This document shows positions 1-64,000 of a stretch of 64,000 nt of DNA, piece after piece; the stretch's first letter is position 1, and every line of letters begins with the position of its first letter. The notes beneath the pieces are model-generated. The model had not been told where the DNA came from, did not search any database, and saw nothing but the letters and a program-made list of their open reading frames with translations. Source of the stretch: Occultella glacieicola (GTDB lineage Bacteria; Actinomycetota; Actinomycetes; Actinomycetales; Beutenbergiaceae); assembly GCF_004353825.1 (NCBI RefSeq), contig NZ_SMNA01000001.1, positions 62,001 to 126,000 on the forward strand, in the 5' to 3' direction. Both the position numbers and the translations under genes were made by a program.

Positions 1-280
1 GGACCGGGTGCGGATCATGGTCAACGGCACCGAGCACTTCCGGGCCTGGCTCGACGGCGAGTACCTGTTCGGCGCCCCGGGCACCCAGGCCATGTTCCCC
101 GCGCCGCACAGCAGCCAGATCGGCCACGCCGTCGACCTCGACCTCCCGCCCGGTGAGCACACGCTCAGCCTCGCCCTGAGGCGCCCGCCGGCCTCCCGCC
201 CGGTCGCCGAGTGGGTGGTGGGCGTGGCCGAGCTGCCCTCGTGCCTCTGGATCCCGAACGCCCTCCGAAGGACACCATGA
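1..280 (+). CDS. C-terminal fragment of an unidentified protein
   Basis: The reading frame is open from base 2 and ends at TGA 278-280, so this is the tail of a gene starting before the window. The 92 visible residues alternate short hydrophobic strands with turns (for example LPPGEHTLSLAL), which looks like a beta-sandwich end domain. I do not recognise the family. The stop overlaps the ATG of the next gene as ATGA, so the two genes are probably co-transcribed and translationally coupled. That makes a carbohydrate-related role plausible but unproven. Confidence 0.55.
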   Translation, partial: DRVRIMVNGTEHFRAWLDGEYLFGAPGTQAMFPAPHSSQIGHAVDLDLPPGEHTLSLALRRPPASRPVAEWVVGVAELPSCLWIPNALRRTP

Positions 281-1539
281 TCAGCATCGGCATCAGCGGC
301 GCGGGCCTGTTCGCGGAGTCGTTCATCCCCCTGTTCGCGAAGCATCCGCTCGTGGAGCGGGTGGTCCTGGCCGACCTCATCCCCGACCGGCTCGCCGAGG
401 TGGCCGCCCGGCACGGGATCACCGAGACGGCGGCCTCCCACGCGCAGCTGTGCGCGAGCGACGTGGACGCCGTCGCCATCTTCGCCCAGAGGCACCTGCA
501 CGGACCGCTCACCATCGAAGCACTCGAGGCCGGCAAGCACGTCTACTGCGCGGTGCCGATCGCGTCGAGCCCGGCGGACGTCGAGCAGATCGTCGCCACG
601 GTCGAACGAACCGGGCTCGTGTACGCCAGCGGTGAGACGTCCTACTACTACCCGCACACGATCTACTGCCGGGACCGGTACGCAGCCGGGGACTTCGGCG
701 CGTTCGTCTACGGCGAGGGCAACTACCTCCACGACATGACGCACGGCTTCTACACGGCGTTCCAGCACAGCGGCGGTGAGCACTGGCGCCGCGTGGCCGG
801 CTTCCCGCCGATGTACTACCCGACGCACTCGACCGGTGCCGTGCTCGGCGTGACCGGTGCCCGGGTGACCCAGGTCAGCTGCCTGGGCTACACCGACACC
901 GAGGACGACGGCGTGTTCGGCACGGGTCGCAACGAGTGGGACAACCCGTTCTCGAACCAGACCGCGCTGATGCGCACCGACGACGGCGGGATGATGCGGA
1001 TCAACGAGTTCCGCCGGTCGGGCTGGCGCGGCCGGCACGGCAGCAACCCGCTCACCATCCACGGCACGCTCGCCTCGTACGAGGAGAACGCCGGTAGCCA
1101 GCTGTGGGTCGACCGTCAGGACGGGCCCACCGACGTGTCGGAGATCCTCGCCTGCGCCGCGCACACCCGGGACACCGAGACCGCCGGCGCCGGGGCCGCC
1201 GATCGTGCCGACCTGCACGAGGTGCTCCGGGAGGACTTCAACAGCCGCTACGCCTCCGTGCACCCCACCGCCCGACTGCCGCGGGTCTACGCCGGGCTGC
1301 GCAACGGTCACCTCGGGTCGCACCACTTCCTCGCCGACGACTTCGTGCGTGCCGTGCGTACCCGCTCCGTGCCACCGGTCAACGTGTGGGAGGCGGCGAA
1401 GTTCTGCCTGCCGGGCCTGCTCGCGCACGCCTCCAGCCTGGCCGGAGGGACCCAACTCGAGGTACCGGATCTCGGCGGGCCACCGCCGGACCGACCGCGT
1501 CTCGACCTCGACATCCCGGTGGAGGAGCTCATCGACTGA
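277..1539 (+). CDS. Gfo/Idh/MocA family oxidoreductase-like protein
   Basis: A 420-residue protein with an N-terminal Rossmann fold (GISGAGLFAES near residues 5-15) followed by the alpha/beta domain of the Gfo/Idh/MocA family. Members usually oxidise or epimerise sugars and inositols with NAD(P). The ATG at 277 is chosen because it overlaps the previous stop (ATGA) and follows an AAGGA-like site. The segment GKHVYCAVP at residues 86-94 occupies the place of the family EKP motif, but the catalytic lysine is valine, so ordinary dehydrogenase chemistry is doubtful. The conserved histidine region is represented by YYPTHSTG. The next gene encodes a secreted alpha-barrel protein, which suggests polysaccharide metabolism. 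Confidence 0.8.
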   Translation: MISIGISGAGLFAESFIPLFAKHPLVERVVLADLIPDRLAEVAARHGITETAASHAQLCASDVDAVAIFAQRHLHGPLTIEALEAGKHVYCAVPIASSPADVEQIVATVERTGLVYASGETSYYYPHTIYCRDRYAAGDFGAFVYGEGNYLHDMTHGFYTAFQHSGGEHWRRVAGFPPMYYPTHSTGAVLGVTGARVTQVSCLGYTDTEDDGVFGTGRNEWDNPFSNQTALMRTDDGGMMRINEFRRSGWRGRHGSNPLTIHGTLASYEENAGSQLWVDRQDGPTDVSEILACAAHTRDTETAGAGAADRADLHEVLREDFNSRYASVHPTARLPRVYAGLRNGHLGSHHFLADDFVRAVRTRSVPPVNVWEAAKFCLPGLLAHASSLAGGTQLEVPDLGGPPPDRPRLDLDIPVEELID

Positions 1540-1686
1540 TCCCGTTCCACCGGCCCCGCCGACCCCGGTGGGGCGGATCGTCGCTGCCAGAACTGCATGT
1601 TGGACCGGTCCCGCGCCTCGTGGGGCCGCGCCACCCGGGGCCCGCCGCGGGCGCCCGGGCGCACGGAACCAATGGAGGGAATGCAG

Positions 1687-4281
1687 ATGCACGCTCACAC
1701 CCAGCCCGACCCCCAGTCCCGGGCCGCACAGAACCCCGACCTGACCCGCGCGGGAGTGTCCCGGCGCGCGGTCCTCCTCGGCACCGCCGGGCTCACGGGT
1801 GCCCTGGCCCTCGGCGCCGCCAGCACCTCCCGCGCCTGGGCCACGTCGGAGGGGACCGTACTGCCGCTCGTCGACCCGCTCGGTGCGCCGCCGGATCGCA
1901 CCGCGTTCGAGGACTCCGAACAGGTTCTCGCCGGCTACCTGACGGTGGTCGCCCCGATGGCGAACAGCATCCGGGACCTGGATCCGAACTACGGCTGGAT
2001 GGAGGACGGCTGGTGGCGTTCCCCCGAGCAGCCGTACAACGCCAGGGAGATGGAACAGGTCGCCACCCTGACCTGGTTCCTGACCCACGAGCGCTCCTGG
2101 AACCCGTACTTCGGCGACGCCCGGCTGCGCGACCGCCTGGAGGCGGCCCTCACCTACTACCTCGGCATCCAACTGCCGAGCGGGGCCTGGTCGGAGTACG
2201 CCTACGACGTCCCGCACCTGGCCCCCACCGGATTCGGTTCCGTCGCGCTGTCCCTGACCCACACCTATCTCTCCGAGGCCGGCGAACTCCCCGGGATGCT
2301 GCCACGGATCGAGGCGGCCCTGCGTGCCGCAGCCCTCTGGCTGACCGACCGGTCGAAGCCGCACTGGGCCCGGCCGATCCCCTACACGAACCAGGTCGTC
2401 GCCGGCCTCGTCGGTGTGGCCAACGCTGCCGAGGCTCTCGCCGACCCCTCGATCGCGGCCGCCGCGGACGAGTGCTGGACCGAGTTGCTCGAGCACAGCA
2501 TCACGCCCGCCGGCCACTCCATGGAGCCGGCCGGCTACGACAACGGCTACTCGTTCACCGTCGCCCTCCCGGACATCGCCGACGCGGCCCAGACCGGCGT
2601 GCCGCAGGCGGTCGAGATGGCGCGCTCGATGATGGGGTTCATCGGTCGGTCCGCCGTGTGGGAGCCGGACCGGGCCGGGTGGGTGCACTGGGCGGCGATC
2701 TGCGTTCGGAACTCGGCGTTCGCGAGTTCGGTGCAGCCGAGTGAGGTCGTCGACCGGTCGGCGCTCGGACGAGCCCTGCTCGGCGAACTGCCGGAGATCG
2801 GCGCCTTCCACCCGACGGACGTGGAGATCCTCGCCGCCCGCGAGGCGTGGGCCGCGGATCCCTCCCCGGTGGCCGCGCTGGCGAAGAAGGGCACGTCGCC
2901 GCGGACCTGGATGCATGGCAGCCGGGCCCCCCTCGGCCTCACGGTCACCGAGCGTGAAGCCGCGATCGAGGCGCTGCCGTACCACGCCCGCGACCGGTTC
3001 ACCGAGGTGCGCCGGGCGGGCAGCTTCGCGCTCGACTACCTGTTCGTCCGCCGCCCCTCCTACTATCTGACCGCCGCGCTCGGACACCGGGACGGACACG
3101 ACGGGCCGTATCGGCGACTCCGGATGGGGCCAGGCCTGCTCTGGCACCCCACCATGGGCACGCTGGCAGTCGTCCTCAACAACTACACCGACGACGGCTG
3201 GGGCCACTTCCCCGACGCGTCGGAGATCGCCGTCGTGGAGGTGGACCCGACCTACTACAGCGCCCCCGGGCGCGGAGGCACCGAACTCCCGGCAGCCGAG
3301 GTGGACGCCGTGACCGGCGACTTCAGTGTCGCCTACGTCGACGCCGCGATCGGGACCGACACCGACCTGAGCTTCCATGACCATGCGTTCACCCAGCGGA
3401 TCCGGACCCCCGAGCCGGGCCGGGCGCTGGTGCCCCTGCTCGTGCAGCCCGGGGACGTCCTGACGTTCTCGGACGGCACGGTCGCGGGCTCCGGCGACGT
3501 CCGGGACCTGTCCGGGGTCACCGGTCTGACCCTGGCCCGCAACGGCACCACGTTCGAGATCGGGTTCGGCGGCGCGCGCGACGTGCGGTTCGCCGCGACG
3601 GACCGCGCCGCGCTGGGCGGGACCCGCCGTCAACACCAGCTCTGGATCCCCCACGACGGCGCCCTGGACATCGCGTACACGTTCGCGACCCCCGCGGAGG
3701 TCGCCACCAGGCCGCCCGGCGCCGCCGTGCTGTCCACCGACAGCGGGCGCAGCGGTGTCACCGACGGGACGTTCACGGTCACGCTGAACCTGTGGTGGGG
3801 CATTAACGCGACCGTGTTCCGGCTGTATGAGAACGGCGCCCTCGTCGCGACCCGCTCGCTGCAGCCGGCCTCGCCGGGTGCCCAGACGGTGCAGGTCCCC
3901 CTGACCGGCCGGGTCGACGGCGACTACGAGTACACCGGCAGGCTGAGCAACGCGGCCGGGACGGTTCCGACCGGCTCGGCGACCGTCCGGGTGCGCGATG
4001 CGAAGCCGGCGGTCCCGGTGCTGTCCCACGACAACCACGTCGGCCGCTCCGACTACACGGTGACGTCCGACCTGTGGTGGGGGACGAACGCGACCGCGTA
4101 CCGGCTCTACGAGGACGGGGTGCTCGTCGACAGCCAGGCGCTGACCGCAGCCACCCCGGCCGCGCAGCAGGCCTCAACCGCGATCGTGGGACGACCGGCA
4201 GGTGAGTACCGCTATCACGCGGAGTTCGCGAACGCGGCGGGAACCTCCTCCTCGGACCCGATCACCGTCCGGGTCCGGTGA
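1687..4281 (+). CDS. Tat-exported alpha-barrel polysaccharide-active protein with two C-terminal repeats
   Basis: An 864-residue secreted protein. A twin-arginine signal (SRRAVLLG, then a hydrophobic stretch ending SRAWA) opens it. ATG 1687 is chosen over ATGs at 1672 and 1681 because GGAGGG at 1674-1679 sits 7 bases before it. The main body (about residues 50-480) is helix-rich with Trp and Tyr clusters, such as NYGWMEDGWW, and resembles (alpha/alpha)-barrel lyases or hydrolases; a beta-rich region follows. The last 190 residues are two tandem Ig/FN3-like repeats, each with a WWG-N-AT--RLYE core, probably carbohydrate-binding. The exact family and substrate are not recognised. It lies 147 bp after the Gfo/Idh gene. 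Confidence 0.7.
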   Translation: MHAHTQPDPQSRAAQNPDLTRAGVSRRAVLLGTAGLTGALALGAASTSRAWATSEGTVLPLVDPLGAPPDRTAFEDSEQVLAGYLTVVAPMANSIRDLDPNYGWMEDGWWRSPEQPYNAREMEQVATLTWFLTHERSWNPYFGDARLRDRLEAALTYYLGIQLPSGAWSEYAYDVPHLAPTGFGSVALSLTHTYLSEAGELPGMLPRIEAALRAAALWLTDRSKPHWARPIPYTNQVVAGLVGVANAAEALADPSIAAAADECWTELLEHSITPAGHSMEPAGYDNGYSFTVALPDIADAAQTGVPQAVEMARSMMGFIGRSAVWEPDRAGWVHWAAICVRNSAFASSVQPSEVVDRSALGRALLGELPEIGAFHPTDVEILAAREAWAADPSPVAALAKKGTSPRTWMHGSRAPLGLTVTEREAAIEALPYHARDRFTEVRRAGSFALDYLFVRRPSYYLTAALGHRDGHDGPYRRLRMGPGLLWHPTMGTLAVVLNNYTDDGWGHFPDASEIAVVEVDPTYYSAPGRGGTELPAAEVDAVTGDFSVAYVDAAIGTDTDLSFHDHAFTQRIRTPEPGRALVPLLVQPGDVLTFSDGTVAGSGDVRDLSGVTGLTLARNGTTFEIGFGGARDVRFAATDRAALGGTRRQHQLWIPHDGALDIAYTFATPAEVATRPPGAAVLSTDSGRSGVTDGTFTVTLNLWWGINATVFRLYENGALVATRSLQPASPGAQTVQVPLTGRVDGDYEYTGRLSNAAGTVPTGSATVRVRDAKPAVPVLSHDNHVGRSDYTVTSDLWWGTNATAYRLYEDGVLVDSQALTAATPAAQQASTAIVGRPAGEYRYHAEFANAAGTSSSDPITVRVR

Positions 4282-4288
4282 CGACGAT

Positions 4289-4318
4289 ACCGGTCCTGCC
4301 CGCCCGGGCGGGGCCGGT
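4289..4318. terminator. Hairpin terminator between convergent genes
   Basis: A GC-rich inverted repeat (ACCGGTCCTGCC against GGCGGGGCCGGT, two G-T style mismatches) fills the 51-bp gap between the convergent genes ending at 4281 and 4333. It has no T-tract, as is common in actinomycetes, and could end transcription from both sides. Confidence 0.55.
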
Positions 4319-4332
4319 GTCCGCCACCGCCC

Positions 4333-5112
4333 TCACGCGCGGCGCAGGACGATCAGAGGCGTGACGTAATGCTCCCGGACCGTGCCGCCGAGGACCCGGA
4401 CGGCGTCGCCCGCGGCGGCGACCTCGGCCTCGCTCCAGTCGCTGAAGGTCGCGAACAGACCGCGCACCTGCGCCTCGTCGAGATCGATCCGCCACCGCAT
4501 CCGCTCGACCGACTCGACCACGAACAGGCCGCCGGCCGTCAGCATCTCGGCGAGTTCCGTCGTCCCGGCCCGGTGGCGGACGTCCGGGACGGACGCCCGG
4601 TCGGCCACGATCCCGGCGACCCGCACCCGAAAAGGGGTGAGCGCCGCCGTCGGGTCCCCGAACTCGTTCCGCCAGACGAGGAAGCGGCCCTGCGGGACCA
4701 GCGCCGCCCGCACCCGCGGGAGCACCAGACCCAGATCCATCCAGTGGATCGACGTGGCGGCCACGGCGAGGTCGTAGCCGGTCGGCGTCAGCTCGACGTC
4801 CTCGGCGCGGGCGACCCGGACGTCGGCAGCGGGGAACCGCTCGGTCAGGCGTCGCGCGAGCCGTGCACCGGGCTCCACGGCGGTCACGCTCAGGCCGGCG
4901 GCCAACAGCGGTCCGGTCGCCTGCCCGGTGCCGGCTCCGAGATCCACGGCACGCAGACCGGGGCGCAGCACCCCGAGCGCCCGCAGCCGGGACCAGAGGG
5001 CGTCCGGGTACGGCGGGCGGGCCGTCTCGTAGCCGAGGGGGTCGGCGTCGAAGTGCCGTGGGTCCGGCACCCTGGCGGCCGGTCCCACCGGGTCGGCGGG
5101 CGTGGCCGTCAT
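4333..5112 (-). CDS. Class I SAM-dependent methyltransferase
   Basis: A 259-residue methyltransferase of the Methyltransf_11 type. Motif I, VDLGAGTGQ, is at residues 56-64, an acidic SAM-ribose segment follows (AVEP near 78), and AATSIHWMD forms the post-II region typical of YcgJ/UbiE-like enzymes. The substrate is unknown. ATG 5112 overlaps the upstream stop (ATGA, 5109-5112), so it is coupled to the mycothiol-isomerase-like gene. Such enzymes often act on small phenolic or fatty molecules, but nothing here fixes that. Confidence 0.85.
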   Translation of the reverse strand: MTATPADPVGPAARVPDPRHFDADPLGYETARPPYPDALWSRLRALGVLRPGLRAVDLGAGTGQATGPLLAAGLSVTAVEPGARLARRLTERFPAADVRVARAEDVELTPTGYDLAVAATSIHWMDLGLVLPRVRAALVPQGRFLVWRNEFGDPTAALTPFRVRVAGIVADRASVPDVRHRAGTTELAEMLTAGGLFVVESVERMRWRIDLDEAQVRGLFATFSDWSEAEVAAAGDAVRVLGGTVREHYVTPLIVLRRA

Positions 5113-5765
5113 CCGAGCACCAGCGGGAGCCTCGTGGCCAGAGCACCCATTTCCGCCCTCTCGACCTGGGTGGGCTCGCGGCGTCCGGTCCCGACAAGGA
5201 GGGCGTCGGCGTCGGCGAGGGACTTCGGGAACGCCGCCCCCGCGATCTCCTCCAGCACCCCGCGGGCGGCGTGGAGGCCGGCCGCCGGCGGCCCGGAGTG
5301 CCCAGGCAGGTGCGCCACCAGATCGAGGTGGTGCAGCGTCCACTCCAGCACATACGCACCGAGGTAGTCGCGCGCCGCCAGCACCTGCCCACGCGTGCCC
5401 ACACGCAGGTCCGGGCGGGCGATCGCGGCGGCCCGCCCGGCGGCGGAGCCGACGTCGTCCAGATGGTGCCGGAGCAGCCAGGGCTCCTCGTAGGCGGCGG
5501 CGAGCCGAACGGTGAGCGCATCGAGCGGGTCGTCCCCCGTCGGTGGCGTCGCGCCGACCTCCCAGTAGGTCGCCGCGGTGCGGGTCGGTTCCTTCCCGGT
5601 CGGGGTGGCGAGCGTGATCAGGACATCCTGGGCGTCGATGACCAGATGGCACACGAGGTCCCGGACGAGCCAGCCACGACAGCCGGACGGCCGTTCGAGG
5701 TCCCCGTCGGCGAGTTCCGTCACGGCACCGAGCAGCGCCGACCAGGAAGGCCCGAAGAGGTCCAT
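5109..5765 (-). CDS. Maleylpyruvate isomerase/mycothiol-dependent family protein
   Basis: A 218-residue four-helix-bundle protein of the DinB/MDMPI superfamily. The zinc-ligand pattern is visible: His40 (LVCHLV), Glu141 and His145 (EWTLH). The N-terminal half carries the family signature of a helix followed by SGCRGWLVRDLVCHL. Relatives use mycothiol as cofactor for isomerase or S-transferase reactions in actinomycetes. The start at 5765 lies 10 bases downstream of the phosphoglycerate mutase-like stop, so 6615-4333 reads as one three-gene unit. The substrate is unknown; it may handle thiol conjugates before or after the methyltransferase. Confidence 0.8.
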   Translation of the reverse strand: MDLFGPSWSALLGAVTELADGDLERPSGCRGWLVRDLVCHLVIDAQDVLITLATPTGKEPTRTAATYWEVGATPPTGDDPLDALTVRLAAAYEEPWLLRHHLDDVGSAAGRAAAIARPDLRVGTRGQVLAARDYLGAYVLEWTLHHLDLVAHLPGHSGPPAAGLHAARGVLEEIAGAAFPKSLADADALLVGTGRREPTQVERAEMGALATRLPLVLG

Positions 5766-5775
5766 GGCGGCCAGC

Positions 5776-6615
5776 CTACGTTCCGCCCTCGGCGGCGATC
5801 GCCGCGGCCTCGGCGCGGGCCGCGCCGGGGTCCAGGTAGTCGCCGCCTCGCACCTGGGATTCCGGGAGACCGCCCGTTGGAGTCCGTAGCCGATAGGCGA
5901 GCGGCCGGGCGTTCGGCAGGTTGAGAGCGGCAAGTTCGGCCCCGTCCAGCCGATCGAGGACGGCGCACACGGCGCGCAGCGAGTTCCCGTGCGCGACCAG
6001 GAGCACCCGGCGACCGGCGGCGACGTGCCCGCCGAGGATCTCCCGGACCCACGGACGGACCCTGGCCACGACGTCCGCGAGGGACTCGGTGGCGGTCAGG
6101 GCCTCGGGTGGCAGGACATCGAACGGCGACAGGGTGCGCCACAGCGCGAGGGTGCCCGGTGCGAGCGGCGGCGGGCGGCCCTCGAGGGAGCGCCTCCAGT
6201 GGATGAACCGCTCGTGGCCGAACCGCTCCGCGATCTCGCTCTTGCGGAACCCGGACAGGGCGCCGTAGTTGCGTTCGTTGAGGCGCCAGTCCCGGGCCAC
6301 CGGGACCGACGAGGGCCAGGCGGTCCGCATGAGCTCGGCGGTGCGCCATCCGCGCACGAGTTCGGAGGTGCAGATCACGTCCGGGATCCACCCGGTGCCG
6401 GCCAGCCGCTGACCGGCGAGCACACACTCCTGTTCGCCGGCGGGCGTGAGTCCCACGTCGATGACGCCGGTGAACAGGTGCCGCGCGTTCGCCACGGACT
6501 CGCCGTGCCGCACGAGCATGACGTTGGCCGTCGCGTGGGGGCCTGGCCCGGTCCCGAGGGTCTCGGACCGGGTGTGTGGGTCGGTCGTCGCATCGGGACC
6601 CAAGACGTGGCTCAT
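5776..6615 (-). CDS. 2,3-bisphosphoglycerate-dependent phosphoglycerate mutase-like protein
   Basis: A 279-residue histidine-phosphatase-superfamily protein. The phosphohistidine motif LVRHGES (His37), LNERNYGAL with the proton-donor Glu114, and VAHGNSLRA (His209) match the dPGM branch, which interconverts 3- and 2-phosphoglycerate. The first 30 residues are an extension rich in Pro, Thr and Gly; translation could also begin at the in-frame ATG just before LVRHG. A glycolytic mutase normally sits elsewhere in actinomycete genomes, so this may be a second copy or a phosphatase of related fold. It appears to be the first gene of the 6615-4333 unit. Confidence 0.75.
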   Translation of the reverse strand: MSHVLGPDATTDPHTRSETLGTGPGPHATANVMLVRHGESVANARHLFTGVIDVGLTPAGEQECVLAGQRLAGTGWIPDVICTSELVRGWRTAELMRTAWPSSVPVARDWRLNERNYGALSGFRKSEIAERFGHERFIHWRRSLEGRPPPLAPGTLALWRTLSPFDVLPPEALTATESLADVVARVRPWVREILGGHVAAGRRVLLVAHGNSLRAVCAVLDRLDGAELAALNLPNARPLAYRLRTPTGGLPESQVRGGDYLDPGAARAEAAAIAAEGGT

Positions 6616-6705
6616 CGCCCTTCAGCCTACGGCGCCGCCCGGCCCGCGGGTCCGCGCGGAGCACCCGGGGCGTGACATCCGGCCAGAAGAGAGGATGCTG
6701 GGGGT

Positions 6706-6921
6706 ATGGCCACCCCCCGATCGCTCGCGTCCAGCCCGTTCAACAACCTGCGGGTGCCGCAGCCGCCGCCGGCGGTGTTCGTGGTGGGACAGCGGGTCAC
6801 GCATGACCGTCACGGCCTCGGCCGGGTCGTCGGACTGGAGGGCGAGGTCGCCGTCCTGGTGGACTTCGGCGACCGCGTGGTCCGGGTGGCCGCGGGGTCG
6901 GCTCGGCTGCACGCGCTCTGA
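6706..6921 (+). CDS. Small CarD/tudor-like beta-barrel protein
   Basis: A 71-residue protein with a disordered N-terminus followed by VGQRVTHDRHGLGRVVGLEG and a VLVDFG strand. This is the small SH3-like barrel pattern of CarD N-terminal and UvrD/PcrA C-terminal tudor domains, which bind RNA polymerase. Stand-alone versions are common in actinomycetes and have no established function. It is transcribed alone, divergent from the phosphoglycerate mutase-like gene and convergent with the ether-lipid operon. Confidence 0.7.
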   Translation: MATPRSLASSPFNNLRVPQPPPAVFVVGQRVTHDRHGLGRVVGLEGEVAVLVDFGDRVVRVAAGSARLHAL

Positions 6922-6981
6922 AGCGCGCGACCCCGCGTCCGGCGCGGCCTCGCCCGCCCCGGGTTCAGACCGCCTCCGGGC

Positions 6982-8664
6982 TCACCACTCCCGATGGTCG
7001 GGGATCAGCGTGCCCGGGTTGAGGTTGCGGCCCGGGTCCGCCGCCCGGAGCAGGCCTACCATCAGGTCCGTGCCCGCCTCGGAGATGTCCCCCTCGAGCC
7101 ACGGCGCGTGGTCGGTGCCGACGCCGTGGTGGTGCGAGAGCGTCCCCCCGGCGTCGATGAACGACTGCTGGATTGCGGTCTTCACGACGTCGTACTGGCC
7201 GAGGAAGTCCGCGTCCGGGTTCGGGGGGAACGCGAACGTGAAGTAGAGGCAGGCGCCGGAATGGTAGGAGTGCGACAGGTGACACATGATGAACCCCGGC
7301 ACGCCGAGCTCGGTGAACTTCGCCCGAGCCGCCCGCACCGTCGTGGTGTAGACCTGACCGAGCTTCGACCACGGGGCCGCGGTCTCGGACACGTCGCCGA
7401 TCGCGCCGCGGTCGAGGAGGAAGTCGCGGATGTAGGGGGTGTCGAACTTCTTCTGGTCGTACATGGCGCCGGGACCGCGGCCGAGCCGGATGCCGCCGTG
7501 CTTGCCGATGACCTTGCCCACGATGGACTTCTCGGTGCGGACCTTGCCGGCGCCGCCCTCGTATCCGATGTAGGAGATGCAGACCTTCTCGAGGTCCCAA
7601 CCGCGCCGGCGCAGGACCTCGAACAGGCCCTCGCCGACCTTGCCGGAGATGCCTTTCGACGCCTTGCGGGTCGCGAGTGAGAACGCGGTCTCGTTCGCGT
7701 CGGAGACCCGGGTGATCGTGGGTGCCGCGTCGGAGGTGGAGATCTCCGCCATGGCCGCGAGGCCGGCGGCCCAGTTCGGGAACAGGTAGGCGATGACGTC
7801 GCGGTTCTCGGGGACCCGGTGCACGTTCACCCAGGCCTCGGTGATGACCCCGAGGCGGCCCTCGCTGCCGATGATCATCTCGCGCACGCTCGGTCCGGTG
7901 GATGTCGACGGCAGCGGCCGCAGTTCCACCACCTTTCCGGGCAGGACCACCCGTAGGCCCCGGGTGATGTCGGCGATGTCGCCGTACTTGTCGGACTGCA
8001 TGCCCGAGGACCGGGTCGCGATCCAGCCGCCGAGGGTGGAGTGCTTGAACGAGTCCGGCTGGTGTCCCATCGTCCAGCCCCGGGTGGTGAGCTGCTCCTC
8101 GATGTCCGGGCCGAGTCCGCCCGCCTGGATCCGGGCGAGCCCGGAGCTCTCGTCGATCTCGAGCACCCGGTTCATGCGGCCGAGGTCCAGGGAGATGATC
8201 GTGCGTTCCTCCCGTGGCTGGGGGGTCAGGCTGCCCGAGATGTTCGAGCCACCGCCGAACGGGATGAGCACGGCGTCCGCGGCGACGGTCGCGTCGACCA
8301 CGGCGCGCACCTCGTCCTCGTTCGCCGGGTAGACCACCGCGTCCGGCACCCGGGGCAGGTCCCCGGCCCGCACCCGAACCAGGTCGCGCATGCCCTTGCC
8401 GTAGGTGTGCACCACGCGCAGCATGTCGTCGGTGCTGACCTGGTGGTCGCCGACGGCGGCCCGCAACCGGGCGCCGAGGTCGTCACCGAGACGGCTGGCC
8501 GGGACGGCGATCTCGTCGAACGTCGGCGGCTCGCCGCCGGGCTGGGTCAGGTCGATGCCGACCTTGTCCAGGACGAAGCCGGCGAACGCCGGCTTGTCCT
8601 CGTGGTGGAAGGCGATGCCCTCCACGCCCCAGCCCCACCATTTCTGGTGTTCGACGTCGGTCAT
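6982..8664 (-). CDS. FAD-binding oxidase, alkyl-DHAP synthase-like
   Basis: A 560-residue vanillyl-alcohol-oxidase-fold flavoprotein. The PCMH FAD site IPFGGGSNISGS lies at residues 134-144. The segment around residues 201-231 (HQPDSFKHSTLGGWIATRSS, then GM and YGDI) and the C-terminal SHHHGVG (about 510-516) are hallmarks of alkylglycerone-phosphate synthase (AGPS). That enzyme swaps the acyl group of acyl-DHAP for a fatty alcohol to form the ether bond. A strong AGGAGG precedes ATG 8664, which overlaps the acyltransferase stop as ATGA. An upstream fatty acyl reductase in the same operon would supply the alcohol. Some bacterial relatives are annotated only as FAD-linked oxidases, so activity needs testing. 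Confidence 0.85.
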   Translation of the reverse strand: MTDVEHQKWWGWGVEGIAFHHEDKPAFAGFVLDKVGIDLTQPGGEPPTFDEIAVPASRLGDDLGARLRAAVGDHQVSTDDMLRVVHTYGKGMRDLVRVRAGDLPRVPDAVVYPANEDEVRAVVDATVAADAVLIPFGGGSNISGSLTPQPREERTIISLDLGRMNRVLEIDESSGLARIQAGGLGPDIEEQLTTRGWTMGHQPDSFKHSTLGGWIATRSSGMQSDKYGDIADITRGLRVVLPGKVVELRPLPSTSTGPSVREMIIGSEGRLGVITEAWVNVHRVPENRDVIAYLFPNWAAGLAAMAEISTSDAAPTITRVSDANETAFSLATRKASKGISGKVGEGLFEVLRRRGWDLEKVCISYIGYEGGAGKVRTEKSIVGKVIGKHGGIRLGRGPGAMYDQKKFDTPYIRDFLLDRGAIGDVSETAAPWSKLGQVYTTTVRAARAKFTELGVPGFIMCHLSHSYHSGACLYFTFAFPPNPDADFLGQYDVVKTAIQQSFIDAGGTLSHHHGVGTDHAPWLEGDISEAGTDLMVGLLRAADPGRNLNPGTLIPDHREW

Positions 8665-9413
8665 GAAACATCCTCCTGTGCCTGGCCGAGGTCGCTCTCG
8701 GGCCGGTTGTTGGCTCGATCGTCGTCGGTGACGAGGACGTACGAGGTCTGCATCGTGTGCATGGCACGCACGCGTGCGGTCAGGCGCGCGTTCAGGTCCG
8801 GCAGGCTCTCGCCGGCCCGCGCCCGCACGGGTTTGCCGACGATCACCTTGACCGGCATCCGGCCGGGCTTCGGCCACGCCGCGCCCACCGGCATCGCGTC
8901 GAACGCGCCGACCAGGGCCACCGGGATCAGCGGCACGTGCAGCGAGCGCGCGAGCGCGGCGGCGCCGGGCTTGAACGAGGCCATCTCCCCGGTCCGGGAC
9001 CGGGTGCCCTCCGGGAAGATCAGGAGCGGAACGCCCTGGCGGAGCAGGGACACCGACAGCCCGGCGCCCTTGCCGCGGTTGCTGCCTCGCTCGACGGGGT
9101 AGGAGTTGAAGAAGAACGAGGTGAGGGTGCTGCGCCACTTCTGCCGGTAGAAGTAGTCGGCGGCGGTCGCCGTGGCCAGGTTCTTCGTGACCCGGTACGG
9201 CAGCGCCGTGATGCACAGGGGCGCGTCGAGGTGACTGGAGTGGTTGGCCACGAGGATGAACGGTCCGTCGATCCCGGCCAGGTGCCGCTCGCCCTCGACC
9301 GTCACCCGGGTGTTCGCGAAGATCACCGGTCGAAGGATCAGCCGCTGAGCCACGTAGCGAAACCAGCGGTGCCACGCGCGGTGATACCGAGCGGTTCTGC
9401 GCTGTGCGCTCAT
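8661..9413 (-). CDS. 1-acyl-sn-glycerol-3-phosphate acyltransferase-like protein (PlsC family)
   Basis: A 250-residue lysophospholipid acyltransferase. Motif I is NHSSHLDAP with His58 and Asp63 (HX4D), and motif III is FPEGTRS at 133-139. It transfers an acyl chain to a (lyso)phosphatidate or DHAP-type acceptor at the membrane. In this operon it could make the acyl-DHAP used by the AGPS-like enzyme, or acylate 1-alkyl-glycerol-3-phosphate at sn-2. Both ends overlap neighbours by four bases (ATGA at 9410-9413 and 8661-8664), which points to stoichiometric translation. It is not obviously the housekeeping PlsC. Confidence 0.88.
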   Translation of the reverse strand: MSAQRRTARYHRAWHRWFRYVAQRLILRPVIFANTRVTVEGERHLAGIDGPFILVANHSSHLDAPLCITALPYRVTKNLATATAADYFYRQKWRSTLTSFFFNSYPVERGSNRGKGAGLSVSLLRQGVPLLIFPEGTRSRTGEMASFKPGAAALARSLHVPLIPVALVGAFDAMPVGAAWPKPGRMPVKVIVGKPVRARAGESLPDLNARLTARVRAMHTMQTSYVLVTDDDRANNRPESDLGQAQEDVS

Positions 9414-10207
9414 CGGCGTCCCTTCTTGATCAGGGCGGTGGCCCTGTTCACCAACGGTCGCGGCGCGTGTCGGGCACCCCAGGCGAGGAGCTTGAACCGC
9501 CGCGACGGGATCGACCTGGTCCGGCCCCGGTCCACATCGGCGAGGCAGTCGGCCACGAGTCGGTCCGCATCGAGCCACAGTACCGAGGGGATCGAGTTCG
9601 TGCGGATCGCGGCGCGCTCGTGGAACTCGGTGCGCACCCATCCCGGCAGCAGGGTCATCACCGTGACGCCGGTGCCGGCCAGTTCGATGCCGAGCCCCTC
9701 CGAGTAGGAGTTCACCCACGCCTTGATCGCCGAGTAGGAGCCCATCGGGATCAGGCCGGCCACCGAGGCGACGTTGATGATGAGGCCACTGCCCCGCTGC
9801 GTCATCGCCCGACCGGCGGCGCCGCCGAGCACGAGCACACCGCCCACCATGAGGTCGATCGCCTGCAGGTGGGGGCTGGGGTCCTCGCTGATCAGCGGCG
9901 TGTGCACGCCGTGGCCGGCGTTGTTGACGAGCACGGTCACCGGCACGTCCGTCCGGGTCAGCCGCGCCACGGCGAGGTCGACGCCGTCGGGCTCGGCGAG
10001 GTCCGCCGTCAGGGTCTCGACCGTGATCCCGAACTCGTGCCGCAGGTCCGCCGCGGTGGAGTCCAGCCGCTGGGCGTCGCGGGCCACGAGGACCAGGTCG
10101 AGCCCTCGGCCCGCGAGGCCCTTGGCGAACGCCAGGCCGATGCCGGACGTGCCACCGGTGACCATCGCGGTGCCGGTCAGCGGTGAGTTCTCGGCGGCGG
10201 ACGTCAT
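9410..10207 (-). CDS. Short-chain dehydrogenase/reductase in the lipid operon
   Basis: A 265-residue classical SDR. The cofactor motif TGGTSGIG is at 17-24, NNAG is near 95-98, and the catalytic Ser148, Tyr158 and Lys162 (YSAIK) are present. The closest family flavour is the long-chain DltE/YqjQ-type SDR. By context, a role as acyl- or alkyl-DHAP reductase, which makes the glycerol-phosphate ether, is attractive, but a ketoacyl or aldehyde substrate is equally compatible with the sequence. It is coupled through ATGA overlaps to the acyl-reductase fusion before it and the acyltransferase after it. Confidence 0.85.
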   Translation of the reverse strand: MTSAAENSPLTGTAMVTGGTSGIGLAFAKGLAGRGLDLVLVARDAQRLDSTAADLRHEFGITVETLTADLAEPDGVDLAVARLTRTDVPVTVLVNNAGHGVHTPLISEDPSPHLQAIDLMVGGVLVLGGAAGRAMTQRGSGLIINVASVAGLIPMGSYSAIKAWVNSYSEGLGIELAGTGVTVMTLLPGWVRTEFHERAAIRTNSIPSVLWLDADRLVADCLADVDRGRTRSIPSRRFKLLAWGARHAPRPLVNRATALIKKGRR

Positions 10208-12471
10208 CGTCGGCCCGATCCGGTGAGGCTGCGCAGAACCGGGGAGAACCGCCCCTCGGCGGTCGTCGTCCAGCTGTGCACCGGCCAGCGCTTCTCCTTG
10301 GCGTACCGGTACAGGGAGGAGTCGGGGTTGACCACGTTCGGGTGGCCGACCACCTCCAGCCAGGGACGGTCGGAGTAGGTGTCGCCGTAGGCGTAGGAGC
10401 CGGCGAGGTCGACGCCGGAGTCCCGGGCGTACCGGGTCAGCCAGGTGGCGCGGGCCTCGTCCACGAGCGGGGAGGTGGCCAGGTGCCCGGTCCAGCGGCC
10501 GTCGGAGTCCTTCTCCATCTCGCCGGCCACGATCACGTCGAACATGTCCGAGAGCGGCTCCACGAACACGTCGATCTGCCCGGTGACCAGGACGGTTCGG
10601 TGCCCTGCGGCGCGGTGTTCCGCGATCCGCTCGGTCGCTTCGGCGAGCACCCTGGCCCGCAGCGACGGGGTCACCTTCCGCGCGATGATGTCGCGCAGCG
10701 CGGCCTCATTGACCCCCTCGTACCGGCGCATGAAACTGCGGATGAAGTCGCCGCGGTCACGCCACTCGGCCTGCAGGTAGGTCCCGGAGTTGGCGACCAT
10801 GCCGCCGAGCTCACGCAGTGCCTGGCCCGAACCCTTCGCGGCGAGCTCGACCCACACGTAGTGCTCGATCAGGCTGGCCGCGGCCACGGTGCCGTGCAGG
10901 TCGAACACGGCGAGCACGTCGGTGCGCTGCGGGAGGGCACGCTTGGTGGCGCCACCGGAGGAACCACGCCGGCTACGGGACCGCATCAGGCCGGGGACCT
11001 TCGGGACGTGCACCTCCATCATGTAGTAGTCCCAGTCGATCGCCGTGACGTCGAAACCGTGGGACTCGCGCCGCTCCGGCGGCACGGTCTCGTGCAGCGC
11101 ACGGGTGTTCGCGTCGTCGAAGACGACCTCGGTCTGGGTGTACGGCTTGTAGAGGTCCGTGAACTTGCGCAGGGTGCCGAGGTCGCGCTTCGCCTTGAAG
11201 ACGGCGGAGATCCAGCCGCGGGTGCGGTCGTTCGCGGGCAGCCGGCCGACGGCCCGGTCGGCCAGGTCGACGGCGAGTTCCCGGCGGCGCAGGCTGCGCT
11301 CGACTGCGGGTCCGTTCGGGAACGTCCAGTTCGGCACCTGCACGGTGCTGCCCTCGTCGTCCAGGAGCGGGTGGGCGCTGAAGTACTCCCGGATCATCGA
11401 GACCATCCGCCCGAACCGCAGCGGGTTCCGGATGCCGGAGGCCACCTGGTAGTAGCGGGGCTCGCCGACGGCCGAGGGCGCGGCGGCCGCGGCGAGGATG
11501 GCGTTGACGACGTGGTCGACCGGGATCACGTCCAGGATCGTGTCCGCGAGCGCGGGGAACTCGGGCAGCATGCCGCGCCCGTAGGCCGCGATCAGGGGGT
11601 CGGCGACCTTGAACCCGTCGATCCAACCCGGGTAGGGGTGGCTGAGCGAGCTCTCGATGATCGTGGGCCGGACCACGGAGAGCCGGTGCTCGGCCCCCCA
11701 CAGCTCCTCGGCGACCCGTTCCCCGAGCGCCTTGGTGAAGGTGTAGACGTCCGGCCAGCCGAGGGACTGGGCGCGCGTGCGCCCGGCGTCCTGGAGCCGC
11801 TCGGTGACCCAGGCCTCGCGGGCCTCCTCGGCCGCCTGGGCGACGGCCTGGGCGCCCGCGCGGCGGTGCACGGACCGGGCCTTCTCGAGGAGCTTGCCGA
11901 GGACCTCCGGCCGTCGGGACGCGGCCTCGACCTCCGCCCGGGCGGCCAGGGCCCGGGTCATCTCCTCGGTGCGGTCCACCCCGTGGTCGAGGGATCGCTC
12001 CTCGGCGACCCCCTTGCGCAGCCCGGCGACGTAACAGGTGGAGACGTGCACCACGTGCGGGTCGGAGCCGGACTCCAGCAGCGCCGTGTACAGGGACACC
12101 GGGCCGCCGACGTTGTCACGGAACGCGTCGTCGATCGGCATGTCGAAGGACACGCTCGATGCGGAGTGGATGACGACGTCGATGTCGCCCGGCAGCGCCG
12201 GCACGTCGCCGAGGTCACCGGCCAGGACGGTGACCCGACCCGCGGCGGTCGCGACGCCGTCGTCCCCCACGCGCTCGCGCCACGCGGAGAACACGGGCTT
12301 CCTCAGCAACTTGTCCACGCGCATCTGCGCGGTCAGGGCGCCGCGCGGCCGGACCAGCAGGCTGATCCGGGTGGTGGGGTAGGTCGAGAGCAGCTTCTCC
12401 AGGACGGCCTGGCCGACGAAGCCGGTGGCGCCCGTGATGAGCACGTGGGCGTTGTTCAAAGGGTCGGACAC
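10204..12471 (-). CDS. Fatty acyl-CoA reductase fused to a HAD-IB domain
   Basis: A 755-residue fusion starting at GTG 12471. Residues 1-500 are a fatty acyl-CoA reductase: ITGATGFVG at 12-20, active site YTFTK (Tyr243, Lys247), and a FAR_C-like segment with KPYTQTEVVFDDANTRAL. Such enzymes reduce acyl-CoA or acyl-ACP to an aldehyde or alcohol with NADPH. Residues 520-755 are a HAD-IB domain, but motif I reads VFDLHGT: the nucleophile Asp524 is kept while the general acid/base Asp is His526 (codon CAC). The usual motif III lysine is also not evident (DEARATWL). GDTYSDRPWL keeps motif IV. The HAD part may therefore not be a normal phosphatase. It overlaps the SDR by ATGA. Confidence 0.87.
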   Translation of the reverse strand: MSDPLNNAHVLITGATGFVGQAVLEKLLSTYPTTRISLLVRPRGALTAQMRVDKLLRKPVFSAWRERVGDDGVATAAGRVTVLAGDLGDVPALPGDIDVVIHSASSVSFDMPIDDAFRDNVGGPVSLYTALLESGSDPHVVHVSTCYVAGLRKGVAEERSLDHGVDRTEEMTRALAARAEVEAASRRPEVLGKLLEKARSVHRRAGAQAVAQAAEEAREAWVTERLQDAGRTRAQSLGWPDVYTFTKALGERVAEELWGAEHRLSVVRPTIIESSLSHPYPGWIDGFKVADPLIAAYGRGMLPEFPALADTILDVIPVDHVVNAILAAAAAPSAVGEPRYYQVASGIRNPLRFGRMVSMIREYFSAHPLLDDEGSTVQVPNWTFPNGPAVERSLRRRELAVDLADRAVGRLPANDRTRGWISAVFKAKRDLGTLRKFTDLYKPYTQTEVVFDDANTRALHETVPPERRESHGFDVTAIDWDYYMMEVHVPKVPGLMRSRSRRGSSGGATKRALPQRTDVLAVFDLHGTVAAASLIEHYVWVELAAKGSGQALRELGGMVANSGTYLQAEWRDRGDFIRSFMRRYEGVNEAALRDIIARKVTPSLRARVLAEATERIAEHRAAGHRTVLVTGQIDVFVEPLSDMFDVIVAGEMEKDSDGRWTGHLATSPLVDEARATWLTRYARDSGVDLAGSYAYGDTYSDRPWLEVVGHPNVVNPDSSLYRYAKEKRWPVHSWTTTAEGRFSPVLRSLTGSGRR

Positions 12472-12491
12472 CCCGGTTACTGTACGCGGGG

Positions 12492-13295
12492 TCACCGGTG
12501 CCGTGCTCCCCGGGACGCGAAGCGTCCGAGGGCCTGCCGGATCGGGTGTGCGCCGGCCAGCCCCGGCAGTGCGGCGACCTGGCTGTCCGCGGCGTCGATG
12601 TCGGCGCGCACGGACGGGTCCGCGAACAGGTACCGCAGGACCGGTTGGACGTAGCCGGGGGCGCCGTAGCGGGAGCCGGGCCACCGCCAGGTCCGCACGG
12701 CGCGCCGCCCGAGACGGCCCGCGGCGGGGGAGGCGGCGAGCCGGTCGGAGGCCTCGTCGACGTAGAACTCCACGTGCCGGTCCTTGATCGCCACGATCGG
12801 GTCGATCACCGCGCCCAGGCGTGGCTCCAGCTGCCCGGCCCGCGCGTAGCTCGCGCGGGCCACCAGGCTGTCCAGGAGCCCGACGGCCATGTGTCCCGCC
12901 ACGATGTCGCTGCCGAGCAGGTTCGTGCGGATCGCGTCCGCGGTCGGGCTCACCCGGTCGTCCCAACTGCGACGCAACTCGCCCAGCTTCGTGCTGTGGG
13001 CCACCTCGGTGTGGTTGTTCTCGTCGAGCACGGCCTCGAGGGCGTCGGCGATCCAGTACTCCTCATAGGCCCAGGTGGTCAGGAAGGCGGTGACCCGGGA
13101 CTCGGCGTGCGTGGGGGTGACGAGCAGATCCCGCATCAGCCGCAGGGTGCCGCGTTCGACCTGTTGCAGGTGCCGCAGCGTGAGCAGGGTGTTCGTGCCG
13201 AGTCCCTGCAGGGCGGCCAGGTCGAGGTCCTTGCGGCGCAGCGACCGGGGGGTGCGGGTGTAGGAGCGCACGTCGAAGCCGGCGGAGTCGGACAT
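12492..13295 (-). CDS. Ferritin-like paralogue lacking most diiron ligands
   Basis: A 267-residue helical protein clearly paralogous to its upstream neighbour: both share a DLDL start, an RDxLVT--H segment and the same helix spacing. The metal ligands are largely lost. Glu47 and Glu79 remain, but the EExxH histidine is Ile82 (YEEYWI), the third-helix Glu is Ser143, and ExxH has become KDRH (Lys171). It is probably a non-catalytic partner subunit. ATG 13295 is taken as start. An in-frame GTG at 13367 overlaps the previous stop as GTGA and would add 24 residues, mostly Gly, Pro, Ser, Arg and Ala; coupling favours it, protein composition does not. Confidence 0.75.
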   Translation of the reverse strand: MSDSAGFDVRSYTRTPRSLRRKDLDLAALQGLGTNTLLTLRHLQQVERGTLRLMRDLLVTPTHAESRVTAFLTTWAYEEYWIADALEAVLDENNHTEVAHSTKLGELRRSWDDRVSPTADAIRTNLLGSDIVAGHMAVGLLDSLVARASYARAGQLEPRLGAVIDPIVAIKDRHVEFYVDEASDRLAASPAAGRLGRRAVRTWRWPGSRYGAPGYVQPVLRYLFADPSVRADIDAADSQVAALPGLAGAHPIRQALGRFASRGARHR

Positions 13296-13363
13296 GAACG
13301 GCATCCGGGCGCCGGCAGCACCCACCGGGCGACCGGGGCCGCCGGACCCGCGGGACGGCCCGC

Positions 13364-14158
13364 TCACGCCGCCACGCCGCGGGCGTCGAGGGCGTCGGCG
13401 AAGATGGTCAGGCCCTCCATGCCGGGCAGTCGGCCGATGTGACGGTCGATCGCGTTGATCTCCTTGCGACCCTCCGCGCCTCCGAACAGGTGACCCATCA
13501 CGTGGGTCACCTCGTCGTCGGTCATGATCCCCGAACCCACCGGTGCCCACGCGTTCTTCAGGGCGAACCGGGCGAGCTTCTGCGCCTTCGGGTTGCCGGC
13601 GAGCCGGGCCTTCGCCTGGGTCGCGTAGAACGCCACGTGCCGGGACTCCTGGGCGGCGATCCGCCGGAGCAGCTCGGCCAGGGACGGGTGCCCCTCGAGC
13701 ACACCGAGACGCTTGTAGGCGGCCGCCGCGGACCACTCGTTGGCGGCCCCCCAGAGCATGTGCACGGCCACGAAGTCCTTGCCGACGATGTTGCTGAGCA
13801 GGGACTGCTTCACCGGCGCGAGCCGGTCCCGCCAGCCGAGCTTGACCCGGCGGTCCTTGAGCTGGTCGTAGTTCACGGTCACCCCGTGCAGGGAGAGCAC
13901 GTGCGCGAGTGCCTCCCCGTGCCAGAACTCCTCGCGGTTCCACATGGTCATGAAGGCGTTCACCTCGCCCTCCCCGTGGGAGCGGGTGACCAGCATGTCC
14001 CGCAGGTAGCACACGGTGTGGTACTCGACGTCGCACATGTACCGCAACGTCCGGATCGACTCCGGCGGCAGCGGGTTCTCGCGGAAGTTGTCGAGGTCGA
14101 GGTCCTCCCAGTTGACCCGCACGGAGTCCTGGGTGAACTTGTCGATATCAAAAGCCAT
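13364..14158 (-). CDS. Diiron ferritin-like protein, desaturase/oxygenase-like
   Basis: A 264-residue helical protein with a complete carboxylate-bridged diiron set: Glu45 (VEYHT), Glu77 and His80 (REEFWH), Glu141 (NEW), and Glu171 and His174 (ESRH). This E, ExxH, E, ExxH spacing matches acyl-ACP desaturases and related oxygen-activating ferritin-like enzymes. No membrane segment is seen. As the first gene of the ether-lipid operon it could desaturate or hydroxylate an acyl or alkyl chain; formation of a plasmalogen vinyl ether is an attractive but untested idea. AAGGG precedes ATG 14158. A palindromic operator lies 71 bp upstream. Confidence 0.8.
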   Translation of the reverse strand: MAFDIDKFTQDSVRVNWEDLDLDNFRENPLPPESIRTLRYMCDVEYHTVCYLRDMLVTRSHGEGEVNAFMTMWNREEFWHGEALAHVLSLHGVTVNYDQLKDRRVKLGWRDRLAPVKQSLLSNIVGKDFVAVHMLWGAANEWSAAAAYKRLGVLEGHPSLAELLRRIAAQESRHVAFYATQAKARLAGNPKAQKLARFALKNAWAPVGSGIMTDDEVTHVMGHLFGGAEGRKEINAIDRHIGRLPGMEGLTIFADALDARGVAA

Positions 14159-14228
14159 CAGGGTGTGCCCTTCACTCCCGGTGCTGCACGTGACGGTCAG
14201 CCAGGCGCCGTAGGCCCGGGGCGGGTGA

Positions 14229-14249
14229 ACGCTACACGGACTGTAGCGT
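14229..14249. promoter_or_regulatory. Palindromic operator of the ether-lipid operon
   Basis: A perfect inverted repeat, ACGCTACA and TGTAGCGT separated by CGGAC, lies in the 134-bp gap between the TetR gene and the diiron gene. TACA/TGTA half-sites are typical of TetR/AcrR operators. On the minus strand the sequence TACAGT within it could serve as a -10 element, so binding would block transcription. Confidence 0.6.
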
Positions 14250-14292
14250 CTTGCGGTCCGAGCCTACGACCTCGACGGGAGTTCGTGCCACA

Positions 14293-14862
14293 TCAGTCTT
14301 CGGATGGGTCCGACGTCGCCTGCAGGGAGATCCGGAGGGTGGCCACGACGGAGTCCGTCCAGCCCGCCGGGAACGTTCCGGAGTGGGCGAACCGAGCCGC
14401 GACGGCGCCGAGGAGCAGGTCGACGGCGACCTCGATGTCCGCGTCCGGGCGGACCTGCCCGGTGGCGACCCCGTCACGCAGCCGCGCGACCGCGAGCGCG
14501 ATCCGCGGCCGCAGCAGTTTGTCCCGGATGAGTTCCACCTGGTTCTGGTCCTCGCTCTGCACCAGGCCGAGGAACACGCCCGAGCCCGGGCCACCCTCCA
14601 GGGTCGCGATCAGGGACTCCACGGCGGCGCGCATGTCCCTCCAGACGTCATCGCCGGGTTCGAGCACGCGGGAGGCCATGTGGTCGCCGAGCGCTGCGGC
14701 GAGCACCGCGTCGCGGTCCTTGTGACGCCGGTAGATGGTGGTCCTGGCCACGCCGGACTCGGCCGCGACCGCCTCGACGGTCACGGCCAGGGGACCGTGG
14801 GTCCGCAGCAGGTTCATCGCCGCCGCGTAGATGCGACGGTCGACCTCCTCGCGGCGCGACAT
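14293..14862 (-). CDS. TetR/AcrR family regulator of the ether-lipid operon
   Basis: A 189-residue TetR-type repressor. The N-terminal HTH is recognisable (TVEAVAAESGVARTTIYRRH, residues 27-46) and the C-terminal part is an all-helical ligand domain resembling TetR_C. It lies directly upstream of, and on the same strand as, the six-gene lipid operon, with a perfect 8-bp-arm palindrome in the gap. The likely role is a repressor released by a fatty acyl or alcohol ligand; this is inferred from position, not shown. HPr ends only 5 bases before its ATG, so it may share the HPr transcript. Confidence 0.87.
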   Translation of the reverse strand: MSRREEVDRRIYAAAMNLLRTHGPLAVTVEAVAAESGVARTTIYRRHKDRDAVLAAALGDHMASRVLEPGDDVWRDMRAAVESLIATLEGGPGSGVFLGLVQSEDQNQVELIRDKLLRPRIALAVARLRDGVATGQVRPDADIEVAVDLLLGAVAARFAHSGTFPAGWTDSVVATLRISLQATSDPSED

Positions 14863-14867
14863 CCGGG

Positions 14868-15134
14868 TCAGGCGTCGAGGTCGCTGGCGAGCAGTTCGGC
14901 CAGTTCGTCGAGGACGCGTTCGGCGCGGGGCCCGTCCGCATGCAGCGTGACCTTGTCCCCGTACTTCGCACCGATGGTCATCACCCCGAGGATGCTCGCG
15001 GCATCCTGGGGGACCGACCCGTTCTTGGAGATCCGCACCGAGATGCCGGAATCCTCGGCCGCCCGCGTGAAGATCGCCGCCGGGCGGGCATGCAGTCCCA
15101 CCGGCGAACCAATCGTCGCCGTGCGCTCAGCCAT
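14868..15134 (-). CDS. ptsH: Phosphocarrier protein HPr
   Basis: An 88-residue HPr. The phosphorylated His15 sits in GLHARPA, and the regulatory-serine region is kept as ASILGVM (Ser47). HPr passes phosphate from enzyme I to sugar-specific EIIA components of the PTS. The usual ptsI partner is not in this window. AAGGAT precedes ATG 15134. It is followed closely by the TetR gene and preceded by a short gap after the PHP protein. Confidence 0.93.
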   Translation of the reverse strand: MAERTATIGSPVGLHARPAAIFTRAAEDSGISVRISKNGSVPQDAASILGVMTIGAKYGDKVTLHADGPRAERVLDELAELLASDLDA

Positions 15135-15173
15135 CGTCGGATCCTTCGTGGGTGTGGGGCTTGGACCCCTAAT

Positions 15174-16190
15174 CTACCCGTTCGCCGACGTCCATTCGAG
15201 CAGTGCCGGGGCCGCCCACGCGTTCACGATCCGGTCCGGCGTGAGCCCCGCCGCGGCGGCCCGCGCGCACCCGTGGTCGAGCAGGTCGAGCTGGCCGGGG
15301 GCGTGCGCGTCGGAGTCGATCGCGAACAGGCACTCCATCTCGACGGCGAGGTGGAGCAGCCGGGTGGGTGGGTCCCGTCGTTCGGGGCGTGAGTTGATCT
15401 CCACGGCGACCCCGAACCGGCGGCAGGCCTCGAAGACGAGCTCGGCGTCGAACTCCGACTCCGGCCGGGTGCCCCGCGCGCCCAGGACCCGGCGCCCGGT
15501 GCAGTGCCCGAGCACGTCGACGCGCGGGTTCGCGATCGCGGTGACCATCCGCCGGGTCATCTGCTCGGCCGGCATCCGCAGGGCGGAGTGGACGCTCGCG
15601 ACCACGATGTCGAGGGAGTCGAGGAGGTCCGCCTCGCCGTCGAGCGTGCCGTCCTCGAGGATGTCCACCTCCACCCCGGTGAGGATGCGGAACGGGGCCA
15701 GCTCGGCGTTCAGCGCGGCCACCTGCTCGATCTGCGCGCGCAGGCGCTCCGGGGAGAGCCCGCGCGCCACGGTCAGCCGCGGCGAGTGGTCGGTCAGGGC
15801 CAGGTAGGAGTGGCCGAGGTCGATCGCGACGGCGGCCATCTCGGTGATCGGGCTCCCACCGTCGGAGGCGTCGGAGTGGGTGTGCAGGTCGCCGCGAAGC
15901 CAGCCGCGCACCTGCTCGGCACCGTCGACGAGGGGCCCGGCGGCACGCTCCAGGTCCGCCAGGTACTGCGGCACCTCACCGCGTGCGGCCGCCATCGCGA
16001 CACCGGCCGTGCGGGGGCCGACGTCGGGCAGGTCCGTCAGCGTGCCGGCGGCGAGGTGGTCGGCGAGCTCGTCGGGGTCGAGGCCGCGCAGGCGGCGCGC
16101 CGCCCGGCGGAACGCCTGGATCCGGTGGGTGTCCGCGAGGTCGCGCTCGAGGAGGAACGCCACCCGTTCCAGCGCATCGATCGGATCCAC
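15174..16190 (-). CDS. PHP domain protein with N-terminal helix-hairpin-helix
   Basis: A 338-residue protein starting at GTG 16190. Residues 1-75 resemble the N-terminal and HhH region of family X DNA polymerases (LPDVGPRTAGVA), and residues 100-335 are a PHP phosphoesterase domain (DLHTHSD at 101-107, LTDHS, GVEVDIL, GHCTGR and DSDAHAP supply metal ligands). The polymerase palm and fingers of PolX are absent, so it is a PolX-like protein without the polymerase. The likely role is a metal-dependent phosphoesterase or nuclease, possibly in DNA repair. Confidence 0.88.
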   Translation of the reverse strand: MDPIDALERVAFLLERDLADTHRIQAFRRAARRLRGLDPDELADHLAAGTLTDLPDVGPRTAGVAMAAARGEVPQYLADLERAAGPLVDGAEQVRGWLRGDLHTHSDASDGGSPITEMAAVAIDLGHSYLALTDHSPRLTVARGLSPERLRAQIEQVAALNAELAPFRILTGVEVDILEDGTLDGEADLLDSLDIVVASVHSALRMPAEQMTRRMVTAIANPRVDVLGHCTGRRVLGARGTRPESEFDAELVFEACRRFGVAVEINSRPERRDPPTRLLHLAVEMECLFAIDSDAHAPGQLDLLDHGCARAAAAGLTPDRIVNAWAAPALLEWTSANG

Positions 16191-16231
16191 GGCTCGACGC
16201 TACCCGGCGGCACCGGTCGCGTCGATGCCGG

Positions 16232-17206
16232 TCATCGCCCGGCGCCCGCCCAGGGCCGTCCGAGACGTAGCCACCGGGCGGCTCCCGCGATCGCCGCGGC
16301 CGGGCCGAGCCGGGCCGGGTGGAGCTCGATGCCCGCCAGGGGTGGGATGAGTTCCCGGCGGAGTTCGGCCTCCATCGGTCCCCACCAGAGGTCTCCGGCG
16401 CCGGCCGCACCGCCCCCGACCACCACGACGTCCGGGTCGAGCATGGTCACGATGCCCGCGATGCCGCGGCCGAGCGCGCGGCCGGTCTCGGACAACGCCC
16501 GCACTGCCGTCTCCTCGCCACCGGCCGCGCGCCGCGCCACGTCCCGGTTGTCGGCGCTCGCGGGGTCGCCGCCCAGGGCGAGGTAGCGGCGGTGGATCGC
16601 CGGCCCGGCGGCGATCGCCTCCAGGTGGCCGTCGCGACCGCAGGTGCACCGGAGCCCGACGGCGTCCGCGGAGGGCAGGTGGCCGAGCTCACCGGCGCTG
16701 TGGTGGGCGCCGCGCCACGGCAGCCCGCGGGCGACGAGGCCCGCGCCGATCCCGGTGCCCGCGGCGACCATGAGGACCACGTCCGCGCCGGCCCCGGCGC
16801 CGATCCAGGCCTCGCCCACGGCGTGCGCGTCCACGTCGTTGAGCACGCCGACGGGTGCCTCGGGCGCCAGCACGTCCGCGAGCCGGGCGCGCAGTCCCCC
16901 GGCGACGTCGGTTCCGGCCCAGTCGCTCATCGCGTCGGTCGCCGAGATGATCCTGCCGCTGTGCGCCTCCACCACCCCGGCACTGGCGACGCCCAGACCG
17001 ACCAGACCTGCGCCGTCGCCGGCCGGTGCCGCACCGGCATCGGCGGCGACCCGCCGGACCAGCCCGGCCACGGCCTCGAGCACGGCGCCCGGGCCGGCCT
17101 TCGCCGGGGTGGCGACCTCATGCAGACCGCGCACCGCGCCGTCGGCGCCGACGAGCGCGGCGGCCGTCTTGGTGCCGCCGAGGTCCACGCCGATCACGGT
17201 GTTCAT
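16232..17206 (-). CDS. ROK family sugar kinase
   Basis: A 324-residue ROK protein without an HTH domain, so a kinase rather than a repressor. The ATP phosphate motif DLGGTKT is at 8-14, and the sugar-binding and catalytic segments are LNDVDAHAVGE (the catalytic Asp is probably within it) and HHSAGELGH at 168-176. The zinc motif CxCGxxGCxE is altered: CTCGRDGHLE at 187-196 has His194 in place of the third Cys. Substrate is likely glucose or an N-acetyl-hexosamine. The gene starts divergently from the phosphoribosyltransferase. Confidence 0.88.
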   Translation of the reverse strand: MNTVIGVDLGGTKTAAALVGADGAVRGLHEVATPAKAGPGAVLEAVAGLVRRVAADAGAAPAGDGAGLVGLGVASAGVVEAHSGRIISATDAMSDWAGTDVAGGLRARLADVLAPEAPVGVLNDVDAHAVGEAWIGAGAGADVVLMVAAGTGIGAGLVARGLPWRGAHHSAGELGHLPSADAVGLRCTCGRDGHLEAIAAGPAIHRRYLALGGDPASADNRDVARRAAGGEETAVRALSETGRALGRGIAGIVTMLDPDVVVVGGGAAGAGDLWWGPMEAELRRELIPPLAGIELHPARLGPAAAIAGAARWLRLGRPWAGAGR

Positions 17207-17328
17207 CTGGGGCTGCTCCGTCCGGGTCCGGGAATCCGGCCCAATTCCACCACGGCGCACGGCGTCCGCGGTGCCGCCGGCTCAGCCCGCGAGCGCGCAA
17301 CGCTGGGTGGGTTCGCGAACCGGCCGGC

Positions 17329-17365
17329 GAAAGTGCTGAAGCGGCGACCACTTCGTCACTCTCGG
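17329..17365 (+). repeat. Dispersed intergenic repeat, divergent copy
   Basis: These 37 bases match, without gaps and at about 28 of 37 positions, the reverse complement of the two 54-bp repeats at 48.6-48.8 kb. The last 18 bases match at 17 of 18 (CCACTTCG-CACTCTCGG). It lies in the 222-bp gene-free gap between the divergent ROK kinase and phosphoribosyltransferase genes. It may be a small palindromic (REP-like) element family. Confidence 0.5.
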
Positions 17366-17428
17366 CCGGCTCCGGGTGCCGCGGCAGCGGGCGGAGGTGC
17401 GCCCGGCCGCGTCAACTAGATTGGCTCC

Positions 17429-17986
17429 ATGCCCGAGACCACGCGCACACCGGCCCTCGAAGTCCTCCCCTGGAACCGGTTCGGCGAGGCCACGCGCGAA
17501 CTGGCGCGCGACGTGGTCGCGAGCGGCTGGATGCCGGACCTCGTGATCGGGATCGCACGCGGCGGCCTGGTGCCGGCCGGTGCCATCGCGTACGCGCTCG
17601 GGGTGAAGGCGATGGGCACGATGAACGTCGAGTTCTACACGGACGTCGCCGAGACGCTGCCCGACCCGGTGGTGCTGCCCCCGCTGCTGGACACCACCGT
17701 GCTCGCGGACGCCAAGGTCCTCGTGGTCGACGACGTCGCGGACTCCGGGCGCACCCTGCAGGTGGTCATGGACCTGCTGCAGCGTGGGCTGCCGATCGAC
17801 CTCGACGGCGACGGTCGGATCGAGGCCGGTGAGCACCTGCCGGTCGAGGCCCGCAGCGCCGTGCTCTACACGAAGCCGCGGTCGGTGATCGAACCGGACT
17901 ACACCTGGCGCCGGACCGACCGTTGGATCTCGTTCCCGTGGTCCGCGCAGCCGCCGGTCACCGGCGCCACCGGCGAGAACGGCTGA
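17429..17986 (+). CDS. Purine-type phosphoribosyltransferase
   Basis: A 185-residue type I phosphoribosyltransferase. The PRPP loop VLVVDDVADSGRTL at 97-110 is well conserved, and GIARGGLVPA at 41-50 is the PPi-binding loop. It resembles Gpt/xanthine and hypoxanthine-guanine salvage enzymes, which make a nucleotide from a free base and PRPP; the base cannot be read from sequence. An acidic insert (DLDGDGRIEAGE) near residue 128 is unusual. An APH-like kinase gene follows after 8 bases, so they are probably co-transcribed. Confidence 0.85.
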   Translation: MPETTRTPALEVLPWNRFGEATRELARDVVASGWMPDLVIGIARGGLVPAGAIAYALGVKAMGTMNVEFYTDVAETLPDPVVLPPLLDTTVLADAKVLVVDDVADSGRTLQVVMDLLQRGLPIDLDGDGRIEAGEHLPVEARSAVLYTKPRSVIEPDYTWRRTDRWISFPWSAQPPVTGATGENG

Positions 17987-17994
17987 ACGACCCG

Positions 17995-18894
17995 GTGCCC
18001 GACATTCCCCGGGCCGAGGTCGAGGTCACGACGGACCTTGCCCGGCGGCTCCTGACCGACCAGTTCCCCGAACTGGCGACCACGTTGCTGCGCACGGTCG
18101 CGAACGGCTGGGACAACGTGATGATCCGCGCGGGTGAGCACTTCGTGATTCGCCTGCCCCGGCGACAGGCGGCGGCCGACCTCGTCCGCCACGAGCAACT
18201 GGCACTGCCGACGATCCGCGACCTGGTCCGGGTCACGGTGCCGACGCCGCGGCTCTCCGGTGAACCGACCGACTACTACCCGTGGCACTGGTCGGTGCTG
18301 CGCTGGCTGCCCGGGCACCCGGCCACCGGCCAGGCCGTGGCGGCGCGCCGGTACTGGGCCGGCGTGCTCGGCGACTTCCTCGCCGACCTGCACGTGCCCG
18401 CACCGGACTGGGCGCCGCTCAACCCGGTGCGGGGCGTGCCCCTGGCCACGCGGGAGGCGGCGGTCACCCGGCGGCTGCGCTCCGGGCACGTTCCCCGCGG
18501 CGAGGAGCTGCTGGCGCTGTGGCGCCGGCTCCTGCCGGCCCCGGTGCACACCGGACCGCCCGTGTGGGTGCACGGCGACCTGCACCCGCTGAACCTGCTC
18601 GTCGACCGCGGTCGGCTGAGTGCCGTCGTCGACTTCGGCGACGTCACCGCCGGTGACCCGGCCACCGATCTGGCGACGGCGTGGCTCACCTTCGACGCGC
18701 CCGGTCGGGCCGAGTTCGTGGTGCGGTACGCGCAGCGCACCGGTGTCGGCGACGCTGTCTGGGCGCGGGCCCGCGGCTGGGCGCTGGTCCTCGCCTCGGC
18801 GATCGCGGAGGCCTCCGACGACCACCCCGAGCTCGCCTCGATCGGTGCGCACGGGATCGCCGAGCTCCTCGACGCCCCGGACGCCCATCTCTAG
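17995..18894 (+). CDS. Aminoglycoside phosphotransferase (APH)-fold kinase
   Basis: A 299-residue kinase beginning at GTG 17995. The catalytic loop HGDLHPLN is at 193-200 and the metal motif DFGD at 213-216, in an APH/choline kinase fold; RWLPGHPA marks the hinge region. It phosphorylates a small hydroxyl substrate with ATP. Chromosomal members of this type are often of unknown substrate, and resistance should not be assumed. The 213 bp after it hold no gene that I can support. Confidence 0.85.
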   Translation: MPDIPRAEVEVTTDLARRLLTDQFPELATTLLRTVANGWDNVMIRAGEHFVIRLPRRQAAADLVRHEQLALPTIRDLVRVTVPTPRLSGEPTDYYPWHWSVLRWLPGHPATGQAVAARRYWAGVLGDFLADLHVPAPDWAPLNPVRGVPLATREAAVTRRLRSGHVPRGEELLALWRRLLPAPVHTGPPVWVHGDLHPLNLLVDRGRLSAVVDFGDVTAGDPATDLATAWLTFDAPGRAEFVVRYAQRTGVGDAVWARARGWALVLASAIAEASDDHPELASIGAHGIAELLDAPDAHL

Positions 18895-19107
18895 GGCGCC
18901 GAATCGGAGGTCGCCCACACGTTCCGGGCGCTGACCTTCGCTGTTATGGGTGGCCGTGGGAGTGGTGACGCCACGACACTGCCGCTCGTCACGGGTGTTC
19001 GTCGCGATGGGGTCCACCGGTGGCGCACCCTCGTGACCGGCCGGGCCGGGTCACCGGTACCTGACCCACACCGTGCTGACCCGAGCACGAGCGGCTAGCC
19101 TCGTCGG

Positions 19108-19533
19108 GTGTTCTGGAGGAAGAAGCGCCGCGACTCCGCGCCGAGTGTCGACGAGTACCTGCGCGACGTGAACGGACCCCCGACCGCGGTGACGGGCGCA
19201 CCCGGCCAGGCTCCGCCGTCGGAGTTCGGCCCGCCGGTGCCACCCGCCGCCTCGGTGCCTGCGGGCGGGTTCAGCCTGGTGGTGGTGGACGTCTTCCGCA
19301 TCACCGGCCGCGGCACGGTCGTGACCGGCGTCCTCGCCGACGGCGTGGCCCGGGTCGGGCAACAGGTCGCGATCGTCCGCGACGGCGCGCACGTCGCCTC
19401 GAGTGAGCTCGGCGGGATCGAGGCGTTCCGGCGGGTACGCGAGGAAGCGGCCCCGGGCGAGAACGTCGGACTGCTCCTGCGGGGGCTGTCCAAGGATCGG
19501 GTCAAGCGCGGTGACATCGTGGCCGGACGCTGA
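19108..19533 (+). CDS. Stand-alone EF-Tu domain II-like protein
   Basis: A 141-residue protein starting at GTG 19108. After a basic, Pro-rich N-terminus of about 52 residues, the rest is a beta-barrel like domain II of EF-Tu: VVVDVFRITGRGTVVTGVL, a GQQV segment, and a C-terminal KRGDIVAGR. No GTPase domain is present, so it cannot be a translation factor by itself. Similar short proteins are seen in actinomycetes next to unrelated genes, and the role is unknown. It ends 12 bases from the convergent SDR gene. Confidence 0.75.
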   Translation: MFWRKKRRDSAPSVDEYLRDVNGPPTAVTGAPGQAPPSEFGPPVPPAASVPAGGFSLVVVDVFRITGRGTVVTGVLADGVARVGQQVAIVRDGAHVASSELGGIEAFRRVREEAAPGENVGLLLRGLSKDRVKRGDIVAGR

Positions 19534-19544
19534 GCGAGAGTCGT

Positions 19545-20297
19545 TCAGCGTCGGACCGACAGCGGCTGGCGGCCGAGCCAGTCCCCGAACGACGACCCGC
19601 CGAGCAGGGCGCCGGGCCCTGGCAGATCGGCGACGGTGGCGAACGCGCGGGCCCGGCCGAGCCCGGGCATCCGAAGGAACCGGTGCGCCCGTCCGTCGTG
19701 GGCGAGCACGGCGTCCGCGAGCTGATCCGTGGTCAGCATCTCCGGGCCGGCGAGGTCCGGCGCATGCACGCAACCGTCCGGGCGCTCGCCGACGGCGTGG
19801 GACACCAGTTCGCTCGCGACCCAGGCGGGGTCGACGGGCCGGGCCGGCTCGCGGGAGACGCCGCGGCGCGCGCCGACCATGGCCCGGGCGAGGAACGCCG
19901 CCGAGGGGTGGAACCGGGTGGACCGGACGATGGTGGCGGGCAGGTCGCTGTCCTCGATCATGGTCTCGACCGCCCGTTTCGTGCGGGCGTACGGCGCCTT
20001 GCTGGCCGCACACCCCACGAGCGAGACGTACACGAGGTGCGCCGGCACGATCATCGTCGCGATCGCGGCGAGCAACTGGACGGTGCCGTCCACGTCGACC
20101 AGCCGGGAGCGCCGCGGATTCGCGGCCGCGTGGACCACGGCGTCGGCACCGGCCAGGACGGCACCGAGCCCCTCCCCGGTGGACAGGTCCACGCCCCAAC
20201 GACGGCTCGCGGGCACCACCTGATGGCCGAGTTCGCGGGCCCGGTGGACGACCTGGGTTCCGAGCACCCCCGAACCCCCCGTGACGACGATCCGCAT
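19545..20297 (-). CDS. NAD(P)-binding atypical SDR (NmrA-like)
   Basis: A 250-residue Rossmann protein with TGGSGVLG at 6-13 and the downstream AAANPR strand of NmrA/TMR-type atypical SDRs. A YARTK segment sits where YxxxK is expected, but the protein lacks other classical SDR features. Relatives act as NADP sensors or quinone/isoflavone-type reductases. There is no operon partner; it is convergent with the EF-Tu-like gene and 91 bp from the ThrE gene. Confidence 0.83.
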   Translation of the reverse strand: MRIVVTGGSGVLGTQVVHRARELGHQVVPASRRWGVDLSTGEGLGAVLAGADAVVHAAANPRRSRLVDVDGTVQLLAAIATMIVPAHLVYVSLVGCAASKAPYARTKRAVETMIEDSDLPATIVRSTRFHPSAAFLARAMVGARRGVSREPARPVDPAWVASELVSHAVGERPDGCVHAPDLAGPEMLTTDQLADAVLAHDGRAHRFLRMPGLGRARAFATVADLPGPGALLGGSSFGDWLGRQPLSVRR

Positions 20298-20388
20298 TGC
20301 TGCCCTCCCTGGTCGCCTCCCACCATCATGGGCTCGTCAGGGGCTGCCCGCCACCGCACACGCGGCAGGGCGAGGTCACAGTCCGATG

Positions 20389-21930
20389 TCAGATCCGGGT
20401 GCCTCGCGCCCGGGCCTGGACCTTGCGCTGCCAGCGGTCGGCGTTGCGCCCGAGCGGGGTCCCGATGAACTCGCCGAGGGTGACGCCGGCCGCGAGCGCG
20501 AGACCGATCGACAGCGCCGCGATCAGCCGCACCCCGCCGGCGATGACGTCACCGGAGTCGACGAACTCGAACATGGCGGCGTAGATCGCGAGCCCGGGTA
20601 GCAACGGGGTGATGCCGCACACGGCGATCACCATCGAGGGCGTCCGCATGCCGCGCTGCACCAGGGCGGACAGCAGGCCGACCACGAGCGCCGCGCCGAA
20701 GGAGCTGCCGGCGGGGCCCATGCCGAGGGCGAGGAACCCCGCGTAGGACGCCGACGCGAGCGCGCCGACGCCCATCACGACCGGCACCGTCCGCATCCGC
20801 GTGTACGACGCGACCGCCCAGGAGCCCGCGATCACCGCGCCGCACCCGATCTGCAGGGGCAGCGCGGTCGCGAAGCCGGTCAGGTCGTTGATGCTCAGGG
20901 GCACCCCGAAGCGCCGGCCCACGTCCAGGACGAAGCCGATGCCGACCACGATCCCCACCGTGTACAGGACCACCTCATAGGAACGCGCCGCCGAGGTGAG
21001 CGGGAACCCGGAGATCGCGTCCTGGGCGGCGCCCACGAGGGAGAGGCCGGCCAGCAGCACGACGATGCCGGACGCCACCACCAGGGAGGGCGGCAGGAAC
21101 TCGTCCGAGATGTCGAGGTAGGGCTTGATCCACAGGAGCAGCAACGCCACCATCGTGGCGATCCCCGCCCCGAGCGCCTGCTGGAACAGGTACGGGAGAC
21201 CGTGGTTGCGCAGGAAGCGCAGCGACCGGTCGATGACCATCGTGGTCACGGCCGCGACCGCGGCCACCGGCAGGCCACCGCCCAGCAGCACGGCCACCCC
21301 CGCCGCCATCGTGCCGAGGGCACCGGTGACCACCCACCGTCGGTACGGGTGCGGCGCGGTGAGGATCCGGTTCATCCGCTCGTGCGCGGCCTCGACCGAC
21401 AGGTTGCCGGCGTCCGCGGAGTCCACCAGGTGGGTCACCTCGGTGAGACGGCTGTAGTCCGAGGTGCGCACGTTGATCACCCGGACCTTCGTGACCGGGT
21501 CGTCGTCGCGGTCGATCGAGGCGGTGATGGAGATGAACGTGATGTCCACCTGGCAGTTCGTCACACCGTACGCCGCGGCCAACCGGAGCATCACCGCCGT
21601 CGTGTCCGCGACCGGCGCGCCAGTGGCGACCATCACCTCACCGGTGCGCAGCACCAGATCGAGCACCGACCTCTCGACCTCCGCGGCCAGGCCGGAATCC
21701 TTGCGGACCGCCGCGAACGCGGTGGTGGGCGGGCCGTCGCCGGCCATGACCCACCGGGCCCGCTCGCGCAGCCGTCGCTGCGGCGCGCTCGACAGGGTGG
21801 GGGTGCGCGCCGACCGACGCACCGGCCCCGACCCGGGCCCGGTCTGCGGTGGGATGGGCCCGGTCACCGGCTCGCCGAGCGTCCCGGTGGGCGTCGCGTG
21901 CGGGTCGTGCGATGAGGTCTGATCGGCCAC
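20389..21930 (-). CDS. Threonine/serine exporter family protein (ThrE)
   Basis: A 513-residue membrane protein starting at GTG 21930. A hydrophilic N-terminal part (about 1-190) contains the ThrE cytoplasmic domain (ERSVLDLVLRTGEVMVATGA), followed by about ten hydrophobic segments in two ThrE halves (for example VAVLLGGGLPVAAVAAVTTM). Corynebacterial ThrE exports threonine and serine using the proton gradient. Both halves are fused here, as is usual in actinomycetes. Upstream in-frame extensions are possible but are Pro/Gly-rich and lack a ribosome site. Confidence 0.9.
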   Translation of the reverse strand: MADQTSSHDPHATPTGTLGEPVTGPIPPQTGPGSGPVRRSARTPTLSSAPQRRLRERARWVMAGDGPPTTAFAAVRKDSGLAAEVERSVLDLVLRTGEVMVATGAPVADTTAVMLRLAAAYGVTNCQVDITFISITASIDRDDDPVTKVRVINVRTSDYSRLTEVTHLVDSADAGNLSVEAAHERMNRILTAPHPYRRWVVTGALGTMAAGVAVLLGGGLPVAAVAAVTTMVIDRSLRFLRNHGLPYLFQQALGAGIATMVALLLLWIKPYLDISDEFLPPSLVVASGIVVLLAGLSLVGAAQDAISGFPLTSAARSYEVVLYTVGIVVGIGFVLDVGRRFGVPLSINDLTGFATALPLQIGCGAVIAGSWAVASYTRMRTVPVVMGVGALASASYAGFLALGMGPAGSSFGAALVVGLLSALVQRGMRTPSMVIAVCGITPLLPGLAIYAAMFEFVDSGDVIAGGVRLIAALSIGLALAAGVTLGEFIGTPLGRNADRWQRKVQARARGTRI

Positions 21931-22035
21931 GTGGTCGACGGTACGCGATGGGGACTCCTCCCCGGCGGGAGGCTCGACAGATCCGGCCGCTGCTGGTTGC
22001 CTGTCCGAGTTGGTGCCGACGACGAAGGAGTCCAC

Positions 22036-22479
22036 GTGAGTGACCCGACAGGTTCCGTACCGCCCGGGGACTGGCGCCCCGGCGACCCACCGCCCGGTGC
22101 CGGCTCGCCCTACGCCCCGGCCGCGTCCCCGTACGCTCCGGCGTCCCTCGGCGGCCCGGCGTCCACCACGTCCAACCCGGCGGGGCGGACCGCCCTCGGG
22201 CTCGGGATCGTCGCGCTGGTGTGCTGGGTCGGCTTCGACGTCGCGGAGAACATCGCCTTCACCACCGGCTCCTACAGCCGGACCGTGTTCCAGCTCTTGC
22301 GCGCGGGCGGCTGGGTCAGCCTGATCCTCGCTCTGGCCGCGCTGGGCACCGGGATCTACGCACTGCGCCGGACCGGCCCCCGGGGTGCGGCGGGCGTCGG
22401 TGCCGGGATCGGGCTGACCCTCGTGGTGCTGTGGCTGTTCTCGCGGCTGATCACCTCGCTGGCGCTGTCCTTGTGGTGA
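22036..22479 (+). CDS. Small membrane protein, first of a paralogous pair
   Basis: A 147-residue protein with GAAGGAG at 22024-22030 before GTG 22036. The first 45 residues are Pro/Gly-rich and disordered (GDWRPGDPPPGAGSPYAP), then three hydrophobic segments follow, ending in a short tail. It shares its leader pattern and the GPRGAAGVGAGIG motif with the next gene, so the two are tandem paralogues. No function is recognised; DUF4190-type proteins have this layout. Confidence 0.75.
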   Translation: MSDPTGSVPPGDWRPGDPPPGAGSPYAPAASPYAPASLGGPASTTSNPAGRTALGLGIVALVCWVGFDVAENIAFTTGSYSRTVFQLLRAGGWVSLILALAALGTGIYALRRTGPRGAAGVGAGIGLTLVVLWLFSRLITSLALSLW

Positions 22480-22564
22480 GCCTGACCCGCGTTCCCCGCA
22501 TGACACGCCGCGGCCGACCGCGTCGTCCGATCCGTCGGCCCCTCCACGACGAAGGAAACCGCAC

Positions 22565-22981
22565 ATGAGCACGAACCCGCCCGTCCCTCCGCCGCCCGGG
22601 AACTGGCGCCCCGGCGACTACCCGGCCGCGGGGTCGCCGTACGCCCCGGACTCGATCCTGAACCCGGCCTCGACGACGAACCCGCCGGGCCGGATCTCGC
22701 TGATCCTCGGGGTGGTGGCCGTCGTCCTCTCAGTCGTCGGGACGATCGTCCAGGCGGTCCTGATCCGTCAGGGCTGGAGCCCGGGCACCGTCGGCCTCGG
22801 AGGTGGTGTCCCGAGCCTCGTGGGCGGGGCAGCCGCCATCGGCGCCGTGGTCACCGGGATCATCGGCCTGCGCAACCCCGGCCCCAAGGGAGCGGCCGGC
22901 GCCGGCACGGGGATCGGCGCGAGCTACCTGGTCGGCACCCTGTCGACGACGCTGGTCTGGGGCCTCGGCAGCTTCTTCTGA
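22565..22981 (+). CDS. Small membrane protein, second of a paralogous pair
   Basis: A 138-residue paralogue of the preceding gene: leader GNWRPGDYPAAGSPYAP, then three hydrophobic segments and GPKGAAGAGTGIG. GAAGGA precedes ATG 22565. The 85-bp gap suggests the pair is transcribed together. It runs into the convergent esterase gene 13 bases downstream. Function unknown. Confidence 0.75.
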   Translation: MSTNPPVPPPPGNWRPGDYPAAGSPYAPDSILNPASTTNPPGRISLILGVVAVVLSVVGTIVQAVLIRQGWSPGTVGLGGGVPSLVGGAAAIGAVVTGIIGLRNPGPKGAAGAGTGIGASYLVGTLSTTLVWGLGSFF

Positions 22982-22994
22982 GCGGCGCCCCGGC

Positions 22995-23960
22995 TCAGTG
23001 GTGGCGTGCGAACCGGTACATCTCGGCCCGTTGGTGGGCCTGACCGCCCTCGTGCCCGCTGTAGGCCCAGACGACCATCTCCTTGTCCTGCGCCCCGTAG
23101 TGGTTGTAGGCCGCGAAGACGGTCGACGGCGGACAGGTCGCGTCCATGAGCCCGACCGAGAACAGCGCGGGCGAGTTCGCGCGCGCGGCCAGGTTGACGC
23201 CGTCGAAGTAGCTCAGCGTGTGGAACACCTGCTCGACGTCGGTCCGGTGGGTCTGCAGGTAGGAGGTGATCTCCGAGTACGGCGAGGCGTCGGTGATCTC
23301 GGTGGCGCGGCGGATGTGGCACAGGAACGGCACGTTGATCATGACCCCGGCCAGCCCGGGCTGGAGCCCTGCGACGGCGAGCGCGACGCCGCCGCCCTGG
23401 CTGCCGCCGGCCACGAAGACCCGGTGCGGGTCGACGCGGGGATGGGCGCGCATGACGTCCACCGCGCGCACGGCGTCGGTGTAGAGCCGGCGGTAGTAAT
23501 AGGTGGCCGGGTCGTTGATGCCACGGGTCAGGAACCCGCCCACCTGCGGGGAGCCGACCGGGTCGGGGTCCGCCGTGGCGCCGACCAGCCCGGACTTGCT
23601 GCCCTGGCCGCGCACGTCCATGACCAGGTTGGCGTAGCCGGCGGCGCTCCAGGCGAGCCAGTCGTGGGGCAGGCTCCGTCCGCCGTTGTAGCCGATGTGG
23701 TCGATGACGCACGGCAGCGGGCCGTCGGTGTGGCGCGGGATCAACAGCCAGCCCTTGACCGGTTGGCCCGCATATCCGCTGAAGGTGACGTCGAAGACGT
23801 CCACGGTGACCAGGTCGGAGTCGAGGCGCACGAAGGCCGGCTCGGTCGCAGCGTCCCGGGCCTGCGTCAGGGTCGCGTCCCAGAACGAGTCGAAGTCGCC
23901 GGGTTCCGTGCGGTCGGGCCGGTAGTCACGGAGGCGGTCCAGCGGCATGTCGACGAGCAC
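22995..23960 (-). CDS. Acetyl xylan esterase / cephalosporin-C deacetylase family (CE7)
   Basis: A 321-residue cytoplasmic alpha/beta-hydrolase without a signal peptide. The CE7 signature RGQGS, the nucleophile elbow GGSQGG and the late SGHEGG (His) are all present. CE7 enzymes remove acetyl groups from xylo-oligosaccharides and small esters. AAGGAG five bases before GTG 23960 decides the start; ATG 23948 is an alternative. It lies downstream of, and on the same strand as, the large glycosidase, with a strong hairpin in between. It probably finishes oligosaccharide breakdown inside the cell. Confidence 0.9.
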   Translation of the reverse strand: MLVDMPLDRLRDYRPDRTEPGDFDSFWDATLTQARDAATEPAFVRLDSDLVTVDVFDVTFSGYAGQPVKGWLLIPRHTDGPLPCVIDHIGYNGGRSLPHDWLAWSAAGYANLVMDVRGQGSKSGLVGATADPDPVGSPQVGGFLTRGINDPATYYYRRLYTDAVRAVDVMRAHPRVDPHRVFVAGGSQGGGVALAVAGLQPGLAGVMINVPFLCHIRRATEITDASPYSEITSYLQTHRTDVEQVFHTLSYFDGVNLAARANSPALFSVGLMDATCPPSTVFAAYNHYGAQDKEMVVWAYSGHEGGQAHQRAEMYRFARHH

Positions 23961-24006
23961 AGGGTCTCCTTCGTGGGGTGGTGAAGAGAGGATGTCAGGC
24001 CGGCAC

Positions 24007-24046
24007 GCGACGGGTGGGGCAACCCTTCGGCCGCCCCACCCGTCGC
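24007..24046 (-). terminator. Hairpin terminator after the glycosidase gene
   Basis: A perfect 14-bp inverted repeat (GCGACGGGTGGGGC and GCCCCACCCGTCGC) with a 12-base loop begins 8 bases after the glycosidase stop. It separates that gene from the esterase, so the esterase is either attenuated or has its own promoter. Confidence 0.8.
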
Positions 24047-24053
24047 GCTCGTC

Positions 24054-27000
24054 CTACGGGTCGAGCCTGGTGCTCGGGAACAGGGCCGGGTTCTTGCCCG
24101 TCCCGATCCCGGAGCCCCATTCCAGCCAGCCGCGGCGAATGGCACCGTCGTTCTCGTTGACGAGGAACGACAGGGCCAGCAGCCGGTCGGCCGGGTCGAA
24201 CGGCGCCAGTTCGCTCCACGGCATCGCCATCTCGTAGACCGTGGTCTGGGTGGCCTCGTCCCGGGCGACCGCGAGGTCGACGGCGTCGACCGGCCCGTTG
24301 GGCAGGATCCCGCCGCCCCCGTTCCACCGGAACACCTGCGGGCCCTGCGCGGTGAGCGCCAGACCGTACTCGTAGTAGCCGGTGAGGTTCTCCCCGGGGG
24401 CGCCGGCGACGGCGCCGAACTGGATGCTGTCACCGGTCCAGATGGTGTCGTTCAGACCCGGCTGGGCGTGCACGTTGTCGGTGATCGCCGCCGTCAGGTA
24501 GAGGTTCTCCTCGTCCCAGGTCCACCAGACGTCGCCGCCGAGATCCGCGGCGCCGCCCCAGTCGGGGATCTGCCGAACCTGCCCGTCCGCGTCCAGATCG
24601 ATCGGGGTGATCCCGCTCAGGTCGTCGGGGACGCCGTCGACGGTGATCGCCTGCTGGTGCAGCGCGGTCACCGCAGCGGGGTCCACCAGGACCAGTGACC
24701 CGCTCTCGGTGAGCGCGTCCGCGTCCGGCATGGCCAGGTTCACCGACCACGGGTGGGTGCCCGGCGAGGTGAGCCCGGTGGTCGGGATGTCGATCGTGAC
24801 GGTCTGCCCGGCGGGCAGGGTCCCGATCGTCTCCGTGCCACTGCCGGCACCGAGCTGCCAGGCGAGGTCCCCCACCGGCTGGTCGGTGGCGACCTCGTTC
24901 GTGACCGACACCGTCAGCACGTCCGCGTCCTCACGCAGCGTGTGTGCGGCGCTCACGGTGACCGGCGTGGAGAGCACGTCGATCTCGGCGGTCAGCCGGG
25001 CGACCGGCGATCCGTTGTTCGTGACCAGGGCCACCAGGCCGCGCGTGCCGAGCAGGCCGGTGTCCCGGATGCTGATCGGGATCTGTACCGTGGCCTGCCC
25101 CGAGGCGACCTGGACCGGGACGGTGCGCTCGTTCACGGTGACGGCCAGGTTCATTCGCGGGCCGCCGACCTTGTCCACGTCCAGGGTCAGCTGGATGGTG
25201 TCGCCGGCGAGGGTCGGGCCGGCCGCGGTCAGGCTGAACCGGCCGCCGTCGGTCACGTCGGAGGCGTCCGCCGAGCCGATCACGTACACGGGGTCCCCGG
25301 TGAGCGTCAGTTCCACACTGTGCAGGTAGGGCGTGAGGGTGCGTGCCCGGCCGGACATCTCGACGACGGTGACCGGCACCCTGGTCTCGATGGTGACGGT
25401 TCGCGGTCCCGTCGTGGACCACAGGGCCAGCAGGTTGTCCCCGCCGGCCGTGGCGAACTGGTACGCGGTGGCCCCGTCGGCGACCTCCTCGGCGCCTTCG
25501 AACGTCGCACCCGTGAGCAACCTGCTCATCGTCGCGTGCGCGGCGTAGGACGGCTTCGGCGTGAGTGCGCCGAGCGGGTCGGCGGCGTTGCGGAGCAGCC
25601 CGAAGTTGCTCTCGTGGTCGGCCGGGTCGAGGCCATCGTTGTTGAAGTCGTACCAGAAGTTCCGCTCGACCCCCTGGGACAGCCCGATGACGCCCGCACG
25701 TGCGGCGTAGGCCGCCTGGGTGTGTTCGTCGACGCTGCCGGTCCGGCTGGACCAGCCCCACTCCGAGACCCAGATCGGCTTGCTCTCGCCGTTGTTGTAC
25801 TCGCGGACCAGAGCGTCCACGGCCTCGAGGTTCGCGACGGCCGCCTCCGGCGGGTCGCCCGGGTAGTGGACGGACACGACGTCCATGTAGTCGAGTGCCC
25901 CGAGGGCGAACAGGGTCTCCAGCCAGCCGAGGTCGGGCCAGCTCGTGGCCGGCCCGACGACCAGCGTGTCCGGATGCGCCGCCTTCACGGCCTCGTACGT
26001 CGCCTGCAGCAGCGGGAAGTAGTACTCCGGGAGGGAGTTCGCCGGCCCGTCGCCGCGGTCGCCGAAGCCGGCGTTGAACTCGTTGTAGACCTCGACGGCG
26101 GGGGCCGGGTTGCCGAGGTCGACGTACCCGTCGAGCAGCGCGACGCAGTAGTCGGCGAACGCCGCCCGTCCGGCGTCCGTGTACGGGGTGGCGTCGTTGT
26201 CGTACAGCGGGTTCGTGTAGGCGCAGATCGGCATCGGTGCCAGGCCCGCGTCCCGGGCCTCGATGGTCTGTTCCTGCCACGCCGTCGGGTAGGTGTAGAC
26301 ACCCGCGGTGCGCTCCATGGCCGTCCAGGTGAGCGAGGGCCGGTAGTAGGAGTCACCGGCCAGCGCGGCCAGCGGGGCGCTGCCGGGCGGCAACTGGCGG
26401 TGCGAGACCGCCGCGGCGAACGGGGAGTTCGCGGCATCGGGCTGTGGAGCGACGACGGCGAGGGTCGTCTCTGCCGGCAGGGACGCCTGGCCGCTGATCG
26501 TCGCCGTCGCCCGGAGCCGGTAGTAGCCCTCGGGCAGGGTGCCGACCTGGATCGTCCCGGCGCCGTCGGTGTTCGTGGCGACACCCTGGGTGACGTGGTT
26601 GTTGTTGACGTCGTAGACGCGGTAGTCGACCCGGGCGTCCGGGGCCGCGGTGAAGTCGACCTTGGGCGGGGTGCCGGTGACGAAGATGTTGCCTGGCGTC
26701 CGCAGGCTCAGGGCCGGGGCGTCGACGAGCCGTTCGACGGTCACGCTACGGAACGCGATCGCCGACGTGCCGGTGCCGATCCGCAGGTCCGCGCCGTTCT
26801 CACGGTTCGACAGGCGTGCGTCGGTGACCGTGAACTCCTCGGTCCGCCACGTGTTGCTTCCGGTGAGGGCGACCGCGGGCAGTGCGCGCCACGGGTTGGT
26901 CGCCGCGTCGTAGGTCAGGTCCCAGGACCCACCGGAGATCGCCGCGTCGTAGTACTCCACCGTGATCCGGACGGTGTTGGTGCCGCCGTGGATCAGGGCG

Positions 27001-27290
27001 TCGTCGATGTCGTTGTAGATGTAGGTGTTGCCGATCGAGGGGTTGGTCTGCAAGGCGGGCAGTCCACCGACCTCGAGCCAGGTGCCTCGGCCCGCATCGC
27101 CGGTCCGGACGGTGATCCCCTCGTTGACCGGCGGATCGTCGAACGTGACCGACGCGGTGACGACGGCATCATCGGCGGCAGCGGGCACGGCGGGGGCGAC
27201 CAGGACGGCGGCGCCCACGGCGGTGGCGGCCGCGACGGCCAGCGGGCGCCTCACCCCTCGCATCACGCCGGGTGGTCTGGACGGTTTCAT
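24054..27290 (-). CDS. Secreted clan-A glycoside hydrolase with CBM9-like C-terminus
   Basis: A 1078-residue exported protein. A signal peptide (basic start, hydrophobic core, AAAD near residue 40) follows ATG 27290, and AAGGAG precedes it. Residues 45-285 are beta-sandwich modules. Residues 290-620 are a TIM barrel with the likely acid/base Glu404 (VYNEFN) and nucleophile Glu510 (VSEWGWSS), spaced as in GH clan A families such as GH39. More Ig-like modules follow, and residues 880-1078 resemble a CBM9/DOMON carbohydrate-binding domain. It should cleave a plant or microbial polysaccharide outside the cell. The operator at 27442 suggests control by the adjacent GntR/LacI regulator. The exact GH family is uncertain. 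Confidence 0.82.
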   Translation of the reverse strand: MKPSRPPGVMRGVRRPLAVAAATAVGAAVLVAPAVPAAADDAVVTASVTFDDPPVNEGITVRTGDAGRGTWLEVGGLPALQTNPSIGNTYIYNDIDDALIHGGTNTVRITVEYYDAAISGGSWDLTYDAATNPWRALPAVALTGSNTWRTEEFTVTDARLSNRENGADLRIGTGTSAIAFRSVTVERLVDAPALSLRTPGNIFVTGTPPKVDFTAAPDARVDYRVYDVNNNHVTQGVATNTDGAGTIQVGTLPEGYYRLRATATISGQASLPAETTLAVVAPQPDAANSPFAAAVSHRQLPPGSAPLAALAGDSYYRPSLTWTAMERTAGVYTYPTAWQEQTIEARDAGLAPMPICAYTNPLYDNDATPYTDAGRAAFADYCVALLDGYVDLGNPAPAVEVYNEFNAGFGDRGDGPANSLPEYYFPLLQATYEAVKAAHPDTLVVGPATSWPDLGWLETLFALGALDYMDVVSVHYPGDPPEAAVANLEAVDALVREYNNGESKPIWVSEWGWSSRTGSVDEHTQAAYAARAGVIGLSQGVERNFWYDFNNDGLDPADHESNFGLLRNAADPLGALTPKPSYAAHATMSRLLTGATFEGAEEVADGATAYQFATAGGDNLLALWSTTGPRTVTIETRVPVTVVEMSGRARTLTPYLHSVELTLTGDPVYVIGSADASDVTDGGRFSLTAAGPTLAGDTIQLTLDVDKVGGPRMNLAVTVNERTVPVQVASGQATVQIPISIRDTGLLGTRGLVALVTNNGSPVARLTAEIDVLSTPVTVSAAHTLREDADVLTVSVTNEVATDQPVGDLAWQLGAGSGTETIGTLPAGQTVTIDIPTTGLTSPGTHPWSVNLAMPDADALTESGSLVLVDPAAVTALHQQAITVDGVPDDLSGITPIDLDADGQVRQIPDWGGAADLGGDVWWTWDEENLYLTAAITDNVHAQPGLNDTIWTGDSIQFGAVAGAPGENLTGYYEYGLALTAQGPQVFRWNGGGGILPNGPVDAVDLAVARDEATQTTVYEMAMPWSELAPFDPADRLLALSFLVNENDGAIRRGWLEWGSGIGTGKNPALFPSTRLDP

Positions 27291-27441
27291 GGGGTTGCTC
27301 CTTCGCGAACCTTCGGCTGTCAGGCGGCACCGGCAGGTGCCGGGCCGTGGCCGTGCCGCGACGGTGCCCGAACTGCCGGTGACGCGTGCAACCGAGGGAC
27401 AACGCGGATCGGACGGCGACGCCCATCCTGCCCATGACCGA

Positions 27442-27453
27442 TTAACGTGTCAA
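27442..27453. promoter_or_regulatory. Candidate operator upstream of the glycosidase
   Basis: TTAACGTGTCAA matches the perfect palindrome TTGACATGTCAA at 28678 in 10 of 12 positions. It lies 152 bp upstream of the glycosidase start and just past the regulator's stop. It is a likely second binding site for the GntR/LacI-type regulator. Confidence 0.5.
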
Positions 27454-27462
27454 TAGACTCCG

Positions 27463-28623
27463 TCAGATCGGGCCGGGCGCCTGCGAGCGGACCACCCGTA
27501 GGTGGCCGGTCGAGGAGTCCCGGACCCGGACGCCGACCGGCAGCACGACATGCTCCACGTCCCCGGCGTCCGGCTCGGCGATGCGGCGCGCAAGGATCGT
27601 CATCGCCTGGCGCCCCATCTCCTCCGACGGCAGGATCGCCGAGACGAGCGTAAGCGGCGGCAGGTCCAGCGGTCCGCCGTCATCCATCCCGGCCAACTCG
27701 ATCTCGTCCGGGATCTCCACCCCGAGCGCGGCCAGGTCGTGCACCGCACTGGCGAGCACGTACCCGTTCGCGCACATGATCGCCGTCGGTGGTTCCGGCA
27801 GGGCCAGCAGTTCGCGGACCGTCTCGATCCGGGAGCCGGAGGGCGAGCCGAGGTAGGGACGCAGGACCGAGAACTCACGGCGTTGCCGGATCCCGTGCTG
27901 TTGCAACGCCTGCAGGTGCCCGGCGAGACGATCCCGAACGCTCGTCGAGTCGGTCTCCTCCCACAGGACCGCGATCCGCGTGTGGCCGGCGGCGATCAGG
28001 TGCTCGGTGAGCTGGAAACCGACGGCGAAGTTGTCCGCCACGACCGCGTCGGCGACGACGTCCTGGCGGTATCGGTCGACCATCACCATCGGGACGCCCC
28101 GGCGGCGCATCCCCTCCAGTGCCGGTAGCGGCGCTCGACCCTCCACGGGATAGAGCACCACACCGGCGGCACCGCCGCGTGCCGCCCGCAGCAGCGCCCG
28201 CTCCTCGAGATCGGGATCGCCCTTGGTGTCCGAGAGGAACATCCGATAGCCGAGCTCCGCGCAGACCGACTCGACACCGCGGATCAGGCGAGCGGCATGC
28301 GGGCTCCGGTCGTGCAGCAGCGACAGCACACACATGATCGAGGCGTCCGCGCCGTCCGCGCCGTCCTTGGTCGGCCGGGCCGTCCTCGGACCCTCGGCGA
28401 CGAACGTCCCCTTGCCGCGTCGGCGCACGAGCAGTCCGTCGACGACGAGATCGTTCAGTGCCTTGACGGCGGTCGTGTTGCTGACGCCGAACCGCTCGCG
28501 GAGCTCTCGCTGGGTGATGAACGGTTCACCGGGCGTGTACTCGCCGGCCGCGATGGCGCGGAGCAGTTCGGACTTCACGTTCTGATACAGCGGGACCCGC
28601 GGATCCCCATTCCGTTCACTCAC
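27463..28623 (-). CDS. GntR/LacI-type transcriptional regulator
   Basis: A 386-residue regulator with a GntR winged helix at residues 10-80 (ITQRELRERFGVSNTTAVKA) joined to a LacI-type periplasmic-binding fold (about 95-380), the AraR-like architecture. The ligand is therefore probably a sugar or uronate. GTG 28623 is preceded by GGGAGG. It stands between the glycosidase and the enolase genes, and the operators at 27442 and 28678 flank it. It probably represses both units and itself until inducer binds. Confidence 0.88.
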   Translation of the reverse strand: MSERNGDPRVPLYQNVKSELLRAIAAGEYTPGEPFITQRELRERFGVSNTTAVKALNDLVVDGLLVRRRGKGTFVAEGPRTARPTKDGADGADASIMCVLSLLHDRSPHAARLIRGVESVCAELGYRMFLSDTKGDPDLEERALLRAARGGAAGVVLYPVEGRAPLPALEGMRRRGVPMVMVDRYRQDVVADAVVADNFAVGFQLTEHLIAAGHTRIAVLWEETDSTSVRDRLAGHLQALQQHGIRQRREFSVLRPYLGSPSGSRIETVRELLALPEPPTAIMCANGYVLASAVHDLAALGVEIPDEIELAGMDDGGPLDLPPLTLVSAILPSEEMGRQAMTILARRIAEPDAGDVEHVVLPVGVRVRDSSTGHLRVVRSQAPGPI

Positions 28624-28677
28624 CTGCCACCTCCCGCTGGACGGCCGTGCGACGACCTGATCTCACCCTGGCACCCA

Positions 28678-28689
28678 TTGACATGTCAA
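28678..28689. promoter_or_regulatory. Perfect 12-bp palindromic operator
   Basis: TTGACATGTCAA lies in the 189-bp gap between the divergent regulator (28623, minus) and galactonate-dehydratase-like gene (28813, plus). The TTGACA half doubles as a -35 consensus for the plus strand. A related site lies at 27442. Confidence 0.65.
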
Positions 28690-28812
28690 AAGGGCTAAAG
28701 TTAGTGTAAACGAGCCCGTGGATCCGGGTGCCTCGAACGAGGCGGACCACCTCGCCAGCGTCGGCGCCACCAGCCGCGCCGCCCTCACCATGCACTCAAG
28801 GAGCCCGAAAGC

Positions 28813-29949
28813 ATGCGGATCGTGGACATCGAGACGTTCCAGGTCCCACCCCGCTGGCTGTTCGTTCGGTTGGCCACCGACGAGGGCGTGGTCGGGTGGG
28901 GCGAGCCGATCGTCGAGGGTCGCGCCGAGGCCGTGCAGGCAGGCGTCGACATCCTCGCCGAGTACCTGATCGGCAAGGACCCGCTGCGGATCGCCGACCA
29001 CTGGCAGGTGATGTCCAAGTCCGGCTTCTACCGCGGTGGCCCGGTGCTGTCCTCGGCGGTGGCCGGCCTCGACCAGGCGTTGTGGGACATCGCCGGCAAG
29101 GCCCGCGGCGTGCCCGTGCACGAACTGCTCGGTGGCCCGGTCAGGGACCGGGTGCGGGTCTACACCGCGGCTCACGGTGACACCCCCGCCGACGTGGCCG
29201 ACCATGCGGCCCGGCTCGTCGCCGACGGGTTCACCGCCGTGAAGGTCACCCCGACCGGCAGGCTGGGCTTCCTTGACGACCGCGCCGCCATCCGCGGCAT
29301 GCACGAACTCCTCGACCCGCTCCGGGACGCGCTCGGGGATGCCGACCTCGCCATGGACCTGCACGGCCGGTTCTCCCTGCCGATGGCCCGGCGGGTGCTG
29401 CCGCTGCTCGCCGAGTACCTCCCGTTGTTCATCGAGGAACCGGTGCTACCCGAGTACACGGTTCACCTCGGCCGACTCACGGCCGCCACCAGCGCGCCGA
29501 TCGCGACCGGGGAGCGGCTGTACTCGGTCGGGGAGTTCCGTCTGGCGTTGGACGCCGGCATCTCGGTCGCCCAGCCGGACCTGTCGCACGCGGGTGGGAT
29601 CAGCGAGACGATGCGGATCGCGGCCCTGGCCTCCGCCTACGACGTCGCGCTCGCACCGCACTGCCCGCTCGGCCCGATCGCGCTCGCGTCGTGCCTGCAG
29701 ATCGGCTTCACGGTGCCGAACTACCTGATCCAGGAACTGCCGTTCAGCACTTACGACGACGCCGGCGACGCCCCGTACCTCACCGACCCCGGGCCGTTGA
29801 GGATCAACTCCGGCCACATCGAACGACTCACCGGCCCGGGCCTGGGCATCGACATCGACGAGGCCGCGGTCCGCGCGGCCGCGGCCCAGCCGCACCGGTG
29901 GCGACCACCGCTGTGGCGACACGACGACGGCTCCTTCGCGGAGTGGTGA
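28813..29949 (+). CDS. dgoD: D-galactonate dehydratase-like enolase superfamily enzyme
   Basis: A 378-residue mandelate racemase/enolase protein that follows E. coli DgoD closely by memory along its whole length (PPRW, DEGVVGWGEP, QPDLSHAGGI, APHCPLGPIALA). Metal ligands are Asp182, Glu208 and Glu234; the bases are His184 and His283. DgoD dehydrates D-galactonate to 2-keto-3-deoxygalactonate. Other acid-sugar dehydratases share these residues, so the substrate is probable rather than certain. It is followed after 4 bases by the FAD oxidoreductase and is divergent from the sugar-type regulator. The kinase and aldolase that would complete the pathway are not in the window. Confidence 0.83.
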   Translation: MRIVDIETFQVPPRWLFVRLATDEGVVGWGEPIVEGRAEAVQAGVDILAEYLIGKDPLRIADHWQVMSKSGFYRGGPVLSSAVAGLDQALWDIAGKARGVPVHELLGGPVRDRVRVYTAAHGDTPADVADHAARLVADGFTAVKVTPTGRLGFLDDRAAIRGMHELLDPLRDALGDADLAMDLHGRFSLPMARRVLPLLAEYLPLFIEEPVLPEYTVHLGRLTAATSAPIATGERLYSVGEFRLALDAGISVAQPDLSHAGGISETMRIAALASAYDVALAPHCPLGPIALASCLQIGFTVPNYLIQELPFSTYDDAGDAPYLTDPGPLRINSGHIERLTGPGLGIDIDEAAVRAAAAQPHRWRPPLWRHDDGSFAEW

Positions 29950-29953
29950 CGGC

Positions 29954-31558
29954 GTGGTCGACGCACGAGAGCTCGACACCGACATCCTCGTCGTCGGCGG
30001 CGGCATCGGCGGGGTCGCCGCCGCGCTGACCGGCGCCCGCCTGCGCCGACGGGTCGTCCTGACCGAGCCGACCGACTGGCTGGGTGGCCAGCTCACCAGC
30101 CAGGCCGTGCCACCGGACGAGAACCGCTGGATCGACACCGAGCACACGGCCGCCGGATACACGCGCCTACGGGAGGCCATCCGCGGCTACTACCGGCGTG
30201 GCTACCCCCTGACTCCGGAGGCGGCTGCGAACCCGACCCTCAATCCCGGGCTCGGTTTCGTGAGCCGGCTCTGCCATGAACCGCGCGCGGCGCTCGCGGC
30301 GATCGATGAGCTGCTGGCCCCGTGGCGCTCCTCCGGCCGGCTCACGGTCCTGACCGAGCACGAACCGATCGCGGCCGAGACGACCGGCGACCGCATCGAC
30401 GCCGTCACGCTGCGCGGACCTGCAGGCGACGTCACGATCACCGCCTCCTACGTGCTGGATGCCAGCGAACTCGGTGATGTGCTCGCGCTGGCCGGGGTCG
30501 AGCACGTCATCGGGGCCGAGGGCCAGGACACCACCGGAGAGCTCCACGCGCCCGCGAGCGCCGACCCGCTCGATCAGCAGGCGATCTCGTGGTGCTTCGC
30601 CGTGGACTACCACCCGGGCGAGGACCACACGATCTCCCGACCGGCCGGCTACGACCACTGGCGCTCGGCCGTGCCGGAGTTCTGGCCCGGCCCGCAGTTG
30701 TCCTGGACCGACGTCGATCCGATCACGCTCGAACAGCGCAGCCGCCCGATCTTCCTCGGCGAGCCGGACAGCGCCCGGGAGCCGGACCTGTGGCACTACC
30801 GCCGGATCCTCGCGCGCCGCCAGTTCACGCCGGGCGCCTTCGACAGCGACATCAGCCTCGTGAACTGGCCGCAGGTCGACTACTGGGACGGGCCTCTGCT
30901 CGGCGTCGACGAGACGGCACGGGCAGCAGCCCTCGCCGGCGCACGCGACCTATCCCTGTCCTTCCTGTACTGGATGCAGACCGAGGCACCACGGCACGAC
31001 GGGGACGGGCAGGGCTATTCGGGCCTGCGCCTGCGCGGGGACGTCCTCGGCACCCTCGACGGGCTCGCCAAGGCTCCCTACATCCGGGAGTCACGCCGCA
31101 TCCGGGCCGAGTTCACGATCCTCGAGCAGCACGTCGGAGTCGATGCCCGCCGACCTGGCGCCGGCAGCGAGGTCTTCCCCGACAGCGTCGGCATCGGCCA
31201 CTACCGCATCGACCTGCACCCGAGCACGGCCGGCCGCACCTACGTGGACATCGAGTCCTACCCGTTCCAGATCCCCCTCGGTGCACTCATCCCGATACGC
31301 GTCGACAACCTGCTCGCGGCGGGCAAGACGCTCGGTGCCACCCACATCACCAACGGCTGCTACCGACTGCACCCTGTCGAGTGGTCCGTCGGTGAGGCGG
31401 CCGGCGCCCTGGCGGCCTTCTGCCTCGAGCGCGACGTCCCGCCCAGCAAGGTCCGGGCCGATGGCACCCACGTCGGCGACTACCAGAGGCTGCTCGCCGA
31501 CACGCTCGGCGTCACGCTCGCCTGGCCGGACGAGATCCGCACCTACCGCGCTACCTGA
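29954..31558 (+). CDS. FAD-dependent oxidoreductase (FAD_oxidored family)
   Basis: A 534-residue flavoprotein starting at GTG 29954. The dinucleotide-binding motif VVGGGIGG is at 13-20, and a C-terminal ALIPIRVDNLLAAGKTLG segment is typical of the FAD_oxidored (PF12831) family. These occur in polysaccharide-utilisation clusters and are thought to oxidise sugars or uronates. No signal peptide is present. It is four bases downstream of the galactonate-dehydratase-like gene and so shares its operon. Substrate unknown. Confidence 0.85.
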   Translation: MVDARELDTDILVVGGGIGGVAAALTGARLRRRVVLTEPTDWLGGQLTSQAVPPDENRWIDTEHTAAGYTRLREAIRGYYRRGYPLTPEAAANPTLNPGLGFVSRLCHEPRAALAAIDELLAPWRSSGRLTVLTEHEPIAAETTGDRIDAVTLRGPAGDVTITASYVLDASELGDVLALAGVEHVIGAEGQDTTGELHAPASADPLDQQAISWCFAVDYHPGEDHTISRPAGYDHWRSAVPEFWPGPQLSWTDVDPITLEQRSRPIFLGEPDSAREPDLWHYRRILARRQFTPGAFDSDISLVNWPQVDYWDGPLLGVDETARAAALAGARDLSLSFLYWMQTEAPRHDGDGQGYSGLRLRGDVLGTLDGLAKAPYIRESRRIRAEFTILEQHVGVDARRPGAGSEVFPDSVGIGHYRIDLHPSTAGRTYVDIESYPFQIPLGALIPIRVDNLLAAGKTLGATHITNGCYRLHPVEWSVGEAAGALAAFCLERDVPPSKVRADGTHVGDYQRLLADTLGVTLAWPDEIRTYRAT

Positions 31559-31682
31559 GCGACCGGACGCGTCGGTCGGCGAGCACCGCGGACGTGGGCA
31601 GACCGCGATCCCGGAGTCGTCCTGAGACGACGGCGCCCTCTCCGTGCGCCGTCCCACACTCTGGGAGGATTTGGGCAACCCA

Positions 31683-31711
31683 TTGCATTCATAGCCATGC
31701 GGGCCTAATTT
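31683..31711 (+). promoter_or_regulatory. Possible promoter of the pectate-lyase-like gene
   Basis: An AT-rich island in otherwise GC-rich sequence. TTGCAT and TAATTT are separated by exactly 17 bases. It lies 97 bp before the start codon. Matches to consensus are only partial, so this is a weak call. Confidence 0.3.
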
Positions 31712-31808
31712 TCTATGCACCGAGATCGAGAGGCGACGGGGCGCCCGACCGGTGCGCCGTCTCCAGCCAGAGCACAGTCACCGCGCGATGCCGCGCACAG
31801 GAGGCCGC

Positions 31809-34187
31809 ATGTCCGCACGATCCGAGCACGTCGACCATGCCCGAGACGGTCTAGACCGCCGTCACTTCGTCCTCGGCGGGGCCGTGCTCACGGGCACGGC
31901 GCTCGCCGGCCTGCACGCGCTCCGTCCGGCGGCGGCCGCACCACCGTCCGGACCACGGCCGGCGATGCCGCCGCAGCCGGATGCGGTCGTGGGCAACACG
32001 GTGCCGGCCTTTCCCGGCTGCGAGGGAGCCGGCAAGTTCACCACCGGCGGTCGCGGCCACGAGGTCGTCGAGGTCACCTCGCTCGACGACTCCGGGCCGG
32101 GAACTCTGCGCGAGGCGCTCGAGGCCGGCGACCGCACCATCGTGTTCGGCGTCGGTGGAACGATCTCGCTGGAGTCCGGTCTCACCGTGACCGGTGGCAA
32201 CACCACGATCGCCGGCCAGACCGCGCCCGGCGGCGGCATCGCCATCATCGGCAACGAGTTCAAGATCGATGCCGACAACGTGATCGTGCGCTACCTCCGT
32301 GTCCGCGCCGGCGACGGCGCCAACCCGGGCGGCATCGACACCTTCAACGGACGCGGGCGGCGCAACATCGTCGTCGACCACTGTTCGGTCGGCTGGGGTA
32401 TCGACGAGTGCCTGTCGCTTTACGGCAACTACGACGTCACCGTGAGCAACTGCATCATCCACGAGGGCCTGGCGATGTCCACCCACCTCAAGGGGTTGCA
32501 CGGGTACGGCGGGCTCTGGGGCGGTGAGAACATCACCTATCACAACAACCTGCTCGTCCATCAGGGTGGCCGCAACCCGCGCTTCAGCTTCACCGAGGAC
32601 ATGGAGATGCGCGTCGACCACCGCAACAACGTCGTGTACAACCACGGCTTCAGCTCGCTCTACGGGGCCGAGTGGTGTGAGGGGATCAACGTCGTCGGGA
32701 ACTACTACAAGCCCGGTCCGGACACCTTGGGCAGCATCGAACGCCACATCATCGAGCCCTACCGCGGCGGCAGTTGGTACGTGGCGGGCAATGCGGTCGA
32801 AGGTCACCCCGACGTCACCGAGGACAACACCCTCGGCATCTCCTACCAGGTGGTCGGGCAGGCGGCGGATCCGTCGCTGACCCCCCAGGTCGGCGGAATC
32901 GTCAACGTGCCGGGTGGCGGCATCAACCTGCTCGACGCACCCGCGACGATCTCCTACCCCCTGACGGAGACGCTCTCGGCCGAGGATGCCTACGAGGCCG
33001 TGCTGGCCGGCGTCGGTGCGAGTCTGCCCTTCTACGACTCCGTCGACGCGCGGCTCCTCCACGAGGTCCGCACCGGCACCGGGCGGCTGATCAACTCCCA
33101 GAACGAGGTCGGCGGCTACCCGGTGCTCGACGGCGGCGACCCGCCCCTCGACAGCGACCAGGACGGCATCCCGGACGACTGGGAGAACGCGCAGGGTCTC
33201 GATCCCGACGACCCGGCCGACGGCGCCGCGATCGGCAGTGATGGCTACAGCAACCTCGAGCGGTACCTCAACTCGATCACCAGCGAGATCGACGGCTACC
33301 CGTCGGTCGCCGTGACCAGCCCCGAGCCCAACCTGGTCACCTCGGCCGGGCGCGCCACCCAGTCGCTCCGGGTGTTCGCCGAGGCGACCACCGTCGAGGG
33401 CGCGACGATCACCGCGGTGGAGTTCTACTCGAACGGGGAGAAGATCGGTGAAGCCACCCGGGCGCCCTACCGGGTCACCTGGGACGCCCCGGTCGGGACC
33501 TGGTACCTCTCGGCACGGGTGATCGACAGCCGCGGCGTCAAGGTCCACTCGACCGCCGTACCGATCCACGTCAACCAGACCTCGGGGACCGGCGACTGGA
33601 CCTCGGGCGACGTCGGAGCGGTGCCGCTGGTCGGCTCGGCGTACCGCGACCCCACCTCCGGCGACATCACGATCACGGGCTCCGGCAAGGTACGCGGCCG
33701 GACCGACGCGTTCCAGTTCCTGTACCAGGAGCTCCGGGCCAGACCCGATGACACGGTCGAGATCATGGGCCGGATCGACTCGGTGAGCCGTCCGTGGGAC
33801 GGCATCTTCGCCGGCTTCATGTTCCGGGAGACCCTGGACGAGGACTCACGCTACTTCGCCGGCGGTCTCCAGGTCGCTCGTGACGGGCTCAAGGGGCACG
33901 TCACCCGGATCCAGTCGCACGGGCCCGGTCCCAGCATCGGCTCCTACCCCTACGAGGAGGACGAGGTGCTCGACGTCGAGCCGCAGTGGATCCGGCTGGT
34001 CAAGCGCGGCCTCGAGTTCGAGGCCTTCCTGAGCCCGGACTCCCTCCAGTGGACCCGGATCGGGTACGAACGGATCCCGATGCGGAACCGGATCTTCGTC
34101 GGCATGGTGATCGACGCCAACCAGCAGGACAACGCGATCGCCAACTACGCCACCGGGACGTTCCACAACGTGCGGGTCAGCAGCTAG
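31809..34187 (+). CDS. Tat-exported pectate-lyase-like multidomain protein
   Basis: A 792-residue secreted protein. AGGAGG at 31799-31804 precedes ATG 31809. A Tat signal (DRRHFVLGG, Arg17-Arg18) opens it. Residues 60-430 are a right-handed beta-helix of the polysaccharide lyase 1 type (GCEGAGKFTTGGRGG-like start, GLWGGENITYHNN, GGRNPRFSF with a candidate catalytic Arg). A calcium-binding linker follows (DSDQDGIPDDWEN), then an Ig-like module, and finally a concanavalin-like DUF1349-type domain. It probably cleaves pectin or a related polyuronate outside the cell. A strong terminator follows. Confidence 0.87.
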   Translation: MSARSEHVDHARDGLDRRHFVLGGAVLTGTALAGLHALRPAAAAPPSGPRPAMPPQPDAVVGNTVPAFPGCEGAGKFTTGGRGHEVVEVTSLDDSGPGTLREALEAGDRTIVFGVGGTISLESGLTVTGGNTTIAGQTAPGGGIAIIGNEFKIDADNVIVRYLRVRAGDGANPGGIDTFNGRGRRNIVVDHCSVGWGIDECLSLYGNYDVTVSNCIIHEGLAMSTHLKGLHGYGGLWGGENITYHNNLLVHQGGRNPRFSFTEDMEMRVDHRNNVVYNHGFSSLYGAEWCEGINVVGNYYKPGPDTLGSIERHIIEPYRGGSWYVAGNAVEGHPDVTEDNTLGISYQVVGQAADPSLTPQVGGIVNVPGGGINLLDAPATISYPLTETLSAEDAYEAVLAGVGASLPFYDSVDARLLHEVRTGTGRLINSQNEVGGYPVLDGGDPPLDSDQDGIPDDWENAQGLDPDDPADGAAIGSDGYSNLERYLNSITSEIDGYPSVAVTSPEPNLVTSAGRATQSLRVFAEATTVEGATITAVEFYSNGEKIGEATRAPYRVTWDAPVGTWYLSARVIDSRGVKVHSTAVPIHVNQTSGTGDWTSGDVGAVPLVGSAYRDPTSGDITITGSGKVRGRTDAFQFLYQELRARPDDTVEIMGRIDSVSRPWDGIFAGFMFRETLDEDSRYFAGGLQVARDGLKGHVTRIQSHGPGPSIGSYPYEEDEVLDVEPQWIRLVKRGLEFEAFLSPDSLQWTRIGYERIPMRNRIFVGMVIDANQQDNAIANYATGTFHNVRVSS

Positions 34188-34202
34188 CACTCGACGCGAG
34201 CG

Positions 34203-34240
34203 GCGCCGTTCTCGTGGGAAGGCACCCACGAGGACGGCGC
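34203..34240 (+). terminator. Long hairpin terminator after the lyase gene
   Basis: A 16-bp stem (GCGCCGTTCTCGTGGG against CCCACGAGGACGGCGC, one G-T pair) with loop AAGGCA starts 15 bases after the stop codon. It ends the carbohydrate island on this side. Confidence 0.85.
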
Positions 34241-34331
34241 GTCGTCGGAGTCGCTCGACCACCGTGATGCTCGTGCTGAGCCTCGTGGCGCCCATCCGGG
34301 GCTGGACCAGGCGACACGTGAGGGCGCGTTG

Positions 34332-34360
34332 CCCAGGACCCCGGACGGTAGGTCCCTGGG
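34332..34360 (-). terminator. Candidate hairpin downstream of the flavin monooxygenase
   Basis: CCCAGGACC and GGTCCCTGGG pair with a one-base bulge around a 10-base loop in the 316-bp gap 34188-34503. It could end the minus-strand monooxygenase transcript. An 11-bp direct repeat (CGGACGGTAGG) also occurs near 34342 and 34379. I see no gene in this gap. Confidence 0.4.
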
Positions 34361-34503
34361 TTGGTTCGCGCCGGAGTTCGGACGGTAGGGGAGACTGCAG
34401 GGGATCAGGGTGTCGGTGAGGTGGCGATCGCCTCCCCTGGGTCCTACGCAAGGACCCGGCTCGGCGACGTCGGCCCGACTGCCTGGTTGCCGAGGTCGAC
34501 CCG

Positions 34504-35661
34504 TCAGGCCGGCGGGTTCCAGCCCATGACGGCGTCGGCGCCCCGTGAGATCGCGCTCGTGGGAGTCCTTCGGAACAGCGCGTTGCGAACGCCCTGGAAC
34601 CGCGGACCGAGGTGGGAGCCGACCCGGGCCGTGACGAGCGCGGTGCGGGAGATCGCACGGCAGCGTGGCCGCCGCTGCGAGTCGTAGTCCGCGAGGGCCG
34701 CGGCCAACGGACGCCCCGCTACGACCGGGGCACCGACCAGCCTGGCGACGCTGATGCCGTCCTCCAGAGCGGTGGCAGCGCCCTGCCCGACGGTCGGGAG
34801 GCCACCGTGGGCGGCGTCTCCGGTGGCGGCGACCCGGCCGATGACGTAGCGGGGCATACCTCCTGGCAGGTGCAGGACGTCGTGACGCATCACCGCCCCC
34901 GGGTCCGTCTGCTCGATCATGTCGACGACCTCGGGCGCCCAGTCGGCGAACCGGTCCCGGGCCGCCGCATGCTCGTCCGGCAGCCGGACCCCCTCGGGCA
35001 TCTTCACGTACCCGTACCAGTAGGTCTGATCCGGTCCGACCGGCATCGCCCCGAACTCCGCGTGCGGCCCCCAGTACTGACGCAGCACGGCCGGCCGCAG
35101 CGCCAGCGGTGTCACAGCCCGCCAGCTGGAGTAGCCCGAGTAGACCGCTCGCGCGGACGGCGTCAGCGCGGTGCGCACGGCGCTCCGGACGCCGTCGGCG
35201 GCCACCACGAGATCTGCCGCATGCTGGGCGCCCGTCGTGAGCACCACGGCCTGCTCGCCGTCGGGTGATCCGGGGCGTGCGCCGGTGACCGTGATGCCTG
35301 TGACGAGGTCGACGCCCAGGTCGCGGACGCGCTGCAGCAGTGCCGAGTGCAGCCTGGCGCGGTGCACGCCTCGCATCGCGACGGCGTCGACGTCGTCCGC
35401 GATCGGACGAATCGGGCGACCGTGCAGGTCATATACGCCGCCCGCACGCGTCGGCACCCCGAGCGCCTCGATCGCGGAATCGTCGAACCCGAGTCCACGC
35501 AGCGCGGCGACGCCGTTGCGCGCGAGCGCGACGCCGGCGCCGACCTCGCCGAGCTCGGTGGCCTGCTCGAGCACGGTGACCTGCCAGCCCGCCTGCGCCA
35601 GGCCCAGGGCCGAGGCCAGGCCTGCGATGCCGCCTCCGGCCACCACTGCTGTCGATTCCAT
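34504..35661 (-). CDS. FAD-dependent aromatic monooxygenase-like protein
   Basis: A 385-residue class A flavin monooxygenase-like protein. AGGGIAG (GxGxxG) is near residues 8-14, the DG motif region is AADGVRS, and GDAAHGGLPTVGQGAATAL is the second FAD motif (GD). Such enzymes hydroxylate aromatic rings with NAD(P)H and oxygen, the salicylate hydroxylase/UbiH type. ATG 35661 is chosen over GTG 35667 because GGGAG lies 5 bases before it. It is divergent from a TetR gene with a palindrome between them. The substrate may be an aromatic antibiotic or catabolite. Confidence 0.88.
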   Translation of the reverse strand: MESTAVVAGGGIAGLASALGLAQAGWQVTVLEQATELGEVGAGVALARNGVAALRGLGFDDSAIEALGVPTRAGGVYDLHGRPIRPIADDVDAVAMRGVHRARLHSALLQRVRDLGVDLVTGITVTGARPGSPDGEQAVVLTTGAQHAADLVVAADGVRSAVRTALTPSARAVYSGYSSWRAVTPLALRPAVLRQYWGPHAEFGAMPVGPDQTYWYGYVKMPEGVRLPDEHAAARDRFADWAPEVVDMIEQTDPGAVMRHDVLHLPGGMPRYVIGRVAATGDAAHGGLPTVGQGAATALEDGISVARLVGAPVVAGRPLAAALADYDSQRRPRCRAISRTALVTARVGSHLGPRFQGVRNALFRRTPTSAISRGADAVMGWNPPA

Positions 35662-35684
35662 CGTCACTCCCGTCGAGCCCTATT

Positions 35685-35702
35685 CCACAACGTTTGTTGT
35701 GG
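35685..35702. promoter_or_regulatory. Operator palindrome between monooxygenase and TetR
   Basis: CCACAAC and GTTGTGG flank GTTT, a perfect 7-bp-arm inverted repeat in the 65-bp divergent gap. The TetR gene next to it probably binds here. CATACT at 35715-35720 could be a -10 element placing transcription start at about the ATG (35727), i.e. a leaderless TetR mRNA. Confidence 0.6.
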
Positions 35703-35726
35703 CACACATGTTGTCATACTGGGCGA

Positions 35727-36329
35727 ATGCCCCGCACCAACCCCCAACGACGCGACGCCCTCGCCGACGCCGCCATTGCGATCACGGCGCTCGCCGGTGT
35801 CGGAGGGGTCACGCACCGCGCCGTCGATCGCGCGGCCCAGGTGCCGATCGGCACCACCGCGAACTACTTTCCCAGCCGTGACGAGCTGCTCAGCGCTGCA
35901 GCTCGCCGCGTCGCCGACGTCCACCTCGCCGAGTCGGCGGCCGCGACCGCCGCGGGCGCTGCGGGCGCTGCGAAGCAGGGCGGTGACGTGTCCGGCCACC
36001 TGACCGAACTGCTGACGGTCTCGCTCGTCGAGGCGGCCACCACGCAGCGGGCCCGCTACCTCGCGATCTATGAGTTGCAACTGGAGGCCCAACGGCGACC
36101 AGCGCTGGCCGCCGCGCTCGCCAGGCTGTCCGAGGCCGCCGAGGCGCAGACCCAGGCGATGCACCTGGCCCTCCGGGACGCCGGCGCCCCGCCCGGCGCG
36201 GTGCCGCTGCTGATCACGCTGTACGGTGGCGCACTGTTCATGCTGGTGACCGGGCCCGGCCCCGTCGACACCGCCGCGGTCCGACGCCTGGTCGAGGCGA
36301 TGGTCGCCGGCGCACGCAGCACCGGCTGA
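35727..36329 (+). CDS. TetR family transcriptional regulator
   Basis: A 200-residue TetR-type regulator. The HTH spans about residues 25-50 (GVGGVTHRAVDRAAQVPIGT, then TANYFPSRDELL), and the C-terminal half is a helical ligand domain with an Ala-rich insert. ATG 35727 is chosen over an earlier in-frame start because it begins at the conserved N-terminus and has the -10-like element just upstream. It probably controls the divergent flavin monooxygenase and itself, a common arrangement for sensing the enzyme's substrate. Confidence 0.87.
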   Translation: MPRTNPQRRDALADAAIAITALAGVGGVTHRAVDRAAQVPIGTTANYFPSRDELLSAAARRVADVHLAESAAATAAGAAGAAKQGGDVSGHLTELLTVSLVEAATTQRARYLAIYELQLEAQRRPALAAALARLSEAAEAQTQAMHLALRDAGAPPGAVPLLITLYGGALFMLVTGPGPVDTAAVRRLVEAMVAGARSTG

Positions 36330-36344
36330 CCGGAGCCGCAGACC

Positions 36345-36520
36345 GCCACCTGTGGCGCCGGTAGGAGTTGCGCCCGGCGGCGGCAGCGACTCGAGCACGG
36401 CTTGCGTGAGATGAGCACCCCTCGCCCGATCCGCACCGACGGAAGGCTTCCACCGGCGCATGCTCGCCGGAGACCGCGATAGTCGATCACCTAGGAGACC
36501 GGCCACTTCGGCAGGGCTGT
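36345..36520 (-). pseudogene. Frameshifted excisionase/HTH_17-like remnant
   Basis: On the minus strand two reading frames together spell a helix-turn-helix (MerR/excisionase) protein: SPAEVAGLLGD, then in another frame GLRRACAGGSLPSVRIGRGV, then back in the first frame LTQAVLESL. The SLPSVRIGR core is the family signature, and two frameshifts plus no start codon show decay. It lies 116 bp from tRNA-Leu, a typical integration site, so it may be the relic of an integrative element. No integrase remains. Confidence 0.45.
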
Positions 36521-36587
36521 CGTGGAGGCACGGGCCGTCGTCGTCGAGCGCACGCACCGCGCGTCCATAGGCGCATGGAGACAGAAC

Positions 36588-36632
36588 GAGACCGGCGGGA
36601 CCCCTACGTTTCGTTGGGATCCCGCCGGTCTC
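36588..36632 (-). terminator. Terminator of tRNA-Leu
   Basis: A perfect 13-bp inverted repeat (GAGACCGGCGGGA and TCCCGCCGGTCTC) with a 19-base loop lies 3 bases beyond the tRNA CCA end in the direction of tRNA transcription. Confidence 0.85.
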
Positions 36633-36635
36633 TGC

Positions 36636-36722
36636 TGGTGCGCGAGGGGGGAGTTGAACCCCCACGCCCTTTCGGGCACACGGACCTGAACCGTGCGCGT
36701 CTGCCTATTCCGCCACTCGCGC
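36636..36722 (-). tRNA. tRNA-Leu (anticodon CAG)
   Basis: The minus strand folds as an 87-base tRNA including an encoded CCA end. The acceptor pairs GCGCGAG with CTCGCGC, there is a D-arm, the anticodon loop is TTCAGGT, the long variable arm typical of Leu (TGCCCGAAAGGGCG) is present, and the T-arm is GGGGGTTCAACTCCCCC. The anticodon is CAG. It is separated from the Fha-Pkn operon by 255 bp and followed by a strong terminator. Confidence 0.95.
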
Positions 36723-36768
36723 GCGCCGCTACTCTCGGTGGCACGCCACCTCGATCAGCGTTCCGTAG

Positions 36769-36774
36769 ATTATC
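36769..36774 (-). promoter_or_regulatory. Possible -10 element of tRNA-Leu
   Basis: GATAAT on the minus strand (5 of 6 to TATAAT) lies about 47 bases before the mature tRNA 5' end. No convincing -35 element is visible 17 bases upstream. Confidence 0.35.
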
Positions 36775-36977
36775 ACGATGCCCGGGTGTCTCCGGCCACC
36801 CGGAACCCCCCGCGCGGGCACGCCTTACCCCGTCAGGTCCCCATGACGTTTACGATCTGGGGTAACAGTGGGCGTTCGCCCGCATCCACGCTGCGCCCGA
36901 GGACGGTGCACGGTGGGTGTGGGTGAGCAACCACACAGTGGGCCGCCGGCCCACCGACAACTGGGAGGAGGTGCGCC

Positions 36978-37679
36978 ATGGGAGTGCTGGACCGTTTCGA
37001 GAAGGGTGTGGAACGGGTCGTCAACAACGCGTTCGCGAAGGCGTTCCGGTCCGAGCTGAAGCCGGTGGAGATCGCCAGCGCCATCCGCCGGGACATGGAC
37101 GACCGCACCGCCGCACTGTCCCGCGGCCGCACCGTGGTCCCGAACACGTTCGTGGTGGAGCTCTCGCCGAAGGACTACGAGCAGGTTCTGGACTGGGGCG
37201 AGGAGGCGATGGCGGACGAGATGATCGCCGCGGCCACCGACCACGCGAAGAGCCAGAACTACGTGTTCGTCGGTCCGGTGGAGGTCGAGTTCGACCAGTC
37301 CGAGGACCTCGAGCCGGGCCGCTTCAAGGTCCGCTCCAGTTCCCGGCGGGGCGCCGTCGCACCGGCCACGTCCACGGCGACCGCACGGCACCCGATCGTG
37401 GACATCGACGGCCAGCGCTACCTGCTGACCGGCCCGGTGACCGTGATCGGCCGCGGCTCCGAGGCGGACATCATCGTGGACGACTCCGGGGTGTCCCGGC
37501 GCCACCTGGAGATCCGGATCACCCCGGACGGCGTGATCGCGACCGACCTCGGCTCCACGAACGGCACGTTCGTCGAGGGCCACCAGGTGGCCGCCGCCAC
37601 CCTGGTGGACGGCAACACGCTCACGATCGGCCGCACCCGCATCCTGTTCTGGACCGGCGCCGACGGCGACGGCCGCTGA
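36978..37679 (+). CDS. fhaA: FhaA: DUF3662 and FHA domain protein
   Basis: A 233-residue protein with an N-terminal DUF3662 domain (about 1-115; GVLDRFEKGVERVVNNAFAK) and a C-terminal FHA domain (about 140-225) containing GRGSEADIIV and SRRHLE for phosphothreonine binding. In mycobacteria FhaA binds phosphorylated MviN and couples Ser/Thr kinase signalling to cell-wall synthesis. AGGAGG precedes ATG 36978. It leads the operon fhaA-fhaB-pstP-rodA-pbpA-pknA-pknB. The linker here is shorter than in mycobacterial FhaA. Confidence 0.93.
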   Translation: MGVLDRFEKGVERVVNNAFAKAFRSELKPVEIASAIRRDMDDRTAALSRGRTVVPNTFVVELSPKDYEQVLDWGEEAMADEMIAAATDHAKSQNYVFVGPVEVEFDQSEDLEPGRFKVRSSSRRGAVAPATSTATARHPIVDIDGQRYLLTGPVTVIGRGSEADIIVDDSGVSRRHLEIRITPDGVIATDLGSTNGTFVEGHQVAAATLVDGNTLTIGRTRILFWTGADGDGR

Positions 37680-37688
37680 GGCCCCCTG

Positions 37689-38177
37689 GTGAGCGAACTG
37701 ATCGTCACCCTGTTGCGGGTGGGCTACCTCGTGGTGCTCTGGCTGCTGGTCCTCTCCGCGGTGTCGGTCCTGCGGCGGGACATCTTCGGCACCCGGGTGA
37801 TCGCGCGTGGCTCGGTCCTGACCGGCTCGCGCCGGTCCGGGCCCGACGGCGGAGCGAACCAACGCGGTGCGCGCACCTCTCGTGGGGCACCGACAAGCAT
37901 CCGCGTGACCGCGGGGCCGTTGCGGGGCACCACGCTCAAGTTGGGCCAATCGTCGGTCCTGATCGGCCGGGCGCCGTCGGCCACCCTCGTCCTCGACGAC
38001 GACTACGCCTCGAACCGGCACGCCCGGATCTTCCCCGAGGACGGTCAGTGGTTCGTCGAGGACCTCGAGTCCCGCAACGGCACGTACCTCGGTGCGCACC
38101 GCGTCAACGGCCCGACCCCGGTCACGATCGGCACGCCGATCCGGATCGGCCAGACCGTCATCGAACTGCACCGGTAG
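37689..38177 (+). CDS. fhaB: FhaB (FipA): membrane-anchored FHA protein
   Basis: A 162-residue protein starting at GTG 37689. A single membrane segment (LRVGYLVVLWLLVLSAVSVL) occupies residues 7-26, and the FHA domain spans about 75-155 (LIGRAPSATLVLDD, SNRHARI, RNGTYL). It binds phosphothreonine on partner proteins, FtsZ and FtsQ in mycobacteria, and helps recruit them to the septum. It is nine bases after fhaA and five before pstP. Confidence 0.92.
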   Translation: MSELIVTLLRVGYLVVLWLLVLSAVSVLRRDIFGTRVIARGSVLTGSRRSGPDGGANQRGARTSRGAPTSIRVTAGPLRGTTLKLGQSSVLIGRAPSATLVLDDDYASNRHARIFPEDGQWFVEDLESRNGTYLGAHRVNGPTPVTIGTPIRIGQTVIELHR

Positions 38178-38182
38178 GCCAC

Positions 38183-39466
38183 GTGACCCTGACCCTCAAG
38201 TACGTCGCCCGCTCCGACGTGGGCCTGGTCCGCTCCGTGAACCAGGACTCCGGGTACGCCGGCCCGCACCTGCTGGTGCTCGCCGACGGCATGGGCGGGC
38301 CGGCCGGGGGTGACATCGCCTCCTCCGTCGCGGTGGCACACCTCGCTCCGCTCGACGGGGAGGCCCACGGCGGCGACGACCTGGTCGACCAGCTCCGCCG
38401 GGCCGTCGGCGCCGCGCACACCGACCTCGTCGAGTACTCCGACGCCAAGCCCGAGCTCGCCGGGCTCGGCACCACCGTGATCGCGCTGCTGCGCTCGGGA
38501 CGCAAGCTCGGCATGGTGCACGTCGGAGACTCCCGCGCGTACCTGCTCCGCGACGGCGAGCTCATCCAGATCACCGCCGACCACACGTTCGTGCAGCACC
38601 TCGTGGACCTCGGCCAGCTCAGCCCGGAGGAGGCCGAGCACCACCCGCACCGGTCGGTGCTGCTGCGGGTCCTCGGTGACGACGCCGCCGACGTGGAACT
38701 CGACGAGTCCGTACGTGAGGCCCGCGCCGGCGATCGCTGGCTGCTCTGCTCGGACGGCCTGTCCTCCTACGTCTCGGCCGAGACGATCACCGAGACCGTC
38801 ACCGCGCTGACCGACCTCGGCGAGTGCGCCGACGCCCTGATCGACCTGGCCCTGCGCGCCGGCGGGCAGGACAACATCACCATCGTGCTCGCGGACGTCG
38901 TCGAGACGGACGAACTACCCGAGACCACGCCGATGATCGTGGGAGCGGCCGCCGTCGACCGCTCGAAGCCGACCCGGGGCGGCGACAGCGCCGCCGCCCG
39001 GGCCGCCGCGCTCACCCGCACCACGGGCCGGCCGGCCCGGGTCGGCGAGCGCCCGGACTCCCCGGCGGACGCCGAGCGGTACCTCGACGACGATGACGAC
39101 GACGGACGGGCGGCCGAGGAGGCCGCGCTCGCCCTCGAACCCCCGCGCCGACGTGCGCTGCGGCTGGGGATCGGGATCCTGGTCTCGCTGGCGCTGATCG
39201 CGGGTGCCCTGACCCTCGGCTACCGGTGGACCCAGACCCAGTACTTCGTGGCGCCGGACGGCGACCACGTCGCGATCTACCAGGGCATCCCGCAGTCCCT
39301 GGGACCGTTGGACCTGTCCCACCTGCACGAGACCACGACGATCGCGCTCGAGGACCTGCCCGCCTTCGCCAGGACCCACGTCGAGGACGTGATCGCGGCG
39401 ACCTCCCTGGCCGACGCCCAGGCGGTCGTCGAGGACCTGCGGTCCCAGTCGACCGGGGAACCCTGA
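38183..39466 (+). CDS. pstP: PstP: PP2C-type Ser/Thr phosphatase
   Basis: A 427-residue protein starting at GTG 38183. Residues 5-240 are a PP2C catalytic domain (RSVNQDSGY, LADGMGG, HVGDSRAYLLRDG, CSDGL, GGQDNITIV give the metal-binding aspartates). An acidic linker follows, with a single membrane segment at about 325-347 and an extracellular tail. It reverses PknA/PknB phosphorylation and regulates peptidoglycan synthesis. Its stop overlaps the rodA start (TGATG). Confidence 0.95.
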   Translation: MTLTLKYVARSDVGLVRSVNQDSGYAGPHLLVLADGMGGPAGGDIASSVAVAHLAPLDGEAHGGDDLVDQLRRAVGAAHTDLVEYSDAKPELAGLGTTVIALLRSGRKLGMVHVGDSRAYLLRDGELIQITADHTFVQHLVDLGQLSPEEAEHHPHRSVLLRVLGDDAADVELDESVREARAGDRWLLCSDGLSSYVSAETITETVTALTDLGECADALIDLALRAGGQDNITIVLADVVETDELPETTPMIVGAAAVDRSKPTRGGDSAAARAAALTRTTGRPARVGERPDSPADAERYLDDDDDDGRAAEEAALALEPPRRRALRLGIGILVSLALIAGALTLGYRWTQTQYFVAPDGDHVAIYQGIPQSLGPLDLSHLHETTTIALEDLPAFARTHVEDVIAATSLADAQAVVEDLRSQSTGEP

Positions 39467-40944
39467 TGGCCACCGTCGCCCCGAGCAGGGTCCGCACCGG
39501 GCGCGGCGTGGAGATCGGCCTGCTGCTCCTCGCCCTGACCCTGGGCATCGGCGCCTACGCCCTGGTCGGCCTCGCCACCGGCGACGCCCTGCCGCCCGGC
39601 TTCGGAGGCTACGCGGCCACCCTGGCCGGGATCGCCGTCGGGCTCCACCTGATCCTGCGCTGGCGCGCACCCTACGCCGACCCGCTCATCCTGCCGATCG
39701 TGATGGCCCTGAACGGCATCGGGCTGGCGATGATCCATCGGATCGACCTGCGCCTGGACGCCCGCGGCCTGACCGCGGGCTTCGGCGACCGCCAAGAGCT
39801 CTGGACGATCATCGGCGCCGCCTGCGCCGCCGTCGTCCTCATCCTTCTCCGCGATCACCGCACGCTGCGCCGCTACACCTACACCGCGATGGTCATCGGC
39901 CTGGTGCTGCTGGTCCTGCCGATGCTCCCGGGCCTCGGTGTGAACATCAACGGGGCCCAGGTCTGGGTCCGCGTCGGGCCGTTCTCGGTGCAGCCGGCCG
40001 AGTTCGCGAAGATCGCGCTGGCCGTGTTCTTCGCCGGGTACCTGGTCACCCACCGGGACGTGCTCACGCTCGCCGGGCCGAAGATCCTCGGACTCCAGCT
40101 GCCCCGGCTGCGCGACTTCGGCCCGATCGTGCTCGCCTGGGCGGTCAGCATCCTGGTGCTGGTGCGCCAGACCGACCTCGGCAGTTCGCTGCTGTTCTTC
40201 GGGCTGTTCGTCGCGATGCTGTACGTGGCCACGGAACGGTGGAGCTGGATCCTGATCGGGTTGCTGATGTTCGCGGCCGGCGCGGTGCTCGCGGCCAACA
40301 TCTTCGGGCACGTCGGCGCGCGCGTGGACGTGTGGCTGAACGCCCTCGACCCGGAGATCTACAACCGGGATCCCGGCGGCTCGGGGCAAGTCGTCCGCGG
40401 CCTGTTCGGGATGGCCAGCGGCGGGCTGTTCGGCACCGGCTGGGGCGAGGGCTACCCGGACCTGGTGCCGTACGCGAACTCCGACTTCATCATGGCCTCG
40501 CTCGGCGAGGAGCTCGGCCTGACCGGCGTGATGGCGATCCTGATGCTATACCTGATCCTGATCGAGCGCGGCATCCGGACCGGCATCGGCCTGCGCGACG
40601 GGTTCGGCAAGCTCCTCGCCTCCGGGCTGTCGTTCGTGATCGCCCTGCAGTGCTTCGTCGTGGTCGGCGGGGTGACCAGACTGATCCCGCTCACCGGGCT
40701 GACCATGCCGTTCCTGGCCAGCGGCGGCTCCTCGCTGGTGGCCAACTGGATCGTGGTCGGCCTGCTGCTGCGGATGTCCGACGCCGCCCGCCGGCCCGCC
40801 GGCGAGGGTGGCGGCGGCGTGATCTCGACCGAGACCGCCCTCGAGGTGGTCCCGGACGAGGAGGCCCCGGCCGCCGACGACCTCGACGACACCGGTGTGA
40901 TCCCCACCGACGACCAGCACACCGAGGTGGTGGAACGCCCATGA
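39466..40944 (+). CDS. rodA: RodA/FtsW-type peptidoglycan polymerase
   Basis: A 492-residue SEDS protein with about ten to twelve membrane segments. The family signature is visible (WVRVGPFSVQPAEFAKIA, then FASGGSS-like FLASGGSSLVANW). SEDS proteins polymerise lipid II glycan strands together with a class B PBP, here the next gene. ATG 39466 overlaps pstP (TGATG), and the end overlaps pbpA (ATGA). A cytosolic acidic tail of about 45 residues is longer than in many homologues. Confidence 0.95.
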   Translation: MATVAPSRVRTGRGVEIGLLLLALTLGIGAYALVGLATGDALPPGFGGYAATLAGIAVGLHLILRWRAPYADPLILPIVMALNGIGLAMIHRIDLRLDARGLTAGFGDRQELWTIIGAACAAVVLILLRDHRTLRRYTYTAMVIGLVLLVLPMLPGLGVNINGAQVWVRVGPFSVQPAEFAKIALAVFFAGYLVTHRDVLTLAGPKILGLQLPRLRDFGPIVLAWAVSILVLVRQTDLGSSLLFFGLFVAMLYVATERWSWILIGLLMFAAGAVLAANIFGHVGARVDVWLNALDPEIYNRDPGGSGQVVRGLFGMASGGLFGTGWGEGYPDLVPYANSDFIMASLGEELGLTGVMAILMLYLILIERGIRTGIGLRDGFGKLLASGLSFVIALQCFVVVGGVTRLIPLTGLTMPFLASGGSSLVANWIVVGLLLRMSDAARRPAGEGGGGVISTETALEVVPDEEAPAADDLDDTGVIPTDDQHTEVVERP

Positions 40945-42401
40945 ACGCCCCCCTGCGCAAGCTCAGCATCGTGATCGTGGTGATGTTCTTCGCCCTCATG
41001 GGCGGCGCGACCTGGGTCCAGTTCTTCCAGGCGAACTCGCTCAACAACGACGCCCGCAACGTACGCACCCTGTACCGCGACTACGGTCACGACCGCGGCC
41101 CGATCGTGGTCGCCGGCAGCCCGGTCGCCTCCTCGGTGCCCGTCGACGACGCCTTCGGCTTCCAGCGCACCTACGCGAACGGGCCGCTGTACGCGCCGGT
41201 CACCGGCTACTACGGCATGTACAGCCTGAGCGGGATGGAGCAGGCCGCGAACACGGTCCTGAACGGCACCGACGACTCGCTGCTGCTGGCCCGGATCCGG
41301 GCCCTTTTCACAGGCGCCGAGCAGCAGGGCGGCACCGTGGAGCTGACCCTCGACCCGGCGGCGCAGCAGGCCGCCTGGGACGCCCTGGGCGACAACACCG
41401 GCGCCGTGGTCGCCATGGACCCGAACACCGGGGCGATCCTGGCCATGGTCTCCAAACCGACGTATGACCCGAACGTCCTCGCCGGGCACGTCTCGGAGGA
41501 GGTGACCGCGGCGTATGCCGACCTGGTCGCGGACCCGTCGAACCCGCTGTTCAACCGCACCATCGGGGGGGATCTCTACGCGCCCGGGTCCACCTTCAAG
41601 CTCATCGACGTGGCGATGGCGCTGGAGTCGGGCGAGTACACGCCGGACTCGCAGGTGCCGGCGCCCACGGAGTTCCTGCTGCCGGGCACCGAGGACACCT
41701 ACATCCAGAACCCGGGCGGCGGTCCGTGCACGAACGAGGACACGGTCACCCTCACCTACGCCCTCCAGGTCTCCTGCAACACCCCGTTCGCGGCGCTCGG
41801 GGTCGAGTTCGGGGCGGACGCGCTGACCGAGCAGACCCAGGCGTTCGGCTTCGACCGGAACCTCGAGATCCCGCTGAACGTGACGCCGTCGACGATCGGG
41901 GAGGATCTGGACCCGGCACAGACCGCGATGACGGCGATCGGCCAGTACAACACCCGGGTCACCCCCCTGCAGATGGCGATGGTCTCGGCGGCGGTCGCGA
42001 ACGACGGCGTGATCATGGAGCCGTACCTGGTGGCGGCCGAGCGCGGCCCGAACCTGCAGCTGACCTACTCGGCGTCACCGCGGGAGTGGGCCACCCCGAT
42101 GTCGGCCACCACGGCCGCGCAGATGACGGACATGATGGTCAACGTCGTCGAGAACGGGACCGGGTCCCCGGCCCGGATCAGCGGGGTCCAGGTGGCCGGC
42201 AAGACCGGCACCGCCGAGACCGGGCTGACCGACGACGTGGCCCCGGACGCGTGGTTCACGTCCTTCGCCCCCGCCGACGACCCGCAGGTCGCGGTCGCCG
42301 TGGTCGTGGAGGACGGCGGCGCCCTCGGTGACGAGGCCACCGGCGCCCAGGTGGCCGCACCGATCGCCCGTGCCGTGATCGAGGCGGTGCTCGGCGGATG
42401 A
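40941..42401 (+). CDS. pbpA: PbpA: class B penicillin-binding protein
   Basis: A 486-residue transpeptidase with one N-terminal membrane anchor (residues 8-27). Catalytic motifs are STFK (Ser217, Lys220), SCN (278-280) and KTG (421-423). It cross-links peptidoglycan as the partner of RodA. Overlaps of four bases at both ends (ATGA) couple it to rodA and pknA. The length and missing PASTA domains agree with actinomycete PbpA. Confidence 0.95.
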   Translation: MNAPLRKLSIVIVVMFFALMGGATWVQFFQANSLNNDARNVRTLYRDYGHDRGPIVVAGSPVASSVPVDDAFGFQRTYANGPLYAPVTGYYGMYSLSGMEQAANTVLNGTDDSLLLARIRALFTGAEQQGGTVELTLDPAAQQAAWDALGDNTGAVVAMDPNTGAILAMVSKPTYDPNVLAGHVSEEVTAAYADLVADPSNPLFNRTIGGDLYAPGSTFKLIDVAMALESGEYTPDSQVPAPTEFLLPGTEDTYIQNPGGGPCTNEDTVTLTYALQVSCNTPFAALGVEFGADALTEQTQAFGFDRNLEIPLNVTPSTIGEDLDPAQTAMTAIGQYNTRVTPLQMAMVSAAVANDGVIMEPYLVAAERGPNLQLTYSASPREWATPMSATTAAQMTDMMVNVVENGTGSPARISGVQVAGKTGTAETGLTDDVAPDAWFTSFAPADDPQVAVAVVVEDGGALGDEATGAQVAAPIARAVIEAVLGG

Positions 42402-43882
42402 TCCCCGCGGCCGGTCTGGTCCTCGGTGACCGCTACGAGTTGGAGTCCCGGATCGCCATCGGCGGCATGGGTGAGGTGTGGATCGCACTCGATCGGCACC
42501 TGCGGCGCCGGGTCGCCGCGAAGGTCCTGCGCGCGGAGTTCACCGGGGAGAAGACTTTCCTGGACCGGCTGCGCGCCGAGGCCCGGAACTCGGCGGCGCT
42601 CTCGCACCAGAACATCGCCGCCATGTACGACTACGGCGAGGGTGACGGGTCCGGGTACCTGATCATGGAGCTCGTGCACGGGGAACCGTTGGCCGAGCTG
42701 CTGGAGCGCGAGCGCCACCTCGAACCGGCCCAGCTGCTGCCGATCCTGGCCCAGACGGCGCGCGCCCTGCACACCGCGCACATGGCCGGCGTGGTGCACC
42801 GGGACGTCAAGCCGTCCAACATCCTGATCACCCCCGACGGGTACGTGAAGATCACCGACTTCGGGATCTCCCTCGGCTCCAACCAGGCACCGATGACCGC
42901 GGCCGGGATGGTCATGGGCACTGCCCAGTACCTGCCCCCCGAGCAGGCCATGGGCCGCGCCGCCACCGGAGCCGGGGACATCTACGCACTCGGCGTGGTC
43001 GCCTACGAGGCCCTGGTCGGCAAGCGCCCGTTCACCGGTGGCTCGCAGGTCGACATCGCGTTCGCGCACGTCAAGCAGCCGGTACCGGAGCTCCCGGAGA
43101 CGATCGACGCGCGGGTGCGCGACATCGTGATGGCCATGCTCGAGAAGGATCCCGAGCGGCGCCCACGCAGCGCCGCCTCGTTGGCGCGTTCGCTCGAGGA
43201 GCTCGCCGCCCAGCTCGACGTCACCATCGAGCCGGCCGCCGAGCGGCCCGCCACCCAGATCACCGAGCCCGACGGCGATCGGGCACCTCGGTCCGGTGCC
43301 CTCACCCAGGTCTGGTTCGCCGAGGAGGGCCGCACCGGCGGCCGCCATGACCATGGCGGCGACGGCGACCATCCCGGCGGTGGCCACGATGACCGTGACG
43401 GCGACAGCGGCGACGGCGACTCCCTGGACCGGGACGACGACTCCGGCGACGAGGAGAACCCCGACGGTGCGCCCAGCGCCACGGTGACCCGCCCACGCTG
43501 GCGCCCCCTGTCCGAGACGGACCCGAATGCGCCCACCACCCCCCGCGGCCCACTGCCGGCGATCTCGGGAGGCGCACCGGCCGCCGTCGACGGCCCCCTG
43601 CCCAGCCGCCGCGCGCTCCGCGCGGAACCCGCGTCGCGACCCGGCATCGGTGCGCACCGGGAGCACCCGGTGGCCATACACGCGGCCGACGGCCTGTTCG
43701 CCCGGGCCCGCGCGGGATGGTGGTGGGCGGCCGGAATCGTGGCCGTGGCGGCGGTCCTGACGGTGATCGCGTTATGGCTCGGTAGGCTATGGGACGTTGA
43801 CGCGTCCCTGGCGGTCGTGTCCCCCCTGCTTGCGGGCGCAGCGCACCGACCAGTCCCAGACGAGAGAGTGAAGGAACGCTAA
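42398..43882 (+). CDS. pknA: PknA: membrane Ser/Thr protein kinase
   Basis: A 494-residue Hanks-type kinase. Lys42 (VAAKVL), HRDVKPSN (Asp136) and DFG (Asp154) are intact in residues 10-280. The juxtamembrane part contains an unusual run rich in Asp, Gly and His (about 310-355), then a Pro-rich stretch, one membrane helix near 445-465 and a short external tail without PASTA domains. It phosphorylates division and wall proteins. It starts inside the pbpA stop and ends directly before pknB. Confidence 0.94.
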   Translation: MIPAAGLVLGDRYELESRIAIGGMGEVWIALDRHLRRRVAAKVLRAEFTGEKTFLDRLRAEARNSAALSHQNIAAMYDYGEGDGSGYLIMELVHGEPLAELLERERHLEPAQLLPILAQTARALHTAHMAGVVHRDVKPSNILITPDGYVKITDFGISLGSNQAPMTAAGMVMGTAQYLPPEQAMGRAATGAGDIYALGVVAYEALVGKRPFTGGSQVDIAFAHVKQPVPELPETIDARVRDIVMAMLEKDPERRPRSAASLARSLEELAAQLDVTIEPAAERPATQITEPDGDRAPRSGALTQVWFAEEGRTGGRHDHGGDGDHPGGGHDDRDGDSGDGDSLDRDDDSGDEENPDGAPSATVTRPRWRPLSETDPNAPTTPRGPLPAISGGAPAAVDGPLPSRRALRAEPASRPGIGAHREHPVAIHAADGLFARARAGWWWAAGIVAVAAVLTVIALWLGRLWDVDASLAVVSPLLAGAAHRPVPDERVKER

Positions 43883-45715
43883 GTGGTAGACGACGTTCCC
43901 CGAGTGCTGGCCGGACGCTACGAGATCGGCGAACTTATCGGTCGCGGCGGCATGGCCGAGGTGCACATCGGGCGTGACAACCGGCTCGGTCGCTCGGTCG
44001 CGATCAAGATGCTGCGCCCGGACCTCGCCCGCGACCCGAGCTTCCACGCCCGGTTCCGCCGCGAGGCCCAGGCCGCCGCGTCGCTCAACCACCCGGCGAT
44101 TGTCTCCGTCTATGACACCGGTGAGGACCTCAGCAGCGGGATCGACGGCGCCGAGGTGCGGATCCCGTTCATCGTGATGGAGTACGTCGAAGGTCACACC
44201 GTCCGCGACCTGCTCCGCGACGGTTCCGCGCTGCCCATCGACGAGGCGATCGAGATCACGCAGGGCGTGCTGTCCGCGCTCGAGTACTCCCACCACGCCG
44301 GCATCGTGCACCGCGACATCAAGCCCGCGAACGTGATGCTGACGCCCACCGGTGCCGTGAAGGTGATGGACTTCGGCATCGCCCGCGCGATGGCGGACTC
44401 GGCCGCGACGATGACCCAGACCCACGCCGTCGTCGGGACCGCGCAGTACCTCTCCCCGGAGCAGGCCCGCGGCGAAGTCGTCGACGCCCGCTCGGACCTG
44501 TACTCGACCGGATGTCTCCTCTTCGAGCTCCTCACCGGCCGGCCGCCGTTCATCGGTGACTCCGCCGTGGCGGTCGCCTACCAGCACGTCAGCGAGGAGC
44601 CGCCGAGGCCGAGCACGTTCGCGCCGGACGTGCCCGAGTCGCTCGACCGGATCACGATGCTCGCGCTCGCGAAGGACCGGGACGAGCGCTACTCGAGCGC
44701 CGCGCAGTTCCGGGGCGACCTCGAGGCCGCCGCCCGGCAGGAGGCGATCAGCGCCCCGCCCCTCGGCGCGGTGTCGGCCGCGGCCGCGACGGGCGCGACC
44801 CAGGTCCTCGGCGGCGCGGCCATCGCCGAGCCGACGGCGGCGGCCGAACCGGAGCCGGAGGACGAGCCGAAGAGCAACAAGACGCTGATCTGGATCCTCG
44901 CCGTCGTCGGCGTCGCAGCCCTGATCGGCATCATCCTGCTCGCCCTGAACCGGCCGGAGGAACCGGTCGAGCCGACCACGGTGATGGTCCCCGACCTGAC
45001 CTCGATGACCCAGGAGCAGGCGCGCACGGCGCTCGCCGACACGGTGGCCACCGAGGACGGCCCCGGCCTGGAACTGGTCCTCGGTGACCCGGTCACGGAC
45101 CCGGAGATCCCCGAGGGTGAGGCGGTGTCCTGGAACCCGACCACCGGCGCCGAGGTCGAGGCGGGCTCCCCGGTCACCGTGGTGTTCTCCTCCGGGCCGG
45201 GCGAGTTCGAGATCCCGGACGTGTCCGGGCTGAGCCAGGACCGGGCCCGCCAGGAACTGATCGACGCCGGTTTCAGCGGCGCGAACATCCGCACCACCAC
45301 CGAGAACAGCCCGGACTTCGGCGCCGACGAGGCGATCCGCACCGAGCCGGAGGCCGGCACCATGGCCAACCCGGAGGACGCGATCACGATCGTCCTCGCC
45401 ACCGGGAACGTGGACCTGCCGTCGCTCGTGGGTCAGGACCTCGAGGCGGCGCAGAACACCATCACCGAACTGGGCCTCAGCTCCCGGGTCACCAACCAGG
45501 AGGACCCGGGTCCGCCCGGTGTGGTCCTCAACCAGGACCGTGAGGGCTCCGTGCCGCAGGGCACCGTGGTGGAGCTGATCGTGTCGATCCCGGAGCCGAC
45601 CCAGGAGCCGACGACCGACCCGCCCACCACGGACCCCACGACCGACCCGACCACGGAACCAACCACGGAACCGACGCCGGATCCGGGCGGCGAGGAGCCG
45701 CCCGAGGGGCCGTAG
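43883..45715 (+). CDS. pknB: PknB: PASTA-domain Ser/Thr protein kinase
   Basis: A 610-residue kinase starting at GTG 43883, preceded by GAAGGA. The kinase domain (residues 10-275) has GRGGMAEV, Lys42, HRDIKPAN and DFG. One membrane helix lies at about 333-353, followed by three PASTA domains (about 365-565), which bind muropeptides or lipid II outside the cell. The C-terminal tail is a Thr-Pro repeat (TTDPTTDPTTEPTTEPT). Actinomycete PknB often has four PASTA domains, so three is on the short side. It ends the operon and is convergent with the amidotransferase. Confidence 0.95.
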   Translation: MVDDVPRVLAGRYEIGELIGRGGMAEVHIGRDNRLGRSVAIKMLRPDLARDPSFHARFRREAQAAASLNHPAIVSVYDTGEDLSSGIDGAEVRIPFIVMEYVEGHTVRDLLRDGSALPIDEAIEITQGVLSALEYSHHAGIVHRDIKPANVMLTPTGAVKVMDFGIARAMADSAATMTQTHAVVGTAQYLSPEQARGEVVDARSDLYSTGCLLFELLTGRPPFIGDSAVAVAYQHVSEEPPRPSTFAPDVPESLDRITMLALAKDRDERYSSAAQFRGDLEAAARQEAISAPPLGAVSAAAATGATQVLGGAAIAEPTAAAEPEPEDEPKSNKTLIWILAVVGVAALIGIILLALNRPEEPVEPTTVMVPDLTSMTQEQARTALADTVATEDGPGLELVLGDPVTDPEIPEGEAVSWNPTTGAEVEAGSPVTVVFSSGPGEFEIPDVSGLSQDRARQELIDAGFSGANIRTTTENSPDFGADEAIRTEPEAGTMANPEDAITIVLATGNVDLPSLVGQDLEAAQNTITELGLSSRVTNQEDPGPPGVVLNQDREGSVPQGTVVELIVSIPEPTQEPTTDPPTTDPTTDPTTEPTTEPTPDPGGEEPPEGP

Positions 45716-45733
45716 GGTTCGTACGCCGGGGCG

Positions 45734-46369
45734 TCAGTGCGGCGTCACGAGCGGGGCCAGCCCGGCGCTGCGGGCGACGGCCTCGCCGTCCCCGGCGAGC
45801 GCGAGCCAGTTCGCGAGCAGCCGGTGCCCACCCTCGGTGAGAACCGACTCCGGGTGGAACTGCACCCCGTGCAGCGGCAGGCTCCGGTGCTCCAGCCCCA
45901 TCACGATGCCGTTCGCCGTGTGCCCGGTGACCCGGAGCACGTCGGGCACGGTGTCCGCCTGGACGGCGAGGGAGTGGTAGCGGGTCGCGGTGAACGGTGA
46001 CGGGAGCGACGCGAAGACACCGGTGCCGTCGTGCTCCACCTCCGAGGTCTTGCCGTGCATGAGCTCCGGCGAGTGGTTGACCACCCCGCCGAAGACCTCA
46101 CCGAGGGCCTGGTGGCCGAGGCACACGCCGAGCATCGGCACCTCCTGCTCCGCACACCGCTCGATGATCGCCGTGCTCTCGCCCGCCTCCTTCGGGGTGC
46201 CCGGGCCGGGTGAGACGAGCACGCCGTCGTAGCCGGCCAACGGTTCCGCGCCGCCGAGCGACTCGTCGTCGTTGCGGACCACGGTGGTCTGCGCCCCGAG
46301 TTGCTGCAGGTAGCCGACGATCGTGTAGACGAAGCTGTCGTAGTTGTCGATGACGAGGATGCGACTCAT
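45734..46369 (-). CDS. Anthranilate/para-aminobenzoate synthase glutamine amidotransferase
   Basis: A 211-residue class I glutamine amidotransferase (TrpG/PabA type): ILVIDNYDSFVYTIVGYL at the start, LVSPGPGTP oxyanion loop, GVCLGHQ nucleophile Cys, and FHPES with the catalytic His and Glu. It supplies ammonia from glutamine to a chorismate-using partner, which is not in the window. Orphan pabA copies in this position next to sortase E and crgA are common in actinomycetes. Whether it serves folate or tryptophan cannot be decided from the sequence. Confidence 0.9.
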   Translation of the reverse strand: MSRILVIDNYDSFVYTIVGYLQQLGAQTTVVRNDDESLGGAEPLAGYDGVLVSPGPGTPKEAGESTAIIERCAEQEVPMLGVCLGHQALGEVFGGVVNHSPELMHGKTSEVEHDGTGVFASLPSPFTATRYHSLAVQADTVPDVLRVTGHTANGIVMGLEHRSLPLHGVQFHPESVLTEGGHRLLANWLALAGDGEAVARSAGLAPLVTPH

Positions 46370-46530
46370 CAACCCTCTCCCACGGTCTGGTCGTTGAACG
46401 GCATGTACGGGGCCACAGCGGGGAAGACCCACAGGAACAGCGCGGCCACCACAGCCCCGATGAGCACCGCGGACTGGATGACGCGGGCCCACGTCGGCCC
46501 CGGCAGGTGGGTGAAGATCCAGCCGTACAT
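46369..46530 (-). CDS. Small single-pass membrane protein
   Basis: A 53-residue protein, MYGWIFTHLPGPTWAR followed by one hydrophobic helix (about 17-40) and YMPFNDQTVGEG. Its TGA overlaps the amidotransferase ATG (TGATG), and it lies two bases after the sortase stop. Small proteins of this kind are conserved between sortase E and pabA in actinomycetes; function unknown. Confidence 0.75.
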   Translation of the reverse strand: MYGWIFTHLPGPTWARVIQSAVLIGAVVAALFLWVFPAVAPYMPFNDQTVGEG

Positions 46531-46532
46531 CG

Positions 46533-47300
46533 CTAGGACCCCTCCGGTAGCAGGGCGGCCGGCAGGCCGTCGGTGAGCGGGATCCAGTGATCCAGGTGCG
46601 CGTGCACGATATACCGCTCCCGGGTCGACCAGAGCGGGTGGCAGGTGGTCAGGGTCAGCATCTCCTCGGTGGCGACCGCCTCGGGGTCGCCGGGCACCGG
46701 GGCGATGACCTCGACCTCGCTGGGTCGGACCACCTCGCTGGTGGTGACCTCGTAGACGTACCAGGCCTGCGCGGTCCTCACGATGATCTCGTCGCCGGCC
46801 GCGAGGGTGTCGATCGAGTAGAACGGCTTGCCGTAGGTCTGGCGGTGTCCGGCCACGGAGAAGTTCCCGACCTGCCCGACCTGCGCGGTCTCCGGGTAGT
46901 GGCCCACCCGGCCCGCGTCCAGCACCGTCGGGCGGTCGACGCCCTCCGCGATCGGTTGCGCGTAGTCGGTGCCCCAGTCCGGGACGTACAGCGTCGCGAA
47001 CACCTCGGCCGCGGCCGCGGCCACTTCGACGGGGGGGGTGTCCGTGCGGGGCGTGCCGGCCACCTCGGGTACGGGCGGAAGAGACTCCTCGAGCTCGGCG
47101 ACGGCACTGGCGGCCTGCTGCTCGCCCTCGACGTCGGTCCACCACAACTGCCAGACGACGAACAGTCCGAGCAGCACCCCGGCCGTGATCAGAAGTTCGC
47201 CGACGCCCCCGAGGATCCTCGAACCCACCGGGGCGCGCCGCCGGCCCGGTGGCGGTGCGGCCTCGTCGGCCGTGGACGTCGACGGCGGGGCGCTGGTCAC
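46533..47300 (-). CDS. Class E sortase
   Basis: A 255-residue sortase starting at GTG 47300. It has a basic N-terminus, one membrane helix (about 30-52) and a sortase barrel (about 95-250). Catalytic residues are His152 (AGHRQTY), Cys220 (TLTTC) and Arg227 or Arg229. Class E sortases of high-GC actinomycetes anchor proteins with LAxTG-type signals to peptidoglycan. Its start overlaps the DUF881 stop (GTGA). No substrate gene with an LAxTG tail is evident in the window. Confidence 0.92.
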   Translation of the reverse strand: MTSAPPSTSTADEAAPPPGRRRAPVGSRILGGVGELLITAGVLLGLFVVWQLWWTDVEGEQQAASAVAELEESLPPVPEVAGTPRTDTPPVEVAAAAAEVFATLYVPDWGTDYAQPIAEGVDRPTVLDAGRVGHYPETAQVGQVGNFSVAGHRQTYGKPFYSIDTLAAGDEIIVRTAQAWYVYEVTTSEVVRPSEVEVIAPVPGDPEAVATEEMLTLTTCHPLWSTRERYIVHAHLDHWIPLTDGLPAALLPEGS

Positions 47301-48082
47301 TGCGGCCCGTTCGGGTCGGTGCTGGGCACCTCGAGGCTGATCGGGTCGCCACCTGGGACCCGGGCGTACCGGGTGCTCAGATTGCCCTCGTCACCCGGGG
47401 CCTCGATCTCGTCCTCGACGGTCATGGACCAGCCGAGCGCCACGGCATCCACGTACTGCCGGTAGATGCCGACGGCCGAGGAGTCGTCGAGGGCGGACTC
47501 CAGTTCGTCGGAGTCCCCGATGGCGGCGATCCGGTAGGGCGGGGAGTATGTGTAGCCGTCGAGGAGGAGGACGTTGCCGACGCACCGGATCGAGGTGGTC
47601 GCGGTGACCCGGTGGCCCTGCACGGTCATGGCCTCGGCGCCACCGGCCCAGAAGGCGTTGATCACGGCCTCCAGGTCCTGCTGGTGCACCACCAGGTCAT
47701 CGGGACTGAACCCCTCCGGGACGTCCTGGACGAGCGGGGAGTCCCACAGCGACACCTCCACGCCTGGCCCCGTGACGGCGAGGCGGCCGGCCGCGAGGGC
47801 CACCGAGTCGCTCGCGGCCACCTCCGGCATCGCGGCCGACTGCTCACTCAGGAGTGCGTCGACCTCGGCGCGCAGCTGCGTCACCGCGGCGTTCGTCTCC
47901 TGCAGCCGGGCCTCCTCGTCCTGTACCAGCTCCGGGAGGTTCTGCGGCTGGCGCTCGGTGTCCTGAGCGAACACTGACGCGCTCGTGGCGAACATCAGGC
48001 CAGCGAGGACCCCCACCAGGCCGACTCCGATCGACCGTCCGCGCAGGCGTGACATGCGCGGCGGGCGGTCGGGAGTCCTCAT
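47297..48082 (-). CDS. DUF881 family membrane-anchored protein
   Basis: A 261-residue protein with a basic start and a single membrane helix or signal (about 18-38), a coiled-coil stretch (about 50-80) and a DUF881 domain (LAVTGPGVEVSLWDS, NVLLLDGYTYSPPYRI). DUF881 genes lie near crgA and division genes in actinomycetes and Firmicutes (YlxW/X type), pointing to cell-envelope or division roles. It is coupled to the sortase and divergent from crgA with 64 bp between. Confidence 0.87.
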   Translation of the reverse strand: MRTPDRPPRMSRLRGRSIGVGLVGVLAGLMFATSASVFAQDTERQPQNLPELVQDEEARLQETNAAVTQLRAEVDALLSEQSAAMPEVAASDSVALAAGRLAVTGPGVEVSLWDSPLVQDVPEGFSPDDLVVHQQDLEAVINAFWAGGAEAMTVQGHRVTATTSIRCVGNVLLLDGYTYSPPYRIAAIGDSDELESALDDSSAVGIYRQYVDAVALGWSMTVEDEIEAPGDEGNLSTRYARVPGGDPISLEVPSTDPNGPQ

Positions 48083-48146
48083 GTGTTCGATTGTAGGTGG
48101 CCCACCGCATTAGGATTGGCGGGAGTTCACCACCCGAGGAGTCACC

Positions 48147-48392
48147 ATGCCCGAGTCCAGGTCCCGCAAGAAGCCGGCCTACACCCCACCGCCGGCCTCG
48201 AGCGCGGTGAAGCCGAACCCCCGCTGGTGGGCGCCCACGATGGTGACCCTGCTCATCGTCGGCCTCGTGTACGTGGTGGTCACGTACCTGATGGAGTCGG
48301 CCGGCCCGATCCCGGGCATCGGTGCCTGGAACCTCGGCATCGGCTTCGCGATCATGATGATCGGGTTCGTGATGACGATGCGCTGGCGCTGA
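48147..48392 (+). CDS. crgA: CrgA cell division protein
   Basis: An 81-residue protein with a basic, Pro-rich start (MPESRSRKKPAYTPPP) and two membrane helices (about 28-48 and 60-80), the CrgA architecture. CrgA interacts with FtsZ, FtsQ and penicillin-binding proteins and coordinates septation. GAGGAG precedes ATG 48147. Its place next to the DUF881 and sortase genes and upstream of pabA is conserved across actinomycetes. Confidence 0.93.
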   Translation: MPESRSRKKPAYTPPPASSAVKPNPRWWAPTMVTLLIVGLVYVVVTYLMESAGPIPGIGAWNLGIGFAIMMIGFVMTMRWR

Positions 48393-48415
48393 ACCGCGCC
48401 CCACACTCCCCTCCG

Positions 48416-48448
48416 AGGCCGTCCCCCCGATACCGGGTGGGACGGCCT
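48416..48448 (+). terminator. Terminator of crgA
   Basis: AGGCCGTCCC and GGGACGGCCT form a perfect 10-bp stem 24 bases after the crgA stop, followed by a TTCGCCGTTT stretch. Confidence 0.85.
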
Positions 48449-48478
48449 TCGCCGTTTCCCGGCCTCGCAGATGGCCCG

Positions 48479-48599
48479 TTATCCCCAGGTGTGCACACAG
48501 CTGTGGAGAACTACAGCCGTGTCATTTCCACACCTGTGGAGTCACCTGTGGATACTTACACCGATGTAGTTCCACAGGTGTGAACAACCCTGTGGACGC
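48479..48599. other. Cluster of DnaA-box-like sequences
   Basis: Seven TCCACA/TGTGGA-type nonamers occur within 121 bp on both strands: TTATCCCCA (48479), TTCTCCACA (48502-48510, minus), ATTTCCACA (48524), GACTCCACA (48535-48543, minus), GTATCCACA (48547-48555, minus), AGTTCCACA (48568) and GCGTCCACA (48591-48599, minus). Three are 8 of 9 matches to TTATCCACA. Inverted CACACCTGTGG/CCACAGGTGTG units are interleaved. This lies in the 528-bp gene-free gap between crgA and the rhomboid gene. It could be a DnaA-binding locus that regulates replication or local genes; it is not the expected oriC, which should lie beyond the window's right end. Confidence 0.6.
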
Positions 48600-48633
48600 A
48601 CGTTCGACGCCCGATGCCGGCCCACCTCGCCGC

Positions 48634-48687
48634 CCGAGAGTGCCGAAGTGGCGACCACCACAGCACCCTCACCCCAGCCGAGCGGCA
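48634..48687 (-). repeat. 54-bp intergenic repeat, copy 1
   Basis: This copy and the next match at 49 of 54 positions, 73 bp apart. Read on the minus strand the core is GCCACTTCGGCACTCTCGG. GAGGGTGC and GCACTCTC in the same strand can pair, and GTGG-TCG-CCAC can form an inner stem, so it may fold as a hairpin. Confidence 0.75.
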
Positions 48688-48706
48688 CCCCACCACCCAC
48701 CAGCTG

Positions 48707-48760
48707 CCGAGAGTGCCGAAATGGCAACCACAACAGCACCCTCACCACAGCCGAGCGACA
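48707..48760 (-). repeat. 54-bp intergenic repeat, copy 2
   Basis: Direct repeat of copy 1 with five substitutions. One substitution (C to T in the inner stem) keeps pairing as a G-T pair, which hints at a conserved structure. A more distant copy lies at 17329-17365. Confidence 0.75.
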
Positions 48761-48920
48761 TCCCTCCCACCCGGCACCACCGCGGGACGGGAGGTCACTT
48801 CGTAACGCTTCAAAGCGGCGTTGAAACCGTTGGAAGGTCGACCTCGGGTCGCCGCGAGAAGGGATGGCAGGGGCGGCGGGGCGGCCCCGGGCGGGAGGCC
48901 TGGACGTCAGACGGCTGGGA

Positions 48921-49793
48921 TCAGGCGTAGACGGCCATGGTGATCCCGATCAGGATCGCCGCGACCAGGGCGACGCCGGCGATGGCGCCGCGGGTTCGTT
49001 CCTTCTTCGGCAGGTAGGCGAAGAGCGCGCCGAGAGCCGCGCCGGTGAGCAGCCCGCCGAGGTGCGCCTGCCAGGAGATCCCCGGGATCACGAACCCGAT
49101 CACCACATTGATCGCGATGACGACCAGGATCTGCCGGGCCTCTCGGCCGGTCCGGCGCAGCACCACCGCGATCGCCGCGAACAACCCGAACACGGCACCG
49201 GACGCCCCGACCGTCGGGATGTTCCAGACCTGATCGCCGGCCAGCGCGATCACCGCCACGCTGCCACCGAAGGCGCTGAGCAGATACAGCGCGATGAAGC
49301 GCCACCGGCCCAGCATCTGTTCCAGGAACGGACCGACGATCCACAGGGCGTACATGTTGAAGAGCAGGTGCACGATCCCCGCGTGCAGGAACGCGGTGGT
49401 GATCATCCGGTACGGCTCGACCTCGCCGAGCACCGGCGCGAAGATCAGCCTCATCCGCAGCGTCGGACTCACGTAGTCCGCGACGAACAGCACGACGCAG
49501 ATCGCGATGATCGTGATCGTGACGACAGGCCGGTTGTCGGGGCCCACCCGGGCACCGAGCACCGTGGTCCGCGGTCGGACCGCGCGCGCCTCCTCGCGCA
49601 CGCAGTCCACGCAGTGCACACCGACCGCTGCGGGCCGCTGGCACTCCGGGCAGGCCGGGCGCCCGCACCGCTGACACCGAACGTAGGCGACCCGTTCCGG
49701 GTGGCGCGGGCACACCGGCGGGCCGCCGCCCGCACCCGGTGGCCCGGGCTGGCCGGGCTGCCCGGGCGGCGGCGCGGGCGGGTAGGCGGTCAT
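48921..49793 (-). CDS. Rhomboid family intramembrane serine protease with N-terminal zinc ribbon
   Basis: A 290-residue membrane protein. Residues 28-65 carry a Cys/His-rich zinc-binding motif (CxxH, CxxC, CxxC, CxxC) like B-box or zinc ribbon segments, and residues 90-290 are the rhomboid domain with six or seven helices. Ser198 in GASGAVFG and His244 in WQAHLGG are the catalytic pair. Rhomboids cut membrane proteins within the bilayer. The zinc ribbon plus rhomboid layout is typical of actinomycetes. It is followed upstream by the cyclophilin gene, 7 bases away. Confidence 0.93.
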   Translation of the reverse strand: MTAYPPAPPPGQPGQPGPPGAGGGPPVCPRHPERVAYVRCQRCGRPACPECQRPAAVGVHCVDCVREEARAVRPRTTVLGARVGPDNRPVVTITIIAICVVLFVADYVSPTLRMRLIFAPVLGEVEPYRMITTAFLHAGIVHLLFNMYALWIVGPFLEQMLGRWRFIALYLLSAFGGSVAVIALAGDQVWNIPTVGASGAVFGLFAAIAVVLRRTGREARQILVVIAINVVIGFVIPGISWQAHLGGLLTGAALGALFAYLPKKERTRGAIAGVALVAAILIGITMAVYA

Positions 49794-49800
49794 CGAGCGG

Positions 49801-50325
49801 TCAGTCGACGATCTCGATCGAGTTGATCACGATGTCCTCGACCGGACGGTCGTTCCGCGGGTCCGTGGAGACCGCACCGATGGCGTCGACGATGGCGGTC
49901 GAGGCCGGGTCCTTCACCTTCCCGAAGATGGTGTGCTTGCCCTGCAGCCAGGTGGTCGCCGCCGTCGTGATGAAGAACTGCGAGCCGTTGGTGCCACGGC
50001 CCATCTGGATCCCGGCGTTCGCCATGGCGAGCACGTACGGCTCGCGGAAGTGGAGTTCGGGGTGGATCTCGTCATCGAAGGCGTACCCGGGGCCACCGCG
50101 GCCGGTGCCCAGCGGGTCGCCGCCCTGGATCATGAAGTTCGGGATGACGCGGTGGAAGATCGTGCCGTTGTACAGCGGCTCGTTGCTGGACTCCCCGGTC
50201 TCCGGGTGCGTCCAGGTTCCGGCGCCGGTGGCCAGGTCGGTGAAGTTCTTCACCGTCTTCGGCGCGTGGTTGGGCAGGAGTTCGACGACGATGTCGCCGG
50301 CGGTCGTGTGCAGAATGGCGTCCAT
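49801..50325 (-). CDS. Cyclophilin-type peptidyl-prolyl cis-trans isomerase
   Basis: A 174-residue cyclophilin covering the whole fold: FHRVIPNFMIQGGDP, GRGGPGYAFDDE, AMANAG, GTNGSQFFIT and the active-site Arg in FHR. It has no signal peptide and so acts in the cytosol, speeding proline isomerisation. The N-terminus MDAILHTTAGDI is typical of PpiA/PpiB of actinomycetes near the origin. It precedes the rhomboid gene by 7 bases, a shared transcript. Confidence 0.93.
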   Translation of the reverse strand: MDAILHTTAGDIVVELLPNHAPKTVKNFTDLATGAGTWTHPETGESSNEPLYNGTIFHRVIPNFMIQGGDPLGTGRGGPGYAFDDEIHPELHFREPYVLAMANAGIQMGRGTNGSQFFITTAATTWLQGKHTIFGKVKDPASTAIVDAIGAVSTDPRNDRPVEDIVINSIEIVD

Positions 50326-50519
50326 GGCCCCATCCTCGCACCCTCGGCCTGCGCTGCGTTACCGGGGCGCCGGCGGCTCGGGTCGACGAGCCGTTGGGGA
50401 GCACAGCACCCAGGACATATGCGTATCGTCCCTACGGGTGGCACGATAGACGCATCAACGCAGACGATCCGCATCCGATCTTCCGTGGACACCCGCGGGA
50501 AGGGAACTAGGGGAGACAT

Positions 50520-51359
50520 ATGTCGCGCAAGGACAAGATCAACACCGAGCAGCTCCGCGAGCAGGCCGAGGAGGCCGGCAAGGCGGCGCGTCAGCTGGCC
50601 GACCAGGGCAAGGACTGGGCAACACCGAAGGTCGAGGCAGCACTCGAGTGGGCCGGTCCTCGCGTTGACAAGGCGTGGCGCACGGGCGTGACCGCTGCCG
50701 CACCGGTGGTGGCCGACTACGCCGAACGCTCCAAGGACGTCGTCGACACCGCGCACGACAAGATCGTCGACGACGTGATCCCCCGGGTGATCGCCGCGAT
50801 GGAGGAGGCCGCCAAGGCGGCGCAGAGCGGGTCGGACAACCTGCAGGTCAAGGCGAACGCCGCTCTGGACGCTGCCGCGGCAGCGGTCGCCGAGCAGGAG
50901 AAGAAGGCCAAGGGCGGTAGCAAGGTCGGCAAGACCATCGGCTGGGTCCTCGTGGCCGGCGCGGTCGCCGGGGCCGGGGTGCTGATCTGGCGCCGGACCC
51001 AGCCGGTCGACGACCCATGGGCCGAGGAGTACTGGGACGACGCCGTCGCCGCTCCCGCCGCTGGCGAGGGCGCTGCGGCGACCGTCGCCGAGAAGGCGAA
51101 GCACGTCGCCGAGGACGCCAAGGCCGCGACCGCCCAGGCCGCGGACAAGGCCAGCGAGGTGAAGGACCAGGTCGCCGAGAAGGCCGGCGAGGTGAAGGAC
51201 CAGGTCGCTGAGAAGGCCACCCGGGCCAGGAACCAGGCTGCCGACAAGGCGAACGAGGCGGCGAACTCGGCTGCGGACAAGACCGAGGAGGTCAAGGACA
51301 CGGCCAAGGACGCCGCGAAGGACGTGCAGGACAAGGCGGACGACGCCAAGAACACCTGA
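50520..51359 (+). CDS. Amphipathic-repeat (apolipoprotein/LEA-like) membrane protein
   Basis: A 279-residue protein rich in Ala, Lys, Glu and Asp. GGGGAGA precedes ATG 50520. The first half (1-125) is amphipathic helix, a hydrophobic segment follows at about 142-160 (WVLVAGAVAGAGVLIW), and the tail from 190 is built of 11-residue-like repeats (DQVAEKAGEVK, KDQVAEKATRA, ADKANEAANSA) resembling late-embryogenesis-abundant or apolipoprotein helices. Related actinomycete proteins are of unknown function; stress protection or envelope organisation is a guess. A strong terminator follows. Confidence 0.75.
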   Translation: MSRKDKINTEQLREQAEEAGKAARQLADQGKDWATPKVEAALEWAGPRVDKAWRTGVTAAAPVVADYAERSKDVVDTAHDKIVDDVIPRVIAAMEEAAKAAQSGSDNLQVKANAALDAAAAAVAEQEKKAKGGSKVGKTIGWVLVAGAVAGAGVLIWRRTQPVDDPWAEEYWDDAVAAPAAGEGAAATVAEKAKHVAEDAKAATAQAADKASEVKDQVAEKAGEVKDQVAEKATRARNQAADKANEAANSAADKTEEVKDTAKDAAKDVQDKADDAKNT

Positions 51360-51376
51360 CGCCCACGCGCAGCACG

Positions 51377-51411
51377 CGAGGCCCCGCACACCCGGCGTGT
51401 GCGGGGCCTCG
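51377..51411 (+). terminator. Strong hairpin terminator
   Basis: CGAGGCCCCGCACAC and GTGTGCGGGGCCTCG form a perfect 15-bp stem with loop CCGGC, 17 bases after the stop of the amphipathic-repeat gene. Confidence 0.9.
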
Positions 51412-51450
51412 TGCCGTCCAGCGCCGACGCCGGCACGCGCGGGTGGAACA

Positions 51451-53292
51451 ATGGCACCCGTGTCCGACTCCACGACTGATTCCGGCGCGACCGCCGTCGC
51501 CTCCCTGCAGACCCAGCTCACCGATGCCCTCGGTGACGCCATCGCGGCGGCCTACCCCGCCCAGCGCGGTGCCGACCCGCTGATCCGCCCGAGCGACCAC
51601 GCCGACCGCCAGGCGAACGCCGCACTCGCGCTCGCGAAGAAGGTCGGCGCGAAGCCGCGCGAGGTCGCCGAGTCCGTCGCCGGACAGATCGACGTGGGGG
51701 ACGTCGTCGGGCAGGTGGAGATCTCCGGCCCCGGCTTCCTGAACCTGACCCTCACCGATGCCGCACTCTGGCGGCAGGTCGAGGCTCGGCGGTCCGACGA
51801 CCGCCTGGGGGTGCCCGCCTCCGCCGCCGGCGTGCGCACGGTGATCGACTACTCGGGCCCGAACATCGCCAAGGAGATGCACGTCGGCCATCTGCGCTCG
51901 TCGGTGATCGGTGACGCGCTGGCCCGGATCCTGACCTTCCTCGGCTCGGACGTGGTGCGCCAGAACCACCTGGGCGACTGGGGCACGCAGTTCGGCATGC
52001 TGATCCAGTACATCGACGAGCACCCGGAGCTGCCCTGGCGGCATACGGAGATCACCGCCACGGACGCCGACGGTGAGAACGCCTCGACCGTGTCCGCGCT
52101 CGACGGGCTCTACAAGGCGGCCCGTGCGGTGTTCGACGCCGACCCGGACTTCGCCGACCGGGCCCGGGCGCGGGTGGTCGCGCTGCAGGCCGGCGACGAG
52201 GCGACGCTCGCCACCTGGCGCGACATCGTGAAGGAGTCGCAGTACGCCTTCGACGAGGTGTACGCGCGCCTCGGTGTCCAGCTGACGGAGGAGGACTCGG
52301 CCGGCGAGTCCTTCTACAACGACATGCTCGACGGCGTCGCTGACGAACTCGAGGCGGCCGGCATCGCGGTCGTGAGCGACGGCGCCCTGGTGGTCCTGTC
52401 CGAGGAGGTGACCGGACCGGATGACGAACCCGTCGCGCTCATGGTGCGCAAGCGGGACGGCGGGTACGGCTACGACACCACGGACCTGGCCACGATCCGG
52501 TACCGCATCCGCGACCTCGGCGCCGATCGGATCCTGTACCTGGTGGACTCCCGTCAGGCCCTGCACTTCCGGCTCGTGTTCGAGGCCGCGCGTCGGGCCG
52601 GCTGGCTGGACCCGGAGCGTGTGCAGGCCCTGCACGTGCCGTTCGGTAGCGTCCTCGGCGCCGACGGCAAGCCCTTCAAGACCCGCTCCGGCGGCACCGT
52701 GCGGCTGATGAACCTGCTCGACGACGCGGTCGCCGCAGCCCTCACCGTGGTCCGGGAGGGTGCCGGGGCCAAGGGCACGGAGGTCGATGACGAGGCGCTC
52801 CAGCTGATCGCCGAGCAGGCCGGTATCGGTGCGGTGAAGTACGCCGACCTGTCCGGCTCCCGGGTCAAGGACTACGTCTTCGACGTCGCCCGGATGACGG
52901 CGTTCAACGGCAACACCGGCGTCTACCTGCAGTACGCGCACACCCGGATGGTCTCGATCCTGCGCCGGGCGACCGAGCGCGGGCTGAGGGTCCCGGAACA
53001 GGTGCCGGCCGCCGTCGAGACCTCGCTCGAGCCCGCCGAGCGCGACCTGATCCTGACCCTGGACACGTTCGCGGACGTGCTCGCGGAGGTGGCCGTCGAT
53101 CTCGAGCCGCACCGGCTGGCCGGCTATCTGTACGAGCTCTCGAGGGCGTTCACGGACTTCTACGAGTCGTGCCCGGTGCTCGCTTCGGAGGGCACCGTCC
53201 GGGATCGCCGACTCGCGCTCGTGGACCTGACCCGGCGCACCCTGGCCACCGGTCTCGACCTGCTCGGGATCGCCGCACCGGAACGGATGTGA
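51451..53292 (+). CDS. argS: Arginyl-tRNA synthetase
   Basis: A 613-residue class I synthetase. The HIGH motif is HVGH at 144-147, the KMSK region is replaced by KPFKTRSGG as in many ArgS, and the C-terminal DALR anticodon-binding domain spans about 490-613 (YLQYAHTRM, YLYELSRAFTDFY). It charges tRNA-Arg. ATG 51451 is used; GTG 51460 is also possible. The N-terminal Arg-tRNA recognition domain is present (residues 15-105). It follows the amphipathic-repeat gene after a terminator. Confidence 0.96.
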   Translation: MAPVSDSTTDSGATAVASLQTQLTDALGDAIAAAYPAQRGADPLIRPSDHADRQANAALALAKKVGAKPREVAESVAGQIDVGDVVGQVEISGPGFLNLTLTDAALWRQVEARRSDDRLGVPASAAGVRTVIDYSGPNIAKEMHVGHLRSSVIGDALARILTFLGSDVVRQNHLGDWGTQFGMLIQYIDEHPELPWRHTEITATDADGENASTVSALDGLYKAARAVFDADPDFADRARARVVALQAGDEATLATWRDIVKESQYAFDEVYARLGVQLTEEDSAGESFYNDMLDGVADELEAAGIAVVSDGALVVLSEEVTGPDDEPVALMVRKRDGGYGYDTTDLATIRYRIRDLGADRILYLVDSRQALHFRLVFEAARRAGWLDPERVQALHVPFGSVLGADGKPFKTRSGGTVRLMNLLDDAVAAALTVVREGAGAKGTEVDDEALQLIAEQAGIGAVKYADLSGSRVKDYVFDVARMTAFNGNTGVYLQYAHTRMVSILRRATERGLRVPEQVPAAVETSLEPAERDLILTLDTFADVLAEVAVDLEPHRLAGYLYELSRAFTDFYESCPVLASEGTVRDRRLALVDLTRRTLATGLDLLGIAAPERM

Positions 53293-53357
53293 ACGCGTCC
53301 AAACGGGCCCGGCGGGGCGCCTGACGGGACCGATGCACCCGGGTAGGGTCCCCTTCC

Positions 53358-55628
53358 GTGAGCGCGCCACGGAATCATCTCCGCCTCGATGCCCGACCGG
53401 CCCGACCGGCCCGACCGGCCCGCGCCCTCGCCGAGCCCGTCCTGCCCGGCGGCGCCGGGATCACCGTGCTCGGATCGCACCTCGAGCGGGACGGCGTGCC
53501 GTGGATCCCGATCTCGGGCGAGTTCCACTTCACCCGGTCACCACGTGCCACCTGGGCCGCCGAGCTGGCCCGGCTGCGGGCCGCCGGGCTGAACACGGTG
53601 GCCACCTATCTGTTCTGGCTGCACCACGAGCCGGAACGAGACGCCGCCCCGGACTTCACCGGTGGTCGCGACATCCGGCACTTCGTCGACCTGGCCGCGC
53701 GGGCGGGGCTCGACGTGCTGGTCCGGATCGGCCCCTGGGCGCACGGTGAGGCGCGCAACGGCGGACTCCCGGACTGGGTGCAGCACGGCCCCTGGCACAT
53801 CCGGACCGACGACCCGGGCTATCTGGCCGAGGTTCGTCGCTGGTACGCCGCGATCGCGCAGCAGCTCCAGGGACTGGACGCGGCCTCCGGCGGCCCGATC
53901 GTCGGCATCCAGGTGGAGAACGAGCTCGCGGACGCGCCCGATCACCTGCTCACCCTGCGCGGGATCGCCGAGGAGGTCGGGCTGCGGGCCCCGCTGTGGA
54001 CGATGACCGCGTGGAACGGCGCCGTCCTGCCGACGCAGGGTTTCCTGCCCCTGTACGGCGGGTACTCCGAGTCGTTCTGGACCTCCGCGGCCGAGCCGTG
54101 GAGCGCAGGCTGCCGGTCCCAGTTCACCTACACGCACATGTTCGACGACACCTCGATCGGGGCGGACGTGATGCCGACGGCGCGGCCGGAGTCGACGTCC
54201 ACGCACCGGCGCTTCCCGGCACCCGATCCGTACCCGGTCGCGACCTGTGAGCTGGGTTCCGGGATGGCCACCGCATATCACCGTCGCCCGCTCGTCGACG
54301 CCGACGACGTCGCCGCGGTGGCGCTGACGAAACTAGGGTCGGGCTCGATCTGGCAGGGCTACTACATGTTCCACGGTGGCCTGAACCCGCCGGTCCGCGG
54401 ACTCCAGGAGTCGCACGCGACCGGCTACCCGAACGACCTGCCGGAGTTCGACTACGACTTCGGTGCCCCGATCGGATCCGCCGGCCAGGTGCGGCCGTCG
54501 CTGCCCCTGCTGCGCCGCCAGCACCGGTTCCTGGCCGACTTCGGGACGCGGCTGGCACCGATGGTGTCGGTACTACCGGTGCCCGACGGCGGAAGCGGGT
54601 CCGCTCGGACGCTGCGGTGGGCGGTGCGCACCGACGGCGACAGCGGGTTCCTGTTCGTCACGAACCATCAGCCGCACGAGCCTCTGCCCGCGCACCCCGG
54701 TGTCGGCTTCGAGGTCGACACCGACTCGGGCACGGTGGCGTGGCCCGCGGTCGACATCGGCACCGGGGCGTACTTCTACTGGCCGTTCAACCTCGACGAG
54801 TCCGGGATCCGGATCCGGTGGGCGACGGCGCAGCCGGTCGCCCGGGTTGGCGGTTCGGGTGGGCCGGGAGCGGTGCGGCTGGTCTTCGTCAGCACCCCGG
54901 GCGTCGAACCCCGGTTCGCCCTCGACCTGCCGCCGGGGGCGACGACCGCAGCCGACGGCGCCACACCGGTTCCGGGTCGTGGTCCCCGCGAGGTGGTGGT
55001 CCCGGTCCCGGCGGACAGCCCGCCCCTCGTGGTCGACACCGGTGAGATCACGCTGGAGATCGTGGTCCTCGAGCCCGTGGCCCTGGACGAGTTCCTGGAC
55101 GCCGAAGACCCGGTCGGGCCCGTGACGGACCCGGTGTGGGTGGGTTCGGGAAGCACGCGGGGAGCCGCCCCGGCGGACGTTACGGACTGGTCCGCGGTGC
55201 CGGTCACGGCCCTCACGGCGCCGAGCGCGCCGGCGCCGCCACGCTCGGCCGACAACGACCGGGCGTCGGCACCGCACGACGTGGACTTCACGGGGGCCGC
55301 CCGGTTCGCGATCGACGTGCCCGTCGGCGACGGGCTCCTGCGCCTCGAGTGGACCGGGGACGTGCTCCGGGCATGGGCCGGCGACGGGGGCGAGCGGCGC
55401 CTGCTCGCGGACCAGTTCTTCTCCGGGGCAGCCTGGGAGATCACCGCCGCAGACCTGCGGGAGCGAGCGTGCGTGGCCCCGACGGCTGCGCTGACCCTGA
55501 CCCTGGAGATCCTGCCGTTCCGGCCCGACGCGCCGATCTGGATCGATCCCCGGGCCCGCGCGGCCCTGGTCGCGACCGGCCATGAGGCCCGGGTCCGCTC
55601 GGCCGGCTGGCGGCCGGCGTCGTCCTGA
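53358..55628 (+). CDS. GH35 family beta-galactosidase-like protein
   Basis: A 756-residue cytoplasmic enzyme starting at GTG 53358, with no signal peptide. Residues 35-360 are the GH35 TIM barrel: ISGEFHF, RIGPWAHGE, the acid/base Glu189 (QVENE) and nucleophile Glu298 (ATCELGSG). The C-terminal 400 residues are jelly-roll domains. GH35 releases beta-linked galactose, but many bacterial members act on other substrates. The N-terminus carries an Ala-Arg-Pro repeat from a 9-bp tandem. It is 65 bp after argS and not linked to the island at 23-34 kb. Confidence 0.87.
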   Translation: MSAPRNHLRLDARPARPARPARALAEPVLPGGAGITVLGSHLERDGVPWIPISGEFHFTRSPRATWAAELARLRAAGLNTVATYLFWLHHEPERDAAPDFTGGRDIRHFVDLAARAGLDVLVRIGPWAHGEARNGGLPDWVQHGPWHIRTDDPGYLAEVRRWYAAIAQQLQGLDAASGGPIVGIQVENELADAPDHLLTLRGIAEEVGLRAPLWTMTAWNGAVLPTQGFLPLYGGYSESFWTSAAEPWSAGCRSQFTYTHMFDDTSIGADVMPTARPESTSTHRRFPAPDPYPVATCELGSGMATAYHRRPLVDADDVAAVALTKLGSGSIWQGYYMFHGGLNPPVRGLQESHATGYPNDLPEFDYDFGAPIGSAGQVRPSLPLLRRQHRFLADFGTRLAPMVSVLPVPDGGSGSARTLRWAVRTDGDSGFLFVTNHQPHEPLPAHPGVGFEVDTDSGTVAWPAVDIGTGAYFYWPFNLDESGIRIRWATAQPVARVGGSGGPGAVRLVFVSTPGVEPRFALDLPPGATTAADGATPVPGRGPREVVVPVPADSPPLVVDTGEITLEIVVLEPVALDEFLDAEDPVGPVTDPVWVGSGSTRGAAPADVTDWSAVPVTALTAPSAPAPPRSADNDRASAPHDVDFTGAARFAIDVPVGDGLLRLEWTGDVLRAWAGDGGERRLLADQFFSGAAWEITAADLRERACVAPTAALTLTLEILPFRPDAPIWIDPRARAALVATGHEARVRSAGWRPASS
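53391..53417 (+). repeat. Three 9-bp tandem units inside the GH35 gene
   Basis: GCCCGACCG occurs three times in tandem, encoding Ala-Arg-Pro each time near residues 12-20 of the GH35 protein. Gain or loss of a unit keeps the frame. Confidence 0.85.
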
Positions 55629-55819
55629 CGGGTCAGGGCCCGGGCGGGAGCCCGCGCCCGGCTGCCCGGACGGCACGCACGTCGGCCGCTGCCGGCGCCA
55701 CGCCTCGTGAGGCAGGTCTGGCGTTGCGCGCTACGGTTGTGGGCGCAGCAACGGCGGGCGAGCCCGTCCGGTGCTGGACGGCATGCCGTCGACAGTCCCG
55801 CGAGCATGGGGAGAGTGCC

Positions 55820-56401
55820 CTGACCACCGTTCCTGCCCCGTACGCCAGATTGCACGAGGACGCGACCAGCCTGTTGGAGGGGTGGACGGCCCCCAATGCC
55901 CCGCAGGACTCCCTTCGACGGGAGTTCCTGGCGGTCCTGGCCGCCGAACCCCGGGCCATGTGGCGACACGGCACCGGAGTACACCTGACGGCCAGCTGCC
56001 TCGTCCTTGACGCCGACCGTTCCCAGGTCCTGCTCACCCTGCACGCGAAGATCGGGATCTGGCTCCCCTTCGGAGGCCATGTCGAGCCCGAGGACCGCTC
56101 GGTCCGGGGAGCGGCCGCGCGGGAGACCAGGGAGGAGTCCGGGCTGGTCGGCCTGGAGCTCGGTGACCTGGTGGACCTGGACCGGCACGCCCTGCCCGCG
56201 AGCCAGTACTCGGCCTGCGCCGAACATCTCGATCTACGGTTCGTCGCCGTGGATCCGGCGGGGCGCTCGGCGCCCGTGGTCAGCGACGAGTCCGAGGACG
56301 TCCGCTGGTGGCCGCTCGACCGGCTGCCCGCACCGATCGGCGAGGACGTCGAGCGGTTGGTCCGGGCCGGCATCGCCGGGGTGATCCCGCCCCGGCCGTA
56401 G
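55820..56401 (+). CDS. NUDIX hydrolase, probable CTG start
   Basis: A 193-residue NUDIX protein. The Nudix box is GGHVEPEDRSVRGAAARETR, then EESG, in residues 86-110, supplying the metal-binding glutamates; substrates are usually nucleoside diphosphate derivatives. The best start is CTG 55820, because GGGGAG at 55808-55813 sits exactly six bases before it and the next residues (TTVPAPYARLHEDA) look like a normal NUDIX start. An alternative is GTG 55739, which adds 27 residues of atypical composition. The start is therefore uncertain, the family is not. Confidence 0.8.
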   Translation: MTTVPAPYARLHEDATSLLEGWTAPNAPQDSLRREFLAVLAAEPRAMWRHGTGVHLTASCLVLDADRSQVLLTLHAKIGIWLPFGGHVEPEDRSVRGAAARETREESGLVGLELGDLVDLDRHALPASQYSACAEHLDLRFVAVDPAGRSAPVVSDESEDVRWWPLDRLPAPIGEDVERLVRAGIAGVIPPRP

Positions 56402-56446
56402 CGGGTCGGTGGACACGGTGAGCATTGCCGGCGCCCGGTCGGCCGG

Positions 56447-56809
56447 TCAGTTGCTGACGGCGATCGCGCCGAGCAGCAGGACGAGTGCAAGCGCGATCGC
56501 CACGGCGCTGGCACCGCGGTGGCCGCTCCGGCGTCGGGACTGCGACGTCACGATGCCGACCAGCGCGACCACCGGGATGGATGCCATCGTCAGCAGTGTC
56601 ACTCTCGGGTCGCACCGATAGCCCTGACAGACACCCGGCGTCAGCACGGTCAGGGCGAGCATGGCGAGGTCGAAGGCCGCCAGCATCACCAGGACCGCGC
56701 CGAGCATTCCGCTGAGGGTCCGGTCCCGCTCCTGTTCCAGCGCACCGAGGCTCCGCCCGGACGGCGTCGGGTCCTGTGGTGCAGGTCGGTGCTCGGGCGG
56801 TGGTCTCAT
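56447..56809 (-). CDS. Small membrane protein of unknown function
   Basis: A 120-residue protein with a Pro-rich cytosolic start (MRPPPEHRPAPQDPT) and three hydrophobic segments (about 35-57, 68-84, 96-118). GGGGAG lies before ATG 56809 with only three bases of spacing. Two Cys (QGYRCDP region) lie between the first segments. Nothing in the sequence fixes a function. It is convergent with the NUDIX gene. Confidence 0.6.
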   Translation of the reverse strand: MRPPPEHRPAPQDPTPSGRSLGALEQERDRTLSGMLGAVLVMLAAFDLAMLALTVLTPGVCQGYRCDPRVTLLTMASIPVVALVGIVTSQSRRRSGHRGASAVAIALALVLLLGAIAVSN

Positions 56810-56945
56810 GAGCTCCCCATCCCCGGGGCACCGCCGGTCGCGGCGCGTCGGACCACCAGTCTCACGTGGTTGCGCGACCTCCGTCGGGCTCCCTGTGGAC
56901 GGCCGATCGGCGTCCACCACCGTCAGTGTCGCGAGCGGGGCATGC

Positions 56946-57236
56946 TCAGGAGGCGGCCGCTGCGGGCTCCCGCGGGAACCGCTTCTCGGAGCGCGCCTTG
57001 GCCTTCGCGGCTTCCTCCTCGCGGTTCTTCGGGGGCGCCGTGGTGACCAGGTCGGCGAGCAGGTGCTCGGTGATGTGCGTGATCTCGGCGACGGCCCGGT
57101 CGAACGCCTCGGCGTTGGCCTGGGACGGCTTGTTCATCCCGCTGATCTTGCGGACGAACTGGAGCGCGGCGTCGTGCACCTCGCCGGACGTCGCGTGCGG
57201 CTCGAAGTTGTGCAGGGGGCGAATGTTTCGACACAT
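56946..57236 (-). CDS. DUF2277 family protein
   Basis: A 96-residue protein beginning MCRNIRPLHNFEPHATSGEV, the DUF2277 signature, followed by FVRKISGMNKPSQAN and a charged C-terminal tail. Members are small, conserved in many bacteria and of unknown function. It stands alone between the membrane protein and tRNA-Ala. Confidence 0.93.
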   Translation of the reverse strand: MCRNIRPLHNFEPHATSGEVHDAALQFVRKISGMNKPSQANAEAFDRAVAEITHITEHLLADLVTTAPPKNREEEAAKAKARSEKRFPREPAAAAS

Positions 57237-57333
57237 CCCTCGAGGGTGCCACGCGGATCCGAGTCAGGTCCAGAGGCAGGTCCAGAGGCTCAGCGCGGCA
57301 TTTCCGGAAGCGGGGACCGTTGCGGTACCTGGG

Positions 57334-57406
57334 TGGAGCCAGCGGGACTCGAACCCGCAACCCCCTGCTTGCAAAGCAGGTGCGCTACCAATTGCGCCAT
57401 GGCCCC
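57334..57406 (-). tRNA. tRNA-Ala (anticodon TGC)
   Basis: The minus strand gives a 73-base tRNA: acceptor GGGGCCA pairs with TGGCTCC, the D-loop is AATTGGTAGC, the anticodon loop is CTTTGCAAG and the T-arm is GCGGGTTCGAGTCCCGC. CCA is not encoded (ACCC follows). It pairs with tRNA-Ile at 57583 as the usual gyrase-side tRNA pair of actinomycetes. Confidence 0.95.
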
Positions 57407-57433
57407 GTGTGAAGTTGTCCGGGCCGGATCGGC

Positions 57434-57553
57434 TCAGGGCAGCGGGTCGGTGACCTCGGCCCACAGATCCCGCTCGGTGCGGTCCGCGGCGAACTTCCGC
57501 CAGAGGACGTAGCCGGCGACGGCCACTGCCGCGACCGTGAGGAACTTCTTCAT
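57434..57553 (-). CDS. DLW-39 family small protein
   Basis: A 39-codon gene between tRNA-Ala and tRNA-Ile. The protein starts MKKFLTVAAVAVAGYVLWRK, one short hydrophobic helix, and ends RDLWAEVTDPLP. The length of exactly 39 residues and the C-terminal DLW motif define the DLW-39 family, known from this position downstream of gyrA in actinomycetes. Function is unknown. GGAAGGTGG lies upstream of ATG 57553. Confidence 0.88.
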   Translation of the reverse strand: MKKFLTVAAVAVAGYVLWRKFAADRTERDLWAEVTDPLP

Positions 57554-57582
57554 GACCTGCCACCTTCCAGATCCGCCGAACG

Positions 57583-57656
57583 TGGGCCTAGCTGGACTCG
57601 AACCAGCGACCTCTTCCTTATCAGGGAAGCGCTCTAACCGACTGAGCTATAGGCCC
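57583..57656 (-). tRNA. tRNA-Ile (anticodon GAT)
   Basis: A 74-base tRNA on the minus strand: acceptor GGGCCTA pairs with TAGGCCC, the anticodon loop is CTGATAA and the T-arm is GCTGGTTCGAGTCCAGC. It lies 75 bp downstream of the DUF3566 stop. Confidence 0.95.
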
Positions 57657-57731
57657 GGATCCCCGCAGTTCCACGCGGGGGCGCCGGAGTGAGACTACCT
57701 CAGGCGCGGGGCCAGAGCCAAAACGCGAAAC

Positions 57732-58334
57732 TCAGTCGTCGGTGAGCGTGAGGTGCAGTCCGCCCACCATTGCGGCGACAATGTTGTACACGAAGGCTCC
57801 GAGCGTGCTCAGGGCTGTGAGCAGAACCACATCGACGACCGCCACCACGGTCGCCACGGAGATCACGCGGGAGAACTCGAGGTACTCCAGGAGCGGACCG
57901 AACACGTCGCCTGCCTCGGCGTCGTTGATGATCCCCTCGATACTCGCGAACACCGCCATCTCGTTCAGCACACCCCAGACGACGGCGGTCGCGACGACGA
58001 TCCCGATCCCGACCGCGATCGAGAGCAGGAACGAGATCTTCATCGCCGACCACGGGTCGATCCGGGAGATCGCCAGGCGGACCCGGCGCGGGCCGGAGGT
58101 CGGCTGGCTCGACGTGGTCGGCCTGCCGCCGGTCCTCCCCGAGCCCGGCTGCGTTGCGCTCTTGCGCTGCGGCGGAGCCTCGGCACCTGCTTCGAGCCGC
58201 ACGGCGCCGGTCTTCGCGTCGCCGGCGGGCCGGATGCTCGGCGGCCGTTCTCCCTGGGCCTGGCCACCCAGGGTGGTCCGGGTCGAGGTGCGCACCGGTG
58301 CACCCGTGGTGTTCCCCTGGGTGTTCTCGGTCAT
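57732..58334 (-). CDS. DUF3566 transmembrane protein
   Basis: A 200-residue protein with a disordered, Gly/Pro/Thr-rich N-terminus of about 80 residues, a RVRLAISRIDPWSAMKISFL membrane-entry segment and two or three hydrophobic helices. DUF3566 proteins follow gyrA throughout actinomycetes. Its ATG overlaps the gyrA stop (TGATG), so it is translated with the gyrase genes. Function unknown. Confidence 0.93.
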   Translation of the reverse strand: MTENTQGNTTGAPVRTSTRTTLGGQAQGERPPSIRPAGDAKTGAVRLEAGAEAPPQRKSATQPGSGRTGGRPTTSSQPTSGPRRVRLAISRIDPWSAMKISFLLSIAVGIGIVVATAVVWGVLNEMAVFASIEGIINDAEAGDVFGPLLEYLEFSRVISVATVVAVVDVVLLTALSTLGAFVYNIVAAMVGGLHLTLTDD

Positions 58335-60985
58335 CAGCTGCCTTCCTGCTCGCCGTCGGCGGCGTCGGCGGCCGCGCCGCCGTGCTCACCCGAAGACGGT
58401 ACGCCATCGGGGGACTGCGCCGCTTCCTCGGGCTCGGCCGTGACGTCCGACTCGACGACCACCTCCTCGACCACGGCCTCGACATTCCGGGCGATCGCAA
58501 TGATCCGGTCGCCGTTGTCCGGCTTGGCGAACGTCACACCCTGGGTGTTTCGTCCGGTGAGGTTCACCTCCGAGACGGGAACACGCACGATCTTGCCCCG
58601 CTCCATGATCACCAGGACCTCATCCTGCGGCCCGGTGATCAGCGCGCCCACCAGATCCCCGCGGGCCTCCACGAGGTTCGCCACCTTGATGCCAAGTCCC
58701 CCACGTCCCTGGACCCGGTACTCGTCCACGCGGGTGCGCTTGCCGAAGCCGCCCTCGGTGACCACGAACAGGTCGCTGCCGGGCTGGACCACGTCCATCG
58801 AGAGCAGCGAGTCGTCGCCGCGGAACTTCATCCCGGTGACCCCGGACGTGGCGCGTCCCATCGGCCGGAGCGCGTCGTCGGTCGCAGTGAACCGGAGCGA
58901 CTGCCCCTTGCGGGAGACGAGCAGCAGGTCGTCATCGGAGTTCACGAGCCGCGCCGAGACCACCTCGTCCGGGTTGCCCTCGGCGTCGGTGCGCAGATTG
59001 ATCGCGATCACGCCGCCGGTCCGGGTGGAGTCGTACTCGCTGAGCCGGGTCTTCTTGACCAGACCGCTCCGGGTGGCGAGCACCAAGTGCTCGGCCTGTT
59101 CGTAGTCGCGGATCGCCAGGACCTGCGCGATCCGCTCGTCGGGCTGGAAGGCCAGCAGGTTCGCGACGTGCTGGCCCTTCGCGTCACGGCCCCCCTCCGG
59201 CAGCTCGTACGCCTTCGCCCGATAGACCCGGCCGAAGTTCGTGAAGAACAGGAGCCACTGGTGCGTCGTGGTCACGCCGAAGTGATCGACGATGTCGTCA
59301 CCGCGCAACTGTGCGCCGCGCACCCCCTTGCCGCCCCGGTGCTGCTGGCGGTAGTTGTCGGTGCGGGTGCGCTTGGCGTATCCACCGCGGGTGATCGTGA
59401 CGACCACGTCCTCCTCGGGGATCAGGTCCTCCATCGACATCTCGCCGTCGAACGGCAGGATCGTCGTGCGGCGCTCGTCACCGTAGCGGGCCACGATCTC
59501 GTCGAGCTCGGCGCCGACGATGTCCCGCTGCCGCGCCTCGGAGCCGATGATGTCCTTGTAGTCGGCGATCTCGGCCTCGATGGCGGCGAACTCGTCGAGG
59601 ATCTTCTGCCGCTCGAGGGCTGCGAGCCGGCGCAGCTGCATCTCCAGGATGGCATTCGCCTGGATCTCGTCGATCTCCAGCAGCTCCATCAACCCGGTGC
59701 GGGCGACCTCGACGGTGCGCGAGGCCCGGATCAGGGCGATGACCTCGTCCAGGGCGTCGAGCGCCTTGATGAGACCGCGCAGGATGTGGATGCGGTCCTC
59801 CGCGCGGCGCAGCAGCCACTCGGTCCGCCGCACGATCACGTCGATCTGGTGGTGCACCCAGTGCCGGATGAAGGCGTCCAGGCTGAGCGTGCGCGGCACC
59901 CCGTCGACCAGGGCGAGCATGTTCGCGCCGAACGTGTCCTGCAGCTGCGTGTGCTTGTACAGGTTGTTCAGCACGACCTTCGCGATCGCGTCCCGCTTGA
60001 GGACGATCACGAGTCGCTGCCCGGCGCGCCCGGAGGTCTCGTCGCGGATGTCGGCGATGCCCTGCACCCGGCCGTCCCGGACCAGATCGGCGATCTTGGC
60101 GGCGAGGTTGTCCGGGTTCACCTGGTAGGGCAGTTCGGAGACCACGAGGCAGGTACGGCCCTGGAGTTCCTCGACCTCGACCACGGCCCGCATCGTGATC
60201 GAGCCCCGACCGGTCCGGTAGGCGTCCTCGATGCCGCGGTGGCCCAGGATCTGCGCGCCGGTGGGGAAGTCCGGGCCCTTGATCCGCTGCAGCAGGGCCT
60301 CCAGGAGGTCCTCGGCGCTCGCGCCGGGGTTGTCCAGGAGCCAGCGCACGCCGTCGGCAACCTCACGCAGGTTGTGCGAAGGGATGTTCGTGGCCATCCC
60401 GACGGCGATCCCCGACGAACCGTTGACGAGCAGGTTCGGGAACCGTGCCGGCAGCACGACCGGCTCGCGGGTGCGACCGTCGTAGTTGTCACCGAAGTCG
60501 ACGGTGTTCTTCTCGATGTCGCGGACCATCTCCATGGCCAGCGGCGCCATCTTGCACTCGGTGTACCGGGGTGCCGCGGCCGGGTCGTTGCCGGGTGAGC
60601 CGAAGTTGCCCTGCCCGTTGATCAACGGGTAGCGCAGCGACCAGGGCTGGACCAGGCGCACCATCGCGTCATAGATGGCGGTGTCGCCGTGTGGGTGGAA
60701 CTGACCCATCACGTCGCCGACCACGCGTGAACACTTCGAGAACGCCGAGTCCGGCCGGTATCCACCATCGAACATCGCGTAGATGATCCGACGGTGCACC
60801 GGCTTGAGCCCGTCGCGGACTTCGGGCAGTGCCCGCCCGACGATCACGCTCATCGCGTAGTCGAGGTAGGACCTCTGCATCTCGAGCTGGAGGTCGACCT
60901 GTTCGATGCGGTCGTGGGTGACGACGGCGTCCGCGCCGGAGTCGTCGTTCGGACCGGTCGGGGGCATGGGTGGTTGCTCGCTCAC
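58334..60985 (-). CDS. gyrA: DNA gyrase subunit A
   Basis: An 883-residue type II topoisomerase subunit. The winged-helix quinolone region reads [15 protein letters not shown], with Thr where E. coli has Ser83 and with Asp87 kept. The active-site tyrosine is in AAPRYTE. Six-bladed C-terminal beta-pinwheel repeats (GYAKRT, GVIAINL, GRATSGV-type) follow, and a charged tail ends it. It starts at GTG 60985 after AAGGA, 14 bases from gyrB. It introduces negative supercoils together with GyrB. Confidence 0.97.
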
Positions 60986-60999
60986 GTTCGTTTCCTTAC

Positions 61000-63045
61000 T
61001 CAGACGTCCAGGAAGCGCACGTCACGGGCGTTGCGCTGGATGAAGGACCGGCGCGATTCGACGTCCTCGCCCATCAGGATGGAGAAGATCTCGTCGGCTC
61101 CGGCCGCCTCGCCGATGGTCACCTGGCGCAGGGTGCGGGTGGCCGGGTCCATCGTGGTCTCCCAGAGCTCCCGATAGTCCATCTCGCCGAGACCCTTGTA
61201 CCGCTGGATCCCGCCGTCCTTCGGGAGGCGGTGGTTCTTCGCCAGGCCCTCGGCCACGAGGGCGTCGCGCTCCCGGTCCGAGTACACGTACTGGTGCGGC
61301 GAGTTCGTCCACTTCAGCCGGTACAGCGGCGGCATCGCCAGATATACGTGCCCGCGCTCGATGAGGGGGCGCATGTACCGGAACAACAGCGTCAGGAGCA
61401 GCGTGGCGATGTGCTGACCGTCGACGTCGGCGTCGGCCATCAGCACGATCTTGTGATAGCGCAGCTTCGTGATGTCGAAGTCCTCGCCGAAACCGGTGCC
61501 GAACGCCGTGATCAGCGCCTGGACCTCCATGTTCGCGAGGGCCTTGTCGATCCGCGCCTTCTCGACGTTCAGGATCTTTCCGCGGATCGGCAGGATCGCC
61601 TGGGTCTCGGGGTTTCGTCCCTGCACGGCCGAGCCGCCGGCCGAGTCCCCCTCGACGATGAAGATCTCGGAGATCGTGGCGTCGCGGCTAGAGCAGTCGC
61701 GCAGCTTGCCCGGCATACCGCCGCCCTCGAGCAGGCCCTTGCGGCGGGTGGCCTCGCGGGCCTTGCGGGCCGCCATCCGGGCCGCCGAGGCCTGGATCGA
61801 CTTCCGGATCACGTCCCGGGCCTCGGCCGGGTGGGACTCGAGCCAGCCTCCGAGCTGGTCGAACACAACCTTCTGGGTGAACGTGCGGGCCTCGGTGTTG
61901 CCGAGCTTCGTCTTCGTCTGACCCTCGAACTGCGGCTCGCCGAGCTTGATGGAGATGACGGCGGTGAGGCCCTCGCGGATGTCCTCACCGGTGAGGTTGT
62001 CGTCCTTCTCCTTGAGCAGGTTCTTCTCGCGGGCGTACCGGTTGATCAGCGTGGTCAACGCGGACCGGAAACCCTCCTCGTGCGTACCGCCTTCCGAGGT
62101 GTTGATCGTGTTCGCGTAGGTGTGCACGCTCTCGGAGTAGGCGCCGGTCCACTGCAGCGCGATCTCGAGGGAGATCTTGCGCTCGGTGTCCTCGGACTCG
62201 AAGTCGATGATCTCCGGGTGGACCATCTCGGTGCGCTTGGCTGCGTTGAGGTGCTTCACGTAGTCGACGAGGCCGCCGTCGTACCGGTAGGTGACCGACC
62301 GGGAGTGCTCATCGGCCTGTTCCACAGCGGTGTCCTCGGAAGGGCCGGCCACCTCGTCGCCGGTGTCCTCGGCGACCACCCGCTCGTCCGTCAGCGAGAT
62401 ACCCAGGCCCTTGTTCAGGAACGCGTACTGCTGGAACCGGGCCCGCAGCGTCTCGTAGTCGAACTGGGTCGTCTCGAAGATGTCGTCGTTCGGCCAGAAA
62501 GTGACGGTGGTACCGGTGTCCTCGGTGTCCTCACCCCTGGCCAGGGGGGCCATCGGGACGCCGTCGCCGTAACTCTGTCGCCACACGCTGCCCTGGCGAC
62601 GAACCTCGACGTCGAGACGTCCCGACAGTGCGTTCACCACGGAGACGCCGACGCCGTGCAGCCCACCGGAGACGGCGTAGCCACCACCGCCGAACTTCCC
62701 CCCGGCGTGCAGCACGGTCAGCACGACCTCGACGGCCGGCTTGCCCTCGGACTCCACCACGTCCACAGGGATCCCGCGACCGTTGTCACGGACCCGGAGG
62801 CCGCCGTCAGCCAGCAGGGTCACGTCGATGTGGTCGCAGTATCCGGCCAGTGCCTCGTCGACCGAGTTGTCGACCACCTCGTACACGAGGTGGTGCAGTC
62901 CCCGCTCACCGGTCGAGCCGATGTACATGCCGGGGCGCTTGCGCACCGCCTCGAGTCCCTCCAGGACCGTGATATTGCTGGCGTCGTAGCTCGTGGGCCC
63001 CGAGTTCTGTGCTTCGGTTGCCGGCTCAGTTGTGTCGTCAGCCAC
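61000..63045 (-). CDS. gyrB: DNA gyrase subunit B
   Basis: A 681-residue ATPase subunit. The GHKL domain has the ATP-binding motifs [10 protein letters not shown] and [13 protein letters not shown]; the toprim domain carries EGDSAGG and DADVDG. GTG 63045 is chosen because the protein then begins VADDTTEPA like other actinomycete GyrB, with GAGGAG about ten bases upstream; an earlier GTG at 63147 would add 34 residues of atypical composition. Three DnaA-box-like sequences and a promoter lie upstream. It is co-transcribed with gyrA. Confidence 0.97.
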
Positions 63046-63168
63046 GTTCTTCTGGCTCTCCTCATCGTCATCGAGGCACGCGCGCGGCACCGCTCGGTTG
63101 AGTGAGGTGCCTGCGTGCCGGCCCAGGACCACAGGCGTTTGAACCACTTGCCCCCGGACGGTCGCTCG

Positions 63169-63199
63169 ATTCTACTCCGAATCCGCGAGAACTCCGAAT
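63169..63199 (-). promoter_or_regulatory. gyrB promoter region with 17-bp-period direct repeat
   Basis: On the minus strand TAGAAT (63174-63169, 5 of 6 to TATAAT) lies in the 319-bp gap upstream of gyrB. The nonamer ATTCGGAGT occurs twice exactly 17 bp apart (63182-63174 and 63199-63191), the second copy at the -35 position. This could bind a regulator of gyrase supercoiling control. No other gene is seen in this gap. Confidence 0.45.
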
Positions 63200-63266
63200 A
63201 TCCACAGAAGTTATCCACAGCGTGTCGTGGTCTGGGGACAAGGCACCCGAGGGACGCTGTGGACCG
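63198..63266. other. DnaA-box group upstream of gyrB
   Basis: A perfect TTATCCACA lies at 63211-63219, with ATATCCACA at 63198, TTGTCCCCA on the minus strand at 63233-63241 and CGGTCCACA on the minus strand at 63258-63266. They are in the gap between the DUF721 gene and gyrB, close to the expected origin, and may tie gyrase expression to DnaA. Confidence 0.6.
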
Positions 63267-63364
63267 GGTCCCGTGCAGCCCGTCAGGAGGGCGGCAGGAA
63301 GGTGGTCACGAGGTCGAGCGCAGGTCGGAGTGCAGGTCGAGGGCAGGTAAGTGCAGGGACCCGA

Positions 63365-63970
63365 TCAGCCGTAGGTGTCGCGCGGCCCACGCCCCCGCAC
63401 CGAACGGGGGCCCTTCCGCCAGCTCGGGCCGCCCGGCCCGAGCACCTGGATCGACGTGACCACCCCGTCGCCGACCTCCTCGGCGAGGCGGCGCTCCAAC
63501 TGGGGCAGCAGCAGGCGGATCTGGGTGGCCCACGCAGTCGAGTCGGCCCGCACCACGAGAGCCCCCTCGTCGAACGTCTCCGGCTCGCAGTGATCGGCGA
63601 TCTGGTCGCCGACCACCTCCCGCCATCGACCGACCACGCCCCCGATCGACAGCGGTTGGTTCCACCCGAGCTGACCCCGCAGGGACTCGAGGGCGGAGCC
63701 GATCATCCGCGGATCGCGCCCCGTCCCGTGCCCCGGCGCCGGCGTCGCCACCGTCCCACGCCCGCGCCGGCCGGCCCTGCCGGCACTGCCGGTGCCACCG
63801 GGGGCCAGACCCTTGGCCCGGGCGGCGTCCCGGGCACGGGCGAGCGCACTCCTCGCCGCCGCGTCGACGTCGGGCTCCTCGGCCGCCGGGGCTGCCGAAG
63901 CCCTCGGTGACCCGTCCTCCGGAGCGGCCCGGCCGCCCTCGGGCAGGTCAGCGGACACGGGTGACCGCAC
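63365..63970 (-). CDS. DUF721 domain protein
   Basis: A 201-residue protein whose C-terminal 100 residues are the DUF721 domain (LRGQLGWNQPLSIGGVVGRW, WREVVGDQIADHC, LVVRADSTAWATQIRLL). The N-terminus is a disordered Ala/Pro/Gly-rich stretch of about 90 residues. Its place between recF and gyrB is conserved in actinomycetes. It starts at GTG 63970 (GTG 63958 is an alternative), inside the end of recF. Function is unknown; DciA-like proteins contain this domain and load replicative helicase. Confidence 0.9.
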   Translation of the reverse strand: MRSPVSADLPEGGRAAPEDGSPRASAAPAAEEPDVDAAARSALARARDAARAKGLAPGGTGSAGRAGRRGRGTVATPAPGHGTGRDPRMIGSALESLRGQLGWNQPLSIGGVVGRWREVVGDQIADHCEPETFDEGALVVRADSTAWATQIRLLLPQLERRLAEEVGDGVVTSIQVLGPGGPSWRKGPRSVRGRGPRDTYG

Positions 63971-64000
63971 CGTCCATCACGTCGTACCGAGCGCCGGCCA
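63948..64000 (-). CDS. recF: RecF, last 16 codons
   Basis: The minus-strand frame ending at TGA 63950-63948 reads AGARYDVMDGAVTRVR, matching a RecF C-terminus and overlapping the DUF721 start. RecF aids recombinational repair and sits between dnaN and gyrB in actinomycetes. The rest lies outside the window, so the call rests on position and a short match. Confidence 0.6.
   Translation of the reverse strand, partial: AGARYDVMDGAVTRVR

Follow-up and report, generated by a model that had tools for sequence, protein, structure and literature searches.

A conserved actinobacterial gene cluster as a candidate oxygen-dependent route to plasmalogen-type ether lipids

Does a six-gene operon of the actinobacterium Occultella glacieicola encode an ether-lipid pathway, and could its ferritin-like proteins introduce the vinyl-ether double bond of a plasmalogen? 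We addressed this question in a window of 64,000 nucleotides (contig NZ_SMNA01000001.1, positions 62,001 to 126,000), in which the first-pass annotation had described a TetR regulator followed by six coupled minus-strand genes at 6982-14862. Every gene lies at the place and on the strand claimed for it. The TetR-family regulator (14293..14862, minus strand; TetR_N and TetR_C_11 domains, both above the Pfam cut-off) is followed on the same strand by FERA, a ferritin-like diiron protein and candidate vinyl-ether desaturase (13364..14158), its degenerate paralogue FERB (12492..13304), FAR-HAD, in which a fatty acyl-CoA reductase carries a fused HAD-IB domain (10204..12495), an SDR that may be an alkyl/acyl-DHAP reductase (9410..10207), a PlsC-like acyltransferase that may act on DHAP or alkyl-G3P (8661..9413) and AGPS, an FAD-dependent alkyl-DHAP synthase homologue (6982..8664).

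The three reported ATGA overlaps are exact: FAR/SDR at 10204-10207, SDR/PlsC at 9410-9413 and PlsC/AGPS at 8661-8664. An additional overlap is possible at the FERB/FAR joint as GTGA (12492-12495), the candidate starts of FAR-HAD being GTG 12495 and 12471. FERB could start at ATG 13304, ATG 13295 or GTG 13367, the last of which would overlap the FERA stop. Either ATG is likelier than the GTG because the homologous part of FERB starts about 115 bases past FERA in the two Occultella loci compared. The 134-base gap between TetR and FERA holds a candidate TetR operator, the perfect inverted repeat ACGCTACA-N5-TGTAGCGT (14229..14249). Its CTACA-N5-TGTAG core occurs at a single site in the window and, among the 80 loci that we compared, only in L031-L036 and L075, always upstream of FERA.

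Comparison with proteins of known structure identifies the window AGPS unambiguously as an alkyl-DHAP-synthase homologue. Its best PDB matches are AGPS enzymes (2uuu, E 1.6e-113; 4bby, E 3.1e-87), and both of its domains, FAD_binding_4 and FAD-oxidase_C, exceed the Pfam cut-off. A mere glycolate/lactate oxidase was ruled out, as the AGPS entries, at 384 and 297 bits, are far ahead of the next kind (82 bits, E 4e-22). Residues R319, R413, Y474 and H511-513 align with guinea-pig R419, R515, Y578 and H615-617 and are at least 97% conserved among 61 sequences; we take R419, R515 and Y578 to be of functional importance in the guinea-pig enzyme. FAR-HAD contains the Pfam domains NAD_binding_4, Sterile and HAD, and it matches the fatty acyl-CoA reductase 7eoz in the PDB (E 2.5e-54). 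The tyrosine and lysine of its YTFTK motif are present in 66 of 66 sequences. The HAD domain is without the DxD nucleophile/acid pair: all 66 sequences have the first Asp, and the second is replaced by Glu (60 sequences) or His (6 sequences). The SDR matches adh_short, with N95-N96, Y158 and K162 nearly invariant among 66 sequences, and the PlsC-like acyltransferase matches PF01553, with N57, H58, D63 and F133-P134-E135-G136 conserved at 97% or more among 65 sequences. The catalytic motifs noted earlier for each enzyme are thus present in the window and conserved among homologues, including those of FERA.

The predicted diiron ligands of FERA (E45, E76, E77, H80, E141, E171 and H174) and their order, E, ExxH, E, ExxH, are found in 38 of 38 sequences. 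We searched with an AlphaFold2 model (pLDDT 88.8) for proteins of similar fold. Acyl-ACP desaturases lead the PDB matches listed, at a modest TM of 0.65 and E of 4e-4, and the fold relatives also include R2-like oxidases. FERA is predicted, from sequence and model, to be a diiron protein nearest to acyl-ACP desaturases. The window protein scores 19.5 against Pfam FA_desaturase_2, below the cut-off of 22.7, and the orthologue at locus L038 scores 24.5, above it. FERB is 35% identical to FERA and has the same predicted fold. Its description as a degenerate paralogue holds: H80 is replaced in 20 of 20 sequences, E171 by Lys or Arg in 18 of 20 and E77 by Lys in 14 of 20. The window FERB keeps E45, E76, E77 and H174, with Ile, Ser and Lys at positions 80, 141 and 171. 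FERB has no match in Jiangella genomes, which have FERA, so the two proteins need not act as a pair.

We assessed how consistently these genes occur together. We kept 80 named loci from 216 relatives, a set outside which Frigoribacterium, Frondihabitans and Kineococcus fall. The six genes form a unit: 63 of these loci have all of them together, more than expected by chance. A search of a plasmid collection for named carriers returned one record, a Streptomyces linear plasmid with all six genes. Among 219 genomes of the family of Subtercola vilae (genome G085), taken on the strength of this species to be Microbacteriaceae, FERA is present in 65, AGPS in 59 and FAR in 58; 55 have all three and 12 have one or two. 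This count excludes 4 of 69 FERA matches (three weak, one FERB only) and scores G094 and G490 as lacking AGPS, though locus L092 has its AGPS in two pieces and L059 reaches its contig end at that point. Among 296 genomes of the class, 23 have FERA and FAR, two FERA only and one FAR only, at identity cut-offs of ≥58% for FERA, ≥52% for FAR and ≥50% for AGPS. These cut-offs exclude 13 of 38 FERA matches as weaker; seven of the ten of these that were checked against weaker FAR matches were paired. FERA tracks FAR more tightly than AGPS in the class sample, and may therefore act before AGPS. Both the class and the family tests handle kinship to genus level only.

Some genomes depart from the complete set. 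In genus g74 the same 12 genomes have matches to FERA, FAR and AGPS; six of these coincide with named Jiangella genomes by identical coordinates, and at the one locus of this genus that was read (L143) FERA lies apart from the FAR-SDR-PlsC-AGPS operon. These four genes stay together even at loci with FERA located elsewhere or missing (L143, L146, L157), and two genomes (G114, G484) have the AGPS module without FERA. Conversely, three lineages have FERA without a close AGPS. They are an Agromyces-like group (seven rows), in which no FAR was found in the six FERA genomes searched; Haloactinopolyspora (two genomes in three rows, L097 and L140 being one genome), which retains FERA, PlsC, a LarA-like gene and FAR; and Tamaricihabitans, whose best AGPS-like match is 33%. 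At three of the nine FERA-only loci (L053, L079, L097), FERA lies within 1.7 kb of the contig start.

Dimethylacetals (DMA) are recorded in several carriers. Subtercola vilae DB165 (locus L064) has all six genes, the cluster is also present in S. boreus, S. lobariae and Agreia, and each of 12 Subtercola genomes has both FERA and FERB. A published comparison (PMC5945732) records dimethylacetals for all Subtercola species, with iso-16:0 DMA at 17.0% and anteiso-15:0 DMA at 3.2% in cells of S. vilae DB165. In four tabulated species the DMA total is about 21-29% of peaks, and the chains are saturated except in S. boreus, which has a-15:1 in trace amount. The same paper gives ≤4% DMA for Agreia and states that Frondihabitans is without dimethylacetals; the Agreia value is low despite a complete cluster. 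The listing for S. lobariae also has 10.3% 14:0 2-OH (PMC5945732), which must be a mislabelled DMA or else a genuine hydroxy acid. According to the Kineococcus rubinsiae description, GC-MS showed a peak labelled 14:0 2-OH to be anteiso-15:0 DMA. Dimethylacetals have also been published for some Frigoribacterium. For Lacisediminihabitans profunda, whose genome lies outside our gene search, the published description (PMC7033078) lists traces of 14:0 2-OH only and no DMA; its congener L. changchengi has the cluster (L062). Our literature search found no usable publication on Occultella or Ruania lipids. Dimethylacetals can also arise from free aldehydes made by FAR.

We searched for the vinyl-ether enzymes of other organisms. 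DUF2229 (PF09989), which we take to be the domain of PlsA, was matched in none of 33 FERA-bearing genomes and in 4 of 14 controls. PlsA-type synthesis was accordingly rejected for these carriers. CarF-type PF10520 was matched in 0 of 33 FERA-bearing and 0 of 296 class genomes, in a search run without a positive control.

We lean towards reading the operon as an oxygen-dependent route to plasmalogen-type ether lipids, akin to that of animals and myxobacteria, in which FERA, with or without FERB, takes the place of CarF/PEDS1. FAR would make a fatty alcohol, possibly branched, and the PlsC-like enzyme would acylate DHAP or, at a later stage, the sn-2 position. AGPS would put the alcohol in place of the acyl chain, yielding alkyl-DHAP, which the SDR would reduce to alkyl-G3P. 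FERA, as a soluble diiron enzyme, would then use O2 to introduce the vinyl-ether 1'-2' double bond, FERB serving where present as a non-catalytic partner, and TetR may control the operon through the CGCTACA-N5-TGTAGCG site. The alkyl-ether part of this route, as first proposed, is well supported by AGPS homology and by the co-occurrence of FAR, SDR, PlsC and AGPS even without FERA nearby. For the proposal that the ferritin-like pair is the desaturase, co-retention, the desaturase-like fold and the dimethylacetals of carrier species are supporting evidence. The three FERA lineages without a close AGPS and the Jiangella genomes without a FERB match leave room for another substrate and for FERA acting without FERB. 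We see about even chances that aerobic vinyl-ether (delta-1') desaturation has a second enzyme in FERA, alone or with FERB, one that is soluble, ferritin-like and unrelated to the membrane enzyme CarF/PEDS1, and that it is the source of the dimethylacetals of aerobic actinobacteria.

Other readings concern mainly FERA and FERB. The operon might yield saturated alkyl ethers, with the ferritin-like proteins modifying another substrate, for example by desaturating or hydroxylating an acyl or alkyl chain on CoA or ACP before AGPS, and with a different enzyme, or free aldehydes, as the source of the DMA. The acyl-ACP desaturase folds nearest to FERA, its tighter tracking of FAR, its retention without AGPS in three lineages and its position beside FAR, PlsC and a LarA-like gene in Haloactinopolyspora would fit such a role, as would the 14:0 2-OH listed for S. 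lobariae. We nevertheless consider it rather unlikely. The tabulated chains of the four Subtercola species are saturated save the S. boreus trace and the K. rubinsiae peak proved to be a DMA, and the known plasmalogen enzymes are unmatched in the 33 FERA-bearing genomes (CarF without a positive control).

It is improbable that FERA/FERB instead breaks or senses ether lipids, acting as an alkyl-ether monooxygenase or controlling lipid ageing in an operon that balances synthesis and removal. The R2-like oxidases among the fold relatives favour this idea, and DMA totals of about 21-29% in the four tabulated Subtercola species disfavour a cleaving enzyme. The AGPS module without FERA (G114, G484) is compatible with this idea and with the plasmalogen-type pathway alike. 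The cyanobacterial aldehyde/hydrocarbon route consists of an acyl-ACP reductase and an aldehyde-deformylating oxygenase. FAR and FERA could form such a route, the AGPS module being a second, linked pathway; a reductase adjoins a ferritin-like diiron enzyme here, and Haloactinopolyspora has both without AGPS. We regard this as highly improbable, since no aldehyde-deformylating oxygenase is among the 50 FERA fold matches listed, FAR has a Sterile domain and matches fatty acyl-CoA reductase, and ATGA overlaps join FAR to SDR, PlsC and AGPS.

On the plasmalogen-type reading, the cluster is a candidate gene set for the dimethylacetals of aerobic actinobacteria and may explain their plasmalogen-like traces. 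Our literature search found no publication naming the enzymes behind actinobacterial dimethylacetals, and no earlier report that links plasmalogens with a ferritin-like enzyme or describes an actinobacterial AGPS cluster. If FERA is the desaturase, three kinds of enzyme would form the vinyl-ether bond (PlsA, CarF/PEDS1 and FERA), and FERA, being soluble, should purify more easily than a membrane enzyme. The natural losses, AGPS module without FERA and FERA without AGPS, open the idea to lipid analysis.

We compared the operon with known systems. Like FERA, the soluble acyl-ACP desaturases (stearoyl-ACP desaturase, DesA2; PF03405) have a helical diiron fold and the E/ExxH/E/ExxH order, but identity is about 18%, and FERA differs in its degenerate paralogue, its ether-lipid gene context and its score below the family cut-off. 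According to a review (PMC9131029), CarF occurs in very few bacteria, mainly myxobacteria with a few Leptospira and Alphaproteobacteria, and myxobacteria are exceptional among aerobic bacteria for plasmalogens. The mammalian pathway outlined there (FAR1, GNPAT, AGPS, AGNPR/PexRAP, PEDS1) comprises fatty-alcohol, acyl-transfer, AGPS and reduction classes that are all in the window operon; its last step is O2-dependent, as that of the operon would be if our reading is right. The operon differs in its soluble ferritin-like protein, its FAR-HAD fusion and the absence of a CarF/PEDS1 match (without a positive control). In Myxococcus xanthus, the same review places AGPS together with an NAD-dependent reductase and a FAR that has an acyltransferase domain in a single operon (MXAN_1676-1674), akin to the window operon, and a HAD protein, ElbB, in the elbA-E operon, comparable to the HAD domain of FAR-HAD (PMC9131029). 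The M. xanthus desaturase is the His-rich membrane protein CarF, whereas the window operon has FERA/FERB and no CarF match in that search without a positive control. Anaerobic PlsA/PlsR gives the same vinyl-ether product as proposed here but, as described in PMC9702350, converts diacyl lipids, unlike the route proposed for the window operon.

On the minus strand at window positions 6982–14862, a TetR regulator gene is followed after a 134-base gap by genes for a ferritin-like diiron protein (FERA), its paralogue (FERB), a fatty acyl-CoA reductase fused to a HAD domain (FAR-HAD), an SDR, a PlsC-like acyltransferase and an alkyl-DHAP-synthase homologue (AGPS). The four-base ATGA overlaps described at three joints in the first-pass annotation are exact and link the last four genes; the FERB/FAR joint may be a GTGA overlap. 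FERB homology in two Occultella loci starts ~115 bases after FERA, which makes 13304 or 13295 the probable start of FERB. We consider it very probable that this operon encodes an alkyl-ether route, and we slightly favor FERA, perhaps with FERB, as the vinyl-ether desaturase. For both readings, we infer the reactions from the genes, their families, their conservation and agreement with published phenotypes.

A perfect repeat, ACGCTACA-GTCCG-TGTAGCGT (14229–14249), is a candidate TetR operator. The CTACA-N5-TGTAG core of this repeat has a single copy in the window; among the 80 loci analyzed, it is present in L031–L036 and L075 only, always upstream of FERA. Together with the 47% identical TetR that adjoins FERA in L075 (Tamaricihabitans), this placement points to TetR control of FERA. 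The closest named relatives of the window FERA are from Occultella, then Ruania. Elsewhere on the minus strand, tRNA-Ala(tgc) and tRNA-Ile(gat) are adjacent (57332–57656).

We scanned a genome collection for FERA relatives and analyzed 80 loci of the 216 found. Within the DNA read per locus, all six genes (FERA, FERB, FAR, SDR, PlsC-like and AGPS) were present in 63 loci. Three loci (L036, L047 and L059) lack some genes where the contig ends, five have FERA and FERB only, and nine have FERA only (three with FERA near the contig start). Of the 64 loci with FERA, FAR and AGPS matches, 59 encode AGPS and FERA on opposite strands and five, all Ruaniaceae, on the same strand; thus, the gene company is kept through rearrangement. 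AGPS occurs elsewhere at ≥60% identity in 11 of 14 genomes without it at the locus. The 219 genomes from the family of Subtercola vilae (Microbacteriaceae) include 65 with FERA, 59 with AGPS and 58 with FAR; 55 have all three and 12 have one or two. Among 296 class genomes, 23 have both FERA and FAR, 2 have FERA without FAR and 1 has FAR without FERA; likewise, 21 have both FERA and AGPS, 4 have FERA without AGPS and 14 have AGPS without FERA. At the genus level (115 genera in the class sample), seven have FERA and FAR, none FERA only and one FAR only. All six genes are also on a Streptomyces sp. NBC_01450 linear plasmid (L160, 2.35 Mb, typed mobilizable), a sign of horizontal transfer. The L047 contig, assigned to “Corynebacterium-like bacterium B27”, may be misnamed or foreign because the FERA it encodes nests within the Herbiconiux group on a terminal branch of zero length.

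AGPS contains both Pfam domains, and a phmmer search of the PDB placed AGPS structures on top (2uuu, 1.6e-113; 4bby, 3.1e-87), the next kind following at 4e-22. At guinea-pig AGPS positions 419, 515, 578 and 615–617, which have a catalytic role, the guinea-pig and window proteins share R, R, Y and HHH, and these residues are ≥97% conserved across 61 sequences. FAR-HAD has reductase, Sterile and HAD Pfam domains, and its PDB match is a fatty acyl-CoA reductase. The first Asp of the HAD domain is present in 66 of 66 sequences; because the second is replaced (Glu in 60, His in 6), this domain may not be an ordinary phosphatase. The SDR and acyltransferase belong to broad families with conserved motif residues, and their substrates are suggested by gene company. 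The best NCBIfam model for the SDR, mycolate reductase, scored 153, far below the 380-bit cut-off.

The alkyl-ether and FERA modules can be separated, because each occurs without the other. A genome of genus g74 (L143) has a FAR-SDR-PlsC-AGPS operon that lacks FERA within the 20 kb read, and six named Jiangella loci have FERA but none of the other genes within the DNA read; the same 12 genomes of g74 match FERA, FAR and AGPS alike, with one FERA match apiece and no FERB match. Genomes G114 and G484 cluster FAR, SDR, PlsC and AGPS, and G301 clusters SDR, PlsC and AGPS with FAR (45%) elsewhere; none of the three has a FERA match. Conversely, the occurrence of FERA without close AGPS requires three changes when mapped on the FERA tree, in an Agromyces-like group beside Agreia, in Haloactinopolyspora within Jiangella, and in Tamaricihabitans. 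This speaks for another FERA substrate in those lineages, although separability also suits FERA as an optional finishing enzyme. The alkyl-ether part of the earlier proposal is favored by the AGPS and FAR family matches; its vinyl-ether part is favored by co-retention, but the three lineages count against it.

Several loci vary in composition. Compared with L150–L152, the G484 locus (L157) has FAR, SDR, PlsC, AGPS and a shared flanking gene (c5) but no FERB-FERA, which suggests that the pair was lost naturally. L139 (G182) and L158/L140 (G254, Haloactinopolyspora) have FAR, a LarA-like gene and PlsC, with AGPS and SDR absent nearby; FERA is directly next in L139 and first on another contig in L140. 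That LarA-like gene is 47% identical to one in Subtercola (PF09861 in L069). In all eight Subtercola loci (L055, L057, L064, L068, L069, L070, L072 and L098), the interval between FAR and FERA contains the LarA-like gene and an additional PlsC-like gene, and FERA is followed by a gene resembling diacylglycerol kinase. In genus g72 (G132, G252 and ten more genomes), AGPS has ~60% identity, and in the two loci read, L144 and L149, it is apart from SDR, PlsC, FAR and FERA.

Acid methanolysis converts vinyl ethers to dimethylacetals (DMAs), which free aldehydes can also yield. As excerpted, one study reports iso-16:0 and anteiso-15:0 DMA at 17.0% and 3.2% in S. vilae DB165, 13.3% and 10.3% in S. 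frigoramans, 11.9% and 11.0% in S. boreus, and 6.9% and 9.7% in S. lobariae (also 14:0 2-OH, 10.3%), with DMAs in every Subtercola species, ≤4% in Agreia and none in Frondihabitans (PMC5945732). The six genes are present in S. vilae DB165 itself (L064), S. lobariae (L057), Agreia bicolorata (L106) and three S. boreus strains (L069, L070 and L098) different from the lipid-analyzed one; FERA and FERB are in 12 of 12 genomes of the S. vilae genus. Excerpts of other reports describe anteiso-15:0 DMA (2.9%, labeled 14:0 2-OH by the MIDI system) in aerobic Kineococcus rubinsiae, a result that initially surprised the authors (PMC7472656), and 14:0 2-OH with anteiso-15:0 aldehyde/DMA in Frigoribacterium strain D8 and F. 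faeni but not in two other Frigoribacterium species (PMC12823222). Against the lipid link, Lacisediminihabitans profunda is described in an excerpt as free of DMA, with 14:0 2-OH present only in trace amounts (PMC7033078), whereas its congener L. changchengi (L062) has the gene cluster. None of the words DMA, plasmalogen, ether and desaturase appears in the main text of a genome paper on S. vilae (PMC6518244).

Among 33 FERA-bearing genomes, none had DUF2229 of PlsA (controls positive in 4 of 14) and none had PF10520 of CarF/PEDS1, in a search without a positive control. All 38 FERA sequences retain E45, E76, E77, H80, E141, E171 and H174. FERB was rightly called a degenerate paralogue: all 20 sequences lack H80 and E171, Lys or Arg takes the place of E171 in 18, and 14 have Lys at position 77, whereas 18 sequences retain E45, all 20 retain E76 and 19 retain H174. 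The window FERB has E45, E76, E77 and H174, with I80, S141 and K171 substituted. AlphaFold2 models of both are helical folds (pLDDT 88.8 for FERA, 87.0 for FERB). Foldseek matched the FERA model best to plant acyl-ACP desaturases (7t63, E 4.3e-4, TM 0.65), then to R2-like oxidases, which were top for FERB with no match below E 0.001. For Pfam FA_desaturase_2, the window FERA falls slightly below the cut-off and a Phytoactinopolyspora orthologue slightly above. Soluble methane monooxygenase has active and inactive subunits, and the FERA/FERB anatomy, as read from sequence, resembles that arrangement.
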